Below, piece after piece: positions 1-64,000 of a DNA stretch of 64,000 bases. Position 1 is the stretch's first letter. Every line of letters begins with the position of its first letter. Origin of the DNA: Hyaloperonospora brassicae (Eukaryota; Oomycota; Peronosporomycetes; Peronosporales; Peronosporaceae); contig CANTFL010000174.1 in NCBI GenBank assembly GCA_947650285.1, forward strand, positions 434,001 through 498,000, read 5' to 3'. The translations under genes and the position numbers were made by a program. The notes beneath the pieces were generated by a model. The model was not told where the DNA came from. It saw nothing but the letters and a program-made list of their open reading frames with translations, and ran no database searches.

Positions 1-662
1 AAACATTCGGCGCCGCCTGTGCCCTTGCACAGTCGCCTAAAGCTTAATCCACAATGTAATGATCATCTACATTGCGATCTTAGACAGTCGTGCTAACGAC
101 CGTACCACAAGTGAGGCCATAGCACTCACTCTGACTTCACCCACACACTTGTGGGCGTTCAGAGACGTTCATTAGATGGCCAGCTGATGAACAAGCGGCA
201 GGCATCTTGACGGATCGATGCTGCCAGCTCACCATTGGCTTGTATCTCATAAGCCAAGACAACCCTAGTATGACGTCGAACTTTTCATCCAGGTCCTCTA
301 CGATGAAATCATCATCGTACTGTTCGTCTTCCAACGTGTAGTGGATTCCTAATATACGTTTCTTAACAGTAATTGATGCGCCTATCCGCTTGGAGCACCG
401 TCATCCTCGTTGAGGAAGTGTCACGCATATAAACATATAGCCTTCCATGCTCTAATGACTGGCGACGAACAAAATCGCTCGACCTTCTACAGTCAATACG
501 GGCACGAAGTGACCAGTCCTTCGTCACTTCAAGCGTTAATATGATAAAGGACACCTCATCCCCATGTGCAGAGACACACAGTGACTGTGTGTCGGGAGCA
601 ACCTTCGTCAAGCGGTTTGCAAATTATCTTGATGTTGCTGAATCAGTAGGGCGCTCCTCCTC
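1..662 (-). pseudogene. pol remnant (protease region) of decayed gypsy element
   Basis: Two open minus-strand pieces (363-611 and 137-334) match the start of the pol protein encoded at 21725 onward. The first covers the aspartic protease region. Its active-site stretch reads DCRRSS where the intact copy reads DCGASN, so the catalytic motif is lost. The second covers the segment ending in the ILGLSWL block and the following Cys/Gly stretch. The two pieces lie in different frames, and the gene continues off the left edge. This is a dead copy. Confidence 0.85.
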
Positions 663-1781
663 CTACTGACCCCTATCATTTTTGATGACCACCTTGCTGT
701 TGCGTCTTTGCAAAGGCGCCAGATCCTCATCCTCCAACTTTCTCAGCTGGTGGACGGTCACTTCGCTCAGTACCGCGATGTTCTGAGCGGGGGAGACTGC
801 ATTCATATGCGTAATTTTCCAACTTGTGACAGCGATGGTATTTCAGTATTCGCTTGTCATTGGGACGGCGAGAATTCTCTCCCTCTACCACACAGAGGTC
901 TATTGGCTCTGGACCTCCGACCGCCGGTTGTCTCTGTGGACGATAAGGGGTGAACGTAGTGAGGGCCTGTCTCAAACTTAGATCTTCCTGCTCCTCTGTG
1001 TAGATCGCTTCTGAGAGCGTCTTCAGCTCTCCGCGGAACAGGCGATCTCTGACGGGGCCATCTGAAAGTCCTTGAATGAGTATTGTGATCAACACAAATT
1101 CACTCCCAGGGTTTGCTACCATGCAACTTGCAAGGTAACACACATGTTGAGCGTAAGCGTGAACTTTACGCTTACCCTGTTTGATTTCAAGAAGCTCTGA
1201 TAGAGTCCTGAACTCTGCCCTTGGCGGCTCAAACGTTTCGCTGAGTAGGGTCGCTAAGATCCTCAACGATCCGAACACATTCGGGTCGTGCAACTTGAGG
1301 TTCAAGGCCCAAGCTCTGGCTTCTCCTGCCCGATTAGACTGAGCGAATGAGACTTGCATTCGCTCATCGTCGATGCGACGGGACTCGATGGCACCGTCTA
1401 CCTCGACGAATCATCTCAACAGGAAATCTTCCTCGATTTTCCGATACTTGGAAATCACTAACACAAGGGTATCCCGTCGACGCTCACGCGTCGACTCTGC
1501 GGACTAATACTGTTGCTGTCTCAGCACTCCAGTCCGCTGATGATCTTGTTGTCACAACAAGATCGCCTCTGCTTGCGACACATCAAGTTCTCGTTGCATG
1601 AACTTGCCGATGACGGAATACAGCCATCCCTGCCCCTTGAGGACAGCATAGTCTAGACAGGTTCCTCGCCAACGGCCGAACTCATTCGTTCGATCGCACT
1701 CCAGTCGATGTCGCTCAAATGGGAGTAGCTTTCACGTGTTCCGTGAAAGATGTCGTCATTTACGTCGTCCGACATGTTCAT
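663..1781 (-). pseudogene. gag remnant of decayed gypsy element
   Basis: The position matching the intact gag start codon is 1781, and the former stop region is near 663-668. The best open part is 727-1359 (210 aa). It matches the capsid and nucleocapsid portion of the intact gag, including the FEPPRAEF, HAYAQH and GGPEP blocks. The CCHC zinc knuckle is broken: the first Cys is Tyr and the His is Asn. The N-terminal third is out of frame with the rest. The frameshift run equivalent to the intact element's six A residues has only five here (79-83 bases into the 600s, positions 679-683), another sign of decay. Confidence 0.85.
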
Positions 1782-1831
1782 GTTGGGCGATGTGCTAGTG
1801 GTCCTTGGACGGACTACAAAGTGCTACCAGG

Positions 1832-2269
1832 TGTAACGGGTCGCCGACAGCTACTTACTGGTCTGCCAGTATGAAGTCAACTTTCACTGACAACAGAGAA
1901 GGTCAGTGCCCTGCTAAGTTTAAGCACTACGCAGAGGAAGAGTAAACAACTAAGGCAAGGCTCTAGTTGTATGAAAAGTAAAACTGCTATTTAATGCGAC
2001 TAAGTTTTATAACTCTTGTTTCCATGTTTGTCTTGAATTAATCATTAGATACAACTAAACGTATGCTGACGTCTACTCACCATTCATTGCGCCCTAATAG
2101 CAGCCATTGGTGGTTTGATATGTGCACAATATCAACCAATGAGAAGGCCCTTCGGTCATCTCATAATATCACTATGATTCGTGATATTGTTGAAGGTTTA
2201 TTGAATGAAATATCCGTTAGTATCATTTTGCACAATGATAAGTTTCATATAATGGTCAACCCCGTGATA
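1832..2269 (-). repeat. Degenerate 5' LTR (438 bp) of the left gypsy copy
   Basis: Starts with TGTAACGGG and ends with CCCCGTGATA, decayed forms of the inverted LTR ends seen at 20088 and 20475. The block matching the LTR part around CAATGAG/ATTGGTGG/GATAT is recognisable at 2085-2215. The outer half is strongly diverged. The adjoining 1812-1829 is the primer-binding site, the reverse complement of the one at 20478. Confidence 0.8.
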
Positions 2270-2663
2270 CCTCGCGTCAAGATTAAGCTACGGTGGGGGG
2301 CAGAATCAACCTCCGATAGGCCCCGAGTCGGTGTCTTCGTCACCTAATCTTGTCTGCATGGCAGTCTCATCGTGGGAAGGGTCCCTGCGGCATGCCGCTT
2401 CGAGCTTGCGCCATCTCTATGTCATTCGTCTTGGTGATGTTTGGATTTTCTTTGATTGCTTTTGAATATGACCGTCCTACCTGCAGATGCCAAGACATGA
2501 ACAAAAGACGTACGCGATGACGCGCCTTCGAAAATGCTTCTCTGTCCTCCTATCTCGCGCCGTGCACTCTCGTTCTCTAGAGCACCGCATCCTTTTACTT
2601 GTTGTCGAAGAACGACTCAGGCAGCAAGCAATATCCGACATGTGCATTTGAACGACTAGTGAC

Positions 2664-2795
2664 GCGCAACGTGGCGATTACTTACGTCTGACTATTCAGT
2701 CATTAATGCGCAACGTGGCGGTCGGTAACGAGCAACTTGGCGTTTGCAAATGAGTGACTAGACGACTAATCACGTGCGATAAATAAGTCAATTAG
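2664..2795. repeat. Degenerate 22-bp tandem repeat, about six units
   Basis: Units begin at 2664, 2686, 2708, 2730, 2752 and 2774. Units 1 and 3 share the 13-mer GCGCAACGTGGCG and unit 4 has GAGCAACTTGGCG. The other units are more diverged but keep the 22-bp register and elements such as GACTA. No function is evident. Confidence 0.5.
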
Positions 2796-3656
2796 GATTG
2801 TGTGGATGAGATGATCCATCATACTTCGACTCGCACACGACATCATTATATTATCAGTTCAGTTACCATGAAGTGTCTATATACTTAACGTAAAATCCTT
2901 GGATTCGGCGATAATCATCGCCAATTACTTGTCCTATCCGTTCAGTAAACACTGAGTTGAGTGAAAAAAATTCACCGCGTCGTCATGGTTGTCAGCTAAT
3001 CACAGTCTGTATTCTTTCTTTCTGCGCCGGAGACATAAATGCGAACGTCTGATGTCATCAAGTATAACACAGACGATTACGAGAAGCCTGAACTTAAACA
3101 CGGGCATCTTTACGAGCTTGCTATTGATAGTGACTTCCAAGGCCTCAAATGTAGGTTCACGTATATATGCAAATAATATATAGGTAATAAAAGATAGTCT
3201 CATCAATCACGTTTTAAGAAAATGTCCCAGTTAATTAAAAAAATCGCTTCAGCTACTCAAAAATATAAAATATGCTTATTAAATCACAAAAAAGTCCCAA
3301 ATCATAGTATATTCAAGTGAATGCGGAACGCATGAAAAGACCACGTCCTTAATACAAAACGAAAACATATCATATGTAGGGTTGACCACACCAGCAATGG
3401 AAAGCAACGACGAGCTCGGGATAAAAATGATATATGTACGTTGTCGTTCAATTAACTGATAAAAAACATCGACGCATACGCTTAATGCATTATCGCACGT
3501 TTACTTCCTGAAATATGCGTGCAAGCGATGAATTCTGCACGCAGAGAAATTATCAATTAAAGCTAAACAGAACGAATAGATTGATTGGGGTATTTTGATA
3601 TGATTAAGCGTCAAAAAGAATCCAAGGTGATAAGCAGGAGGGGATATGCGATCTCA

Positions 3657-3855
3657 CAAGCCAAACAACAACAATAGCAACCGCAGCTCCTACAACAACA
3701 GTAGGAGCAACATCAACAATAGCAAAAGAGCGGAAACAATAGCAACAGCGCAACAACAAAAGCAACAGCTAGATCTACAGTAGTAGCAGCAACAAGGACG
3801 CTAGCAATTCAAGCATCAGCAACTGAAACAACAGAAACATAAACATCAACATTAA
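3657..3855. repeat. Imperfect CAA/CAG-rich simple repeat
   Basis: About 200 bp dominated by CAACAA and AGCAAC units with many interruptions. It is an old, decayed microsatellite that lies just outside the Mutator-like element, which has a younger and purer block of related composition at its other end. Confidence 0.6.
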
Positions 3856-4135
3856 TATTATAAAAAATTGGCATCGACCATATACGTTTAGGGCCGCGGC
3901 CGATGATACGAAGATGCGTTTGCGTCCTCATATGTGGCATCGGCGCCCGCTAGTGGTGGATGCAATCGCAGCACGCCCGCGGCAGAACCCTCTCCGCGGC
4001 TTGTCTAACTGGGTGGGAGTTGATCACGGCCGTAAAATGGAACTTGAAAAATTACCAAGGCCGTGGGGTTTCATGTGTACCACATTAACCTTATTATTCT
4101 AGGACGTGGACCTTTTTATATTTTCGTGATTTATT

Positions 4136-4214
4136 GGGGCACTTTTTATAGGGAATTGCTAAATTCACACAACTTTTCCTTAGATTCACACCCTTCCTTC
4201 AAAATTTGTATATA
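4136..4214 (+). repeat. Left terminal inverted repeat of the MULE
   Basis: Pairs with 7394-7470. The well-conserved part begins AGGGAATTGCTAAATTCACA at 4150. It contains two ATTCACAC direct repeats, which could be transposase-binding sites (inference). Confidence 0.8.
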
Positions 4215-4412
4215 GAATCCATATTCATTTTAAGATTTGTTTTCTGACAAAGGTATTACTTGATAATCTAGGCCATTAATTGGCAAGTAATACATAAGAA
4301 ATGCATAAGATACTACTCACGCCTAAGGTCTAGCTCCTCCAGCGTTTACTGATAGGGAACCACACAATAACTTCCTTCTCCTGAAATTAAGTATGCTAGT
4401 CGGGAGCAACTT

Positions 4413-6637
4413 ATGGATACTGTGCAGACGTTCGCACGTGGCCAAGGCTATGCTATAAGTATTAAAAGTTCGATTGCAGGAAAGCGTGTCTACCTTAAAT
4501 GTGATCGAGGTGCCGTAAACGAACCAACAATTGAAAAAGAGCGCCAACGCCAGACTAACTCACGCCAAATTAATTGCCCGTTCCTTTATAGTGGAAATTT
4601 TTCAAAAAAGGGGTAATTGGAAGTTAAACGTGATGAATGGATGCCACAATCACGAGCCGTCACTGCATCCGTCTGGTCGTTCGACTCGTAGGAAGATAAA
4701 TAGCGAGCAGGCCGATACTATCAGAAATACGACATTGGCTGGTGTTAAACCGTTAGGGATTCTATCATCCCTTCTTATGGAGAATGAAGGTGCCCTAGCA
4801 AACCTCTCTACATTGTACAATGAGCGTACGAATCTTCGAAAGGACAAGCTAAATGGAAGGACGCCGATTCAAGCTCGTTTTGATGATTTGCAAGCAAGCA
4901 ATTTTACGCACTATCACAGATGTGATGATGATGGAGCAATAACCTCCCTTTTTTTGCTCACAAAGAAAGTATTCGGCTTGCTTGCCGATACCATCATGTC
5001 GTGCTTATGGACTGCAGATACAAGACAAACAAGTACCGACTTCCCTTACTTCAAATTGCTGGTACGACAAGCTTCATTAGCCAATTTTCGGCTGGCTTCT
5101 GCTTTCTTAAAGAAAGGAAGCAAAACGATTCCATGTGGGCATTATCAAAACTTACAGCCATCCTGTCACCAGAGACACGCCCAGCCGAAATTGTGACAGA
5201 CCGTGAACTGTCGCTGATGGCAGCTATCGATACAATATTCCCATCTTCATCACACACGCTGTGCACATGGCACATCAAGAAAAACATCATGTCCAAATGC
5301 AAATGGCAATTTGAGACGAGCGAGCAATGGAACTTGTTTCTTCAGCAGTGAAATAATCTGGTGGCTACTAACACGGAAGTGGAATTTGAAAAACAGTGGA
5401 AAGAGCTATTAAACTCTTTTGACAGTAAGTCTAAAGTTCTCGAATACATCTCTAATACGTGGCTTGTATACAAGGATCACTTTGTAAATGCCTGTACGTC
5501 GAGGTATCTCCATTTTAGCAACAATGCTACATCACGAGTGGATAGCTCCCATGCGTACGAAAAAAAAGCTGCAAGTATCAACAGGGGACTTGTTGTCAGT
5601 GCTCAGCAAATTGACTCTTGCAATTGAGCATCAAGTTAGAACCGAAGAAACACATCGCAGCAGAGACAAGTTACTTCACCTGACCGAGTTACCGTCAACT
5701 TTCACTCCAGTATCCGGGATCATTTCAGCCTTTGCACTCAAAAATTGTCTTGATCAATTCAAGAGGAACTCAAAAGAAAAAGCTTGTTGCACAATGGTTT
5801 TCACCTCTACAATGGACATCCCTGGTGCTCACAAGCTTAAAGAAATGGAGAATAGCAAGCGTGCATTGGGCATAAACGATTTTCATGAGCAATGGCATCT
5901 GGATTGAAGACGCGACGTATTGGTATGGCAGTTACTTATAGTTTGTGTATCTGACTAACGCTGACTGATGTGGTTATATTTTTTGATAGGAAGCAAGCGG
6001 TGAAGTTGAGGCGATCAACGTAAACTGGAATATGCTTGAAAAGAAGTTAAGGGAACTACCATATGACCAAGTAAAGGTTCTCTTTGCCCAAGTGACCCAA
6101 CTGTTGGAAGGCCGCAGCACAGTGGTGAAGCTGAAAGATCCGATGGTACACACTGAAACTCGTGGTCGTCCCTCTGGATCCCGTAACCTTCCAAAAAACA
6201 GCACAAAACGAGACTTGTCCAGGTTCGAACATGTTGAAAAGGCAGATTATCAACACCAAAGGAAAGGTGGGTGCTGCGGTCAATCAGGTCGCTACAAACG
6301 AACTTGCCAGTTTCAAATGTAATAAGAGGTTGAAGACTAGTATGCATACTTCTAAAGCAAATCATAACACCTTGATGTTGATCAGTTATCGATTGTCATA
6401 CTTCCTTTTACCGTGCGTGTATGTATTTTTTACGCTTGGACACGGTGAAGCAAAATGGAATTCGCCAAGTCTTCAAAACACATTATAGCTCCTGATGGAG
6501 AACACATTAGTGTTCAGTATGTTTATCAAGAAATTCCTGACCCCATTAGTTTCCATCAGATCACCTCTAATCCAATAAGGCGTTCAAGAAATGCACGAGC
6601 TAATTCGAAACTGCAGATTGTAGCGAAAATATATTAA
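4413..6637 (+). pseudogene. MULE transposase with FAR1-like DNA-binding domain, frameshifted
   Basis: The N-terminal part (4413 to about 4690) has the FAR1/WRKY-GCM1 zinc layout: KCDRG, then INCPF, then CHNHE. The catalytic domain (about 4960-5560) shows MDCRYKTNKY with the first Asp and IVTDRE with the second, followed by the LCTWHIKKN block. The C-terminal part has DFHEQWHL (ending about 5905) and an RGRPSGSRN tail (about 6160), both usual in this family. The coding frame breaks at AAAAAA (about 4605), TTTTTTT (about 4950) and AAAAAAAA (5560-5567), with one in-frame TGA at 5349-5351. A segment near 5928-5990 (GTATGG to TTTTGATAG) could be an intron. The run 6455-6637 may be its tail. Three breaks at homopolymers could be real decay or sequencing indels. 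Confidence 0.8.
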
Positions 6638-6871
6638 ACCGAGTTAGGGTACCGGACGCACTGGGTGCAAGTTTGTCTTGTGCTCTTCATAACTTCCAAG
6701 CGTTATACTGCACTCAGCACACGATTGCTTCTTGCCAGTTCTCATTTTTCTCTTGTCGCATCCTTCTCTAAGCAGTCTTGATCTTTGTCGTGTAGTTCGC
6801 ACAATTACGCTGCGTGAGCATGTGGCTATACATGACGAGCAGGCCTGGGATGTACGCCACTAGCACGAGGA

Positions 6872-7105
6872 TGACCACACCAACACCAACAACACCACCA
6901 ACACCAAAACCAACACCAACACCAACACCAACACCAACACCAACACCAACACCACCAACACCAACACCAACACCAACACCAACACCAACAACACCAACAA
7001 CACAACACCAACAACAACAACACAACACCAACAACAACAACACAACACCAACAACAACAACACAACACCACCATCACCACCATCACCATCACCATCACCA
7101 CCACC

Positions 7106-7158
<53 letters not shown>

Positions 7159-7161
7159 AAC

Positions 7162-7195
<34 letters not shown>

Positions 7196-7266
7196 ACGAA
7201 AAACAACAACAACAACAACAACAATACAACAACAACATTAACACCAACACCAACACCAACATTAAC
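6872..7266. repeat. Compound microsatellite (ACC)n / (CACCAA)n / (CAA)n / (CACCAT)n
   Basis: About 395 bp of nearly pure trinucleotide and hexanucleotide repeats inside the MULE, changing unit type several times. It makes long Thr/Pro, His, Gln and Asn runs on one strand and Leu, Val and Cys runs on the other. I treat the long open frames through it as by-products of the repeat, not as genes. Confidence 0.95.
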
Positions 7267-7393
7267 ACCACCGTGGGCTTTGAATTTTTGTCTATGTCGG
7301 TGCCAGCAGCTACAGCAGCGCGCAAGATGTCGCCCGTAGCCAAGTGGCAGAGAAACAACTCGTCTTTGTCCAACGGCGATTGCGTACCTTGTA

Positions 7394-7470
7394 TATATAA
7401 GATTTTGAAGGAAGGGTGTGAATTTAAGGAAAAGGGGTGTGAATTTAGCAATTCCCTTTTTTATATTCCC
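7394..7470 (-). repeat. Right terminal inverted repeat of the MULE
   Basis: Reverse complement of the left repeat, with the best match at 7394-7457. The outer 12 bp are less similar between the two ends. Confidence 0.8.
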
Positions 7471-8752
7471 TTATTTAATGCCATTATGGCTGTTTCTTGA
7501 GTCATTCAAAGGAGTGTGGATTTGCCGTAGAACACATTAAAATGCTTTTAGACGATATCTAGCGTAGCTACGAAATCTTCTTGTGAAAGAAAGGCTTGAG
7601 CTCAACGCGCTACCTCGTTCTCAACAAGAGCACGACTGAACACGTCTACTTAGGTCACTATGCTTTTATCCCTAGTTCAAAGACTTTTATTTAAGATTTA
7701 GACAATGAACAGCACAAAACGCAAAAGAGGATATGCCTTAATAAAACTTCCAACTCTCGTGATCAAAGACGCCTTAGCAAGGCACGTGTCCTATACAGAT
7801 CAAAATGCGGACATGTGCTAATTGAACTTCTAACCTGGAATAAATCACACATATGTAATCAAATGTAAGGCTGCACCCTCTACTAGAGTAAAACCTGGAA
7901 CGAATCTTTGAGTGGCTGAAACGACACTAATTTTGATAGGTTGTACATCGCATGGTACACGTACCAATGCCTTGGATGTACCACCACAGTCTACCACCGG
8001 TAAATGTAATATTACAGGATGGCGCACGCTGGGGGTTGTGGCGCAACCTCATGAAGGCTTAAAGCAATGACAGTTCATACAGGTAGTCTATACGCCGCTC
8101 TGTCACCATACTGAAGCTAGTCTAGCAAGTGCAAAGCATATATAACAAAGTTTTGGATGCATCCCACCAAACGCTAGCCCCTAAACAAATGGACTATATG
8201 GCGGTCATAGCGCTTACATACCCGAAGTCGTTCAAACACGAGCAGTTGCACAAAGTCGAGCTACAGTTGCTGCAAAGTTGATGACCGGTAACGTCGCAAT
8301 TGGACTACTTGCACAATCAGGAGTCGACACGTTGCAGCATTGTTGTGTCGTGCGATGCGGAACTGGAACTCTATTGATCCGAAGTTGAGTCATCATCACC
8401 GTGTGCGTCTGCCTTTTCACGATGCATGTACCGGTCGGCGCGAGCGGCACAACAACTTGGTGACATCAACACCATTTTCTCATGACGACATTATCCTTCC
8501 TGCCAATGATTCTTTCGGCATATGCTGGCGTGCGCTCGTTCGTAAACGATCCCAAGTCTTACTCGTGCTATAACTGATCGAAGTGTACCATTGAACCACC
8601 GAGCGGACATATAATCTACATACAAGTCGGCGTACAGGATATGGCGTTGAGGATGTACGAGGTCATGTACCGCGAGGAAGCAGGGATGCGAGTTCTCGGC
8701 GTCGAGTTTGATCTCATATAACGTCCTCTACCTTCAAGGCACTGCTATGGCA
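7471..8752. other. Intergenic, no gene recognised
   Basis: Mixed-composition DNA with only short frames (8232-8450 minus, 8340-8573 plus) that show no motif. Nothing else is seen. Confidence 0.5.
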
Positions 8753-8768
8753 TGGCTCAGCGCCTGGG
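8753..8768 (+). repeat. SINE target-site duplication, copy 1
   Basis: TGGCTCAGCGCCTGGG, repeated exactly at 9039-9054. Sixteen bases is a normal length for a duplication made by LINE-type retroposition. Confidence 0.8.
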
Positions 8769-9038
8769 TAGTTTCTTTCTACCCAGGAAGTTTCCCTTCC
8801 GGTCCTTAACTCCCAGATACCTGCGATCAGTAACTTACAGGATTTGCGACTCCGTGGCGTACCTGTTGCACGCGTGCATCACATTGTCTACCGACTGCGA
8901 CCCGGTTGAGAGTCCAGTCGGTGGCGCGGCTTTGCATTCAATCCTAGCCTGGATGGAGCTGTCTATTTGCTGGGACTCGAACCCGTAACCTCCCGGTCAG
9001 AACCGCCGTGGCCATCCCACTGCTCCGCCCTGATCGGT
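8769..9038 (-). mobile_element. tRNA-derived SINE, about 270 bp
   Basis: On the minus strand the head (from 9038 downward) resembles a tRNA. It contains a B-box GGTTCGAGTCC followed by CAGCA, an upstream A-box-like GGGATGGCCACGG, and spacing compatible with an internal RNA polymerase III promoter. The remaining 200 bp is an unrelated body. Exact 16-bp direct repeats flank it. The tail at the 8769 side lacks a long A run and ends in GTAGAAAGAAACTAC. Oomycete genomes are known to carry tRNA-derived SINEs. The family name cannot be given from sequence alone. Confidence 0.75.
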
Positions 9039-9054
9039 TGGCTCAGCGCCTGGG
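9039..9054 (+). repeat. SINE target-site duplication, copy 2
   Basis: Exact copy of 8753-8768. It marks the upstream (head) boundary of the SINE. Confidence 0.8.
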
Positions 9055-11205
9055 GCCGAAAAGTACGTGAACGACAACGAACGTGTCCGCTAGAGAAAAA
9101 GAGGCCGTCTATGTCACGCATCTCTCAGAATGCGCGTAGTTGACATTCTGCCACCCGACATGTGCAATCGCTGGATTGCGTGTAAGGCCAAAATGTCCTT
9201 GCGCAGATCCTGGTCGCCGTAGAATATTCCTACAAAAAGCCACGTATAGAAACAAGAGCTTGGCATCTATGGTCGTACAGCACACTCATTTGCGCTCTTG
9301 TGCATGAATCTAGGTCGGGACATCTCATCTTTCAGCACGACGTCGGACATGCCGCGAATAGGCGCCAATAACTTTACTTGGAGATTACGAGTGCCACGTA
9401 CGAGACGGTTCTCCGCAACCAGTACACAAAGCACACACATGAAAAGCGACGTGAGCCGTCTTGGTACTCACGCCTCAACGGCAGCAACAGGTGGACTGGT
9501 ACCTGCTGGCAGAAAGAGTCGATGTGCAACGTCACATGTAGAACGAGGTACATGGGCAAAGTAGGCGACAATATGCTGCTGGATTGCGAGAGCGAAGCTG
9601 TTTGATGCGCTCGACAGGCCAGAGTACCAAGACTGCGTTCCTATATGGAGCGGTAGCTGGCCGACGTTCGCTGGCATGCCTTCGAGTCGAATGTGACACT
9701 AGCTAGCTTAAGTAGTACTATTGATAAAGCATTATCGTTTCATGTTAAACACCACGTGAAAGTCAAGGCATTCGCAGTAGCAATAGACATGCATTACCGC
9801 TAATTCCGAAACGGAGGCATCAATGAAGTCTGGACGTAGCTGTGCGGATGCACAGCTACGTTCAGTCTTATCTGATCCGCCTCTGCCGCAATTCCGTAAA
9901 GGTGTATTTGGAATCATGGAGAGGAGCCTGGACGATCGGATACGTTTGATTCATTATGGTTTCTTTTATAAAGTAACTATACAGTGATATACAGTGGTAC
10001 ACGCAGTTACTTGATGTTGGCATGTATCCACTTTTCCACATCAATTTGGCATGATCCGCAGAACTAGCTTGCCAAATTGTAGCGCAAATAATGCAGAAAT
10101 TGTCGGTGTATGACCATCAGGGAGACCCATTAAAAACCATTTGAGTAATACCTGGCTAACGGCGATGTCGTGCATGTATGAACGAGGCCGCTGGACTAGA
10201 AACGGGCTATGCTTGGTCAATGATATGTGGGCACCTAGTTTCTTCGTTCCACAATTGGAGCAAGTCAACTTGGTGAATTACAGCTGTGAAGCTTGTACAC
10301 GAGCCGTCACGTGTAATTCCGATGACGTTGGTCAGCGTGTTTGACTTGCGGTGTTACAATCGTATATTGCATACACGGATTTTGTCTAGCGGCGCCTTGC
10401 GAATATTTGCTTCAAATCAATCAGCTCTTAATTGTTCAGACCTGGCTTTTGTGAAGACCAACCATATCTTACCGTCAAACGCGCAGATGCTAGCACCTTC
10501 TTTTGACGTTTCTCTTCGAAAGGATAGTGATAGTCATATTGCTGGACTGCATGCAGCCGTTTGATCGAATTTTGCCCCAAGTTCTTACATACTTCATTGT
10601 GGTCTCAGTAAGATGTGGTATATGCTGGCTTCGTTGTGTGCAATTCTTCTGCGGACCGCGAGCGGGCTCTAAAGTTTTGCATGTTCAAAAGATGGGATTT
10701 GCAATTTGATTCTTGTTTCTACTTGATTGTGTCGATAGCGTCTTGCTATCGGCTACAACTGGGTGTGTTTCCAATCTGCAAAGCTGGTTGTGGCGGTGTT
10801 GATAGTCATCATATATGCGAAACACATTTGGACGCGATGTAGATAGTCAATATACTTGCTAGCTACTTTATGACGCTTTTGCTTCTGATGATATTTGGTG
10901 TCCTTCTTATGCTACCACACTCAACCCGTGCCAATGTAAAGGCCGGACGATGGCATTGAGTTTCCTGGAACTTATGTGTGCTAACTCAATGTAGTGCCTG
11001 CGTGGCGTAGAAGCAAACAAAGGATCCGTAAGCCTACGTATCCTGCACGCTCCTAGACATCGAGATTTGCTATCCCCCGAAGCAGCAATCGACGAAACTC
11101 GCACACAAAAACTGGCGACAATGCAAACCATCGGTCGATTCCTTCCACTTGGTCTGCTACCATGTGGTTCATTAAGAGCTGTATCGATTCTACGCTTGCC
11201 ATGAC
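9055..11205. other. Intergenic, no gene recognised
   Basis: About 2.1 kb between the SINE and the end of CCT5. Short frames (10041-10268 minus, 10286-10564 plus) have no recognisable domain. The one striking structure is the 12-bp hairpin at 9834-9861, listed separately. Confidence 0.5.
9834..9861. other. Isolated perfect 12-bp hairpin with GGAT loop
   Basis: Arms ACGTAGCTGTGC and GCACAGCTACGT pair perfectly around GGAT. It has the same form as the hairpins of the gypsy element at 20-28 kb, but no gypsy coding similarity is visible around it. Its role is unknown. Confidence 0.7.
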
Positions 11206-12816
11206 CTACGCGTACGAGCCATCAATAATGACATCATCAATCTTTAGAATCATTCGCACGACTTGGGTGGCAAGTTGCAGCTGTTGCTGCTTGCCAATCA
11301 GGGTCTCAAACACATGCTGCTCCTTCATGTCGTTTGTGCCGGTTGAGTTGCAGTCAATGCCGAGTCGCGGGTTCTTTTCAGCAATCTGCTGCGCGCGCAC
11401 AGCCGAAAGCGAGTCAATAGGGCTCAGACCGCTATTTTCCGCCAGAGCCATTGGAACATCCTCGAGGGCATCGGCAAAGGCGCGAATGGCATACTGTTCG
11501 ATACCCTTGGTGTTATCAGCGTGGTCCCGCACGGCAATACCACAAGCGATTTCAGCGGAACCTCCGCCGTATACGATACGGTTGTTTTTGATCAGGTTAC
11601 GCGTCACGCACATGGCATCATGCAACGAACGCTTTGCTTCCTCCACAATCATCTTGTTTCCACCACGCACCAGCACTGTGATAGCGTCTGAGCTCGCGCA
11701 GTCTTCGATCACGAGCATGCGCTCCTTTGTCGTGCCGAAAGCGACCTCGCGCACGGTACCGGCACGGCCCAGCTTTTCTGCTGTAAGTTCCGAAAATCGC
11801 GGTACGATACGCCCGCCCGTTGCAATAGCAATTAGCTCAAGCTCGACCCCACCGACCCAGCGCACGGCAGGTAGTTCGTTCTGCAACAGCAAGTGGTTGG
11901 CTTCGTCATCAAAGCCCCATTGGCAAATCACCAAGTTGGCTCCGCTATCTTTCACTTGCTTGATCATGGTCGTAAAGTACTCCTGTTCTTGCTTATGCAG
12001 CTGTTCATAGGCCTCGACACTCGTAATATCCACCTTGTGCTTCGTCTTGGGCTTGGGCGGTTCAAACGGGCACGTGAGAATGCACATCTTGGCGTCCTTT
12101 ACTTCCTTGGGCATCTGCGGATGCGAAAAGTCCTTGTCAATGACAATGCCATTGATCAGCGCTGTGTCGCCCAACGTGCCACCCGGTTTGCCTTCGACTT
12201 TAATCAGCTCAAAGTTCACGTCTTTCGTCTCGAAATTGGCCACTTTCATCACCGCATCGACGGCAATTTGCGCCATCTGGCGCTTGTACTTGTTCACAAT
12301 CTTCGACGACAGCGTCGTCATGGCCGTCTCGACCAATGGCGTCGATTCCTGCTCGGAAAACGAAATCACGTCGCCAATCGCTTCCAAGTGCGTGCACGCC
12401 AAGTCACACGCTTCTTCAAAGCCGTCGGCGATGCGCATGGGGTGGAGCCCGTGCGCCAAGAGCTTCTCGGCCTGCTCGAGCAACGCGCCTGCGAGCACCA
12501 CGACGCCGGTCGTGCCGTCGCCAATCTCATCGTCCTGCGACTTGCTCAGCTCCACGAGCAAGTGGGCCACGCGGTGCTCAATGTGCATTTGCTCGAGGAT
12601 CGTGGCGCCGTCGTTCGAGATCGTGACGTCGCCGTCTTGACTGACCAGCATCTTGTCCATGCCGCGCGGCCCGAGCGACGTGCGCAGGAGGTTCGACACC
12701 GTGCGGGCCGCGAGGATGTTGCTCTTGATGGCTTCGATGCCATCGAGGCGCTCCTTCTGCTCCTGGTCGCGCAGGATGATGAACGGGCGGCCGTACTCGT
12801 CAAAGACCATCGACAT
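11206..12816 (-). CDS. CCT5: T-complex protein 1 subunit epsilon (CCT5)
   Basis: One of eight subunits of the cytosolic chaperonin CCT/TRiC, which folds actin, tubulin and other proteins by ATP-driven cycles. The 536-aa product matches the usual length of about 540. Visible family marks are [11 protein letters not shown] at the N-terminus (typical of epsilon), [10 protein letters not shown] (residues 48-57), NDGATIL (68-74), the ATP-site GDGTT (99-103), [10 protein letters not shown] (417-426) and a C-terminal DDVIIDG. I chose the ATG at 12816, followed by a second ATG two codons later. The frame stays open upstream to 13170, but that stretch is low in family similarity and contains a 14-G run, so it is read as 5' leader. 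No intron is needed. Upstream, TTTCACTTTG (minus strand, 13017-13026) partly resembles the oomycete initiator, which is weak evidence for a promoter. Confidence 0.97.
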
Positions 12817-15800
12817 GGTGGCGGGCGGGCGGCTCGAGCGATGCGCGACGGGGCGGGCGACTCTTTCTTCTGATACTACGCCACGATCGCGCTGCGTGCT
12901 GGGCCAACGAAAGAGATTGGGCCCGGGGGGGGGGGGGGTGACACTCGAGACGGGTACGGGGTAGACGACCCGTTTGGTCGCGGGTCGTGGCAACTGGAGT
13001 GGACTACATGTGTTTACAAAGTGAAACGTCCTGTTCGGTGAGGTTTTGTGCGGGCACAACGAAAAAGGAAAACATGTGCGAGAAACCGAGCGTCCGTTGA
13101 ATGATCGTGGCTGGAAGTGCTTAGAACGAAAGGATCTGCCTCCTGTTGCCGCTCCTAGTGAGACGCACAAGAACTGGTAAAAGTGTTGGAACGGCCGTGA
13201 GCAGTAACCCGTCAGTCTTTGATACCCGCTGGATCGTTCGAACTTTATTGAATCGTAAACACAAAGTGTCGTACTTGCAGCCGATCAAGTTATGGTGGGA
13301 CATGCAATCAGTATCGGGCCACGCCACAATGTTGGTCGTGGTACAAGTGAGCGGTTCGAAACAAATGGTGCACAACTTTGACGGCTACAAATCCAGCAGA
13401 CACAAGGCGGTGGACTTTTGGCGGTGAATACTTGGAATGGTCTACATTGCGACTTGTAATTAGAAATAGCAGCATCATGGCTTATGTAAACCTAACCGTC
13501 GTTTTACGATCGCAGCGTGCATTTGTTGATCGATATCCGATATGATCTCCTCGACTTAGAGACCGTAAGTAGCATAGTTGATTGAAGCATTTGTAACAAA
13601 GCCACAAGAATAATCATTTAGCGGCATCAAGGATACGTACCATACAATATAAATTATATTTTGGACCATCGAGCTCCGTCATCGACACCACCACTTTTGC
13701 GCCCTACCTTGCGATTTAAAGTATCTCCTTATTCACGCCAGGCTATCGCTGAAATGATAAACGTCGCGATCATGATACATGTCATGACTATCTGAAGTAC
13801 TTTTCGTAATTGGTGCAAAATTCGGATATAGAAACAACCTCTGCGTGTCGGAGGACGCAATCGCTGGATGTATATGGCTGCGAGCATTTTCTTCCCTCTA
13901 ATAATCCCAAAAGCCAGATTACTTGCCTTGTGTGTATTGTCCTTATTTACAATCGATGTGGTGATGCAACGATCGAAACAGGTAAAACGGACAACTGCGT
14001 CATTGATTAGTGTAGGAGAGTATAAGGCCACGAGTAGGGCACCTATCTATTGGTCGGGACATCCTACTTTTTCGTTTAAAAAGACGCATCGTTGTCATTT
14101 GAAAGTGTTTGTCTGGTATATCGGTATCGTTTGGATTAACAAAGTTGACAGAGATGTGTGTAAATTGCAGATGACCATTCCTGACAGAATTACTAATTAA
14201 ATTATAAAATAATATATCTTAAATTCCACGTTTTACTTTTTTTGATGCAATTTGGTGTCTTGTATATTGAAAAATGGTACAGGAATAACTTTTACCATCG
14301 ATTTGCTATTAAATTCTCAAATGACATCTAACCTATAATGCCACGTAAATTGTACCGATTTTAACATTACAAAGAAAATATACATCTCTAATAAAACCAT
14401 GATCTTTTCGCGTTATTACCAAATACAAAATTATTCTGGTCTGCATCTTTAATTTATTTCTTGTTTTAACTAATTGAATGCAGAGCTCAAAATTTACTGT
14501 TTTTAAGAATATACACCACCTCTATTCTCTCGTCGACCGCTTGCTGCGGTCTATACCTTGCACCCCAAGGACGTAATGCTCGATCTATTAAGCGTCGTCA
14601 GGTTGTCAGCTGCAATACTATTTTTCTTGTTGACTTCCTCGGACAGATTTTCTCTTGTGAGACTATTGGTAGCTTACGCTTTTCGACCTTGCAAATTCAT
14701 GCACATGAAGTGACTGTTCAGTGGATAAATTGGACGTGATATTGTGGTTGGTTAATGATAATGTCATCATATCTTTACTTCGCGTGGCTTCCTATATGTA
14801 AGGCGAGCACGCAGACCGGTTTCTCCATCCAGCGGCATTATCCGCCGATCGTGAAAGTGGTCGACCGAATTAACTGTCGAAAGCTGGTAACACGCTTTCC
14901 TCTTTAACAACGGCAAAAGTAACACTCCTCCTCCGTCTTCGCACTTTTCGCCGCCCCCCCACTACAATTCACTTACTTCAGCTGTACAATATCATCTTAA
15001 GTATGTCATGCTTGGGTGAGGCAATGAATGTGTTTTTGGGTCATCGATCATAAACTTCGACTCGATGTAATCTAAAATATAAATCATCTTAATGCATGTT
15101 CACAGAACTTGACGCGAATATTGACGATATACAGACTATCCTTCGCTTCAGAATGGATTAGCCGACTGAAGGCCCATTAACATTATATTCGGCTCAATCA
15201 CCGTCTACACAATCTCACATAGAAGTTTCCACAGTTCAAGAGGGTAACTGCCGTCGTGCGAGGCCGATATGAATCGACCTCCATGATCTAAAACGACACG
15301 CCGGTCTGCTATTTGCCGATCCACGTTACAGATACTCCATATAGCGTAATATCCTCGCCTTAACCCACTTCCTCTGTCTTGTCCGCTGCGATATTAGAGT
15401 CATATAAACCATTTACCGACTCGTTGAATTCTTTTCTGCTGATTTTCGTCTCTAAATTGATTTTTTTCTGATGCTTCACGGGCATCGCATTATTCTTTAG
15501 GTCAACCTACCACAGCCGGTGTCTCAATACTTAAACTGAAGACATAATATCCAATGAATGATGTCGAATCGCACTTAATACTTCGGGCCAAAACGATAAA
15601 GTCAAGTTGATTTGCTATGCAAACTGGCCTATCCCATTTCCCGACGATGCTTTGAGGTGCAAAGATCTGCTTTCGCATAGCACCAAATTATGTGGCTTCC
15701 CGTGCGGTGCCCGGTCCGCTCGTTGCAACATTTTGACATATACGCTCACGATATAAAACGGCGCTGGCCGGGTGCATGCAAATTAACATCATATGCAATT

Positions 15801-17047
15801 TTTACAATGAAGCAACATTCAACAAACTGTGCGAATGGTGCGGTCCGTCGAAGTGCACAGCAAAGTACATTCAGCGATTGGGTCTTGCGTCATGGCCGTG
15901 TCAGCATCGTCGATTAACACAGCAATAAATTTTCAATAAATACAAGCGCGTAATGCAGCACTGTCGGGTTTTTTCTCGCCTGTCTTCCTCGGACCTCACA
16001 GCGCGATGGAACGATGGCAAACTCACAAGAAAGTCGTGCCGGCCACTTCATGTGAACGTGCGGTCAAAAGGTTCAAAGTAGGACGAAGCGTTCTAACAAC
16101 ACTACCTTCTTACCCTCAAAGCCCTTGTACATCGACGTGAGGTAAGGACACGTGTCCCTTTATTCGAGTGCAAGATTGGCTGCCTTGAACGTACGAACGA
16201 CCTATCCACGCAAATGTGTTCGAGCGCCTAGAAACGCATGGAAAAGGGGCGAAAGTCTACTTTGCAACGAGTGAACAACGTTAACCGAGACGTCTACAAC
16301 ACGATACATGCCTCATTTGTTCCTTGTGTAAAATGGCGCCTATAGTGTCTTGAGCAGCACGACATGCGTCCAGTCTGTACAACTCAACTTCGGTCGCGAA
16401 TCTCGTTGCGTGCAAGTCTGGCGGAAGCTTTGCGTACGACTCTACAAGCTGTTCAGCGACAGTCTTGCTGGGACTGACACGCGCCAATGCCAATCCTAAC
16501 CAGCTCTTGTCAGCCGCAGCCACTTCGCAGCAACTCTATTGCCGCTAAACGTCCATGTGCATTCTAAAGTAGCCAAACGCAGTAGCAACACTCTATCGTA
16601 GAACGACGAGATAGGAGCCGGACGGCGCCTCGCTCTCATCCTCATGCGGCTGGCAGACGAACGCCTATACAAGTGACACATTGACCGTCATCTTTACGAC
16701 CGCAGTCAGAAGAAACGAGCCAACTCAGCAACAAACCGCAGCACGTTGCGCTATGGGAACCTGGTTCAGCCCGTATACAATACAACGTACGCCAACCAGA
16801 TGCCTTCTTCCGCACGAGAAGTTACCGCACCACATGCATTTCGAGCTGCCAACGCCCGCTTTTCAGGTCTTCTGCCATCTCAAATCTCTCTCTATTTGCC
16901 GGAATAGTGTCACCCACACACACAACGAGCTCCGCCTGCCCAGTCGTGTACGCTAAACGCACCGCCGACGCTCTGACCGACAAGGGACCGCCACCTTCCA
17001 CCGTCTCACGCGCTCTTTCCTCGTCAGCCGATTCCACACATCACAAC
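12817..17047. other. Intergenic region between divergently placed CCT5 and EH-protein genes
   Basis: CCT5 reads leftward and the EH-domain gene rightward, so both promoters must lie in this 4.2 kb. A run of 14 G (12925-12938) sits about 110 bp above the CCT5 start. 13430-16680 is AT-richer and without any convincing gene. Frames such as 13868-14200 and 16281-16523 show no motif. Confidence 0.55.
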
Positions 17048-18349
17048 ATGACGTCCAGTGCCTCGTGCCCCACACCTCCCGCCACTGACCTTCCGCTCGA
17101 TACGCAGCTGTACACGATGATCGAACTCGAGGCCAGTCGCTATCGTGCCTTCTATGCCAAACTCACGACCTCTCTTACAAACTGTTCTCCTCCTCCTCCT
17201 CTCCTCCTCTCTCGCCACGCGGCAGTCACGTTCTTTTGCAAGTCGAGTCTCTCGCACGACCACGTGCAGGAGCTCTACACGCGCATCAAGGAGCTTCGGC
17301 TCTTGCGCGACATGGACCACCTGAACGAGACCGAGTTCGTGCTGGGGATGCACTTTATTGTGTGCCTGACCAAGCGCAAGCTCGTCGAGATCCCGCGGCC
17401 GTTCCCCGTGTACTTGTTCCCGACGTTGGACTTGACGCCCGAAGAACAACGTCCTGTAGCCTACACGTCGCTGTCGTTCTCTCGAGCGGGGAGCGCGTCC
17501 GTGTCATGCAGTGCATTGTCGTCATGGACCGATGCCAAGTCGCTGCTCGCCCTCTTGACAGCAGCGGGTCGTTCGAAACAAGAGGACATTGATGTGCTGT
17601 CGGCTATGCGCCAGTCGATTGCAACAGCGCAGCAGACGCTGCACACGAGCGTCGATCGGGTTTCGGACCAAGTGGACAAGTTGGGCTTTCCTGTGCCCCC
17701 GTTCTTGCGGTCGCTGGACGCTCTGGACGACCTAAAGAGCTTGCTGCAGCAGCACGTGCTTGCAGCCAAAGAGGAGATCCAGAGCATGCAAACTGACGAC
17801 GCGCAGATGCGCAACGTGGCAGTCACGATGGCTCACGACTCTATTGGGGGTGAAAAGAATGCACTTGACTTTGCAAGTGGGTTGACGCAGGAACTTGTAG
17901 CACTCCAGCAGCAGACTGCGCAGCTGATGGCGATGAAAGCGGATTTGGCTGGACGCCTTGCAGCCGTGAAGGCAGGAGACCTGACTGCTGGGGGACGACT
18001 CACTGAGCAATCGAATGGGTCTGCCTCGATTGAGTCCAAGAACCCGAGTTTTGCTCTGTCGAAAGGCGCGTTGACAGTGGGGGAGCTGCGCTCAGCATTG
18101 GCATCAACGGTGCCTGCTAAGAGCTCGGAGCTTGTATCGGCGCACAACCGGAACGCCGTGTCTTGTGAAGACTGGGGTACTTATGGGACTGCGGTCTTAC
18201 GAGAAGCACGTCCTGCTCAGGCACATGGAGTGAAGCTTGTCCGACCATTGACTTCGAACGACCCGTTCGACTTTGCTTCGTCACCTGCTGCCCCGAGCGC
18301 AGCTGATGCAGTAGAAACTAAGAAGTCGGAATGGGACCCCTTTCAGTAA
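17048..18349 (+). CDS. EH-domain protein, Eps15-like endocytic adaptor
   Basis: The 433-aa product begins with a single Eps15-homology (EH) domain at about residues 31-125. The visible core runs AVTFFCKSSL, then the helix ending LRLLRDMD, then ETEFVLGMHFIV, and closes with IPRPFP. EH domains bind NPF motifs in endocytic partners. A long helical, probably coiled-coil stretch (about 165-310) follows. The C-terminus has two DPF motifs (405-407 and 430-432), which in Eps15 proteins bind the AP-2 appendage. The probable role is clathrin-coated vesicle formation at the plasma membrane. The frame is open upstream to 16907, but the ATG at 17048 starts the region that looks like protein. The leading part is Ser/Thr-rich and probably 5' leader. 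The usual EF-hand calcium loop is not obvious. Confidence 0.8.
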   Translation: MTSSASCPTPPATDLPLDTQLYTMIELEASRYRAFYAKLTTSLTNCSPPPPLLLSRHAAVTFFCKSSLSHDHVQELYTRIKELRLLRDMDHLNETEFVLGMHFIVCLTKRKLVEIPRPFPVYLFPTLDLTPEEQRPVAYTSLSFSRAGSASVSCSALSSWTDAKSLLALLTAAGRSKQEDIDVLSAMRQSIATAQQTLHTSVDRVSDQVDKLGFPVPPFLRSLDALDDLKSLLQQHVLAAKEEIQSMQTDDAQMRNVAVTMAHDSIGGEKNALDFASGLTQELVALQQQTAQLMAMKADLAGRLAAVKAGDLTAGGRLTEQSNGSASIESKNPSFALSKGALTVGELRSALASTVPAKSSELVSAHNRNAVSCEDWGTYGTAVLREARPAQAHGVKLVRPLTSNDPFDFASSPAAPSAADAVETKKSEWDPFQ

Positions 18350-20082
18350 GTTCTGTAGGTTTGTAAACTGGCTGGGGCCCGCATGACGTTCTAATGCAAT
18401 TTGATTGAACATCGCCGTACGAGTTGATGAGCAGTTGCTTGGTTGTTCTCTGCAAGGAAGTAGTCAGACATACGAACTCATACATAGTCGACAATCCAAG
18501 AAGCCAAACTAGCGCCGTCTTGTTCAAACACGACGGGAAGCTCAAGATGCACCGAGTGTTGGCGTGAGATCGACATTCTACCACGACGCATCCATTAGAA
18601 ATCGGAGAGCACTGTAGCTTCAATTTGATCAACTTGTGACGGAACCAAATGCCGCTAGGATAAATTCCTGAAGACTGCGATCCTCAAGTCTTGGCTGTAT
18701 GAATGTCAAGCAACGCGACATCCGCTATGTATCTGCAAGGTGAGACCCTAGAAAAGAGATGCTATGCTACATGTCCCCTACCTTTTCTCAGCGGTAGTGC
18801 AATCACCTAACGAAGAGCCAAACTATCTTTGCTGAATGTCGCCGATAGTGATTCCACCGTCGGCATTCCAGCAACTAGCCCCCAGTCCCGTTGGAATGCC
18901 ACACCCTTGTCAACAAGTGCAGCCGCCATTTTCGGCGGCCTATGACACCAATTCTTTCGCATAATCATTGCGTGTCGTGCGCAAGGCTTTGCCGAACATG
19001 GCTACAGCAGGCCTCTCTCGACTCTACCGCCACCCAGTTACCATCAAATATCAGCGGGAACAACACCACGCACATTCTGGTCGTGTCCACCCGCAGTTTC
19101 GATCGATCGGTCTTGTTCATTTACATGTTTCTGTACATATATATTTGTCCCTTTGCGGATGCATCGGCTTGATTGTCGGCCGAGTCCGACTTGCAGCCAA
19201 CCTCTGAAACGTCAGCCGAAAGCGAGGGGTCCACTGACACTATCCTCGACACATTCAAGGCAATCCAAGTTGCTAAGGCCCCATTCAATCGACGGTGTTC
19301 CTGTGACCCCATGTCGTACACGACATGCGGTACAAATCTGCCTGAAACTTGTGGCTCAGCGTCTGTCGCGCCTCAGTCACTAGTTTCGTTCCACGGGCAC
19401 CACGTAAGGGGGACCGCGCATGACGCAAATGCACAGCTTCAACATGCTTTTGTTCACTGAAACCCGCGGTGGTGCTCGTTATGGACCAAACGTCGAGAGT
19501 GGAAGGAAGAAGAAACGCACAAGCGGCGAGAACCAGGATGTGGAATGACGCAAGTGCTGAATGTGATCGAAAGTCGAATTATAACAGCAGACTTTGACGT
19601 ATTGACGAACTTAAAACTACGCAAACAGTAACATGCACAACAACGTGGCCCATGCAGAGTTTGCCGTGGCTTATTTACTTCACACTCGGCCATTGTCAAG
19701 TACAACTGGAATGCGATACTTTGACTTGTGACTGACCAATGTAAAAATTGGATGCAATTTTCACAAGGCCGGTTAATCGCTGCAGCTAGTAGCACAATGG
19801 ATCTTCCGTACGTTCCAATTGATCTTCCGCACCTTCCTATTGTCGATCGATACCATTTAACGAAATACACAAACACAGATTTCGGCTCATTTGCAGAACG
19901 AGGCAAAACCACGACTATGCGGAGTCCCAAGCTGGCACGACGGCCACGGCTAATGAATGATCGAGCAGGCGAACTGTTCTGCGTACTGCATGCTCGAGCA
20001 GTGAGAATACTTTGGATGCATTATGTCAAGAGGTTGTCGATAGTCTTTCGCCGTCTTTGCTTATCGTGCTGTTCTCCTGGCG
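18350..20082. other. Intergenic, no gene recognised
   Basis: Between the EH-protein gene and the gypsy insertion. Short overlapping frames exist at 18891-19460 and 19454-20165, but none has a recognisable domain. The plus frame from 19728 runs open into the insertion point and continues open after it (see findings). Confidence 0.5.
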
Positions 20083-20087
20083 ATATC
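20083..20087 (+). repeat. Target-site duplication ATATC, left
   Basis: ATATC immediately before the LTR, repeated exactly at 28074-28078. Five bases is normal for Ty3/gypsy integrases. Confidence 0.9.
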
Positions 20088-20475
20088 TGTAACGGGGCAG
20101 CCCGTTACATGATATTGTCACTTAAGGAAAGTGACAATAAAGAATATAAGATGGATATTCTTTAAACAATATCACCAAAGTGGTGATATTGAAGGGTCGA
20201 CCAAAGGGTCTGTTCATTGGTTGAAATCTTGATGATATCAACCCACCAATCGCCGCAAGACGCGCGCAATGAGTGGTGACGAGACGTCACCATACATGCA
20301 GTTATATTAGTATAATTGAATTAAGTCAAACGAAGAGACAGTAGTTTAAAGACTTAATTTATTAATATAACAGTTCTACTTTTACCCTACCTACGCTTCC
20401 TCGCTTGCCACGTGTACGTCCGTCGGGGCACCCAAATCCCTTGCGTTAAGTTACGCAAGGGTGTGCCCCGTTACA
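20088..20475 (+). repeat. 5' LTR (388 bp)
   Basis: Begins TGTAACGGGG and ends CCCCGTTACA, a 10-bp inverted terminus. The first 22 bp already form a hairpin (9-bp stem 20088-20096 with 20101-20109). Further hairpins follow, including 9-bp stems around GTGACAATAAAG and the CAAAG loop. A larger nested stem (GGGGCAC with GTGCCCC, enclosing CTTGCGT with ACGCAAG) closes the 3' end. Confidence 0.97.
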
Positions 20476-20477
20476 CC

Positions 20478-20495
20478 TGGTAGCACTTTGTAGTC
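20478..20495 (+). promoter_or_regulatory. Primer-binding site for minus-strand DNA synthesis
   Basis: TGGTAGCACTTTGTAGTC starts two bases after the LTR. The opening TGG pairs with the universal CCA end of a tRNA. The same sequence follows the LTR of the left copy (1812-1829). The tRNA was not identified. Confidence 0.75.
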
Positions 20496-20519
20496 CTTCC
20501 AAGGACCACATCATCCAAC

Positions 20520-21674
20520 ATGAACATGTTGGATGAAGAAGACACCTTTCACGCCACGCGTGAAGGGTTTACCCATTTGAGTGACATCGAATGGGGTGCG
20601 GTAGAACGAATGAGTTCTACCGTAGGCGAACTCGTCGTCAGCACCATGTTGGAGTCTCTAGACAGAGACCAACAACATGCTGCTATCGCCAAGTTCATTC
20701 ACAATGAACTTGCTCTCGAGAGGGAGAAAGTAGCCTTGCTTTACCAGCAAGGCTCTCAACAGGCCGAGCAGTTGAGAGAACTCGGTGCTCAACAGACGGA
20801 GCTGTTGAGACAGCAGCAATTCCATGCTGCTGTGGGCGGGACGGCGCATGCGCGTCGTCCCGAAGTGATGAAAGTCGACATCTCCAAGTACAGTGGAGTC
20901 CCGGAGGACTCCCTGTTACTATGGTTTGTCGAACTCGACAGAGCCCTAAGGGCTCGTCGCGTCGAAGATGAGCAAATGAAACTCACATTTGCTCAGACCC
21001 ACTTGGCAGGGCGTGCCAAAACTTGGTCCCTGGGACTCGAGAGTAGCGACCCAAATGTGTTTAGGTCGCTAGATGACTTCAAGTCCCGGCTCAGACAAAC
21101 GTTTGAGCCGCCACGTGCTGAGTTCAGGGCTCGTTCAGAGCTCCTGAAACTCAAGCAGGGTAAGCGTGATGTGCACGCTTACGCACAACATATACGACTC
21201 CTTGCGAGTAGTATAACTGCAAACCCAGTTCATGAACACACGTTGATTACGGTGTTCATGCAAGGGCTCGCAGAAGGGCCCGTCAGGAGCCACCTGTTCC
21301 GCCTTGAGCTGAATACGCTTGAAGAAGCGATATCAGCCGCGGAACAGGAAGACTTTAGCATGAGACAGGCTCATGCTAGCTCAAACTCTTACCGTCCACC
21401 GAGACGACAAGAGATCGGAGGTCCAGAACCAATGGACCTCTGTTATGTTGAGAGCGAGAGACCTCGCTCTACAAGCAACAAGCGATTGCAGAGGTGCAAT
21501 CGCTGTCAGAAGTTAGGGCACTACGCATACGAGTGTAGTGCTCCGCGCCCAGTACCAAACAGTACTGAGCGAAATGGACGACCATTCGCCAGAAAGGGCA
21601 ATGGGCGTGGGTCCAGCGCTGTTGCGAAGCCGCAACAGCGAGACGGGCCATCAAAAAATGGTCGGGGTCAGTAG
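20520..21674 (+). CDS. gag: Gag polyprotein of gypsy element
   Basis: 384 aa. It forms the virus-like particle that packages the element RNA. Residues 60-100 are a charged, Gln-rich helix, probably coiled coil. Residues 118-285 are the retrotransposon gag (capsid) domain with blocks KVDISKYSG, WFVELDRAL and HAYAQHIR. Residues 326-339 are a complete CCHC zinc knuckle (C-x2-C-x4-H-x4-C), followed by a basic tail. The start ATG lies inside an 11-bp hairpin (20512-20535). A second ATG follows two codons later. The stop TAG (21672-21674) lies in the stem of the frameshift hairpin. The decayed gag at 663-1781 is its relative. Confidence 0.96.
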   Translation: MNMLDEEDTFHATREGFTHLSDIEWGAVERMSSTVGELVVSTMLESLDRDQQHAAIAKFIHNELALEREKVALLYQQGSQQAEQLRELGAQQTELLRQQQFHAAVGGTAHARRPEVMKVDISKYSGVPEDSLLLWFVELDRALRARRVEDEQMKLTFAQTHLAGRAKTWSLGLESSDPNVFRSLDDFKSRLRQTFEPPRAEFRARSELLKLKQGKRDVHAYAQHIRLLASSITANPVHEHTLITVFMQGLAEGPVRSHLFRLELNTLEEAISAAEQEDFSMRQAHASSNSYRPPRRQEIGGPEPMDLCYVESERPRSTSNKRLQRCNRCQKLGHYAYECSAPRPVPNSTERNGRPFARKGNGRGSSAVAKPQQRDGPSKNGRGQ

Positions 21675-21693
21675 GGGCGGAGCGCCCTACTGA
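21653..21693 (+). promoter_or_regulatory. Programmed -1 ribosomal frameshift signal between gag and pol
   Basis: In the gag frame the codons TCA AAA AAT give the heptamer A AAA AAT (21653-21659), a standard slippery site. Eight bases later a hairpin begins, with a 9-bp stem (21668-21676 with 21685-21693) and an 8-nt loop. It covers the gag stop. The -1 frame is open from the slippery site into pol. The arrangement matches known -1 signals in retroelements. Use in the cell is inferred. Confidence 0.8.
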
Positions 21694-21724
21694 TCCAGCA
21701 ACCTCAAGAGAATTTGCAAACCTC

Positions 21725-24700
21725 TTGACGAAAGTTGCTCCAGATACACAATCATTGTGTGTCTCTGCACCTGGTGATGACGTTTCGCTCATCACCTTTA
21801 AGTTGGAAGCGACAAATGACTTGTCGCTTCGTGCCCTAGTAGACTGTGGGGCGTCGAACAACTTTGTTCGTCGCCAGTCACTAGAGGGTCGTAGGCTCAA
21901 GTTCGTTGAGCGCGACATTCCCCTCACAAGGATGACGGTGCGCCTTGCAACAGGCGCATCGATAACCGTTGAGAAACGTGTAGTAGGAATCCACTACACG
22001 TTAGAGGGCGAGCAGTACGATGATGATTTCATCGTACTAGATCTGGATGACAAATTTGATGTCATCCTGGGATTACCTTGGCTCAGAAAATACGAGCCAA
22101 GGGTGAGCTGGCAGCATCGATCCGTGAAGATGCCTGCTGCTTGTTCATCAGATGGCCATCTGATGAACATCTTGGAGCGTCCACAAGCGTGTGGATGTTC
22201 TGCGAGTGAGTGCGATGGCCTCACTTGCGGTACGGTCGTTAGCACGACTGCACAAGGTCACAGTGTAGTTGATCACTACACTGTGGAGCAAGCTCCCGGC
22301 GGCTGTACAGAAGTACAGGCTGCGCCGAAGGTCCACCACTCGAATAAGTCGAGTGGACCGGGACATGGATGCATGCCTAGCGGGCAGCATCTTAGAAGAA
22401 ATAAATCTGTTGCCCCCAAGGGGCAACATGAAAATCCTAGGTCGACTGGAGAGTCGACCGTAGAGGATCGGTTCCTGACTGTGGTTGCACAGCCACAGTC
22501 GGAAGACGTCGAGGGAATAAGTCCCCACGTACTTGAGGAAGGAATTCCTCAAGAGTTGCTTGCTGAGGGATCAGGCCCTCAGCAACCTGTGGAAGCAAGA
22601 TCCCAGGAAGAAACCGAGACGTTGAACGTCTTGGTTAATGACGGATCGAGCGTAGGCGCTTATACGCTTGATCTGATTGTGCCTCCGAAGTTGACTTCGG
22701 AGATAACTCAGTTGCCAACGCTAGAACCGAAACGGTTCTTGCGTGATCTGCGTAGTGGCAAAGTCAAGCAGATCTGCGTACTCGTCACAGAAGACGAGTA
22801 TGTGACCGACATTCGGTCGGCAACAGTATTTGCTGAGAACGAACGGGTTCTCAGCAGCTCATCGATGGACGAAAGTGTCCTCGATGAGAAGACTCGGATT
22901 GAGCGATACGCGTCCCAATCCTGGGAGTCACTTCAGGCAAATCCTTTGTATACGGATTTGATCGAATTCAGGGATGTGTTCCCTGAATCCGTACCTTGCG
23001 AGTTGCCTAAGGACAAAGGCACTCGACACGAGATCGAGCTCAAACCGGGCTCGAAATACTGTGTCATGAAGCAGTGGCCACTGCCTCGTGAACAAGTGAT
23101 AGCGATCGACAAGTTCTTTGCCGATCGCTTAGCAGCGGGCCATTTGAGGGAATCAACATCCCCTCACAGCTCTCCGACCTTATGTGTGCGAAAGGCCACA
23201 GGAGGGTGGCGGATAGTGCACGCATTCAACAAGTTGAATGCTGCAACGGTACCGGCTCAGACGCCGATACCGAGGAAGGACGTAATCATAGATGGTATGT
23301 CAAAGAGTACCATCTTTTCGTCCATGGATCTGATGGATGGATTCTATCAGATCCTGATGCGTGAACGGGACGTCCCGTTCACAGCAGTGAGTACCCCCAG
23401 CGGGATGCTGTGGGAGTGGCTAGTGATGCCACAGGGGCTGAGTAATGCCCCTGCAACATTCAACAGATGTGTAACAAATCTGTTGAGACCGGTGCGAGAC
23501 TTCGCACCGAGTTACTTCGACGATGTGTTCGTCCATAGCCGGGCTATGGACGGGAAGACGGACGTTGAAGTTCACAGAACTCACGTTCGTCAGGTTCTTC
23601 AACTTATGCGCAAGCATAAGTTGTACGCCAACCTCAAGAAGTGTATATTCGCGGCTAGCGAAATACCACTTCTTGGGTGCATCGTGGGGAAACACGGCGT
23701 ACGCCCTGATCCCGAAAAGATCAAGGCGATCACCGACTGGCCAGTGCCAGTCGATGTCAAGGGACTTCGAAAGTTCCTTGGTCTTGCGGCGTACTTGCAC
23801 AAGTACTCGCGCAACTACGCCGAGATGACGGTACATCTTTCTTGCTTGCTCAAGAAAAATGTCAAGTGGTCATGGAACGCTGAGTGCCAGCGTTCCTTTG
23901 AAGGTATCAAGCAAAGCTTGATGCAATCGCCGATCTTGGCGATTGCAGATCAGGACAGACCATTTCATGTGGTCTGTGACGCCAGCGATTTCGCAATCGG
24001 CTGTGCGTTAATGCAGTTCGATGCAGATGGCGCGGAGCGCGTCATCTGTTATCAATCGCGTCAGCTGCAAGCAGCTGAGCGTAATAACCCAGTGCATGAC
24101 AAGGAACTCCTTGCCATGAAATACACACTGGCTAAATTTCGCGTCTATCTCTTGGGAGATAGACCGTTTGTTGTCTACACGGACCATGCGTCATTACGCA
24201 CGGCCGTAAACAGCCCACACCTCTCGCAAAGAATGGCGAGGTGGCTGTCTTTCTTCGCGGAGTATAACTTCTCCGTGGAGTATAAACCGGGACGACTCAA
24301 TGTCGTCGCGGATGCTCTTTCGCGCCGGCCCGATTTCGAGCCGGACGCGCAATCCAACAGTGAGGACAAGCCCACTGTTGCGACACTGTCAGTCAGTGTC
24401 CCGTCGTCAAGTTTACTTGACGACGTACGAAAGGCATACGCGGAAGATAAGGATCTTCTACGATTGATGGATCATCTGGTGAATCCATCCAGTAAATCCA
24501 TGAGGGATTTACCGGCTTTGTACCGATCCTCATCGGATCGGTATAGTACACGCAACGGATTGCTGTACTATACAGCTGTTACCGACGACACGCCTCGTGT
24601 CGTCGTACCCGCTCATCATGATTTGCGATTGCGCATCATGTATGAGTGTCACGATGCCCCAACAAGCGGCCATCGTTGTAGAGAAAAGACTTACCTCACG

Positions 24701-25951
24701 GTAAGTCGCGACTTTTACTGGCCCCGCCAGTATCAGTTTGTTCGCAAGTACATCCGTGCTTGCGAAGTATGTCAACGGGTGAAGCCTAGTCCTTCATCCC
24801 GTGCGCCATTGCAGCCTCTGCCTGTTCCGACAGAGTGCTGGCAGTCCGTTTCAATGGACTTCGTCTTCGGGTTTCCCGAAGACGCTCAAAAGAATAATGG
24901 TATTCTTGTGTTTGTGGACCGATTCAGCAAGATGGTCCATCTTGCTGCTGTCCCTGAGTCAATCAAGGCTCAAGGTTGTGCTCGTGTCTTTCTAGACACG
25001 GTCTTTAGACTCCAAGGGTTACCCCGTGAACTCGTATCCGACCGTGACCCTCGGTTCACGGCGGAATTTTGGCAAATCGTGTTCCGTACTCTCGGAACAC
25101 GATTGAAGATGTCCACTTCTGACCATCCAGAAACAGATGGTCAGACGGAACGTGCGAACCGTGTCCTCGAAGAGATTCTTCGAGGATATGTCCACTCGTT
25201 TCCGAGTTGGAGCGAATTCCTACCCATGGTGGAATTCGCCATCAATAATTCGGTGCATGCTTCAACACAGCACACACCGTTTTACGTGAATGGCCTACGC
25301 CATCCACGTGTGCCCACCCTTCTAGAGTGTGACTCTTGGATAAGGGGGGGAGGGACTCGCTCGAGCAAAAACCATTTTGGCTCTTGCTCATCACGTGTCG
25401 ACGCAAACGTCGTCACGTATGATGCCGATGTCGATCAAGTCGACATCGATGAAGAAGATCATCTCAATAATAGCGAAGACGCTATTATTGATTCGGATGA
25501 TGATGACGATGCTGGTATATTCAGCATCGCCAACGATTATTCCAGCGAGGAAGAAGACAACCTCGCTGAAGAAGAGAGCAATCTCTTAGCAGTGCGCACG
25601 AAGCGAACTGCTAGACAAAACAAAGAGTCAGCAGAGAACTTCCTGCTGACTCGAGAAGCGGTAGTCCGTTTCGTTCAGGACTCCATCGCAAATGCGGTGG
25701 ACCGTCAGAAACGGAACGCAGACAAGAATGGAAGAGCAAATGTTCTTTCATTTAAGGTTAATGACCTAGTACTACTGTCAACGGTAAACCTACCTGGACA
25801 TGCAGTCACTAGTGTCGGCAGTAGTAAACTACTGCCGAAATACATTGGGCCATTTCGAGTGTTGCAACGCAAGGGCAATGCATACACACTCGAATTGCCA
25901 CGTAGGATGCGCACGCATCCTACGTTTTACGTGGGTAGGCTTAGGTCTTAA
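21725..25951 (+). CDS. pol: Pol polyprotein: protease, reverse transcriptase, RNase H, integrase
   Basis: The frame is open from the frameshift site at 21653. 21725 is a TTG, so no own start is likely and expression should be by -1 frameshift. Counting from 21725, the aspartic protease site is DCGAS at residues 40-44. Reverse transcriptase has YFDD at 597-600 after a QGLSNAPATFNR block. RNase H (about 745-860) has VVCDASDF and YTDHASL. Integrase has an H-x5-H ... C-x2-C zinc site, then catalytic D1045, D1106 and E1142 with the usual 35 residues between the last two. An acidic Asp/Glu/Ser-rich insert (about 1235-1285) precedes the GPF module (YIGPFRVL, then PTFYVGRL). All catalytic residues are present. 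The frame ends in TAA at 25949-25951, before the chromodomain. Confidence 0.96.
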   Translation: MTKVAPDTQSLCVSAPGDDVSLITFKLEATNDLSLRALVDCGASNNFVRRQSLEGRRLKFVERDIPLTRMTVRLATGASITVEKRVVGIHYTLEGEQYDDDFIVLDLDDKFDVILGLPWLRKYEPRVSWQHRSVKMPAACSSDGHLMNILERPQACGCSASECDGLTCGTVVSTTAQGHSVVDHYTVEQAPGGCTEVQAAPKVHHSNKSSGPGHGCMPSGQHLRRNKSVAPKGQHENPRSTGESTVEDRFLTVVAQPQSEDVEGISPHVLEEGIPQELLAEGSGPQQPVEARSQEETETLNVLVNDGSSVGAYTLDLIVPPKLTSEITQLPTLEPKRFLRDLRSGKVKQICVLVTEDEYVTDIRSATVFAENERVLSSSSMDESVLDEKTRIERYASQSWESLQANPLYTDLIEFRDVFPESVPCELPKDKGTRHEIELKPGSKYCVMKQWPLPREQVIAIDKFFADRLAAGHLRESTSPHSSPTLCVRKATGGWRIVHAFNKLNAATVPAQTPIPRKDVIIDGMSKSTIFSSMDLMDGFYQILMRERDVPFTAVSTPSGMLWEWLVMPQGLSNAPATFNRCVTNLLRPVRDFAPSYFDDVFVHSRAMDGKTDVEVHRTHVRQVLQLMRKHKLYANLKKCIFAASEIPLLGCIVGKHGVRPDPEKIKAITDWPVPVDVKGLRKFLGLAAYLHKYSRNYAEMTVHLSCLLKKNVKWSWNAECQRSFEGIKQSLMQSPILAIADQDRPFHVVCDASDFAIGCALMQFDADGAERVICYQSRQLQAAERNNPVHDKELLAMKYTLAKFRVYLLGDRPFVVYTDHASLRTAVNSPHLSQRMARWLSFFAEYNFSVEYKPGRLNVVADALSRRPDFEPDAQSNSEDKPTVATLSVSVPSSSLLDDVRKAYAEDKDLLRLMDHLVNPSSKSMRDLPALYRSSSDRYSTRNGLLYYTAVTDDTPRVVVPAHHDLRLRIMYECHDAPTSGHRCREKTYLTVSRDFYWPRQYQFVRKYIRACEVCQRVKPSPSSRAPLQPLPVPTECWQSVSMDFVFGFPEDAQKNNGILVFVDRFSKMVHLAAVPESIKAQGCARVFLDTVFRLQGLPRELVSDRDPRFTAEFWQIVFRTLGTRLKMSTSDHPETDGQTERANRVLEEILRGYVHSFPSWSEFLPMVEFAINNSVHASTQHTPFYVNGLRHPRVPTLLECDSWIRGGGTRSSKNHFGSCSSRVDANVVTYDADVDQVDIDEEDHLNNSEDAIIDSDDDDDAGIFSIANDYSSEEEDNLAEEESNLLAVRTKRTARQNKESAENFLLTREAVVRFVQDSIANAVDRQKRNADKNGRANVLSFKVNDLVLLSTVNLPGHAVTSVGSSKLLPKYIGPFRVLQRKGNAYTLELPRRMRTHPTFYVGRLRS
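25341..25350 (+). promoter_or_regulatory. Candidate central polypurine tract inside pol
   Basis: TAAGGGGGGG is identical to the decamer at the 3' polypurine tract (27670-27679) and is followed by AGGG. Some retroelements and lentiviruses prime a second plus strand from such a central copy. That use is inferred here. Confidence 0.4.
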
Positions 25952-27545
25952 TGTCAGTACGAGCCTTCTTCTTTCGATGAAGATAGCCCCCACGTTCAAG
26001 AACATCCATCAAGTTCTTGCGTTCGCGCTCCAGACGATCCGTCTGGTCGCGCAGATATGATACCTCGGAGCTCAACCGAGATATCTCCCCGTGAGCTGTC
26101 GCCAGCTCGCCGAATAGAGAGCGGACATCCCGCTCAACCTGAAGCTGCGCTGTGGCAAAATCGTCGCGATCCCTCGCCCGATCAGCCTCGTGATCCTTGC
26201 GGTCCTTCCACACGGAATCAGTCAAAGCGTAGCGCCGGTCGCGCTCGTGCTTCAAGTCATCGCGCAATTCATCGATTGCGTGATCCATCTCGTAAGGGTC
26301 GAGATGGTGAGCCGAATCATCTGGAGGAAGTCTTTCCTCCTCCACCACATCCTTTGGTGGATGCTCACGGTGATCAACGCTTTCTAGTGGAGCGTATCTT
26401 GAATCACCGTGACGATTCAGGATCAAGGACGAGCTACCTCGTCCAGTGGCCGGGGTATCCACCCTTTTGGAACAGCTGGGAGCCCCGCTCTCAGCTGTTG
26501 ATGGGAGTTGAAGGTCTCGTCCGCCAGTATGACGAGATCCATCCGATGAGTCCTGTGGTCCATCGGTAAACACGCGCCCTAGGCGCTTGTAGACGGATTG
26601 CAAGTTTGCAATCGCGTCACGCATCTCAGCCGAGATGTGTGCCCTTCCCCAGGGCGAATTTAGGAAATACACATCCCTATGTGCACGCTGCGAGTTGTCA
26701 ACACAAATCGCACAAGGGTCTCCCCATGTGAGGCAAGGAATGCCTGCCTCACTCGATAAACAATGCAACCGGTACCTAGCACCGGTTGGCGTTCGCCTTT
26801 CGAACCTGAGGCGTGTCGCCTCAAGTTTCTTGAGCCACCCTTCTCGTCCAAAATTCTGTACGTTTTGGACGAACGCGTTCCACGCAGCCAAAAGCGATGC
26901 TTTGTCACGCTTTTGGTTGCTGTTGTACCATCGATGTCTAAGAAAGACATCGAGATAAAAATCTTCTTCAGCGCGAAAGTTCTTCGCGCTGGAACTCAAG
27001 CCGTGAAGCTCAGTTGCATCGAATAAGGGTATTCGATGGTGTTGGCCTGTCTCGTGAGACAGGCTATTGATGAGCCGTTCAGGCAAACGCCACGGCTTCA
27101 ACTCATCACGCTTCACAGTGGTACCCTTGTCGGTACCACGGCTCCCAGATTGACGACGGCTCGCGCCATCGTCATCACGCTCGTGCGAAGACGCACGAGC
27201 CGGTGGTGGTAAGGAATAATATTCCTCACCACCCTGATCATCATCATCATCACTGCCGAACAGACTGTGATGAAAATCACGAGTCCGTTCGTTCGGCAGT
27301 GGCCTTGGCGAATACTGAGGCGTCGCCGGTGAGCGAGACGCCTCTGGAGCATTGCCCGAGTCAGACACGTCTGACTCGCCAGAGTAGATGACCTCTATGT
27401 CAGGGTCATCGTGCGCACGCGGTGTGATACCGCGTGCACCTGCAGCACCTGTTGCTGCAGGCGAAGAAGGGGCGGCAGACGACAAAGAGTCTGCCGCAGA
27501 GGCTGGCAAAGCACCGGGCTGTGTAGGTCTTGAGTCACCTCGCAT
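25941..27545 (-). CDS. Antisense ORF, 534 aa, unknown function, inside the gypsy element
   Basis: I do not recognise this protein family. It runs opposite to gag-pol, ends 11 bp inside the 3' end of pol and starts 138 bp before the 3' LTR. The N-terminus (1-90) is Ala/Ser/Pro-rich with an acidic IEVIYSGESD block (50-59). Residues 99-103 are an Asp run. Residues 150-325 look like a folded core with WRLPERLINSL, FLRHRWY and VYFLNSPWGRAH and possible metal ligands C262, C271, C278 and C281. Residues about 412-522 are highly charged with heptad character, probably coiled coil, and end in a basic tail (HRKKKAR). A decayed relative in the same position of another copy (39489-40965) shows amino-acid similarity and many silent changes, which favours real coding. 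Antisense extra ORFs are known from some plant Ty3/gypsy elements. Any link to them is inference. Confidence 0.7.
   Translation of the reverse strand: MRGDSRPTQPGALPASAADSLSSAAPSSPAATGAAGARGITPRAHDDPDIEVIYSGESDVSDSGNAPEASRSPATPQYSPRPLPNERTRDFHHSLFGSDDDDDQGGEEYYSLPPPARASSHERDDDGASRRQSGSRGTDKGTTVKRDELKPWRLPERLINSLSHETGQHHRIPLFDATELHGLSSSAKNFRAEEDFYLDVFLRHRWYNSNQKRDKASLLAAWNAFVQNVQNFGREGWLKKLEATRLRFERRTPTGARYRLHCLSSEAGIPCLTWGDPCAICVDNSQRAHRDVYFLNSPWGRAHISAEMRDAIANLQSVYKRLGRVFTDGPQDSSDGSRHTGGRDLQLPSTAESGAPSCSKRVDTPATGRGSSSLILNRHGDSRYAPLESVDHREHPPKDVVEEERLPPDDSAHHLDPYEMDHAIDELRDDLKHERDRRYALTDSVWKDRKDHEADRARDRDDFATAQLQVERDVRSLFGELATAHGEISRLSSEVSYLRDQTDRLERERKNLMDVLERGGYLHRKKKARTDIKT
25952..26569 (+). 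pseudogene. Sense-strand chromodomain segment, cut off from pol by a stop codon
   Basis: The pol frame continues open after the TAA at 25949-25951 up to a stop at 26567-26569. Near its end (about 26373-26490) it encodes a chromodomain: RFLVERILNH, YLVQWPGYPP and WNSWEPRSQL, with the aromatic residues expected for a methyl-lysine pocket. In gypsy integrases of this type the chromodomain targets insertion to marked chromatin. An ATG at 26057 could start it separately, but a single nonsense mutation in pol is the simplest reading. The whole segment overlaps the antisense ORF. Confidence 0.8.
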
Positions 27546-27669
27546 AGAGATGTTAACTATGCGAGGTCAAGCGGAAAGTAAATGGAACGGACCCAACAAG
27601 TGCTCCCTGTCCCAATGGTGGCCAACGGGTGGCCTCCATATTTTCGATAGTCACACGGTGACTATCAGC

Positions 27670-27682
27670 TAAGGGGGGGTGA
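27670..27682 (+). promoter_or_regulatory. Polypurine tract (plus-strand primer)
   Basis: TAAGGGGGGGTGA directly before the 3' LTR. A 9-bp hairpin (27646-27654 with 27658-27666, loop ACG) sits just upstream. Confidence 0.9.
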
Positions 27683-28073
27683 TGTAACGGGGCAGCCCGT
27701 TACATGAAATTGTCACTTTAAGGAAAGTGACATTAAAGAATATGAAGATGGATATTCTTTAAACAATATCGCCAAAGTGGTGATATTGAAGGGTCGACCA
27801 AAAGATCTGTTCATTGGTTGAAATCTTGATGATATCAACCCACCAATCGCCGCAAGACGTGCGCAATGAGTGGTGACGAGACGTCACCATACATCCAGTT
27901 ATATTAGTATAGTTAAGCTAAGTCAAACAGAGAGACAGTAGTTAAAAGACTTAATTATATTAATATAACAGTTCTGCTTTTACCCTACCTACGCTTCCTC
28001 GCTTGCCACGTGTACGTCTGTCGGGGCACCCAAATCCCTTGCGTTAAGTTACGCAAGGGTGTGCCCCGTTACA
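27683..28073 (+). repeat. 3' LTR (391 bp)
   Basis: Same ends as the 5' LTR. Differences cluster around AGTATA(A/G)TT near 27910. Most hairpins of the 5' LTR are kept. Confidence 0.97.
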
Positions 28074-28078
28074 ATATC
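28074..28078 (+). repeat. Target-site duplication ATATC, right
   Basis: Exact match to 20083-20087. Confidence 0.9.
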
Positions 28079-28255
28079 GACAAGCGTATGTGTCAGGTCA
28101 TGTGCTTAATTCAAGGTACTAGTCTACCCATGATGCATCGACAGCACCAATGCCCGAACACGCTTTTCTATACGTTTTTTGTGTCGATGCGAAGGACGCT
28201 TTGTCCGTCGTCTCGAGCGTCTTCCACATTTCTTACAAAAAGATGTTGTTAACCA

Positions 28256-29032
28256 ATGTATGAGACGGCTAAGGCGACTGGCGCCAGTCAACCTGTTCTA
28301 TCGGACGGTGCATCTGGACAGCAGGCTTACAACTTGAGTCATGATTGCAAGACAGTGAGGGACGTGCATTACCACCCTCTCTTAGTCTCTTGCCAAATAA
28401 TCATGGATTCCACCAGGCCAAGCACGCTAGAACCCTCATCATATCATCATGTCATTCTCGGAGTTGACCGGTGTCACCCGAGACGACCTTACAGCGACGA
28501 ATGTATGTATATTTATCAACGTTGGATCCAAGTGTGTGGCGAGTACGGTGATACAAAGACAGGAGCGACGCTTTCGTGTTTGCGTGACGAAGGCGATCGG
28601 CGGCATTGGATAGATTTCTGCGACAAAAAACACATCAAACAAAGTCTCAAGAATCAAAAACTTTGGAGGCAAGCGGTGCAAGTTTGTCGTCAAGTGGCCC
28701 TCGTCTTGATTTGCCACAAACACGGCGATACTGACGAACGACATTGCGTGCAAGGATATGACCAACGCTTCTCCGCCCAACCTGTAACCGATTGCAACTG
28801 GGTGAAGAAGCAGCTCACGGTGCGCAAAAGTAAGCTAGTTCGTGCAGAGCTCGACGTTTGTCTCTCGAAGTCTAATAGTGAGGATGGTTATGACAATCGC
28901 ATTGCCGAGCAAACAAGGATCTACGGGACAAGGAATATAGTTTGCAAGACCTTCTTACATCCAAGCACCTGGGCTGGTCTATGGTTTGTTTATAGAAATC
29001 AAGAGACACAATTTGACGAGAAGATTCGGTAA
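28256..29032 (+). CDS. Hypothetical ORF, 258 aa, doubtful
   Basis: An open frame with no domain I recognise. It has no signal peptide, no clear membrane segment and no repeats, and its composition is Cys-, His- and Arg-rich in the manner of chance frames. It starts 180 bp after the gypsy insertion. It is listed because 258 codons is long for chance here, but no similarity supports it. 29033-29614, between it and the ABC gene, holds nothing I recognise. Confidence 0.2.
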   Translation: MYETAKATGASQPVLSDGASGQQAYNLSHDCKTVRDVHYHPLLVSCQIIMDSTRPSTLEPSSYHHVILGVDRCHPRRPYSDECMYIYQRWIQVCGEYGDTKTGATLSCLRDEGDRRHWIDFCDKKHIKQSLKNQKLWRQAVQVCRQVALVLICHKHGDTDERHCVQGYDQRFSAQPVTDCNWVKKQLTVRKSKLVRAELDVCLSKSNSEDGYDNRIAEQTRIYGTRNIVCKTFLHPSTWAGLWFVYRNQETQFDEKIR

Positions 29033-29614
29033 TTGTTTTGCGTCTTTCACCAGCAACGGCTTACCTTCACGAAAAGCCACGTAAAGGTGAAAACTAAGTA
29101 GCTTGTCTCCTGAAGTCGTTGGTGATGTGTGGTTGCGGAACTCAGTGTCTTAGGTTAGAGAGCGACCAAACAGAAGGCAGCGCAGCAGGAAACGCTCTAC
29201 GGCAACGATTAAGAACATCAACTATAATATTGACATTCGGCAATGAGTAACTAACCACAAGACTGCGTCTCGTTGGATCAGTGAGAATTGCTCACGTTCC
29301 ATACAAACGTTCCGGCTTGTACCGTGTGCCTTTACACTTCGATAAGCTGCTCGTTTGATATTCGGGACCGCTGAGAAGCGGATGAGTTCAAGTTCATTCG
29401 GACGCGCACGAACAACATAAGAACTGATCTCTCGTCCAACACCGCATCGGTACAAACTACTTGCTCCTGCACATGACGTCCGTCGCAACACGAGAATCGG
29501 ATAAAAGGGCACATACGGCGATATTCGAACGTCTGCCGCATACGACGTACCTCGTGACGATGGTAAAATATCCGACAACCACTAGCACGCACAATTGAAC
29601 TTTGAACCGCGCAA

Positions 29615-31745
29615 TCAGTTTTGCCCCTTTAGAATTACTTGATTAAAGGTGCTGTCAGCACGAGCTGCAAGCTGAGTAAAGGTGCCTTGCTCCACAATGC
29701 GGCCATCGGAGATCACAGCAATGCGGTCAGCGCTTTTGATTGTGGATAATCGATGTGCCACTAAAATCACGGTGCGCCCTTGTTTAGCGCGATGCACTGC
29801 ATCTTGTACCAGTTTCTCGCTCTCTATGTCCAAAGCTGAGGTCGCTTCATCCAAGATAAGGATTCGGGGACGCTTGACTAGTGCACGAGCAATTGCTACC
29901 CGCTGTTTCTGGCCCCCTGAGAGTGCTTGACCTCGCTCGCCAACAATCGTGTCATATCCATCCGGAAAAGACATGATAAAGTTATGTGCGTTGGCAACTT
30001 TTGCTGCATGAACGATGTCCTCGAAAGGGACGACTTCTTCTTTACCGCAGCAGCCGTAGGCAATATTGTCTCGAACGGAGCAAGCAAAAAGCGGTGGCTC
30101 TTGCGGAACAGAGCCCATCAAGCCTCGGAGCTTCGTCGGGTTCAGCGTGGAAATGTCCACACCATCTAGTGTGATTCTTCCACCACCCCCAGGGCCATTT
30201 AACTCGTAAAAGCGCGCGAGTAACGACATCAGCGACGATTTGCCACAGCCACTGCCACCCACGAGCGCCAACGTTTCATCTGGCAGTACCTCCAAATTCA
30301 GACCGCGAAAGATCTTTGAATCCGGACGGGCAGGGTATGCAAACTCAACGTCTTGAAACTGGATGTGGCCATGCAATGGATTGGGAATCGGGCTCCATCC
30401 TCCTTCAGGAATTAATATGTTTGGCTCACGCTGGAGCAACTCGAACACACGCGAAGATGCTCCAATGCCTTTCATTGATTCGGCATAGAAAGATGACATG
30501 CCTGCGACGGAGAATCCCACGTAGAGTGTGTACAGCAAGAAAGAAGTGAGCTCCCCGCTCGTAAGCGACCCCTCCACCACCATTTGTCCTCCATAGCCAA
30601 GAACGCCAACCATACTCATTTTCACGCCAAAATCCACGCCACCGAAAAACGTGGCACTTGCAAGCGAGCGCTTGCGCGCCAGTGCCAACGCACCATCAAC
30701 CTTTTTCCCGTAAGCTTGCACCTCATGCGGCTCTTTCGCAAACCACCGTACCACACGAATGTTACTCAGTTTTTCTTCAGCCACTTCCGTGGCTTCACTT
30801 AGCTGCGTCTGCACCTCCTTCGTCAGCTTTTTCACATATCGTCCGTAACTCACCGCACCAAGCGCAATGGGCGGGACGACCGACAACATGACCATGGCCA
30901 GTTGTGGACACGTGACAAAGATCATCGTGATGCTTCCTAGCGCCTGTCCAGCGCTGCGTAGCCCACTTGCCGTATTGTCACTTAGGACTTTCCCAATCAG
31001 CGTCGTATCTGAACTTAGTCTGTTGAGCAGCTCGCCTGTCCTCGATGCATCAAAGAATCCTAGCTCCTGCCGCAATATCGATGCGTACGTATCTCGTCTC
31101 AATCTATTGGTAATTCTCTCGCCAATCATATTGCTAGTGTCCACTCGAATGACATTGGCAATCGACCCAGCAGCAAAGAGACTACCGAGTAGCATCATTA
31201 CGGTAGACAAGGGCATTGCAGCAGCTGTACCTGCCGTCACGACATCAATGACTTTGCCCATTCCGTGCGGTACACACATGGTGATGAATGTAGAGACGCC
31301 TAGGGCGGAGATGGAGATTACTAGAGGCTTCTTTTCTGGATGATAGAGTGAGAGCAATTTTTGCACTCCATCGTGCTTGGAAGCACGAATCTGTAACACA
31401 CGTGCGACGTTTGAATAAAGCAGTCAATAGTGTTAAATATCTTAGCATAACACACAGGCGTGTATCAATCGAAAACGATAGCACCTCTGAGTGTTTTACA
31501 CGACAAAGTAGTACCTCATCGTCGATACTAACGGAAGACTCGGATCTGTCCTCTTGACTTTTCGATACAATAGAAAACAAACGAAAGTGCGAGCTCTGGG
31601 CAGGCGTGACACAAGGCCAATGCGAGCATCGGCCGGTGCGAACTCGGGCTGGAAACGCCAGCGACCTGTGCAATGTATCATGGAAACAGACAGGAGGTGA
31701 GCGCGTGCGGGCGCGTGAGAGAACGATAGAGGTCCCCAACGACAT
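29615..31745 (-). CDS. Mitochondrial-type ABC half-transporter (ABCB10/MDL-like), two exons
   Basis: Exon 1 is 31745-31515 (77 codons) and exon 2 is 31390-29615 (591 codons plus stop). The 124-bp intron 31514-31391 is phase 0, with GTACTA at the donor and TTACAG at the acceptor. The spliced product is about 668 aa. The first 60 residues are rich in Arg, Ser and Thr and nearly free of acidic residues, as in a mitochondrial presequence. A six-helix ABC membrane domain follows (about 100-390), then one nucleotide-binding domain: Walker A GGSGCGKSS (455-463), LSGGQ (567-571), Walker B ILILDE (587-592) and H-loop AHRLST (His 623). Half-transporters dimerise. ABCB10/MDL1 proteins sit in the inner mitochondrial membrane and export peptides or haem-related compounds. 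The substrate here is unknown. A start at 31399 would skip the presequence and is less likely. Confidence 0.88.
31391..31514 (-). other. Phase-0 intron of the ABC transporter gene
   Basis: 124 bp with GT-AG ends. It contains in-frame ATGs. The frames on both sides join without a stop, and the exon 1 side supplies the presequence. Confidence 0.75.
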
Positions 31746-33404
31746 CTGTACCGAGGAAGACGTCGCAGCATTTCGATTGTTAACGTCAAATTCGCAGCGT
31801 CACAAAAAAGGCCATCAGGTACTCCCCCCCTCCCCCGAGACAATGACGTCTCGGTATTTTACCGGCCGTGTGTGGCCAAAATGGAGTCAATATAGACGAA
31901 AATTCTGCGACTGTTTCTTTTTTTGCGAGCTCTAGTAAAAACGGTCTTTTGTTAGCTCGCGTCAGATATGTGGATCAAAGCTGCATTGAATCGGATTATG
32001 CAGCGATTTTGTAGGGATACAAGCCATTGATGATTTGTCAATGTTTCCTCAGGTTTGGTTGGCTGGAATAAAACACGCTGCTACGGCTGGAGGCAAATCA
32101 ACGACAGCAATGACATGCAGCTTTTCCAGGCAAATCAATCGCATTTCCCGATACAAACTCAGGTTACCAGATCTATACAAGTGCCTAAGTCATGGACGGA
32201 CATTTCCACTTCGACGCACGGCATGATAACTCAAACTCGAATACTACTGTAAATTGGCGTGCGATCGCTCAGCAGCTACTAATCGTTATGCGCGTAAATC
32301 TCCTCAGAACATTGTCAAACACGCTACGGTGCGGTAGATTGGATGCTTCACGATGCGGCGAATCGTTTGCAGGAGAATGACGCATGTAGCTGCCTCTGAG
32401 GTTCATTTATACTCTAAAGAGGCCAATAATATTCAGAGTAGCGCTCTGAACGTGAGCTCAAGCCACTGCAAGCTAATAATGGTACAACAGCAAGTTGCTG
32501 AGATATAAAGGGAACGTGATGAAACATGCCTGCAACGGATTTCGTAACTCTGGTTAGCTGTAGATAGTCCATGACAATCTGAAATAGATTCAAGAAACAA
32601 GAAACGTCATGGTACACAACACAGCAGGTCAATGGTGGACCAATGTACAAGTCGTGCCGGTTGAGGGCAAAAAGATAATATTCTGATTTGCGTTTTAATG
32701 CTCATAGAGCCATAGCACGACATCGTGGATACCTAAACAGTTGGATGATCGTCTTAGTAGAGGTATAGACGTAAGCTTGTCCGACAGTTTGAGTGAATAA
32801 GTGGACACGGCTCGGTTAAAAGCCCATGGCCGAAGCCCGGGCTTTGCATGGGTTTGAAAATTTAAATGTGTCAACAACGCAATGCCTACAATAGTCGCAA
32901 GATTAGGCTAGCACAGTACGAATCATGTACTGCCAAAACAGGACCTGCGATAGAAACGGTAGGCTTCATACAGGTATTTTGCAACGCCTGGGCAGCTTGT
33001 GGCATTTCAAGGTAAATCCGGGCCACATACTCCATTACAGGTGTCACAGGTCATTTCTCGACGCCACAAATAAACCAATCTTGTATTCGAGTTATCCTTT
33101 CTTCTCGACAAACTCTCTGTGGTAGCTCAGATCAGCGTCTCGAAGGCCTGGTGCATGGCCTAGGTACAAACAGGATTTATTTGGTGCGGCGTCAAGGGAA
33201 AGACGATAGTCCTTCGAGACCTGCTCTTTTTGTCATAAACTTTATGTCTACAACTACTTTGAACCGAACCGAGCCATCATGTCGTCTGATCACGTAATGG
33301 AGTCATCCACACGCCGGCAAATGTATTTCTGAACTAACATTAGAATGCGTAGCGACACATCATAGAATGCCGTCACTACGTACACAACACCTCACCGTGA
33401 TCCT
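31746..33404. other. Intergenic, no gene recognised
   Basis: Upstream of the ABC gene and downstream of the secreted-protein gene. Both genes read leftward. Short frames only. Confidence 0.5.
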
Positions 33405-34148
33405 TCATGTGCGTGGCACCTTGTCTTTGGGAGGCTCAATTACTTTCAAATCGCCAGAGTGGTTATAGTGCTGGCGGATGTAAATGCGAAAAAGATTCCA
33501 CCCCAATTCTCTGATATCGGGTTCTGCGCTTCCGTGGGCCGCTTCGATCAATATTTTTTGATCATTCTGTGAGAGCTTGCTCATGATGAACGAGAGTGGT
33601 TGGATAGCGTACTCGAGTGGGATTTCCTTGTTCGCTTCATGTATCAACACAATCAAATCATCGTAATCTTGGCTCGCAATGAACGTGTCGATCGACTCCT
33701 CGTTTTTCGTCCTTCGATCCATCATATCCTCGAACTTGATGGTCAATTCTTTCCCGGTCTTTTCCGCTTTTTCCGCGAAGGTCAATTCATCATCGGCCGT
33801 TTCCGCTTTTCCCGCGAACTTGATGATCAATTCGTTCCCGGTCTTTTCCGCTTTTTCCGCAGACTCCCTTTTGATCCGCGCGAGTTCAGCTGCTTCGTCT
33901 CGAGCCCTCCACGTCGCCCTAGTGACCTTTGACGCCGGGAACATTCGCCGTAACCCCCTCACTAAAGACTTTGACATCGAGATACAGCCTCTCTCTTCGG
34001 CACCATCGACCGTCGCATTGATCGATTGACGGAACCCGCCGCTAGAGACGTCACCGTTTCTATCAGCGGGCGTATGGTGAGCAAGCGGACTGCTGCTAGA
34101 CGCGAGGACGATGACGCTAGTCAGCAAGATCGAGTGGAGGAGACGCAT
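33405..34148 (-). CDS. Secreted effector-like protein with EER and RGLR motifs
   Basis: 247 aa from the ATG at 34148. Upstream in-frame codons to 34355 precede the signal peptide and are not counted. Residues 1-23 are a hydrophobic signal peptide ending near SSPLA. The following disordered part has EER at 51-53 and RGLR at 64-67. Oomycete host-translocated effectors usually have RxLR first and then EER. Here the order is reversed, so a degenerate or lost RxLR before EER (around GGFRQS, 37-42) is also possible. Residues 97-139 hold three imperfect repeats of about 14 residues, the outer two beginning AEKAEKTG. The C-terminal 90 residues are helical and may carry the active part. A role inside plant cells is inferred from layout only. 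It lies at the edge of the AT-rich repeat region, as effector genes often do. Confidence 0.65.
   Translation of the reverse strand: MRLLHSILLTSVIVLASSSSPLAHHTPADRNGDVSSGGFRQSINATVDGAEERGCISMSKSLVRGLRRMFPASKVTRATWRARDEAAELARIKRESAEKAEKTGNELIIKFAGKAETADDELTFAEKAEKTGKELTIKFEDMMDRRTKNEESIDTFIASQDYDDLIVLIHEANKEIPLEYAIQPLSFIMSKLSQNDQKILIEAAHGSAEPDIRELGWNLFRIYIRQHYNHSGDLKVIEPPKDKVPRT
33715..33860 (-). repeat. Internal direct repeats in the effector-like gene
   Basis: Three in-frame repeats of about 42-45 bp, the outer two nearly identical at DNA level (shared CCCGGTCTTTTCCGCTTTTT on the plus strand). This suggests recent duplication and copy-number change within the gene. Confidence 0.75.
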
Positions 34149-37100
34149 TGCTCGAGAGCCAGAGAGAATGGAACGTTTAAGATTACAAATAGAATTTGTC
34201 GTAATTAGGGCAGAGAGGAAATGCAGCCTTTTACTGTGAAACTTAATATCCTTCTTTAACTGGATTATACTTTTGACACATGGAGGGATGCGTCGATCTG
34301 AAAATCCAGATTGTATGACAATTAACGGAAGGTAAGAACGCCTCAAATCATACAAGCCTACTAAGACGGCAGAATGAAAAGCTATGGAATTGAATTAAAT
34401 AAAAACTAAAAACGTTAATCATGATATTTAAATGCCTCAACTATGACTACTAAAAGACGTAATAACACAGATACCAGTTTATACCACAACATCCACGTCT
34501 GTCCCCTTCATTCCCTCTCAAACTTGATCAATATGTACTACGTGCGACTTGTTTGGTCGGTTGTGTGTGGACATACAGGTGCGTTGGCTACTGAGCCGCA
34601 TCCCGAATTTCCATCGTTCATCGTATGTAACGCTGCGTTTCTTCTATCTCCTGCATCCGTTCTTATGGCTTGACGTCGCATATATGTGTAGCAGTTGCAG
34701 TAGTAATTTGTTATAGATATATATAGCAGTGTCGAATTATTGCTTCACAATGCTGTGCAAAGGATTAGAAAAATACTTCTTGCGGTGGAGTGATCAATAC
34801 AAAGTCAGTAAGGGAAAACAATATGCTTAAGCGTGACACAAGTTTTAGTGCAATTGGAGGTGGTCATAGTGCACCATTAGGCTTTATTAAAGATTAAGAC
34901 CGTCTAATGTGTTTAAGACGAAGTGAGTGATCGAGATTGTTCATGTAGGGAGAATGTCTGGCACAGCTGCTGCGCATCGTAAAACTCGTATCTCATTAGA
35001 GAATTGAGAGGGAGAGAGGTACATTCAGTGTACCACCTTCCATGATGTTATGCAGATAATTTGAAAAAAAACAGTGGATATCATAGTGATAGTAAGCGAA
35101 ATGCTAATCGATAGTTTCGGTCATCACAAATAATGCTGCTACTAGTGATAGCAATGCTGGTATTCGTCTGGATATATCCACGTAGTAGCTATGAAAATAG
35201 ATGCAAATGTTGCCTCCCGCTCTCTAAGTGAACGACGTAATACACACAAGCTTAGCTTCTTGTTTCTCTAGGTGCGTCTCGAACACGACACAAGTCGACA
35301 CTATCATAAATATATAGGGCAATGTCGCAAGAATCGATAACCGCCAACGCTACGATCAAATACGACAAATGAAAGAGGTTCACCTTCCTTCTGCTTCCCA
35401 TTTTAGCGGCAACATGCCGTCGGGGACCTACACTTGATATTATGTACTTTTACCAGTAATTACCTGGGTTGCCTCTCCAGAACGCAACCTGGGCAATCGA
35501 CTGACCCTCTGCAATTTCATGTCTATCAAGCATGTAGCGGTATCCGTGGTACAGTATCATTGTCTATTTTGACATATTCTTAATCTTTGCGCCGACTCAA
35601 ATAATGACGCTCACGCCATTAAACTATGCATCATGTGGCAAGGGTTCTAGATGACATCACCAGTTATACGATGTGAAACTGCAAAACGCATATATACAAT
35701 TGTCCAACCCGAGATCGCTAAACCACTGACTTCTCAATCCGATATAATTTACTGGGACACTTGCTGCATATCAATGACACTATCGGTATTGAGAAACAAT
35801 TAAGTTGTTTGTACCGTCAAACGTAAGTTTTACGTTGGTCGTGTATTTTATATGGGAAATAAAAATGTACTCGATAATCATGAGTCTAAAATAAAGTAAT
35901 ATTATTAAAAACAGTATTAGTATAGAAGTTAAAGCAATGCACCAAGAATTTACCAAAGAAAAAAAATGCATTAGCAATATGTAAGTGAGTTTAAACACAT
36001 ATATGCGTAGAATCACATTAGAAAGTACGGTTGTTGTCAATGAAAGTTGTAGATTTGTCGTAGCAAATCGAAAGCGTTGAGCACATCGGATAAGTCTTTG
36101 ATTCCGTTGGTCAGTTCTTTCGATATTATGATAATTAAAGACACACAAAAGATTCCCGCAATAAAATCTAAACGACAACTCGGCATACAAAATGCCGTGA
36201 GTAAGCGTTTCAGTTCACATCAGTAGCTTGAATCCTTTTTTTGTGCGCAGCAGGTTGCTGTAGCCGCATAATATTGCGCTTATTTCGGTTGCATCGGTTA
36301 ACAAGCGTTACACACACATCTTTACGATTTTCGGGTCAATTTAACAGTTAAGCAAGCGTGATCTCCATAGTGTCGCCACACAGCCGCAACAGCAAGAGTC
36401 TTATCGGTTTTGTAATTTAGAAAACACACTGATAGACAGTGGAGAACATTCAACATCGACATATTTGTGATTCAAATTAAGGTTTATTATAGCCACAAAA
36501 TCGTTAAAGCTTTTTCGTGATCGGACAACATCTATCTTCGATGAATTTCTTTTTTGACGCTTTTGCATTTTTATGGCAAATGCTTTTCTTGTCCTTTTGT
36601 TAGCTCAACGTTCGTACTTTACAATTTAGTCATGATGGTCTTTTCCATTTCTTATGTTCGAGAATCTGCATGACCAACCAGAAATATCACGAAAAAATTC
36701 TGTCAGCTCTCCGGTACATTTCCTGCTCTCCTTTCCTTATATATACTAAATAAATAATTTCTTGATTCGTAACTTAAACACAGAATCATGAATTGTGTAT
36801 GCTCCATCGTCACACATTCAGTCTCACCGCTTTCAAGAAACATGATACTACCAAGAAGAAATCTACATATTACGACTATGCTAAACCAGTAAGATCTGAA
36901 TTAAAACGATAGAAAGAAGGTACACTTGCACACGAGTAAATGCAATATAAGAAAGCTACGCTTCAAGAGTCAAAACACATCATTGTTCATGCGTAACGAC
37001 TAATAACGACAATTTTTGAAAGAGCTTCATTAATATGAAAAGCAATAGGATGAGTTGAAAAGAATATAATGATTTGTATTGACAATAATATCTACCTATG

Positions 37101-38982
37101 TCAGCTTCATCTTAGAATTTCTAGTCTAATGCAGCTCCGCTACAATATTGTTTGCCTAAAAAGGTATAGGTCAAGTAAATTGAATCAATTTGCTTACCTA
37201 CTATTGAGTTACTTGATTATCAGCAAACGGTAAAGATTGTCTCGAGAATGTTGTGTCACTGCTGAGACAATCCTATACCGACATGTGTAATGAACTTAAA
37301 TGCACATAGCTTACTCACGCGGAGTTATTTATCGTATCATGGACATGCGAACACAAGCATTCATGTTCTGAATGACTTCACGAGTTCAAAGGTGTGTATA
37401 CAATGACAGAGAGTGAGTATAGACATGAATTTATGGCTGTGCAAATGTGTACATCCAACCATACATGCCTTCCAAGAGAACGAATTGAAAACGATTTTCA
37501 AAGCCTTTTTACGAGCTTACGATTGAATATGATGTCCAACCAGCACGTTATGGATTCATTTATCGATCGAGGACTTTGAACATGATCAAAACAATGCGTC
37601 CCAGCATAATCTTTTCTTTTTCGTTTCTATACAATATTAAATAATAATTTTGATCAGGTATTTGTTGGACCTATATTCATTTTCCCTTTAACTCACCTCG
37701 CGTTGTGTGCACTAATGGTATACCCCACGGCATTCCACAGTAATTTTACTCGTTAATAATAAGGTGTTATACCAAATTTTTTGTAAGTCAGTAATGTTAA
37801 TGAGCTTTACTACGCACATGCTCAGCCGCCGCGAATTTCGGCGTCGCGATTTTGGCTAAAAGCATTGCACATTTAAACATCCCACGCAACATTACTGCCT
37901 TAAGGATATATCACAAATTAAAAACATTCAGCAAAAATGACCTAGATGCAAGTGCCTAGTCGTATCCTCTCGTTCGCCACTAAATGCAGACTAGTTGAGG
38001 CAAAATGCTTCGCGGCGGGAAAATAGCACGTATATATCCAACAACAAGATGAGAGTATCGAAATGGGTTGTTATGGTCCAAAGCATAACATTTGCTTGCT
38101 CCCTCAACCATCCAGTACATAATAGCTAAGAGGTACTATATCCGCTGCCCTTATGTCAATCGACGGACGCATCGTCATTACACAGAATTTACTCTCCTCT
38201 TACTTCTATTAATACATTTTTGCTTCGTTTTTACTCTCTTGATGACGTAAATAGATATTCTCAAAATAAATGTCATTACCCATTTTCGATAAAAAATTGA
38301 GGTGAAGCTAGTGAAAGAAACTTATGGACGATCGGTCGAGAGAATAGCGTTATATCGTTGTATAATTCGCTAAAAAGATGGACAAAACTTATGGAGGAGA
38401 CATAAATGTTGTCGAGAATGACAAAAGGGGCGATATACCCATTTTGAAGTGGAGTACATTGATCACAAATCGATTATCTCGTTTGAACTATTGGATCGAT
38501 TTCCCTAATCGAATGACATGAGTCAGAGAACTGTCGACAAATCGGGCTTAATTTGATCGAAATTTGACAAAGAAGGAGCATAGTGGCATTTATATAATTA
38601 AAACACGGTGTGATCGGTACAATTAATTGTGCTGAAAGCAGATGTTTCAGTCGCAATCTTGATCCGAGTGATGCGGTCGTGACCGCGATCTGGAGCGATT
38701 TGATCGTAATAGCAGCCTAATTTATCAACACGATCCAGTGCGGCCCAATCGAAATCAAGCAGGGCGATGAAATTTTTTTATATCATAGACAAGACAAGAT
38801 CCTTCCAAAAAGGATGAATCGTGGCAAAAGATCTTAAATATAGATATGCATGATATAGTTGTAATAATCGGTTGGTTAACAGATACATAGCTTGTATTAT
38901 TTAAAAGTCACGTGTTCGCATTATTTCGATGTTGTAATCTTTGGCCTCCAGGCGTTATAATAAATAGTCTAATGTCCTGATC
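34149..38982. other. AT-rich DNA, no gene recognised
   Basis: Base composition falls sharply to AT-rich after about 34.2 kb. The longest frame (35780-36190 minus, 136 codons) is hydrophobic and Ile/Leu/Tyr-rich as expected for chance AT-rich frames. A decayed hairpin near 35464-35496 (CCTGGGTTGC with GCAACCTGGG, two mismatches) may be left over from an old element. Confidence 0.55.
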
Positions 38983-39425
38983 TATAATGGGGCCCAGGAA
39001 GATACGCACTGACTACAGTGCGTAGCAAACTCTCACTAAATGCAGTGAGAACTAGTGCCCTGTCATATGACGTATGCCGTACGATATAGAGGAAGGATTA
39101 ATAATGAACAACCAAGCTTGCTATCAGATATAGAAAAATGTATTAGCGTATTCAAGTCCTCCAAATTCATCTCATCTTTTAGTACTGAATTAGCTCCATT
39201 AAACTATATCGTTTATGGTGACTTCAACCCACTATCCATTGTTCGCGTCTAGAAGCGATTGGTAAGTCGATATAAGGCTATATATACAATAAGTAGTAGA
39301 CTCTTGGGTCATTACACCAACATCACTGAGCTTAGTGATATTATAGTGAGAACACCAGCCTTAATATTATCTATTGTCATATTGTCGTAAATGGTATTAT
39401 AATGTAGCAGGCTTACCCCTTTACA
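38983..39425 (-). repeat. Degenerate 3' LTR (about 443 bp)
   Basis: Ends TATAATGGGGC and ACCCCTTTACA correspond to TGTAACGGGGC and GCCCCGTTACA of the intact LTR read in reverse. Internal blocks (ATGGTGAC, GCGATTGGT, AACATCAC with GTGATATT) are recognisable. Its length is close to that of the 438-bp LTR at 1832-2269, suggesting one subfamily. Confidence 0.65.
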
Positions 39426-39488
39426 TTACCCGCCTTGAACGAGAGTCACACCAATAATATCTCGATTGAGTCGCTCTGTTGAAACTCT

Positions 39489-40965
39489 TTGGAAAAGGAA
39501 TCACTCGTTAAGTCCGATCTACTCATTTCTGACTTCTTATCTCATGGTAAAGAGCTCATGCGACGCACAGAGAAATCTGGTAAGCAGACAGCTACTCGAT
39601 CTAATGCGGCAGATGAGTCGTTGTCTGATGCTTGGACTTTAACTTCAGCATCTGTTGGCGCAGGTGCACGTGGTATCGCACCACATGCAGATGATGGCTC
39701 CGTCATGGAGCTCATCTACTCTGGAGAGTCGGAAGGTGCTTCCGACCGAATAAAGGTCAATATAATTATCGGATCACCCGTTACCGCTATCGCTGATCTA
39801 TTTGGTAAGAAGGATCGACCATATAGAATTTTTTCAAGCGTTGCATCATAGTCTGCTAGAATCTGATGATGAGTCTAATTACTCATTATATTCTCCCGCT
39901 TCTGCGCACTCGCAGTCGCGTAATTGCGCCGATGGCTCGCGCCATCGTAAATTGAAGTTCTTGGTACCACACCATCTGGTGGTACCACGCCGAAGACTTT
40001 TGTCATTCAGCGATCCCCGATAACTCGCCGTCGTGTCTACCGGAACGGCTGATAAACATCTAGTCCGGTGATTTAAGCGAACAACATCTTATGTCTGAAT
40101 TTGATGCTTCAAGGCTCGACGGCCTTGCCACCAGCGCGAGCAACTTTTGCGTTGAAGAATATTCTTATCGAGGTGCTATCTTAAAGCATCGGTGGTACGG
40201 CAAGAACTACAGGCTAATAAAAACTCGATGTTGGCCGGTCGGAACGCGTTAATCCACAATCTATAGTACATCGGGTGCTTACCATGGCTGCAAAAACGTG
40301 ATACGACACGTATCAGGTTTGAGAAGAGGACCCCAACCGGTGCCCGAGTAAGGTTGCATCATTTTACTCGTGACGTTATTATTCCTTGCCTTACGTCAAA
40401 TGACCCATGTGCGAGTTATGAAGAAATCACAGCGTGCCCAGAGAGAATTATTGTACCTTAGTTCTACTTAAAAGACTACTTACATTTACCCGCCAGAAAA
40501 CGATGTAGCTCGCTCACTGCCCATTCAGGTAGCAGTGGATAATTATATGCTTCACATAAATAGTTGATCACTGTTAAAGCCCACCAGCGGCTTTGTTGGA
40601 GGCGAAAAAACCAGGTCCGAATTAATTGTCGGATATGCAGGAGAGGTTCGAGCAATATGGGAGCGCCCCCAGAGATTTACAAGAGGACGTCGATCACGAG
40701 GATAGGGTCACCTTAATTTGACGACGACTGCGCAACCCCATCGTGACGGTCATGCTGATGAGCGAGCGCAGTATGCGGTAGTCTAATTGGAGTATGAACG
40801 GTAACGTTGTCTTTTGCGCGACGAACTGTAATCAGCTTGTTGTGGGATCGCGTCGGTGCGCCAGCTTAAGATTTTAGTTCGTGACAACAAGAATCTGTTG
40901 TGTATTTTTGAGCGTGCTAGTTATCTCCATTCTCGGGAGGGGCCGCGTACTTATGATGTTGTTAC
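39489..40965 (+). pseudogene. Decayed copy of the gypsy antisense ORF
   Basis: Three frames in succession match the 534-aa antisense protein in order. 39489-39760 has GARGIAPHADD and ELIYSGES. 39802-40023 has HHSLLESDDE and the SRHRK region. About 40130-40230 matches the NFRAEE..FLRHRWY core, and 40856-40965 matches the C-terminal ERASYLH stretch. Frameshifts and stops break it. In the ELIYSGES block several differences from the intact copy are silent in this frame. Confidence 0.75.
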
Positions 40966-41571
40966 AGCTGATGCACTTGTGCTCATTGACGCGTCTAGTG
41001 GAGTTATAAGTGAACTACGATGCAGCGCACCCGCATACGGACTTTGCCCCCCAGCTTTTTAAATGCATGGCAAATTGTTCCTTTTATACAAAAATTGAAT
41101 TTTTCACAACTAGATCTGACAGCATCTACATTGTGCAATTAACGCACAGTATCGAACCAGCGGATAACTTGTCGTTCGTTGCCGATGTCTGTATCCACAG
41201 CTATAAAATGATATAATGGCTCTTATCACGGGAAGGAATCACCACTTTCTTGATTGTTTAGCCACGCTCGATAATAATCAATGAGCACAACTTGTAGTAT
41301 TAGATGGCGACCACGTAGATCTTGCCTTGCATCGATTTTGCTACGCCCCGTTATTTAGAGTTTACTAACCAAACTACCACTCATTGACGTTAGACTTGCA
41401 GAAGCCTTTATACTTGCTAAAATGCTGCACTACATTACTAGTGTACCCTGAGGATATACGATGACCCTCGGCTGTACGCGAGCAATCTCACCTTTCCAGA
41501 TGTGGTACATATGTTGCTCGCTGATCCGATTTGTAATTATGTTTGACTCATGGCCCTAATTTGTTGCTCAG

Positions 41572-41945
41572 TGTGACGGGACTTCACCGTTACATGTCCT
41601 GCTGTAAGCCAGAAAGCAGGCTATCACATAACTAGTATGACCGATCTAACAATATACATAAGTAGGTATAAGCTGTGACGACATAGCGATCACAATGCAT
41701 ATTGTTCCTATGACGACGGTAATTGGGTTAGTGACCCACTATTATCTAATCGAACATGATCTTGAAGTTCGTCGGTCTCGGCGTTTCGTACCACTTATAA
41801 TTAGGCTGATTACGATATTTTAATAAGTCAGAATCGAATATGGCCTATAACACGCGTAAGTGTACGTGTGTTCCTTACGCTTCCTTGTCAACCATACAGT
41901 GTATAAGGTGAAGGCATCTAGCCCAAATACACCCTATTAGCCCAT
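41572..41945 (+). repeat. Possible degenerate LTR, plus orientation
   Basis: TGTGACGGGACTTCACCGTTACA resembles the hairpin start of the intact LTR. Further blocks AACAATAT and TTACGCTTCCTTG lie in the right order, and GCAACCTGGGATAGTAG near 41947 resembles the primer-binding site. The match is weak elsewhere. Confidence 0.35.
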
Positions 41946-44900
41946 AGCGCAACCTGGGATAGTAGAAATAGATTAAAAGATTGATTATACTTAGTCCTGC
42001 GTTAGTGTTAGTAAGGATGATTTCTCACTCGAAACGTGATTGCCACTATATGGTCAGCTACTTTGTCGAGGGGGCTACTTAGAATCGTTGACTAGCCGAC
42101 TGATGTCCATACTAGCGTGTCAATATGTAATCAACCATAGGTTTACTTGTTTTCATCTTATAAAGCCTTAAGAAGGAATGCGACAAGTATAGATCTGTGA
42201 AAAAAACGTACTGATGGAATAGTATGTAACAGCAGCACACTGTAAAGTGGTACATCCAAGAGCTATGTACAAGTTTAATAAGATGAACCACACATAAATC
42301 TGTGCCGCTTTAGCAACAAATGGCATGCTTCTAGTTTTACTTTTGTAGAGGCTATAACCTCTATTTTGTTACATATGCAGAATTTATCTCGTTGTAAAGC
42401 ACTTAATAAACACCGATTCAAATTTTTATCTGAACACGACATCTGTCTTGCTAAGGCGTTTATAATCACTAGAATAAGAAGATTTTTCAATACTATACCT
42501 TAGTCACTGTTTGAGATTAGATCTATAGACCTCTAAAGCCTCATAAACCAGGACAAGAAGCTCATTCAGCGAAGTTAAATCGTTAAGATGTGCCCTTTAT
42601 AAATATTTAATTCTGTATGTTGAGCTGAAAGCATCCTTGTGAGAAGAAGCTGTCTCCGCGACGGACACAAAATGTGGTGCATGTAACGCTCGTATAGAGC
42701 TTTGCGTGGGCATGTGAGGGGGTAGTATAATTGAACAGGTAAAATGCCATACAAAAACGTCCTGTGACTCGTCGAGATTATTACTGCTGCTAGGACATTA
42801 CAAGATAAGCATCCTTTCCGGGTTGCCGATATGCAAATACACTATTTGTTTCCAGTATGTTAAAGTGTTCAACTACAACAATTTCTGTTCCGGATCAAGC
42901 GTGTTGATGTAATGTTTTTACATCATTTAGAACTGGCCTTTAAGGTTTTATTGACGCTACCGCCACGTCAGCTGAACCACAATTTCGTTACGAATTTTTG
43001 CGATCAGAAGAACGTTTCTGGATAGAGTTGCGTGCATAGAAATTGTCATCACTTTGAGCGATGATATTAATGACGTAATCTACGCATTTCTCTTCAGGAA
43101 TACTGAACATAGTCTATGAATTAGTCAAAGTATGGTCCCATCTAGCGTATGAAAATTATAAATTCGTGAGGTTATGAAACCTTCTAATCGTGAAAGATGG
43201 AATAAAGCGATAATGGATTCGTAAAAACATAAGGCAAGGGAGGTATTCGTGGAACACATAGGTGAGTAGATACCAGTGCGTGGGTAATGTACTCGTGGTG
43301 AATTGGACACGTATCTATCAGTTTTGTTTAGCATGAAAAGTAGATGCTGACTCACATCAGCCGCTAAATTTTAAGCTTCTGTTTCGAAAAGAAAAAGTAT
43401 TTACGTTATGACTTCTTATTCAGGATGCAATCAATGTCTTAGGTACAGTTTTAGTATCAGATAAATTTACGAATAATCAAATGCAAGCCTTAACCATACA
43501 ATAACTATCACCAAGTTGTGCTACGACATCCTAAGAATAATTATTACTTTGTTCGATAGCATACTCATTATCTAAACATTTGATTTTCAATTAGACCAGT
43601 TGACCGTAAGCGCTGTTTCGTTATTTGATGTTCTGCTCGAGTCTATATTCTATCCTAGACTTATTAACCTCTTGACATGTTAGTCCTCACATTATTTAAT
43701 CACATAAAACCTTTGTTGATCCGACACATTCTCCTTTGTTCTCGCTATATCAATTACGAATCGTTGAGTATAAACCACGTAGTAGTAATACACCCCGTTC
43801 TGAATTTTGCATGATCCCAGCAAACCATATTTCATCAATTGCGACAAATGCTCTCAATACAGGAAGCGATCGACATATTTGTATTGAACGCCATTTAGCG
43901 ATACCTTATATTATATTCGATAATTTCTGAAGTCTTTAACTTTACATTTGCAGCTTGATTTCTAACGTCGGCTAAATTAAGGTTTCCAGAATTTGTCGTT
44001 TTACTGCTTGTGCTCCTTTATAATTTAATAATATAAATGGTTGTGTCGGCGCTTTTGCGTCTAGAAATCGATAGTTGACACACATTCATTGATTCGTGTA
44101 TTATCGGTTAATGCATCGTTTTCGCCTCATCTGATTTATACCAAAAAATGTTAAGGGTCACATCGACAAACTACTTTTACTATTGGCGACAATATAAATA
44201 TGTATTCGTAGCTGATACTGACCCAGATTACTATAGGACCTAACAATACTATATTCCGCCCAAGCATTTGTTTCTTCGACCGCACCGCCATCCGTGACAT
44301 CGTTGAATTAATAGGTCCTTATTTGAATAATTTTTAAATTCCAGAAGAACTTTAAAATGTTATCGAATAGGTCAAAATAAGAAAAAGATACTTTTTCGAT
44401 AAACTAAAGTACCTTTTACACATGATTCCAATACAGTCGTGAAGTAAGGTGTGCACGGGCAAAATTCAGATATAGTGACGTTACATTTACTAGCTGAGTT
44501 AGCCATTTATAGCTTGTTTGAAATGGAGTAGTAGTGCTAATTTGCCTTTTCTTACATCACCACTCCACCTCAAATTATATCGCGTCACTTGCTTCTCCAG
44601 TACGGCACACATTTTAAGAATCTACTTTTTTTCACAAGAGTCGGTGTAGGTTGTGTAGCAGTATTAAGCTTGTCCCGCAGCAAACGTCATGGTGTATAAT
44701 ATATTTATCGGTAACCATATGCATAAATGCATTAATTTATCGGTCTGAGTGTACCAGTGTCAATTTGCTCGTCTTGCATGCCACAGTCTTGGTTTAAAGC
44801 GCCCATTAAAATTTAAGTCAGTTTCATTTAAAATACGTACACGAAGACAATGCCTTCGATACACATTAGTCGCGTTTAGAATATAATCCGTTTGTTACAC

Positions 44901-47900
44901 ATTTATTTTACTCAATGCTTGCGGCTGTTTCGTGTATATTACAGCATTTTCTGGATGTGACCTTGTGTCATAGCCCAAACATGCGTTCCCGGTTCTTTTA
45001 GCCGTATGGTTGGCAATAAAAATTGACCTAGTCTGTATTTACTTATCGCTGCTGTCTCGAACAGATTGAGCAGAAGACTATGTGACGTGTGTCTCTTGCT
45101 TCCGCTAACCGCTTCTACAGCAAATATTTAAGCGCTTTCTACCGTAATATTTTGAAGCGCAACTTAGATTTAAAGAGTAACTTGCTTTGTATTAGTTTTT
45201 AGGATGTCTTAATTTAATTTAAACCTTCGTTAGTGTCTGAAAGTTTTGATATGCTGTGTCTCAACAAATTGTGAGCCTCAAAAGCACTTTACAAGGTAGC
45301 TCATCGTGATATCGCTAAAGGCAGCTTTCAGTTCTGTTTCTTCGCTGTCTTCCAGTATATTGTACACGCTTTTTTTAGGCTAAAACGTGATATGTAGGGC
45401 CCATATATATAAATGTCGCCCTTAGCCTATTGGGCAATTTACTAGTGAATTTTATGCTCCACACTACATCTATACGTGTGCGTAATATATATTACGCTTT
45501 GCGTTGTTAGCTGAAAATTATTTTCTTGACTAATTATGCGTTGATAGACCTCACGTAACATATGGTTAAAGCAGGCGATATTTTTACCCCTCCATTAATC
45601 GCAGTATATGTATGCGGCATTATAAGGTCTCTTAGAATAAGTCTGGCTTCGCGATTTCTGACACGTTGTGTACTAGCTCGTATTCAATTTTTTTATCGTT
45701 GTTAATGGATTGAAACCTATAAAAACACGATGCAGCGATATTCTTTATATCTATACGCCTTGAAGTTTCATTTTTAATCAACAACGACCGTACGATGAAT
45801 TAATTGGTACTCACCTCCCTGTGTACTTTCGCCAAGGTACATTCTTAGTTGTATGTTGTATTCTTTGAAGATATAGAAGTTCGCGATATCGTTTTTAATA
45901 ACTTATATAGCGGATTCGAAAGAAATCAACAAACAAATTGATGCAGCAATTCAAACATTATTGGATAATCTGAAATGAATTTTGACGAGCTAACATCAAC
46001 TTTATGACACATGTTTCGTTTTTGTTGTCGGACAAAATGAATACACATATGGGCTGCTAAGAACAATCATACTTCGAACGAGCAAAATGATCACGTTTTA
46101 CGTTTTTACTACATCACTTCAAATCATACATATACCAAAACTAGCGACGATGTAATCATACATCGTTCTACATTCAATACACTGTAGCGAAAACAAATTG
46201 TATTGTAAAATTCAAAATGAATATTCAAACCGCATTTTTGTCACTTTTAATCTCACATTCCGAATGTATCAACTTTGCGTTTTAAAAAGCACATTGGTCC
46301 GTATCCGCCTGCGATACGTTCAAGCTAATTTTTAAAAGTCCCATTCAATAATCAATTTCATTACTTTAACTTCCATACGATATAACTTTACATGTATGTA
46401 TGTAATTATCGCCGTAATAGTCAATTTGCAAATTCGCAGTGCTGTTGGGTCTTTTTGATGTAATATGGTAGCACCACGCCAAGTGTGCAAACATTAAATG
46501 TCATAAAGCGCCAAGTCGCACAATAATTGTTTTTGTCGATGCGCTAAAATACATAATATCGTAGATCCAGGCTGTTCGAAGTGACAGATCATGATTTATA
46601 CTTTGTAAACACTCGATGTGACAGGTAGTGCACTCAGCTCGTTTAGATTGACAGTTTTATCGCATTTTCGTCGGTCGACGTTATACTTTTGATGCATGCA
46701 TTATACATGAAACGTCCACTGACGATATTGCGGAAAATATATATACATCGCCATGCATAAAAATTCATATAAGCACGATCTTATATATTCGAGAGTATAT
46801 ATGCCACAGCAAGACACATCTTTTTAGATACAGAAGATGGCAATGTTGAATAACCATGATTACAGGGTAGCTTCAAGTCATTCGATATAGTTGATCATCG
46901 TAATGGAAACGAAATGTAAAATTTAAAATTAATGTATGTAAAATTTAGCTACAGTAATTCGATATGCAGTAAATTTCCGCTTTTTTGAATGTGTCGCATA
47001 TTAAAGTTTAAAAAAAATTAGATAAAAAGAGTGAGACTTGGGGTGCGAATCTAAATACTATTGAGCTGTACAAAACTGCAAACAAAAAAGAGATGTGTGT
47101 ATCTCAATATGGGTAGAATGTTGTATCTTTCATAATCAATTCACCTTGTGTTCTTTCATCTTTTTACGAAGTGTTATCTTTGTGAACCTAAACATCAATG
47201 ACATTTTCCTCGGCATATTATATTCCTTACCTTATATAGGCATTTTGATTGGCCGGGTACGCGTTTAATCGTTTCTTTATGTTGTTTCTCATCCACTTTA
47301 TCATGAAACATATTGTCTTATAATAGGGATCCGAGATCAAAAAGGTAAATCAAGATATAAAGCTACTAGAAAAAAGAAAACGCAAGAGAAAATATTAATA
47401 GTTACTTTTCAATTTGATAGAGATGCAGCCTATATTCAGAAAAAGTATTATCCTTATATGAGATAGAACTCTACTATTTGATCACCTTATACGTGATCGT
47501 CCGACCTCTGCAACCCCGCCGGCACAGTACCTGCGAAAAGGTCGCAGACAAAAGAACCCGACGAAGCATAAATTGAATCCACTGCAAGCATGACGTCGGT
47601 TCCTCTGTTGTCCATAAATGTGTGTCTTGCTCTCGTTTTCTATAACTAGATGGTGCGCCAATATATTGTATATATGTATATCTAAAGAAAAGTATGCGGT
47701 CAAAATTTACCCTTTTGGTTACTACAACACGAAACGTTTGCATAGATGTATCTTGTAATTTTACCATTCTGTAAAAATGAACCTATTGTCCTCTTAAAAA
47801 AACACAAACTATCTAATCTCGACAAAGCTTGTCGCATTAGTAAACGGACACCGACAAGTTTTTTTGTATTCTCAGCGAACAGAGGTCGATAAGTTTCCTT

Positions 47901-50900
47901 GCGCCGTAGTACAAAATAGTGGTTGGACGTTGTGATTGTGTAGGAGGGGATCGGGTGCTCGGCCATATATTTTATGAAGAGGATTTGAAATTAAATATAT
48001 ATATATATATATGTCAAGAGATCGAGTCATATATCTCCAATATTAATGCGCTAGCTCAGGCTGATATCATCAAGCTCAAAACCCGTTACCCATCTTTTCT
48101 CGATACGACAGGCTTATGCGTGCGATATACGTAGTTTTGCAGTTGACTTTGTGGTGCCATTCAACATTTTTCGTTTATATTTCTATGATGATGTGGTCCA
48201 TGTTAAAAAATGTAATCAATAAATTTTAGCTGTAGGATACCACGTAGGCTAAGCATGTGCATGTATGCGGAGCATGCTGATACTGAGTAATTTGCGATTG
48301 TTACAAAAATGTCGTTCTCACGTTGATGATATACACTACGCGTAATGAACGAGCTGTTGCAAATTGATAAAATCGACTCGGTAGAAGACAAGAATATGCA
48401 TATACGAGATCACATGGGTCGTATTAGTAAGAGCCGTAAGGGATCCATACTTAATTGTTAAGATGAACGTCATATGTCGATTATCAGAAGACACTTGTTC
48501 GTGACAAACACGTGAGTGCGGCACCAATTTGAGTAAATATTGATCAAGTTATTAAAAAAATATTTATATTTTTGTATAAAAAGTATTGATTTACATGCAA
48601 CACACATACTTTACTTCACTTTATCTTATTTTTATATTTTTAGCTTTCGATCACACTCAACAGTTTGCGCGCTACTATTACATATTAAAGGTTTATATTG
48701 TTATAATGTCATCTACCAACAACACTGCTATATAGCTTCCGACCATCATATCTTATTATGGAAGATGTAAGTATCGTATATCCTTTGATCATTTATACAT
48801 TGATGTTTAGTAGCATGGCTAAATTTATAATTTAATGCGCATACTTCGTCAAACGAAGTCGAGCGGTCCCTTTCGCCAATTGGAAAAACCGATATGAACT
48901 CACACTGTACCAGTCATAAGCCATACAATCCTGGGCCCATGTACCTACGGATTGACTATTTTATTGTGCAAATATCTAACTCGAATATTGTGAAGCTGGC
49001 ATATTCAACGATATTAACATATGTGATCAGAATTTAGTGTCGGAAAATGTAAGTGACATCATTGTATATTAATATACAAACAAATCAATATTTTTTTTAT
49101 TTAATGTTGTTTTTAATATAGTAAAAGTAATGGCTTAATGGTACATTTTAACATTAAAGACTGGAAGTTCCAAGCGAAAAATATCGTATTGTAGTAGCAT
49201 GCTGCAGCCAGCTTCCTAATTACGGCCAATGCATACTACGCAGCTGTTTTATCCTTTTTTATGTCTCCGTATGACGTGTTAGACACAAATGTATTCAATA
49301 GGAAAAACTGAATGTTGATGAAATCCAGACATTTGTACTTAGCTGACAAGGCCCACGTTTGTAGATTTTACGAGCATTTTCAAACAAATTATGTGCGGCA
49401 GCTAGTTCTTAAGTGACATGAAGCTACTGCCATGAACAAATACGAACCTTGTGATTTCAGCATCTAAGCGGAACATCCAGTGGCTTTGTATTGACGACTT
49501 ACTCTGTTTGATCACCTTCTGTTTGTTCTCTACTATAACAATAATATTCTACCGTTATGCATGACAGGTGGTAGGTCGCTTAAACGTTACAAAGGATGAT
49601 ATTGGTCAGGATTGATCTTAAATGTTGTGCTGAATTTTATTCAGGGTAAAAAAGAGTTAGTGTGAATAGTATTTGCTCGCGAAGTTACAAAGATGTATAA
49701 GAAAGGTGTTTCTCGAGATCAAGCGACCAAAACCCAAGAACTGGTGAAGCAAAAGATCGAATTACATCAATGCTGCAAATCAGTATCCAAGTTATGTTAC
49801 TATCAATATGGTCATATATGTGCTGAGGTTTTACGGCGCTTGGAGAAATCAAGACGATATCTCGCAAAAGAACAACGCGGTCTTGGATAAATTCAAGACT
49901 CTTACTTGTAAAACAAGAGCTACTTTATACGCGTCGTGTCTGTTTCTAAACGGAGTGTTGCATAGTAAAAAAACACCATATCATATGCGTGAAATGTGTG
50001 TGTGAGATGGTATTATCTACCACCTCCAGAGCTGTAATTTGTTTCACTGTGATTTGCTATCATGACGTTTATTGCAGTCACCCGCGGATAAAGTAATGGT
50101 AATCGCCTAATATATATGCCGGATGTACTAAACATTAACAGCGTCAGTCGATTCGACGTCCAACAAAACGTCAACAACATATCGGTGGACTCGTAATATG
50201 AGATCAGTCATTGGATCGATATTAGTCGTTTCTGACGTTTACACGTGCAGTACACAAGTGAGCAGATAAAAAGTTAAATTTACAATGCTAGCCTCGCCTC
50301 TTAAATGTTAAGTATGTAGTTGGATTTAATGAAGATACGGACGATTAGGGTTAAATTTTAGCACCCGATCTATTTCGTTAAGCAAATATATTAAAGATCA
50401 TGTATTATGTAGTTGTTGCTTACACCGAGCAGTATCATTAAATGAGATGTGTTGGCGTATCAGAGTAAACACTTTTTTGTATCTAGTAGTTATAGTACCT
50501 CTGTGAGATCCCTTTCGGCACCATAAATAAAATTAGAAATGTTTCGATATGTAATCTGAAAAATGGGCTCACGCGTGCTCATGATAGGTCAATGATGTAT
50601 TTCATGCAACCTTACAAGTCAACCAACATTATATGAAGGTCGGACAGGTATCTGATCTCAGACCTTCCGTTTGATAATATATTTTAGTATGCCGTGCACT
50701 ATCGTGTCCACAAATACGTAAAGCTCAAGTATTACATTCTTGGAAGGCTTGTATCAATAACTGAAACTTGAAGGTATTGGCAGGTCCTATTTTGCATTGA
50801 TCGTTCGAATCGCGCATTACTTCTTTCAATACTTATTCGATTAGTTGTCTTTCTTCACCGGGTCGATGAGGATCATAATCTAAACTTTTAACTGATGTTA

Positions 50901-53591
50901 ACCTTGCCGTTGCCCACCTAGAGCTTGTTATCGCGCTATCAGGCTGGAGATTACGCGTGTTGTCCATTTTAAGTTTCAATATGCTTATAGTGCAAGCGGC
51001 GACATTCGCGCGACCCGTCATCAATGTGGATCTTACCGACACGTCGGGTCGTTTGGATGCTGACCTTGATTTCTGTGTATCTCTTATCGGTGAATTACGC
51101 GAGGACTAAAATTACAAGCGTCAGTATCGAATCCAATGTTTTTGTAAAGATGAAGACGTATGCACAATTCGGCCGAGGGTTCGGCCTGTTTGTGTGTTTG
51201 AATTGAACACCTATCTAGTTCGACGTCTGATATTTGGTTATTTTGTAAAAGTATCATGAAATGCCTCAAAGTTATGAAGGTATAGCTTCCTTGAACAGTA
51301 GTATAAAATTCCACTCGGTTAGGAGATCTCATAAACCTTTTTTTCATCAAAAAGGCGGTTTGGAGGTCTAAAGAACTATTTTTTTTATCAGAAACATTCG
51401 CTCACTTCTCCATCGGATAGAGGAGTCACTCTATACGCAAATAATACGTGCAGGAAAAGCCTGGTTGTGTTTTGTATGAGAAGGACGTTCAGAAAATCGG
51501 GTTTGTATGTAATCAAAAGAACAGTGGCCCACATTTATCAATTTATTTTAGGAAGATTGCTTACCACAGATAAAAAGCTTATCATTCCTATTATATAACA
51601 AATTGTTGGTCTTTAATATTTTTTGCATTAGTTTGTGTTGATCGACCACTCTCACGGTGTCATATTTAACAGATCATTCTACCGCTTCTCGAGCTAGACT
51701 TCATTCCCACTCCGTTTCGCTTATATTTTGATCACAGCACGCCTTAAACGCACTGGAGGAAAATGACTTTGAATGGCATCGATCCTTCGGGCTTCTCATA
51801 TCTTATAAATGTTCTGCGTAAAAAAAATGTCTTCATCATTATTTGATTTCGTATGTGGTGCATCGCTAGTACTGGGTTCGTCTACTTAATTGGCATTCGT
51901 ATTGGCATCGGTATCTGTTTCGTGGGCAATAAGTTAATTGCGTAATGATCAGAACGTCGAAATTTATATTTGATCGGACAAGTCCCTACTGTTATATCAG
52001 AGGCACTATCTGACATAGTAGAGATGCGTGGGTGATGTATTCTATTCACGACGAACGGTGCATGCTTGGCCCAAGTATAATCAACGGCCTTGATGACAAA
52101 GTACGCCTAGGCCACGAGCTTGATGCGTCCCGTCAAGACGTTAAATATCTTTGAAATCCCTCTTCGTGGACACAATCGGCAAAATCCGTATAATAATCTA
52201 GCTCAAAATGATTGTCGATAGATATCTGTCACAGCGTTCGTAGATATAAAGCTTATGGACAAAACGATACCGTTCAGTCAGGGCGTTGGATCGAAGATAA
52301 GTCCACGGGATCGTCCATACGTTTAGATAAAGTCACAAGCACAGACCTCAGATTTGGTGACTCCATAAAATTAAGACTAATAAACATCTCGAATTACATT
52401 AATAATAAAGCAATGAAATCTCATGCTTATTGCAATCTCTTTCGGGTTAAGCAGAAGAAGAACGAAATGTGTCGAAAAATCTAGTGGGGCACGGTATGAG
52501 GATCTGAAGTGCCTTGATCAGTTACTAATGAAAGCACGGATATGTTCAGCAATAATAATATTGTATGAGATACATAAGGCCTAGCTGACGCTGACATGAG
52601 TCTTTTACGGTCGTGGTGTCTACCTATTGGTACAGCGAGACGATTATACATGTTGCAAGGCACATGCCATCCGGTGAAAGATAAGTTGGAAATTTTGGCT
52701 GTTGAATTGTTTAAAATATAGTAGCCCATCACGGGTTGTGGACTAATTCGATGACGAACGAAACGCGCAGGTTATGGTATCGTATAGTACTAAGATAGAT
52801 TTCCAGAATATTGATTTGTACACACATGTCCTCAATTTCGTGTATACGCCTGTAGAGTGTATTTGAGCACACTAGACTCTTTACTGTAGTCAATGTGGCC
52901 CACGAAAACTCCGAATCTCGAGGTATTGTAGAAAAAAACATTAGTGGACCACATTAAATGTGTGGGAAATTACATTGGTGTTAGCACGCAAGATAATGTG
53001 GATCGACCAAGAATTTTGTTCATGTAAAATTGAGTAGCCACGGCGTTTTACCAACCCGCAAATTTACTTGATCCAAGAGCCCTTACGCGTTCAGTCCCTT
53101 CGACAAATATCGTCGACTGATTCCTTCGTGAGAGTTTTGCTTCATCTGCCGAAAGCGATGACGACGGTGACGACAACGCTGTCCTATAAGCTTCACTAGG
53201 TGCTGAGTTGACTATAAACGATGAGTCAGCGCTGACTGGAAATCGGTTTCTACAGCAAGTCAGTACTTTGTCTTACCTACACCGCATCTTCCAATGGATG
53301 ATTACCGACGCATAACAGATCGGGGAGGCCAAGATTGCGTCGCGCACGATCTGCAATTTCTCAGGTTAATTTCGACGCGAACGAAAGGAGAAGTCAATGA
53401 AGGCATCTCGTCGGTGGAAGGATAGAGACACGATCAGCGCTATTTTGTCGAATAAGAGTTGATAAAGAGGTACATCAAAGGCACTTAGTAGCGTGTGTCA
53501 ACGTAGCTCTCACCGTCACTTGGAGATAAAGGCAATGGATGTTCGGGGTCAAAAACGCCCGCCTTGAGATACCTAGATTTATGCGATATCG
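41946..53591. other. AT-rich DNA, no gene recognised
   Basis: About 11.6 kb with no frame that I can assign. A minus-strand frame at 50833-51042 has an EER context and is discussed in findings. Many AT dinucleotide runs (for example 47996-48011) are present. Confidence 0.5.
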
Positions 53592-54722
53592 GTGGTAGAA
53601 TTTGACCAACTTCCCAAAGCTGGGTTGAAGTTTCGTCCAATGGTGTTGCAAATCGTGGCCAAAACAACTTTGTGGACGTTACAAGGCAAATTTAGTTCAG
53701 CCTTTCGTGATCTGCTCGAAGAGAAAACGCTTGACGAGCGCATCAGACCAAGTTGGATCAGTCTTTTCAAAAGTATTACAAAATTGTCGTTCATACCCAA
53801 CGGGCAAACTTATGACAAGCCGAGCGGTTCAGCTTCAAAATAAAAAAAGAGTCTCCTACCATCAGGGCGAGGTTGCACGTGATTTCAAAGTATAAAAATT
53901 ATTAAAGCTAATTTAGAAAGTCTCGACGAAACTCAATTTATTGTCAGTGTTGACAATAATAAGACTATGGATTTTTGCGGCGACAGGTACGTCAAATATT
54001 CTGGCGTAGCCTTAGGTGGTGTTTCATGAATATGGATATTCGAACTTGCGGTGAGAAATTTGCTTGACTTGAGGCAGATTTCATGATTTTTTTATACGAA
54101 CCTCGAAAAAAATTCCGACTTGTTGTATTCCAGACAGATTTCCAGGCGTGGATTATCGGACCATAACCAAAGGATACAGAACAAGCTAGTTTTAGTCCAG
54201 TGTTCCAAAGAGCGTCGGATAATCTACCTAGATAGCGGTGGTCATTAGCGGATGCTATATATGGCTAACTGTGATGGTCACATCGAAATTCCAGAACAAC
54301 AATCTGCTTTACAAAAGCTCAACGCAGTGAAACGGAAGCTTCGCGAGAGTTAAGCATATTTGTGCCACTCTTTTGACTCAAACACATACAAAAGATAAAA
54401 CAGGTGCGGACAGAGAAGTGGGAATTAAAATATCCGTTTGATTAAGCTGGATGCTTAGCGATCTGGTCAGAGATCGTCCGGCAAGTTGTCCATCTTGGCA
54501 AGATCGAGAATATTAAATTGGCTGCTGCATTTGTGCAAGCCGTGACATCAATACAAGACAAAAGTGGCGTGTTGTTTGCACTCTAGGTGATGAGTCAAAT
54601 CGGTCTTGGACTTCATCTGAATGGCGAGTGGCAAATGTCTATATTGTTTACTCAGCTGCAGATGATTATCAACAACAATCGGGCACACTTTAAAGGGACA
54701 ACAGTACCAGAAGAATCGTAAG
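53592..54722 (+). pseudogene. DDE_1-type (pogo/jerky-like) transposase, dead
   Basis: In order: a VSYHQGEVARDF block (about 53847), SLDETQFIVSVDN with the first catalytic Asp (53919 onward), VKYSGVALGG (about 53990), YMANCDGH at 54258-54281 where the family has Asp in place of this Ala (codon GCT 54264-54266), QQSALQKLNAVKRKL after it, and KLAAAFVQAV to HLNGEW (54515-54640) in another frame. Frameshifts, several stops and the lost Asp make it non-functional. Terminal inverted repeats were not found by eye. The family call rests on memory of DDE_1 transposases common in oomycetes. Confidence 0.6.
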
Positions 54723-57700
54723 TGGTAGAATAAATTGTATAAGATAGCTCGTGATTCAGGTGACTTAGAATTATAGGTTAGAAAAGACGAAAATATAAAA
54801 TGCATATATATATATTCTCGTTCTTGTGTACTTGAAGGTGTTCGCTCGTTCTAAGGAATGTACCAACCACATCGTGCATCATTACCAAATCATCCATGTA
54901 CCTAACCTTAACCCTGGCACCAATTACTGCAAAATGTTAAGCATGTCTATCGGTGTAGGCGTGCGGAGCAGATTTTGGCGGACGTATGAGTGAATTCACA
55001 ATTTAGTTGCTCTTACGTAAAAACCTTCCTCCTATTAAAGTTTTTTTATCAATTAATTTCTGTATGTTTTATTTTTTGGTACGCTATTGATATCTAAGTT
55101 GGGACTGTTGGTATCCAGACCGATCGATTCACGCCTGAGCCAAATATTGGCTATAAAATCACACTAATCAAGGTATATACTTCATCTAATGTTACCAGAA
55201 ATACGGCAATTTCTAGCGCACAATATATACTGTGGCCCTCACTATTTAACTAGCAACACTAACCGTTGCGCACACTATTTTTCGTAATCAGTGTACAAAA
55301 TTAAAAAAATCTAAATATCGAGTCGGTATAGATGTTTGTCTTCAATAAAAAGTATTTGGCTCAGGACCACATTCCGGCTTTAGAGCATCAGCGACGACAT
55401 ATCGTCATAGCGTGTCATTTTTGGGGAAATCCTATTCTCTAAACATATTGACAGCTAACTATCTATACTCATCGCGAAAGTGGGCTGCTAGCGGCTAGGC
55501 GTAATGAGAACCGTCATTATGTAGAAAAACGGCATATCTGAAAGAAAATCGACGAGAACTTACGCCAGCCTATACATGCAAGAATGGTGTTTGACAGCAT
55601 GACAAAGCATATGCACTTGGCTGGTGTCAGTAACATATATATAGCACACGATGTTCTGTGCGTCTTGGTAAGGTATTGCATCAATGCACTGCTGTTGGCG
55701 ACATTGCTGAAGTCATACCCACATAAAATAGTCTGTAGTAGTCTTCAATCGACCCCACAGTAGAATGTAGTAAGCGTCAATTTATTATGGTAAAGAAGCT
55801 GATGCTTAACATCATAAGATAACAAATCCGGCTCCCTCAACATACGAATGAGATGATCCTTATGATGGGAGAGGCCGCGCGAGTATTCGTGCAAATACAC
55901 CGATTTTTTAAAAACCCTGCGAAATCACTTGAAAATGACTAGCACTGTCTAGTTAGCGTTCTCAATACTCTCATCAGTATTTAAGCGTACGTCGTATCAT
56001 CTAACGATGCACCATAAACCTTGTATTTCGCTAGCTTCAAAACATACACTTAAAAGAGATGCACTGGTTAAAATTGACATATAGCTTCTGCTAGTGCAAA
56101 GGTGCTAGCATTTATTGTTCGTAGAGTCGGTCAAGTTCTACATTAGTCTTATCGTTTATCGGTGGACTAAGAACTAAAATGTCATTATAATCGTTAAAAC
56201 GAAATGTCACACTGGTCTTGATTAATTACTACAATATTTTTGTTTGTTTGCTGGTGTATTAAAAGACTTGAAGCACAACCACCTAACAACATAAGGTATT
56301 ATCGGTAATCTCACTTCTGTGGACAAAATATTTCAAATTGGCATTAGGATAGAATATTTGCGATACATCAGAATCATGGACAAAATTAGTATTTAACATT
56401 CCACCGACAATGAAATTATGTTGTGTATCGGCGTCTGATTTTGACTATTGTAGCGTTTAATTTCTTAAGTGCGACCGCTATCCCATATCATCTTGTTGTT
56501 GTTGCACACAGAAGGTCTATCATACTTGTGGGGATGGATAAATTTCTAACATGGCCTGCTGCTAGTCGATCAGAAGTTGTAATTTGCGATGACTCAGTCA
56601 AGTGGGAATGGATATTGTATCCTATCAAAGTAAATTGAACGTGTTCAGTCAGATTTCGAGAATACTACTTACAAATATTCTTTGTTCGCACGGCACAGCT
56701 CAAAAGAATGGATCCTTGACTTCAACGAATTAATGGATACTAAAGCATCTTGCTCAATCCGAGGCTTTATATCAATGTCAATGCCGTCAATCTATGATTT
56801 GATGAATCGCTGTGCGCTTTCATCGTATACAAATGTCGACAGTATGTCGGCCGTGTACTCGTCCTCTGCTACGAGTACGCGGATATGCTATAGCTTGCGA
56901 CTACGAAAATCTTGAAAACACATACGAATTGGCGGCGGGAAAATCAGTCCAATATGACTCTCTCTCATAAACTATAATATTAAGTTCATGATCGCCTTTC
57001 CGCATATAGGCATCAGATACGACATCAAATGTCTTAGTCTTCTCCTGGTTTCTAGTAAGCTCAGATTACAAAAATCTTCGTTTCTTTAATATTTACCTTA
57101 GGCTTTGGTTTGTGAACATTTTAAAACTTATTAGCATCCCGGCTTCTATTGGTGATTAGACTACTGAAGCCAGTTTGTCTTTGAAAGAATCTGCATCAAA
57201 TATATTAATACCTATTACTTATTAAGGTAAGCAGAAAAACATTTTCATCACATATAATTGTGAACTATATGCGTCTTACTCATCAAACGCTGCTCGATTT
57301 ACATACGTCATTTTTAATTTTTTAACACGTGTTCTAGTGGAGAATATTTTCTGGACTAGTTGTGCTCTAACGTCTTTGTCGGCTGATTGCTTCACAATGT
57401 AATGGTCGTCTAGCACGATGATGCCTTGTGCAAATTTGCCAAATAATATGTATAATTAGTTCCATCTCACTCACTCGCAAATAATTTACGCTCTCGTAAA
57501 TTCTTCACGACAATCACGATTTAATGTATCAGTCGCAGGGATTTTCACGGACCCTTTCTACCAGCTGATCCAAGGATCTCACCAAGTGAGCCATGATGGA
57601 CATAAAAGGTTAGCTTACAATCCGTACGTGACTAAAGTCCTTCATATATAATTCAATAGCCCACAGTCAACAGCGGATCAAAGAAACATGGTCGTATGAC

Positions 57701-60700
57701 ACACCGGTTGTGACGATGATGAACGATATATCTCCGGAAAAAGCAGCAACACACATATACTATGTATTGAACGTAGCGTTTTTAAACGCACTGTAAATGA
57801 GTTTACCGTTGCTGTACTGGAAAAGCGATCTGCAACTAATTCGACAGTTTATGACGACCCGCTGCGCTCTACTAATCCTGCATCGTCAATTGATTCGTTG
57901 GATGACGGTGATTAGCTAGTATGTCTTGTAAAACAGGATCTAAGGCACTGCGCTCATAGGAGTTGCATCCTAGCTTCTGTATTCGATCAAACCTTAGAAA
58001 TCGTTTGTATTATGATAATGAGGTCTGCTTGATTTACACGTGCAGAAAAGTCGAGGATTACTAACCCTGCCGACTTCATGTCGAATAAGAGGACGATGGG
58101 TCATGAGTTGGAGTAGATCTGTCTTAGGATTTTTATTCATTTTACGAAATACTTCGCTTGTTCTAGCGTATTTGTTTTCAATCGATACTTTAAGTTTTTG
58201 ACGAGACTATCCGCACTCATCTGTATAGAGATATTAAAAATGCTTTTTCTTAAGCTTTGTAAAGCGTGGTACAATATGCGAGTTGGCGAATGTGCTGAGC
58301 TCACTAAAGTCAAGAATATTGTGCTTAAATATTAAGACCTCGGATCGAGCGTATAAAATTCCCTTATGGCGGCTTAAAATTGTTTAGGAGGGTTTTGAAC
58401 TTTTATAGCCTCCCAAAATCACGTGGGCTGGAAAAAATTAAACGATAAGATACTAGGTTTGATAATTCCAGCAAACATTGAGTCAGAGAAAGTATCTACT
58501 ATTCCTGATTTGATAAAGCGATGTCCCTTGTGGTGTCGTCCCACTGTGATAATCATTTTATGCGGATTATTCTCGAGGCTATTAAACTTAAATATATAAA
58601 TCTTATAACTTTGTGGTAGACGTGCGTGCATCGACGCTGTGGCAGCTACCCTAAACTTACTGTAGGTTTTAGCAGGTTAAAGTGTTTTGTACACAGTTCT
58701 TCATGATATCTGGACGTTAAAAACCATGCTGGTGCAGAAAATATATTCTAACCTAAACGCCTTAAATTTATCATGAGCAAACTTGGCTATAGCGACCTGA
58801 AGCTCGTTTTTATATATTCTAGCAACGTAGCGCTTATGGTAAATCCGACAACTATCGAACTCATTTTTAGGCTAGATATGACTTGATATCACATGAATAG
58901 GTCAAGGATATCCTTTTGGTGTGAATGCAACCAATTACCTCATTCAACATGTCGGTATTGTATAGAATGTCCATCTTCCATGAAGGATAACGAAGTGTTG
59001 TCACGGGAAACTGGGTCTTGGACTATTGTATATCGTAATACATCTACCAACACGAAATGTAGTGCATATAAATGCATCGTTTTTGCATGTACACTGTACG
59101 TCCAAAATGGCTATTATGTTTACACAAACCCATATATATGAAGAAGTAGAGCTTGTATATAACATAGTTATAGTTTTTATAAGTATTTGTATTGTATACC
59201 TGTAACTATACTATACATCAAACATAAATAAAATTTATCGTTAGCCACATATTGCGCACAGTTATCAGAGAATGATCGTTAAGGTAATCGATATTAAGCA
59301 AGAATTAATCAAAGAGTGGGGAGTGCCGGATGTTTCCTCGACAATATTCCTTTTATAGCGTTTATCAGCAGGATAAGTATTACATACTTTTTTAGATAAC
59401 ATTGGACTCATATTGATACTATCTAGTGTTTAACACATCCATCAAAACCACACAAATATAAGTAATGCATAGTAAGTGCTAGCGACTAACCACGCATATT
59501 CAAATGGATAATATCTGTGTTTAGCTACATGTATGACACCACGTAGATACAAGCAATACGTGGCAAGTGCTAGCAACTTGCCACTAAATTAGTAGGAGTT
59601 TGCTATATAGGGATTTTCGAATATCTGAAATTGGAGACCAATACTAAGATCAGATGCAAGCAATGCATCACCGAATTGAACTTAAAATTATTCAATTATC
59701 GAATCAGACGAAATGGATGAGTTAATGTTCGCAGCGCACTGATTATAGCGACTAAGCTAAACGTTTCTGCAGGATTGAGCATAAGAAATTACAATTAATA
59801 TGAAAATTAAAGTAACCAAAGTGTATAAATTATACGTACACAGTGAAAATGTCGTTGTGGTGCCCAACCAAAGTCGCCGATGTAAGACATTAGCAAAAAA
59901 TGCGAATAAACTGCTACAAAGACACATTTCAGAATCCGTGCGCGCTAATTAAATCCAGTCAGAAGAATCTGACGAGAATTTTTTATGATATAACAGTAAA
60001 GGAAGAAATTGGTTCTCGTTCCTATTTTGGATGGTGGTTGTTGGAGAGTGCCATAATTAATATCCAGCCGATGAGTTAGATGAAGGCTGGGTCGATATCA
60101 AGACATGTCTCGCGCTCGCTCTACGGCTTCATACCCAAATTTGATTTAGATAGAAGGTATCTGTGCGTAACAAGGTAAAACAATTATAAGCCAGACTAAA
60201 TGAGCTAAAACGATGCCACAAAGATCCTGAGGCGCGACAAGTAAACCTGTCCAATGACCAGAGAATGACAGATCTCGGTAGCAACGGTGTCTTGATTCTA
60301 TTCTTTGCAACTTATGTGTACAAATTTACTTTAAAAAGCTGGTGCTCAATTCATATACCGACAAATATAGCATAATATTACGACTTAAACGCACGTCTTG
60401 TCGATTATGGCATGTAGCATAAATTTACAGCTGGCATTAACTCCTCCTTTGCCGAGGTTATAGATTCAAGTGCTGTGGAGGTATTAATACAGCTAAAAGA
60501 AATTTTGAGAAGCGTTTACGCTGGTCACATCAAATTTCATCACGGTCACATAAAAGTTGAGATGGAAAAGCGTTTGGACGTGTAAAATATTAAGGAATTG
60601 CTGGAAAAGACGTTGTTCAGAAAATGTGGGTATTGTATGGGATGCAGAGCGCATAAATAATCGTTTTTTAAGTGAAAAATATCTAAACATATTCAATTCT

Positions 60701-63700
60701 GTTTGTCTAGTGTAGAGGCATGTGCTTCAACAAAATTTCTAAGGTGTTGATTTTGGTTAGTGTATTAAAGGTATGCGCTTGTGATAAAAGCGGAAAACTG
60801 ATGAAGTTATAGTTTTAGTTTATTCCAATGACCGTTTTTTATTTATTGGTACACATTATAATTGTAGAAGCTATTGATAGAGTAGGAAAAGCTGCCTATC
60901 AAGATGAAAGGCATGAGACCAATAACATGGGTACGAAAATCGTGGAAAGCAACTCAACATGCAAAAATTTGGACCAGAAGGTTAGATTAATCTGTGATTG
61001 GCCCAGTAGATGGATGATCCAAATTTGAAGCAATAATTTATAATAATTGGTAGTTACGCGATGTAATAGCAGCAAGAGAATTAGATTATGAATATTGCAG
61101 AAGTAGGTAAGCGTATTATTAATTAATATTGATCACTTGTTGGTTCTATATCGTGGATTGCGTTTTCCACTCCACCCATCATCGAATTTCAATATGCAAA
61201 GCGACCCCACCAACCAACACGTAATAGCTGTTCGGTTGGAAGATGGCAAAAGATCGACCTATATATGTATAAATGACGAAGTATTAAAAGGCTTGTAATG
61301 AAGATAAGGCATTAAGCCTCAATTTTATTGGACCCATTGCAGCAATTTAAAATGCGATGTGGTCATGCATGTTCATAATAACAATTACTAGATATAGGCG
61401 GTGTATGATTATAGGATCGTTCAACTTTAAGTTGATTTGCTAAAAGGGTAATTCGTCGATGTCGACATCTTAATAAAAAATAGGTGTTGCGTCCGAATTG
61501 CTCAACAATTTGTAAAGCATTTTCAAGACGGTATAAGCATGAATTACATTGAATGATTGCCAATGTGACAGCAAGTAGATAGTCATGCCGCAAAAACAAA
61601 TCAAAAACAATACCTTGTAGCAAAAAAGTAAATCATATCGCTTGCCGGTACGAATTTTATTGTCAATGAGCTCTGCGCGATATTGTGTGCCAATGTAAGA
61701 TTTTTGGAGACATTGCAAAACGATGCGCTGAATCAGGCACTAAAAGTAATAAAGAGAGCGAAGAAATTCTTTATACTAGGTCTATTATTAACGAGTGGAG
61801 TGCGCTGAAGCGCTTTCATCGCGCAGAATGAGGATGTTGAGACAACTTACACAAATCTATTATTATTCTCAAAATAAATTTTTTTATATGTCCGCTTAGC
61901 ACACCCATCTAAGACGTAGTTAATGTATATAGATATCGGACATTATTTGCGGCATAATAAAGTGGAGTAAGCTTTATTTATTGGAAGACTAAAAAACAAA
62001 AAGTTCACCATGATAATCGTTACTTTCTATTCAAATTACACCGCCTTTTAAAAATAGCAGAAGAATATTTTTTTAATTTTTTACGAATGAATCGCCTTAA
62101 CATTTGTATCAAAGAGTAAGTGGGTGTGCCAGGACAAATTAAAATACACGTCGCAATCCAATTTCTATTTTTATGAAAAAGGCCCTTTTCCGAAAAATAG
62201 CAGGTAGCGACACTTTAGGTGACGTTTTATAATACCGCTCTTACCAGGGTTTTTTAAGCCTAAAAATTGAAAGCGCAAGTATGCCAATCGCCGCATGAGC
62301 TAGTAAGAGACTTTGGTTGCGTGGGATAGATAGCAGTTTAATACCACTAAGACCGTGGCTTAGGCCTGATTACCAACGGTACAACAAATGAATTTTGCTC
62401 CGGAGGAAATGGACTAAACAAGCCATAAAACAGCGGCGCCACATACAGCACCGAAGTGAATGAAATATAATTGGCATGCTGAGTACTTCATTTACATTAC
62501 GTTGCTTGTCTTCACCGTCAATCTGTTATGCACAACAGCTCTAAGATTTACGAAATCAGTTAAAATACCTGTAAACGCCATCAAGTTGTCTCACGAATGG
62601 GACCAAATACTGTAGCCACGGCACGAAATCCGTGAAAATTGCATCCACGGCGAAAGTGGTTGATATATATGGATACGTTGCACTACAATGAATCTAAGCT
62701 TAAAAGGGTATTGCCGGGTTTCCTACCCGTGACGGTCTTAGCAGGGTGAGAGGAAAAGCTTGTTGTTCTTTTTGGGCAGAGTAAAAAACATTTTCTGACC
62801 CGGATTTCACAGGGAATCTGTAGCATGACATTAGTAAGACGATCGCTCAGACAGAGTCTGATTTGCATAAAAATGCATGTTTTTCAATCTCCTCATATCT
62901 TTAGTCTTAGAATAAATAAAACATTTCCTGACATTTTAAACAAACACAAAGCACCGTAGCTTTGAAAGCGAATGGTTACAGGTCCAAAAGGCTCCAGCTA
63001 TCTATAATCATACAAAAAATGCCGAAAAATCGCGGTATTAGAATAAAAACGACACTGCAGGATGGAGCTTTTACCAGGAACAAAGCGAAAACAGGGGTTC
63101 CAGCACATATGTAAGAAGGTTTTTATAATGTTAAATAGCAAGAAAGTTAGGTTTGCTGAATACTTTTATAGCGTTATTCGATCAAATATTGACAAAATAT
63201 GGTATGCTCCCTATGACCAAGGGCAATAAGTATTTGTGTTTGATTTGATAATGCGTCATACCACATTGTGGACCCTGACTCTGATAATGTTGAGTTTAGC
63301 TTTTTATCTAAACGATGCTTTTAGAGGTTCAATAATCGATACTGGCATGATAGCCATAATGAATACGTCACCTGCTTATCCATTATTAGTACGCACTGTG
63401 TTGCAACGAGCGCGTGAAAGTTAAAATTAATACCGAATTAAAATACTTATCAGCTACGCGCTGCTTATATTATCTGAGCAGATAATTCAAGTAACAAAAA
63501 ATTTGCGTCACTAAACCAATCTGTAAGCAGATTCTGCCTCAAATCTATGCTAAATAGGGTAGTGTAAAATATGGAAGTCGATAAGGCGACAGACGATTAG
63601 AAGAGAGAGGTCTAGAGAAATAATTAATATCAAAGCTACATATTTTAGCCGATTTGCACTCCCGTGGTCAGTAAAAAGCTTATCAATTCCGTCGAATAAG

Positions 63701-64000
63701 ACAATCGTCCTTTAACAGTGCTGCATGATCAAGAGAATCTGGTCAAAAAAGTGCAGCGGAAGCAGATAGGTGATGAAGAAGCTTCAGCAGAGCAACAGAA
63801 AGTTAAAATCAGACATGTGAAGTCCTAGAATCTTTGTTTGATCGTTTTGCATGATCCGAAATAAGTTAATCGACAACCTGCCTTCGAACTATGATGCATT
63901 TTACAGGGTACCATATGCAGATCCAACGCGCTACACAGACCCTCGATGCTTAACGTAAAAAAATTTCTTTCTTATATTTTGTAATACTTTAAAATCTGAT
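54723..64000. other. AT-rich DNA, no gene recognised
   Basis: About 9.3 kb of AT-rich sequence with short frames only. Two of them begin with signal-peptide-like stretches (56423-56638 and 63251-63424, both plus), too short to call genes. Confidence 0.5.

Follow-up and report, generated by a model that had tools for sequence, protein, structure and literature searches.

A Ty3/gypsy retrotransposon family of Hyaloperonospora brassicae written as a string of local Watson-Crick hairpins

The window analyzed here, a stretch of 64,000 nucleotides from the oomycete Hyaloperonospora brassicae (contig CANTFL010000174.1 of assembly GCA_947650285.1, positions 434,001 to 498,000), carries at 20088..28073 on its forward strand a Ty3/gypsy LTR retrotransposon with a chromodomain that consists, over its whole length, of consecutive local hairpins with Watson-Crick pairs only, encoded through its codon choice. 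Counted as perfect inverted repeats with a stem of at least 7 and a loop of at most 12 bases, there are 133 of them in the 1-kb bins 20 to 27 (134 in the element proper) or ca. 17 per kb, compared with 83 elsewhere in the window. When the 17 within the first 2 kb, the site of a decayed relative, are set aside, 66 remain in ca. 54 kb or 1.2 per kb. The original prediction had named 17 stem/loop examples and two perfect palindromes, and all 19 match letter for letter at their coordinates. As an explanation, we favor, at a probability of roughly 45%, selected self-folding of both complementary strands that perhaps counters hybridisation-based silencing, a function that we infer.

The element is classified by an LTR pair with a short duplication, by gag followed by protease, reverse transcriptase (RT), RNase H and integrase, and by a chromodomain downstream of the integrase. 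Its LTRs (20088..20475 and 27683..28073, both +) are 95% identical and the target-site duplication, the 5 bp direct repeat ATATC, lies on both sides of the element (20083-20087 and 28074-28078). The 5' LTR, hairpin-rich too, is 99% identical to at least 39 other LTR matches in the genome, which also contains at least 150 RT matches with at least 97% protein identity. The gag gene (20520..21674, +) has matches to Retrotrans_gag and Ty3_capsid, a zinc knuckle match under the curated cut-off and a start codon sitting within the hairpin at 20512-20535. The pol frame with its domain matches (21569..25951, +) lies in the -1 frame with respect to gag and is open from 21569 onward; a likely -1 frameshift signal between the two is found at 21653..21693 (+). 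There, the heptamer A AAA AAT (21653-21659), which we take to be a slippery sequence, is followed by an 8-base spacer and a hairpin spanning the gag stop codon (21668-21693), and a heptamer with a hairpin occurs also in three more distant families (L069, L070 and L071). Further downstream, the element carries a chromodomain ORF (26057..26569, +; PF00385, E 3.7e-11) and an antisense ORF of 534 amino acids (25941..27545, -; from the ORF list) that has no match in Pfam; three other families have an antisense ORF in the equivalent position. The decayed relative (3..2265, -; ca. 71% identity) comprises an LTR, gag and the start of pol and has 8 to 9 inverted repeats per kb.

Composition, codon bias or chance as the source of the hairpins were rejected by synonymous-codon shuffles (100 per ORF). 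Inverted repeats number 21 in gag compared with 1.75 in the shuffles (sd 1.3, maximum 5), 68 in pol (21725-25948) compared with 4.5 (sd 2.0, maximum 12), 36 in the RT-RNaseH-integrase part compared with 2.4, 27 in the antisense ORF compared with 2.0 and 6 in the chromodomain ORF compared with 1.07, whereas the three host ORFs used as controls stay near their shuffles (CCT5, 2 vs 1.5; an ABC transporter ORF, 2 vs 1.2; ORF 16907, 3 vs 1.1). The claim that the pattern runs through LTRs, gag, pol and antisense ORF and spares CCT5 is thus borne out, with a density that is neither that of the shuffles nor equaled in CCT5. A hairpin "almost every 30-60 bp", as had also been claimed, holds as a mean but not as a rule, because spacing is random (gap CV 1.10 vs 0.99 for random placement) with gaps of up to 162 bases for stems of at least 6 and 238 bases for stems of at least 7; regular tiling was therefore rejected. 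The excess is limited to loops under ca. 25 bases, and neither direct nor mirror repeats are enriched in the element. Overlap with the antisense ORF was rejected as a cause because gag, pol and the LTRs outside the overlap are equally hairpin-rich. Stem and loop together most often span 23 bases (27 of 139 hairpins), but spans in coding sequence peak at 20, 23 and 26, a codon effect, so that a 23-base ruler was set aside and not built upon. With stems of at least 8 and loops of at most 12, the variation in span is smaller in the window's own copy (W), L070, L069 and L079 than if stem and loop lengths were independent; this reduction is absent in L070 with loops up to 20 (p 0.48) and in the 3' part of W (p 0.38), and the distance spectrum of single complementary bases was uninformative. 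The two perfect palindromes, confirmed by letter check, lie at 22142..22169 (28 bp, with 9 to 11 of its 14 pairs retained in seven relatives) and 23361..23382 (22 bp).

Hairpin richness is a family trait. All 30 family loci surveyed, on many contigs and including the window's own, have 17.0 to 18.4 inverted repeats per kb. Thirty other RT-bearing loci, which are the best RT-profile matches with several copies from the same families among them and probably copia-like judging from the length of the RT match, have 0 to 1.6 per kb, and hairpins as a general retroelement property in this genome were rejected on these grounds. Across the gypsy clade, the density falls from 17 per kb in the window's family over 9 in L070, 5 in L069 and 4 in L074 to 2 in L071, and two other, distant gypsy loci have 0.25 and 1.25. 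None of the 18 pattern matches from a scan of IMG/VR was a relative, and no description of a hairpin-tiled retrotransposon was found in titles and abstract openings among the literature matches listed.

Predicted folding of the element is strong and the same on either strand. In 120-base windows, folding energy exceeds that of synonymous shuffles by 39% to 43% in gag and pol and by 31% to 32% in the antisense ORF, on both strands in each case, compared with 0% to 6% in the three host ORFs; in 350-base windows, gag and pol lie 44% to 51% beyond shuffles, about twice the value of MS2. Folding energy beyond codon-preserving shuffles along the genome is a feature expected of genome-scale ordered RNA structure, and the element has it. 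Wobble pairs are not favored, with G.T no more frequent in stems than A.C: In 3.5 kb, the mismatches inside stems that are fixed in half or more of the copies comprise three G.T, six A.C and nine others, and stem counts are 214, 228, 214 and 210 when GU, AC, AG or CT, respectively, are allowed besides Watson-Crick pairs. Across both strands, G.U makes up 4% to 7% of pairs in predicted folds compared with 7% to 13% in MS2, Qbeta, CCT5 and a shuffle. Most predicted pairing is local, with 72% to 82% of pairs spanning at most 30 bases (55% to 59% in MS2 and Qbeta), and a folding energy of -5 kcal/mol or lower is reached by 27% to 29% of 24-mers compared with 13% in shuffles. As far as such predictions go, Watson-Crick purity together with equal strand folding is unlike ordinary RNA-structure selection. 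The folding excess of MS2 is also fairly similar on its two strands, so that strand equality is not unique to the element, and the perfect stems of MS2 were too few to be informative as a positive control for wobble preference.

The hairpins keep the same positions in relatives at 72% to 76% DNA identity, where both partners have changed in 36 of 297 pairs compared with 15.1 in shuffles (0 of 500 as high) and 6 to 10 in a slid-structure control; the shuffle control ignores relatedness, and safer pair-count measures were used. Several compensatory changes fall within one stem in the hairpin at 20732. Comparison between subfamilies thus shows that the hairpins are old and maintained by compensatory change. 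Old relatives commonly have both G.T and A.C states in stems, as expected of decayed copies. In L006, a 94% relative compared over part of gag, 19 stem pairs have changed, of which 18 are broken and one has been compensated.

Variants among young copies avoid stems once they are shared. Three variants common to at least two copies lie in stems and 62 outside, compared with 66 and 176 singletons (odds ratio 0.13, p 3.7e-5), and at third codon positions only, shared variants occupy 3 of 384 stem and 44 of 734 non-stem columns (p 8e-4). The main test leaves out "weak" columns that are paired in a minority of copies (n = 114, with 25 singletons and nine shared variants); adding these to the stems gives odds ratios of 0.37 (p 0.0026) at all sites and 0.42 (p 0.031) at third positions. 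In five of six listed weak columns, the minor allele pairs with the listed partner, and one loses another pair. Shared variants affect 0.3% of columns in stems, 4.5% in loops and 2.7% between hairpins, with singletons at 5.6% in stems, 12.8% in loops and 7.8% elsewhere, so that the ratio of shared to private variants is reduced in stems alone and does not differ between loops and spacers. Stems defined by each copy in turn give a median odds ratio of 0.17, with a worst p of 0.055 (all sites) or 0.079 (third positions), and a replicate in the 3' part (seven copies) gives 0.35 (p 0.022). The gag genes of six young copies (W included) have only 22 polymorphic columns, all private and too few to test, and fixed differences to the 94% relative, found in 19 of 444 columns in stems and 70 of 1049 elsewhere, point in the same direction as the stem avoidance. 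Compared in this way, the copies show that hairpin structure is under purifying selection in the lineage that makes copies.

In the reading that we favor, selection would act on both complementary strands of the element, since a G.U pair is an A.C mismatch in the other strand and neither is tolerated more. The sense RNA and its complement, be it an antisense transcript or antisense small RNA, would each self-fold and be poor partners for annealing, so that RNAi and other silencing by hybridisation would be weakened, and the element's own reverse transcriptase would supply and mend hairpins by switching template. Strong folding keeps the strands of RNA phages from annealing. The antisense ORF counts in favor of selection on both strands, though L071, a family with few hairpins (2 per kb), also has an antisense ORF, so that such an ORF alone does not explain the trait. 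Small RNAs of both polarities, sense and antisense, are reported to map along two Gypsy elements of Phytophthora infestans (PMC3522703). Against the both-strand reading, we count the other RT-bearing families of the genome, which are multi-copy yet without hairpins, and the broken stems of L006. Randomly spaced hairpins with gaps of more than 100 bases and the limited share of well-folding 24-mers imply that any shield would be partial. The bolder version, with the whole genome of the element recoded as a shield against complementary RNA, sense, antisense and small-RNA strands all self-folding in preference to annealing, switching supplying the hairpins and selection keeping nearly each of them, seems rather doubtful to us.

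Less probable than the both-strand reading, though a serious contender, is genome-scale ordered structure of the sense genomic RNA alone, which would make the packaged or translated RNA more compact or more stable or would shield it, as in many positive-strand RNA viruses. The folding excess of 44% to 51% in gag and pol, constrained stems with free loops and the covariation would all fit, and structured transcripts are described to trigger a weaker RIG-I and PKR response (PMC3950689). With structured RNA virus genomes, the element shares folding far above shuffles along the coding genome, many consecutive stem-loops and no link to any single known signal. Those viruses reach an excess of 7% to 23% in the part of the coronavirus paper considered here (PMC7642675; different shuffling methods), with 15% for SARS-CoV-2 and 23.4% as the highest value then recorded for a vertebrate RNA virus, and the paper describes pairing positions as poorly conserved. 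Unlike them, the element is an LTR retrotransposon whose Watson-Crick-only stems are equal on both strands and kept with covariation. By a yardstick of our own and not from papers, selection on sense RNA should leave G.U tolerated above A.C in stems, which is not the case; this and the equally folding complement speak against a function confined to the sense RNA, as does the mostly local pairing. MS2 and Qbeta likewise combine a compact coding genome with strong local folding (MS2 on both strands), but their perfect inverted repeats number 2.0 and 4.6 per kb compared with ca. 17 in the element, and their folds have 7% to 11% G.U and more long-range pairing. Yeast Ty3, of the same superfamily, has a structured frameshift site, and its genomic RNA is described as a mosaic of which no more than ca. 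30% is stable and highly structured (PMC11381356). Of the RNA folding that the original prediction had proposed as a cause, selected folding is thus supported by compensatory change and stem avoidance, and packaging or stability of the sense RNA alone is a less probable purpose.

Mutational drive, i.e., template switching of the reverse transcriptase at quasi-palindromes that perfects functionless hairpins, is unlikely on its own. Template switching has been proposed both to create and to repair hairpins, and the cases described by Monttinen and Loytynoja (2022, PMC8794818) share loop inversions, stem extension and multiple compensatory changes with ours; those in the part considered are RNA genes, whereas more than 100 hairpins fill protein-coding sequence here. 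Loop inversion and stem extension between close copies, as expected of switching, were found among young copies: L040 has the 5-base loop of the hairpin at 22336..22356 exactly inverted, and L054 has the 8-base loop at 21665..21696 exactly inverted and the stem extended from 9 to 12 perfect pairs. Recombination between stem arms could also produce a loop inversion. Watson-Crick purity, strand symmetry and restriction to one gypsy clade fit mutational drive as well. However, unbiased correction should leave many paired double changes, and stem variation is not mostly paired and concerted, with more than one Watson-Crick type in 4 of 96 variable pairs across 30 young copies. These include a double, still-paired variant in a single copy (24741/24766) and a two-step change common to three copies (22778/22795; G-C in 21 copies, A.C in 6, A-T in 3). 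At the non-stem rate (44/734), ca. 23 shared variants would be expected in the 384 stem third positions and switching alone, which should turn ca. half of the corrected stem mutations into double variants that still pair, predicts ca. 11 such variants, compared with one shared case at all codon positions. Stem-breaking variants are rarely propagated, only one of ten private-change clusters is clearly a reverse-complement copy, and most variation among young copies is plain point mutation, in contrast to PMC8794818. We infer that template switching helps to create and mend hairpins, and the scarcity of paired double variants suggests that selection keeps them; the template-switch repair proposed originally is thereby supported by two loop inversions and a stem extension but falls short as the sole cause.

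Selection on DNA hairpins in single-stranded cDNA or as cruciforms, e.g., aiding strand transfer or excluding repair or recombination, would agree with strand symmetry, the lack of wobble preference and the hairpin-filled LTRs. We know of no step in LTR-retrotransposon replication that requires more than 100 hairpins, and the 30 other RT-bearing loci in this genome lack them, as do two distant gypsy loci, making this quite improbable. An artefact of composition, codon usage, assembly or chance, for which no supporting point was found, has a negligible chance given exact examples, a 12- to 15-fold excess over synonymous shuffles in gag and pol and an equal density at all 30 family loci measured.

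With about twice the folding strength of MS2 in coding sequence and selection on it, the element lies well above the RNA-virus values given in PMC7642675, and it illustrates that synonymous sites in mobile elements can be far from neutral. Its relatives, spanning 2 to 17 hairpins per kb, form a natural series for asking what genome-wide structure does, whether it is a response to RNA silencing and whether structure can be built into coding DNA by template switching.

Positions 20088-28073 hold a Ty3/gypsy LTR retrotransposon, studied here within a genome assembly of 100.6 Mb in 898 contigs. It is bounded by two LTRs and a 5-bp target-site duplication (ATATC) and encodes gag, protease, RT, RNase H and integrase, as well as an ORF with a chromodomain. 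In database comparison, its gag shares 73% identity with Peronospora matthiolae sequence and up to 92% with others, which points to a probable downy-mildew oomycete as host. Gag and pol occupy separate frames, with the pol frame open from 21569, and are probably joined by a programmed -1 frameshift signal at 21653-21693, where an A AAA AAT heptamer and an 8-base spacer precede a hairpin (21668-21693) over the gag stop, an order that we take to be typical of such signals. A heptamer followed by a hairpin also occurs in three families with pol ca. 55-57% identical (A AAA AAC in L069 and L070, G GGA AAC in L071). On the minus strand lies an ORF of 534 aa (25941-27545) with no Pfam match. Antisense ORFs of 448-534 aa that overlap the chromodomain-bearing 3' coding region occur in four related families (also L085 846-2225, L086 312-1658 and L087 697-2133, all minus strand); identity between those of L069 and L070 is 43%, and the window's version has no significant similarity to those of the other three families.

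The window copy itself has a stop codon that ends pol ahead of the chromodomain frame (25949-26569), while other copies have open pol frames of up to 1,666 aa. Identity to the compared copies is 97-99.7% in its 5' LTR, gag and pol but mostly 91-98% in its 3' part (26060-28073), and its two LTRs differ by 5% though the target-site duplication is intact, so that by sequence it looks like a mosaic or a gene conversion product. At L006 (G000:C845:339075-342462), two elements apparently abut at one LTR, and the 5' part of the second matches the window copy at ca. 94% identity; a further remnant at 55673-56917 (minus strand) shows 27% identity to the pol RT region.

The original prediction held that the whole element is written as consecutive short hairpins, and all 19 examples cited for it proved exact on checking. 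Counting perfect inverted repeats with stems of at least 7 and loops of at most 12, we found 133 in the 20-27 kb bins; the remainder of the window has 1.2/kb when its first 2 kb are excluded, which carry 8-9/kb and comprise the LTR, gag and pol start of a decayed relative (ca. 71% identical). Stems of 7-10 pairs and loops of 3-6 bases are the most frequent, the enrichment ends at loops of ca. 25 bases, and neither direct nor mirror repeats are enriched in the element. Inverted repeats in gag and pol are 12- to 15-fold above synonymous codon shuffles, while three host ORFs including CCT5 are close to expectation. The predicted folding energy of 350-base windows lies above that of synonymous shuffles by 44.0% (coding strand) and 44.4% (opposite strand) in pol and by 51.4% and 46.2% in gag; the corresponding values are 22-27% and 15-24% for the RNA phage MS2 and 2.9% and 1.6% for CCT5. 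Hairpins are randomly positioned along the element. The third-to-third-position pairing register is under-used (gag 4/21, pol 11/68, expected 1/3; p 0.0007), as expected if hairpins were built inside the limits of the protein code. Across 20088-27682, the commonest stem-plus-loop span is 23 bases, spans show a three-base periodicity, and stem and loop lengths are negatively correlated, also in the relatives L070, L069 and L079; this is partly a codon effect.

The family has at least 150 copies in the assembly. Inverted-repeat density is 17.0-18.4/kb at 30 family loci found by their RT, counting the window's, and 0-1.6/kb at 30 other RT-bearing loci. The trait is graded inside the gypsy clade: five sister-subfamily copies (L075-L077, L079 and L080; 74-76% identical to the window copy) and old relatives (72-73%) have 7.6-13.4/kb, loci with pol 55-57% identical have 9.0, 5.0, 4.25 and 2.0/kb, and two more distant gypsy loci have 1.25 and 0.25/kb. 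The loci at 5.0 and 4.25/kb have many hairpins in common and probably form one family. In this L069 family, the 4-kb pol locus carries 5/kb versus 15 in the 1 kb beyond pol (L087 2000-3000), as if non-coding parts had been filled with hairpins first.

For 34 window-copy hairpins in eight sequences (the window and seven relatives), standard pairs occupy 84% of cells, a figure biased towards the window copy because the structure was taken from it. Both sides have changed in 36 of 297 pairs. The 500 shuffles average 15.1 (sd 2.8) and never reach that number, and sliding the partner, a control that, unlike the shuffles, keeps relatedness, gives 6-10. Many of these double changes fall on the branch separating the window family from the rest; in helix 31, A-U in four and G-C in four are split among the relatives, in helix 34 A-U in five and G-C in three. 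These alignments indicate that the hairpins are old and covarying.

Selection was assessed among 30 young copies over 3.5 kb, of which 29 share 97.1-99.6% identity with the window's. Singletons, which presumably arose mostly after insertion, fall at 66 stem and 176 non-stem positions, and variants common to at least two copies, presumably passed on via copying masters, at 3 and 62 (odds ratio 0.13, p 3.7e-5); these counts omit columns paired in a minority of copies, and counting them as stem gives 0.37 (p 0.0026). At pol third codon positions, shared variants affect 3/384 stem versus 44/734 non-stem columns (p 8e-4; singletons 32 and 74). When stems are taken only from the window copy, the proportion of columns holding a shared variant is 0.3% in stems, 4.5% in loops and 2.7% between hairpins, and that holding a singleton 5.6%, 12.8% and 7.8%; with stems defined by each copy in turn, the median odds ratio is 0.17 and the worst p 0.055. 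The 3' part, compared in seven copies, repeats the deficit more weakly (shared, 7/783 stem versus 43/1636 other columns; private, 39 versus 84; odds ratio 0.35, p 0.022). This pattern looks like selection for structure, since stems are constrained, loops are free and protein effects are controlled by codon position; its strength is approximate because the copies are related and shared variants few.

The main rival to a requirement on both strands is a purely sense-RNA role, as in viral genome-scale structure. Selection on the sense RNA only would be expected to tolerate G.U far better than A.C, which is not observed. Of the interior mismatches found in half or more of the young copies, 3 are G.T, 6 A.C and 9 other, and allowing G.U brings no more stems than the other mismatches would predict (214, versus 228 for A.C, 214 for A.G and 210 for C.T), nor does it in most relatives, the exception being the hairpin-poor L071 (G.U 69 versus A.C 45; A.G 68). 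Predicted folds of either strand of the window copy have 4-7% G.U, whereas those of MS2, Qbeta (another RNA phage), CCT5 and a codon shuffle have 7-13%, and pairs spanning at most 30 bases make up 72-82% in the former and 47-59% in the latter. The pairing requirement is thus strand-symmetric.

Loop inversions of the kind that template switching would leave occur at two sites when the hairpins are compared among young copies (56,463 hairpin-by-copy comparisons). L040 carries the 5-base loop of hairpin 22336 in exact reverse complement; L054 does so for the 8-base loop of hairpin 21668, whose stem has also lengthened from 9 to 12 perfect pairs. Loop inversion and stem extension are listed as template-switch footprints by Monttinen and Loytynoja (PMC8794818). 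No reverse-complemented loop was found in 1,379 comparisons with older relatives; a further candidate seen by eye, hairpin 21617 in L075 versus L077 (loop AAGT/ACTT), is a two-base difference only. Switching fails to explain the intact stems because only one of ten private-change clusters is clearly a reverse-complement copy and double changes that preserve pairing are scarce: of 96 variable pairs in young copies, 4 have more than one Watson-Crick type, one of them, 22778/22795, through a two-step change common to three copies. Our conclusion is that selection keeps the hairpins as structure, with template switching partly supplying or repairing them. Of the two causes originally offered, selected folding is supported, and template-switch repair may contribute to the supply or mending of hairpins but does not account for the upkeep of the stems.

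Genome-scale RNA structure and template-switch hairpins are both already known; among the papers listed by literature searches, judged by title and abstract start, none describes a protein-coding LTR retrotransposon so densely filled with Watson-Crick-only, strand-symmetric hairpins. As the simplest reason for two-strand folding, we propose that self-folded sense and antisense strands would anneal poorly. Against this step, the antisense ORF is also present in a hairpin-poor family, the element has hairpin-free gaps, and other families are multi-copy without hairpins. It would presuppose that Gypsy elements in this host give rise to small RNAs of both sense and antisense polarity, as reported for Phytophthora infestans (PMC3522703). 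What the strand symmetry of the pairing rule does suggest is that both complementary strands of the element need to fold.
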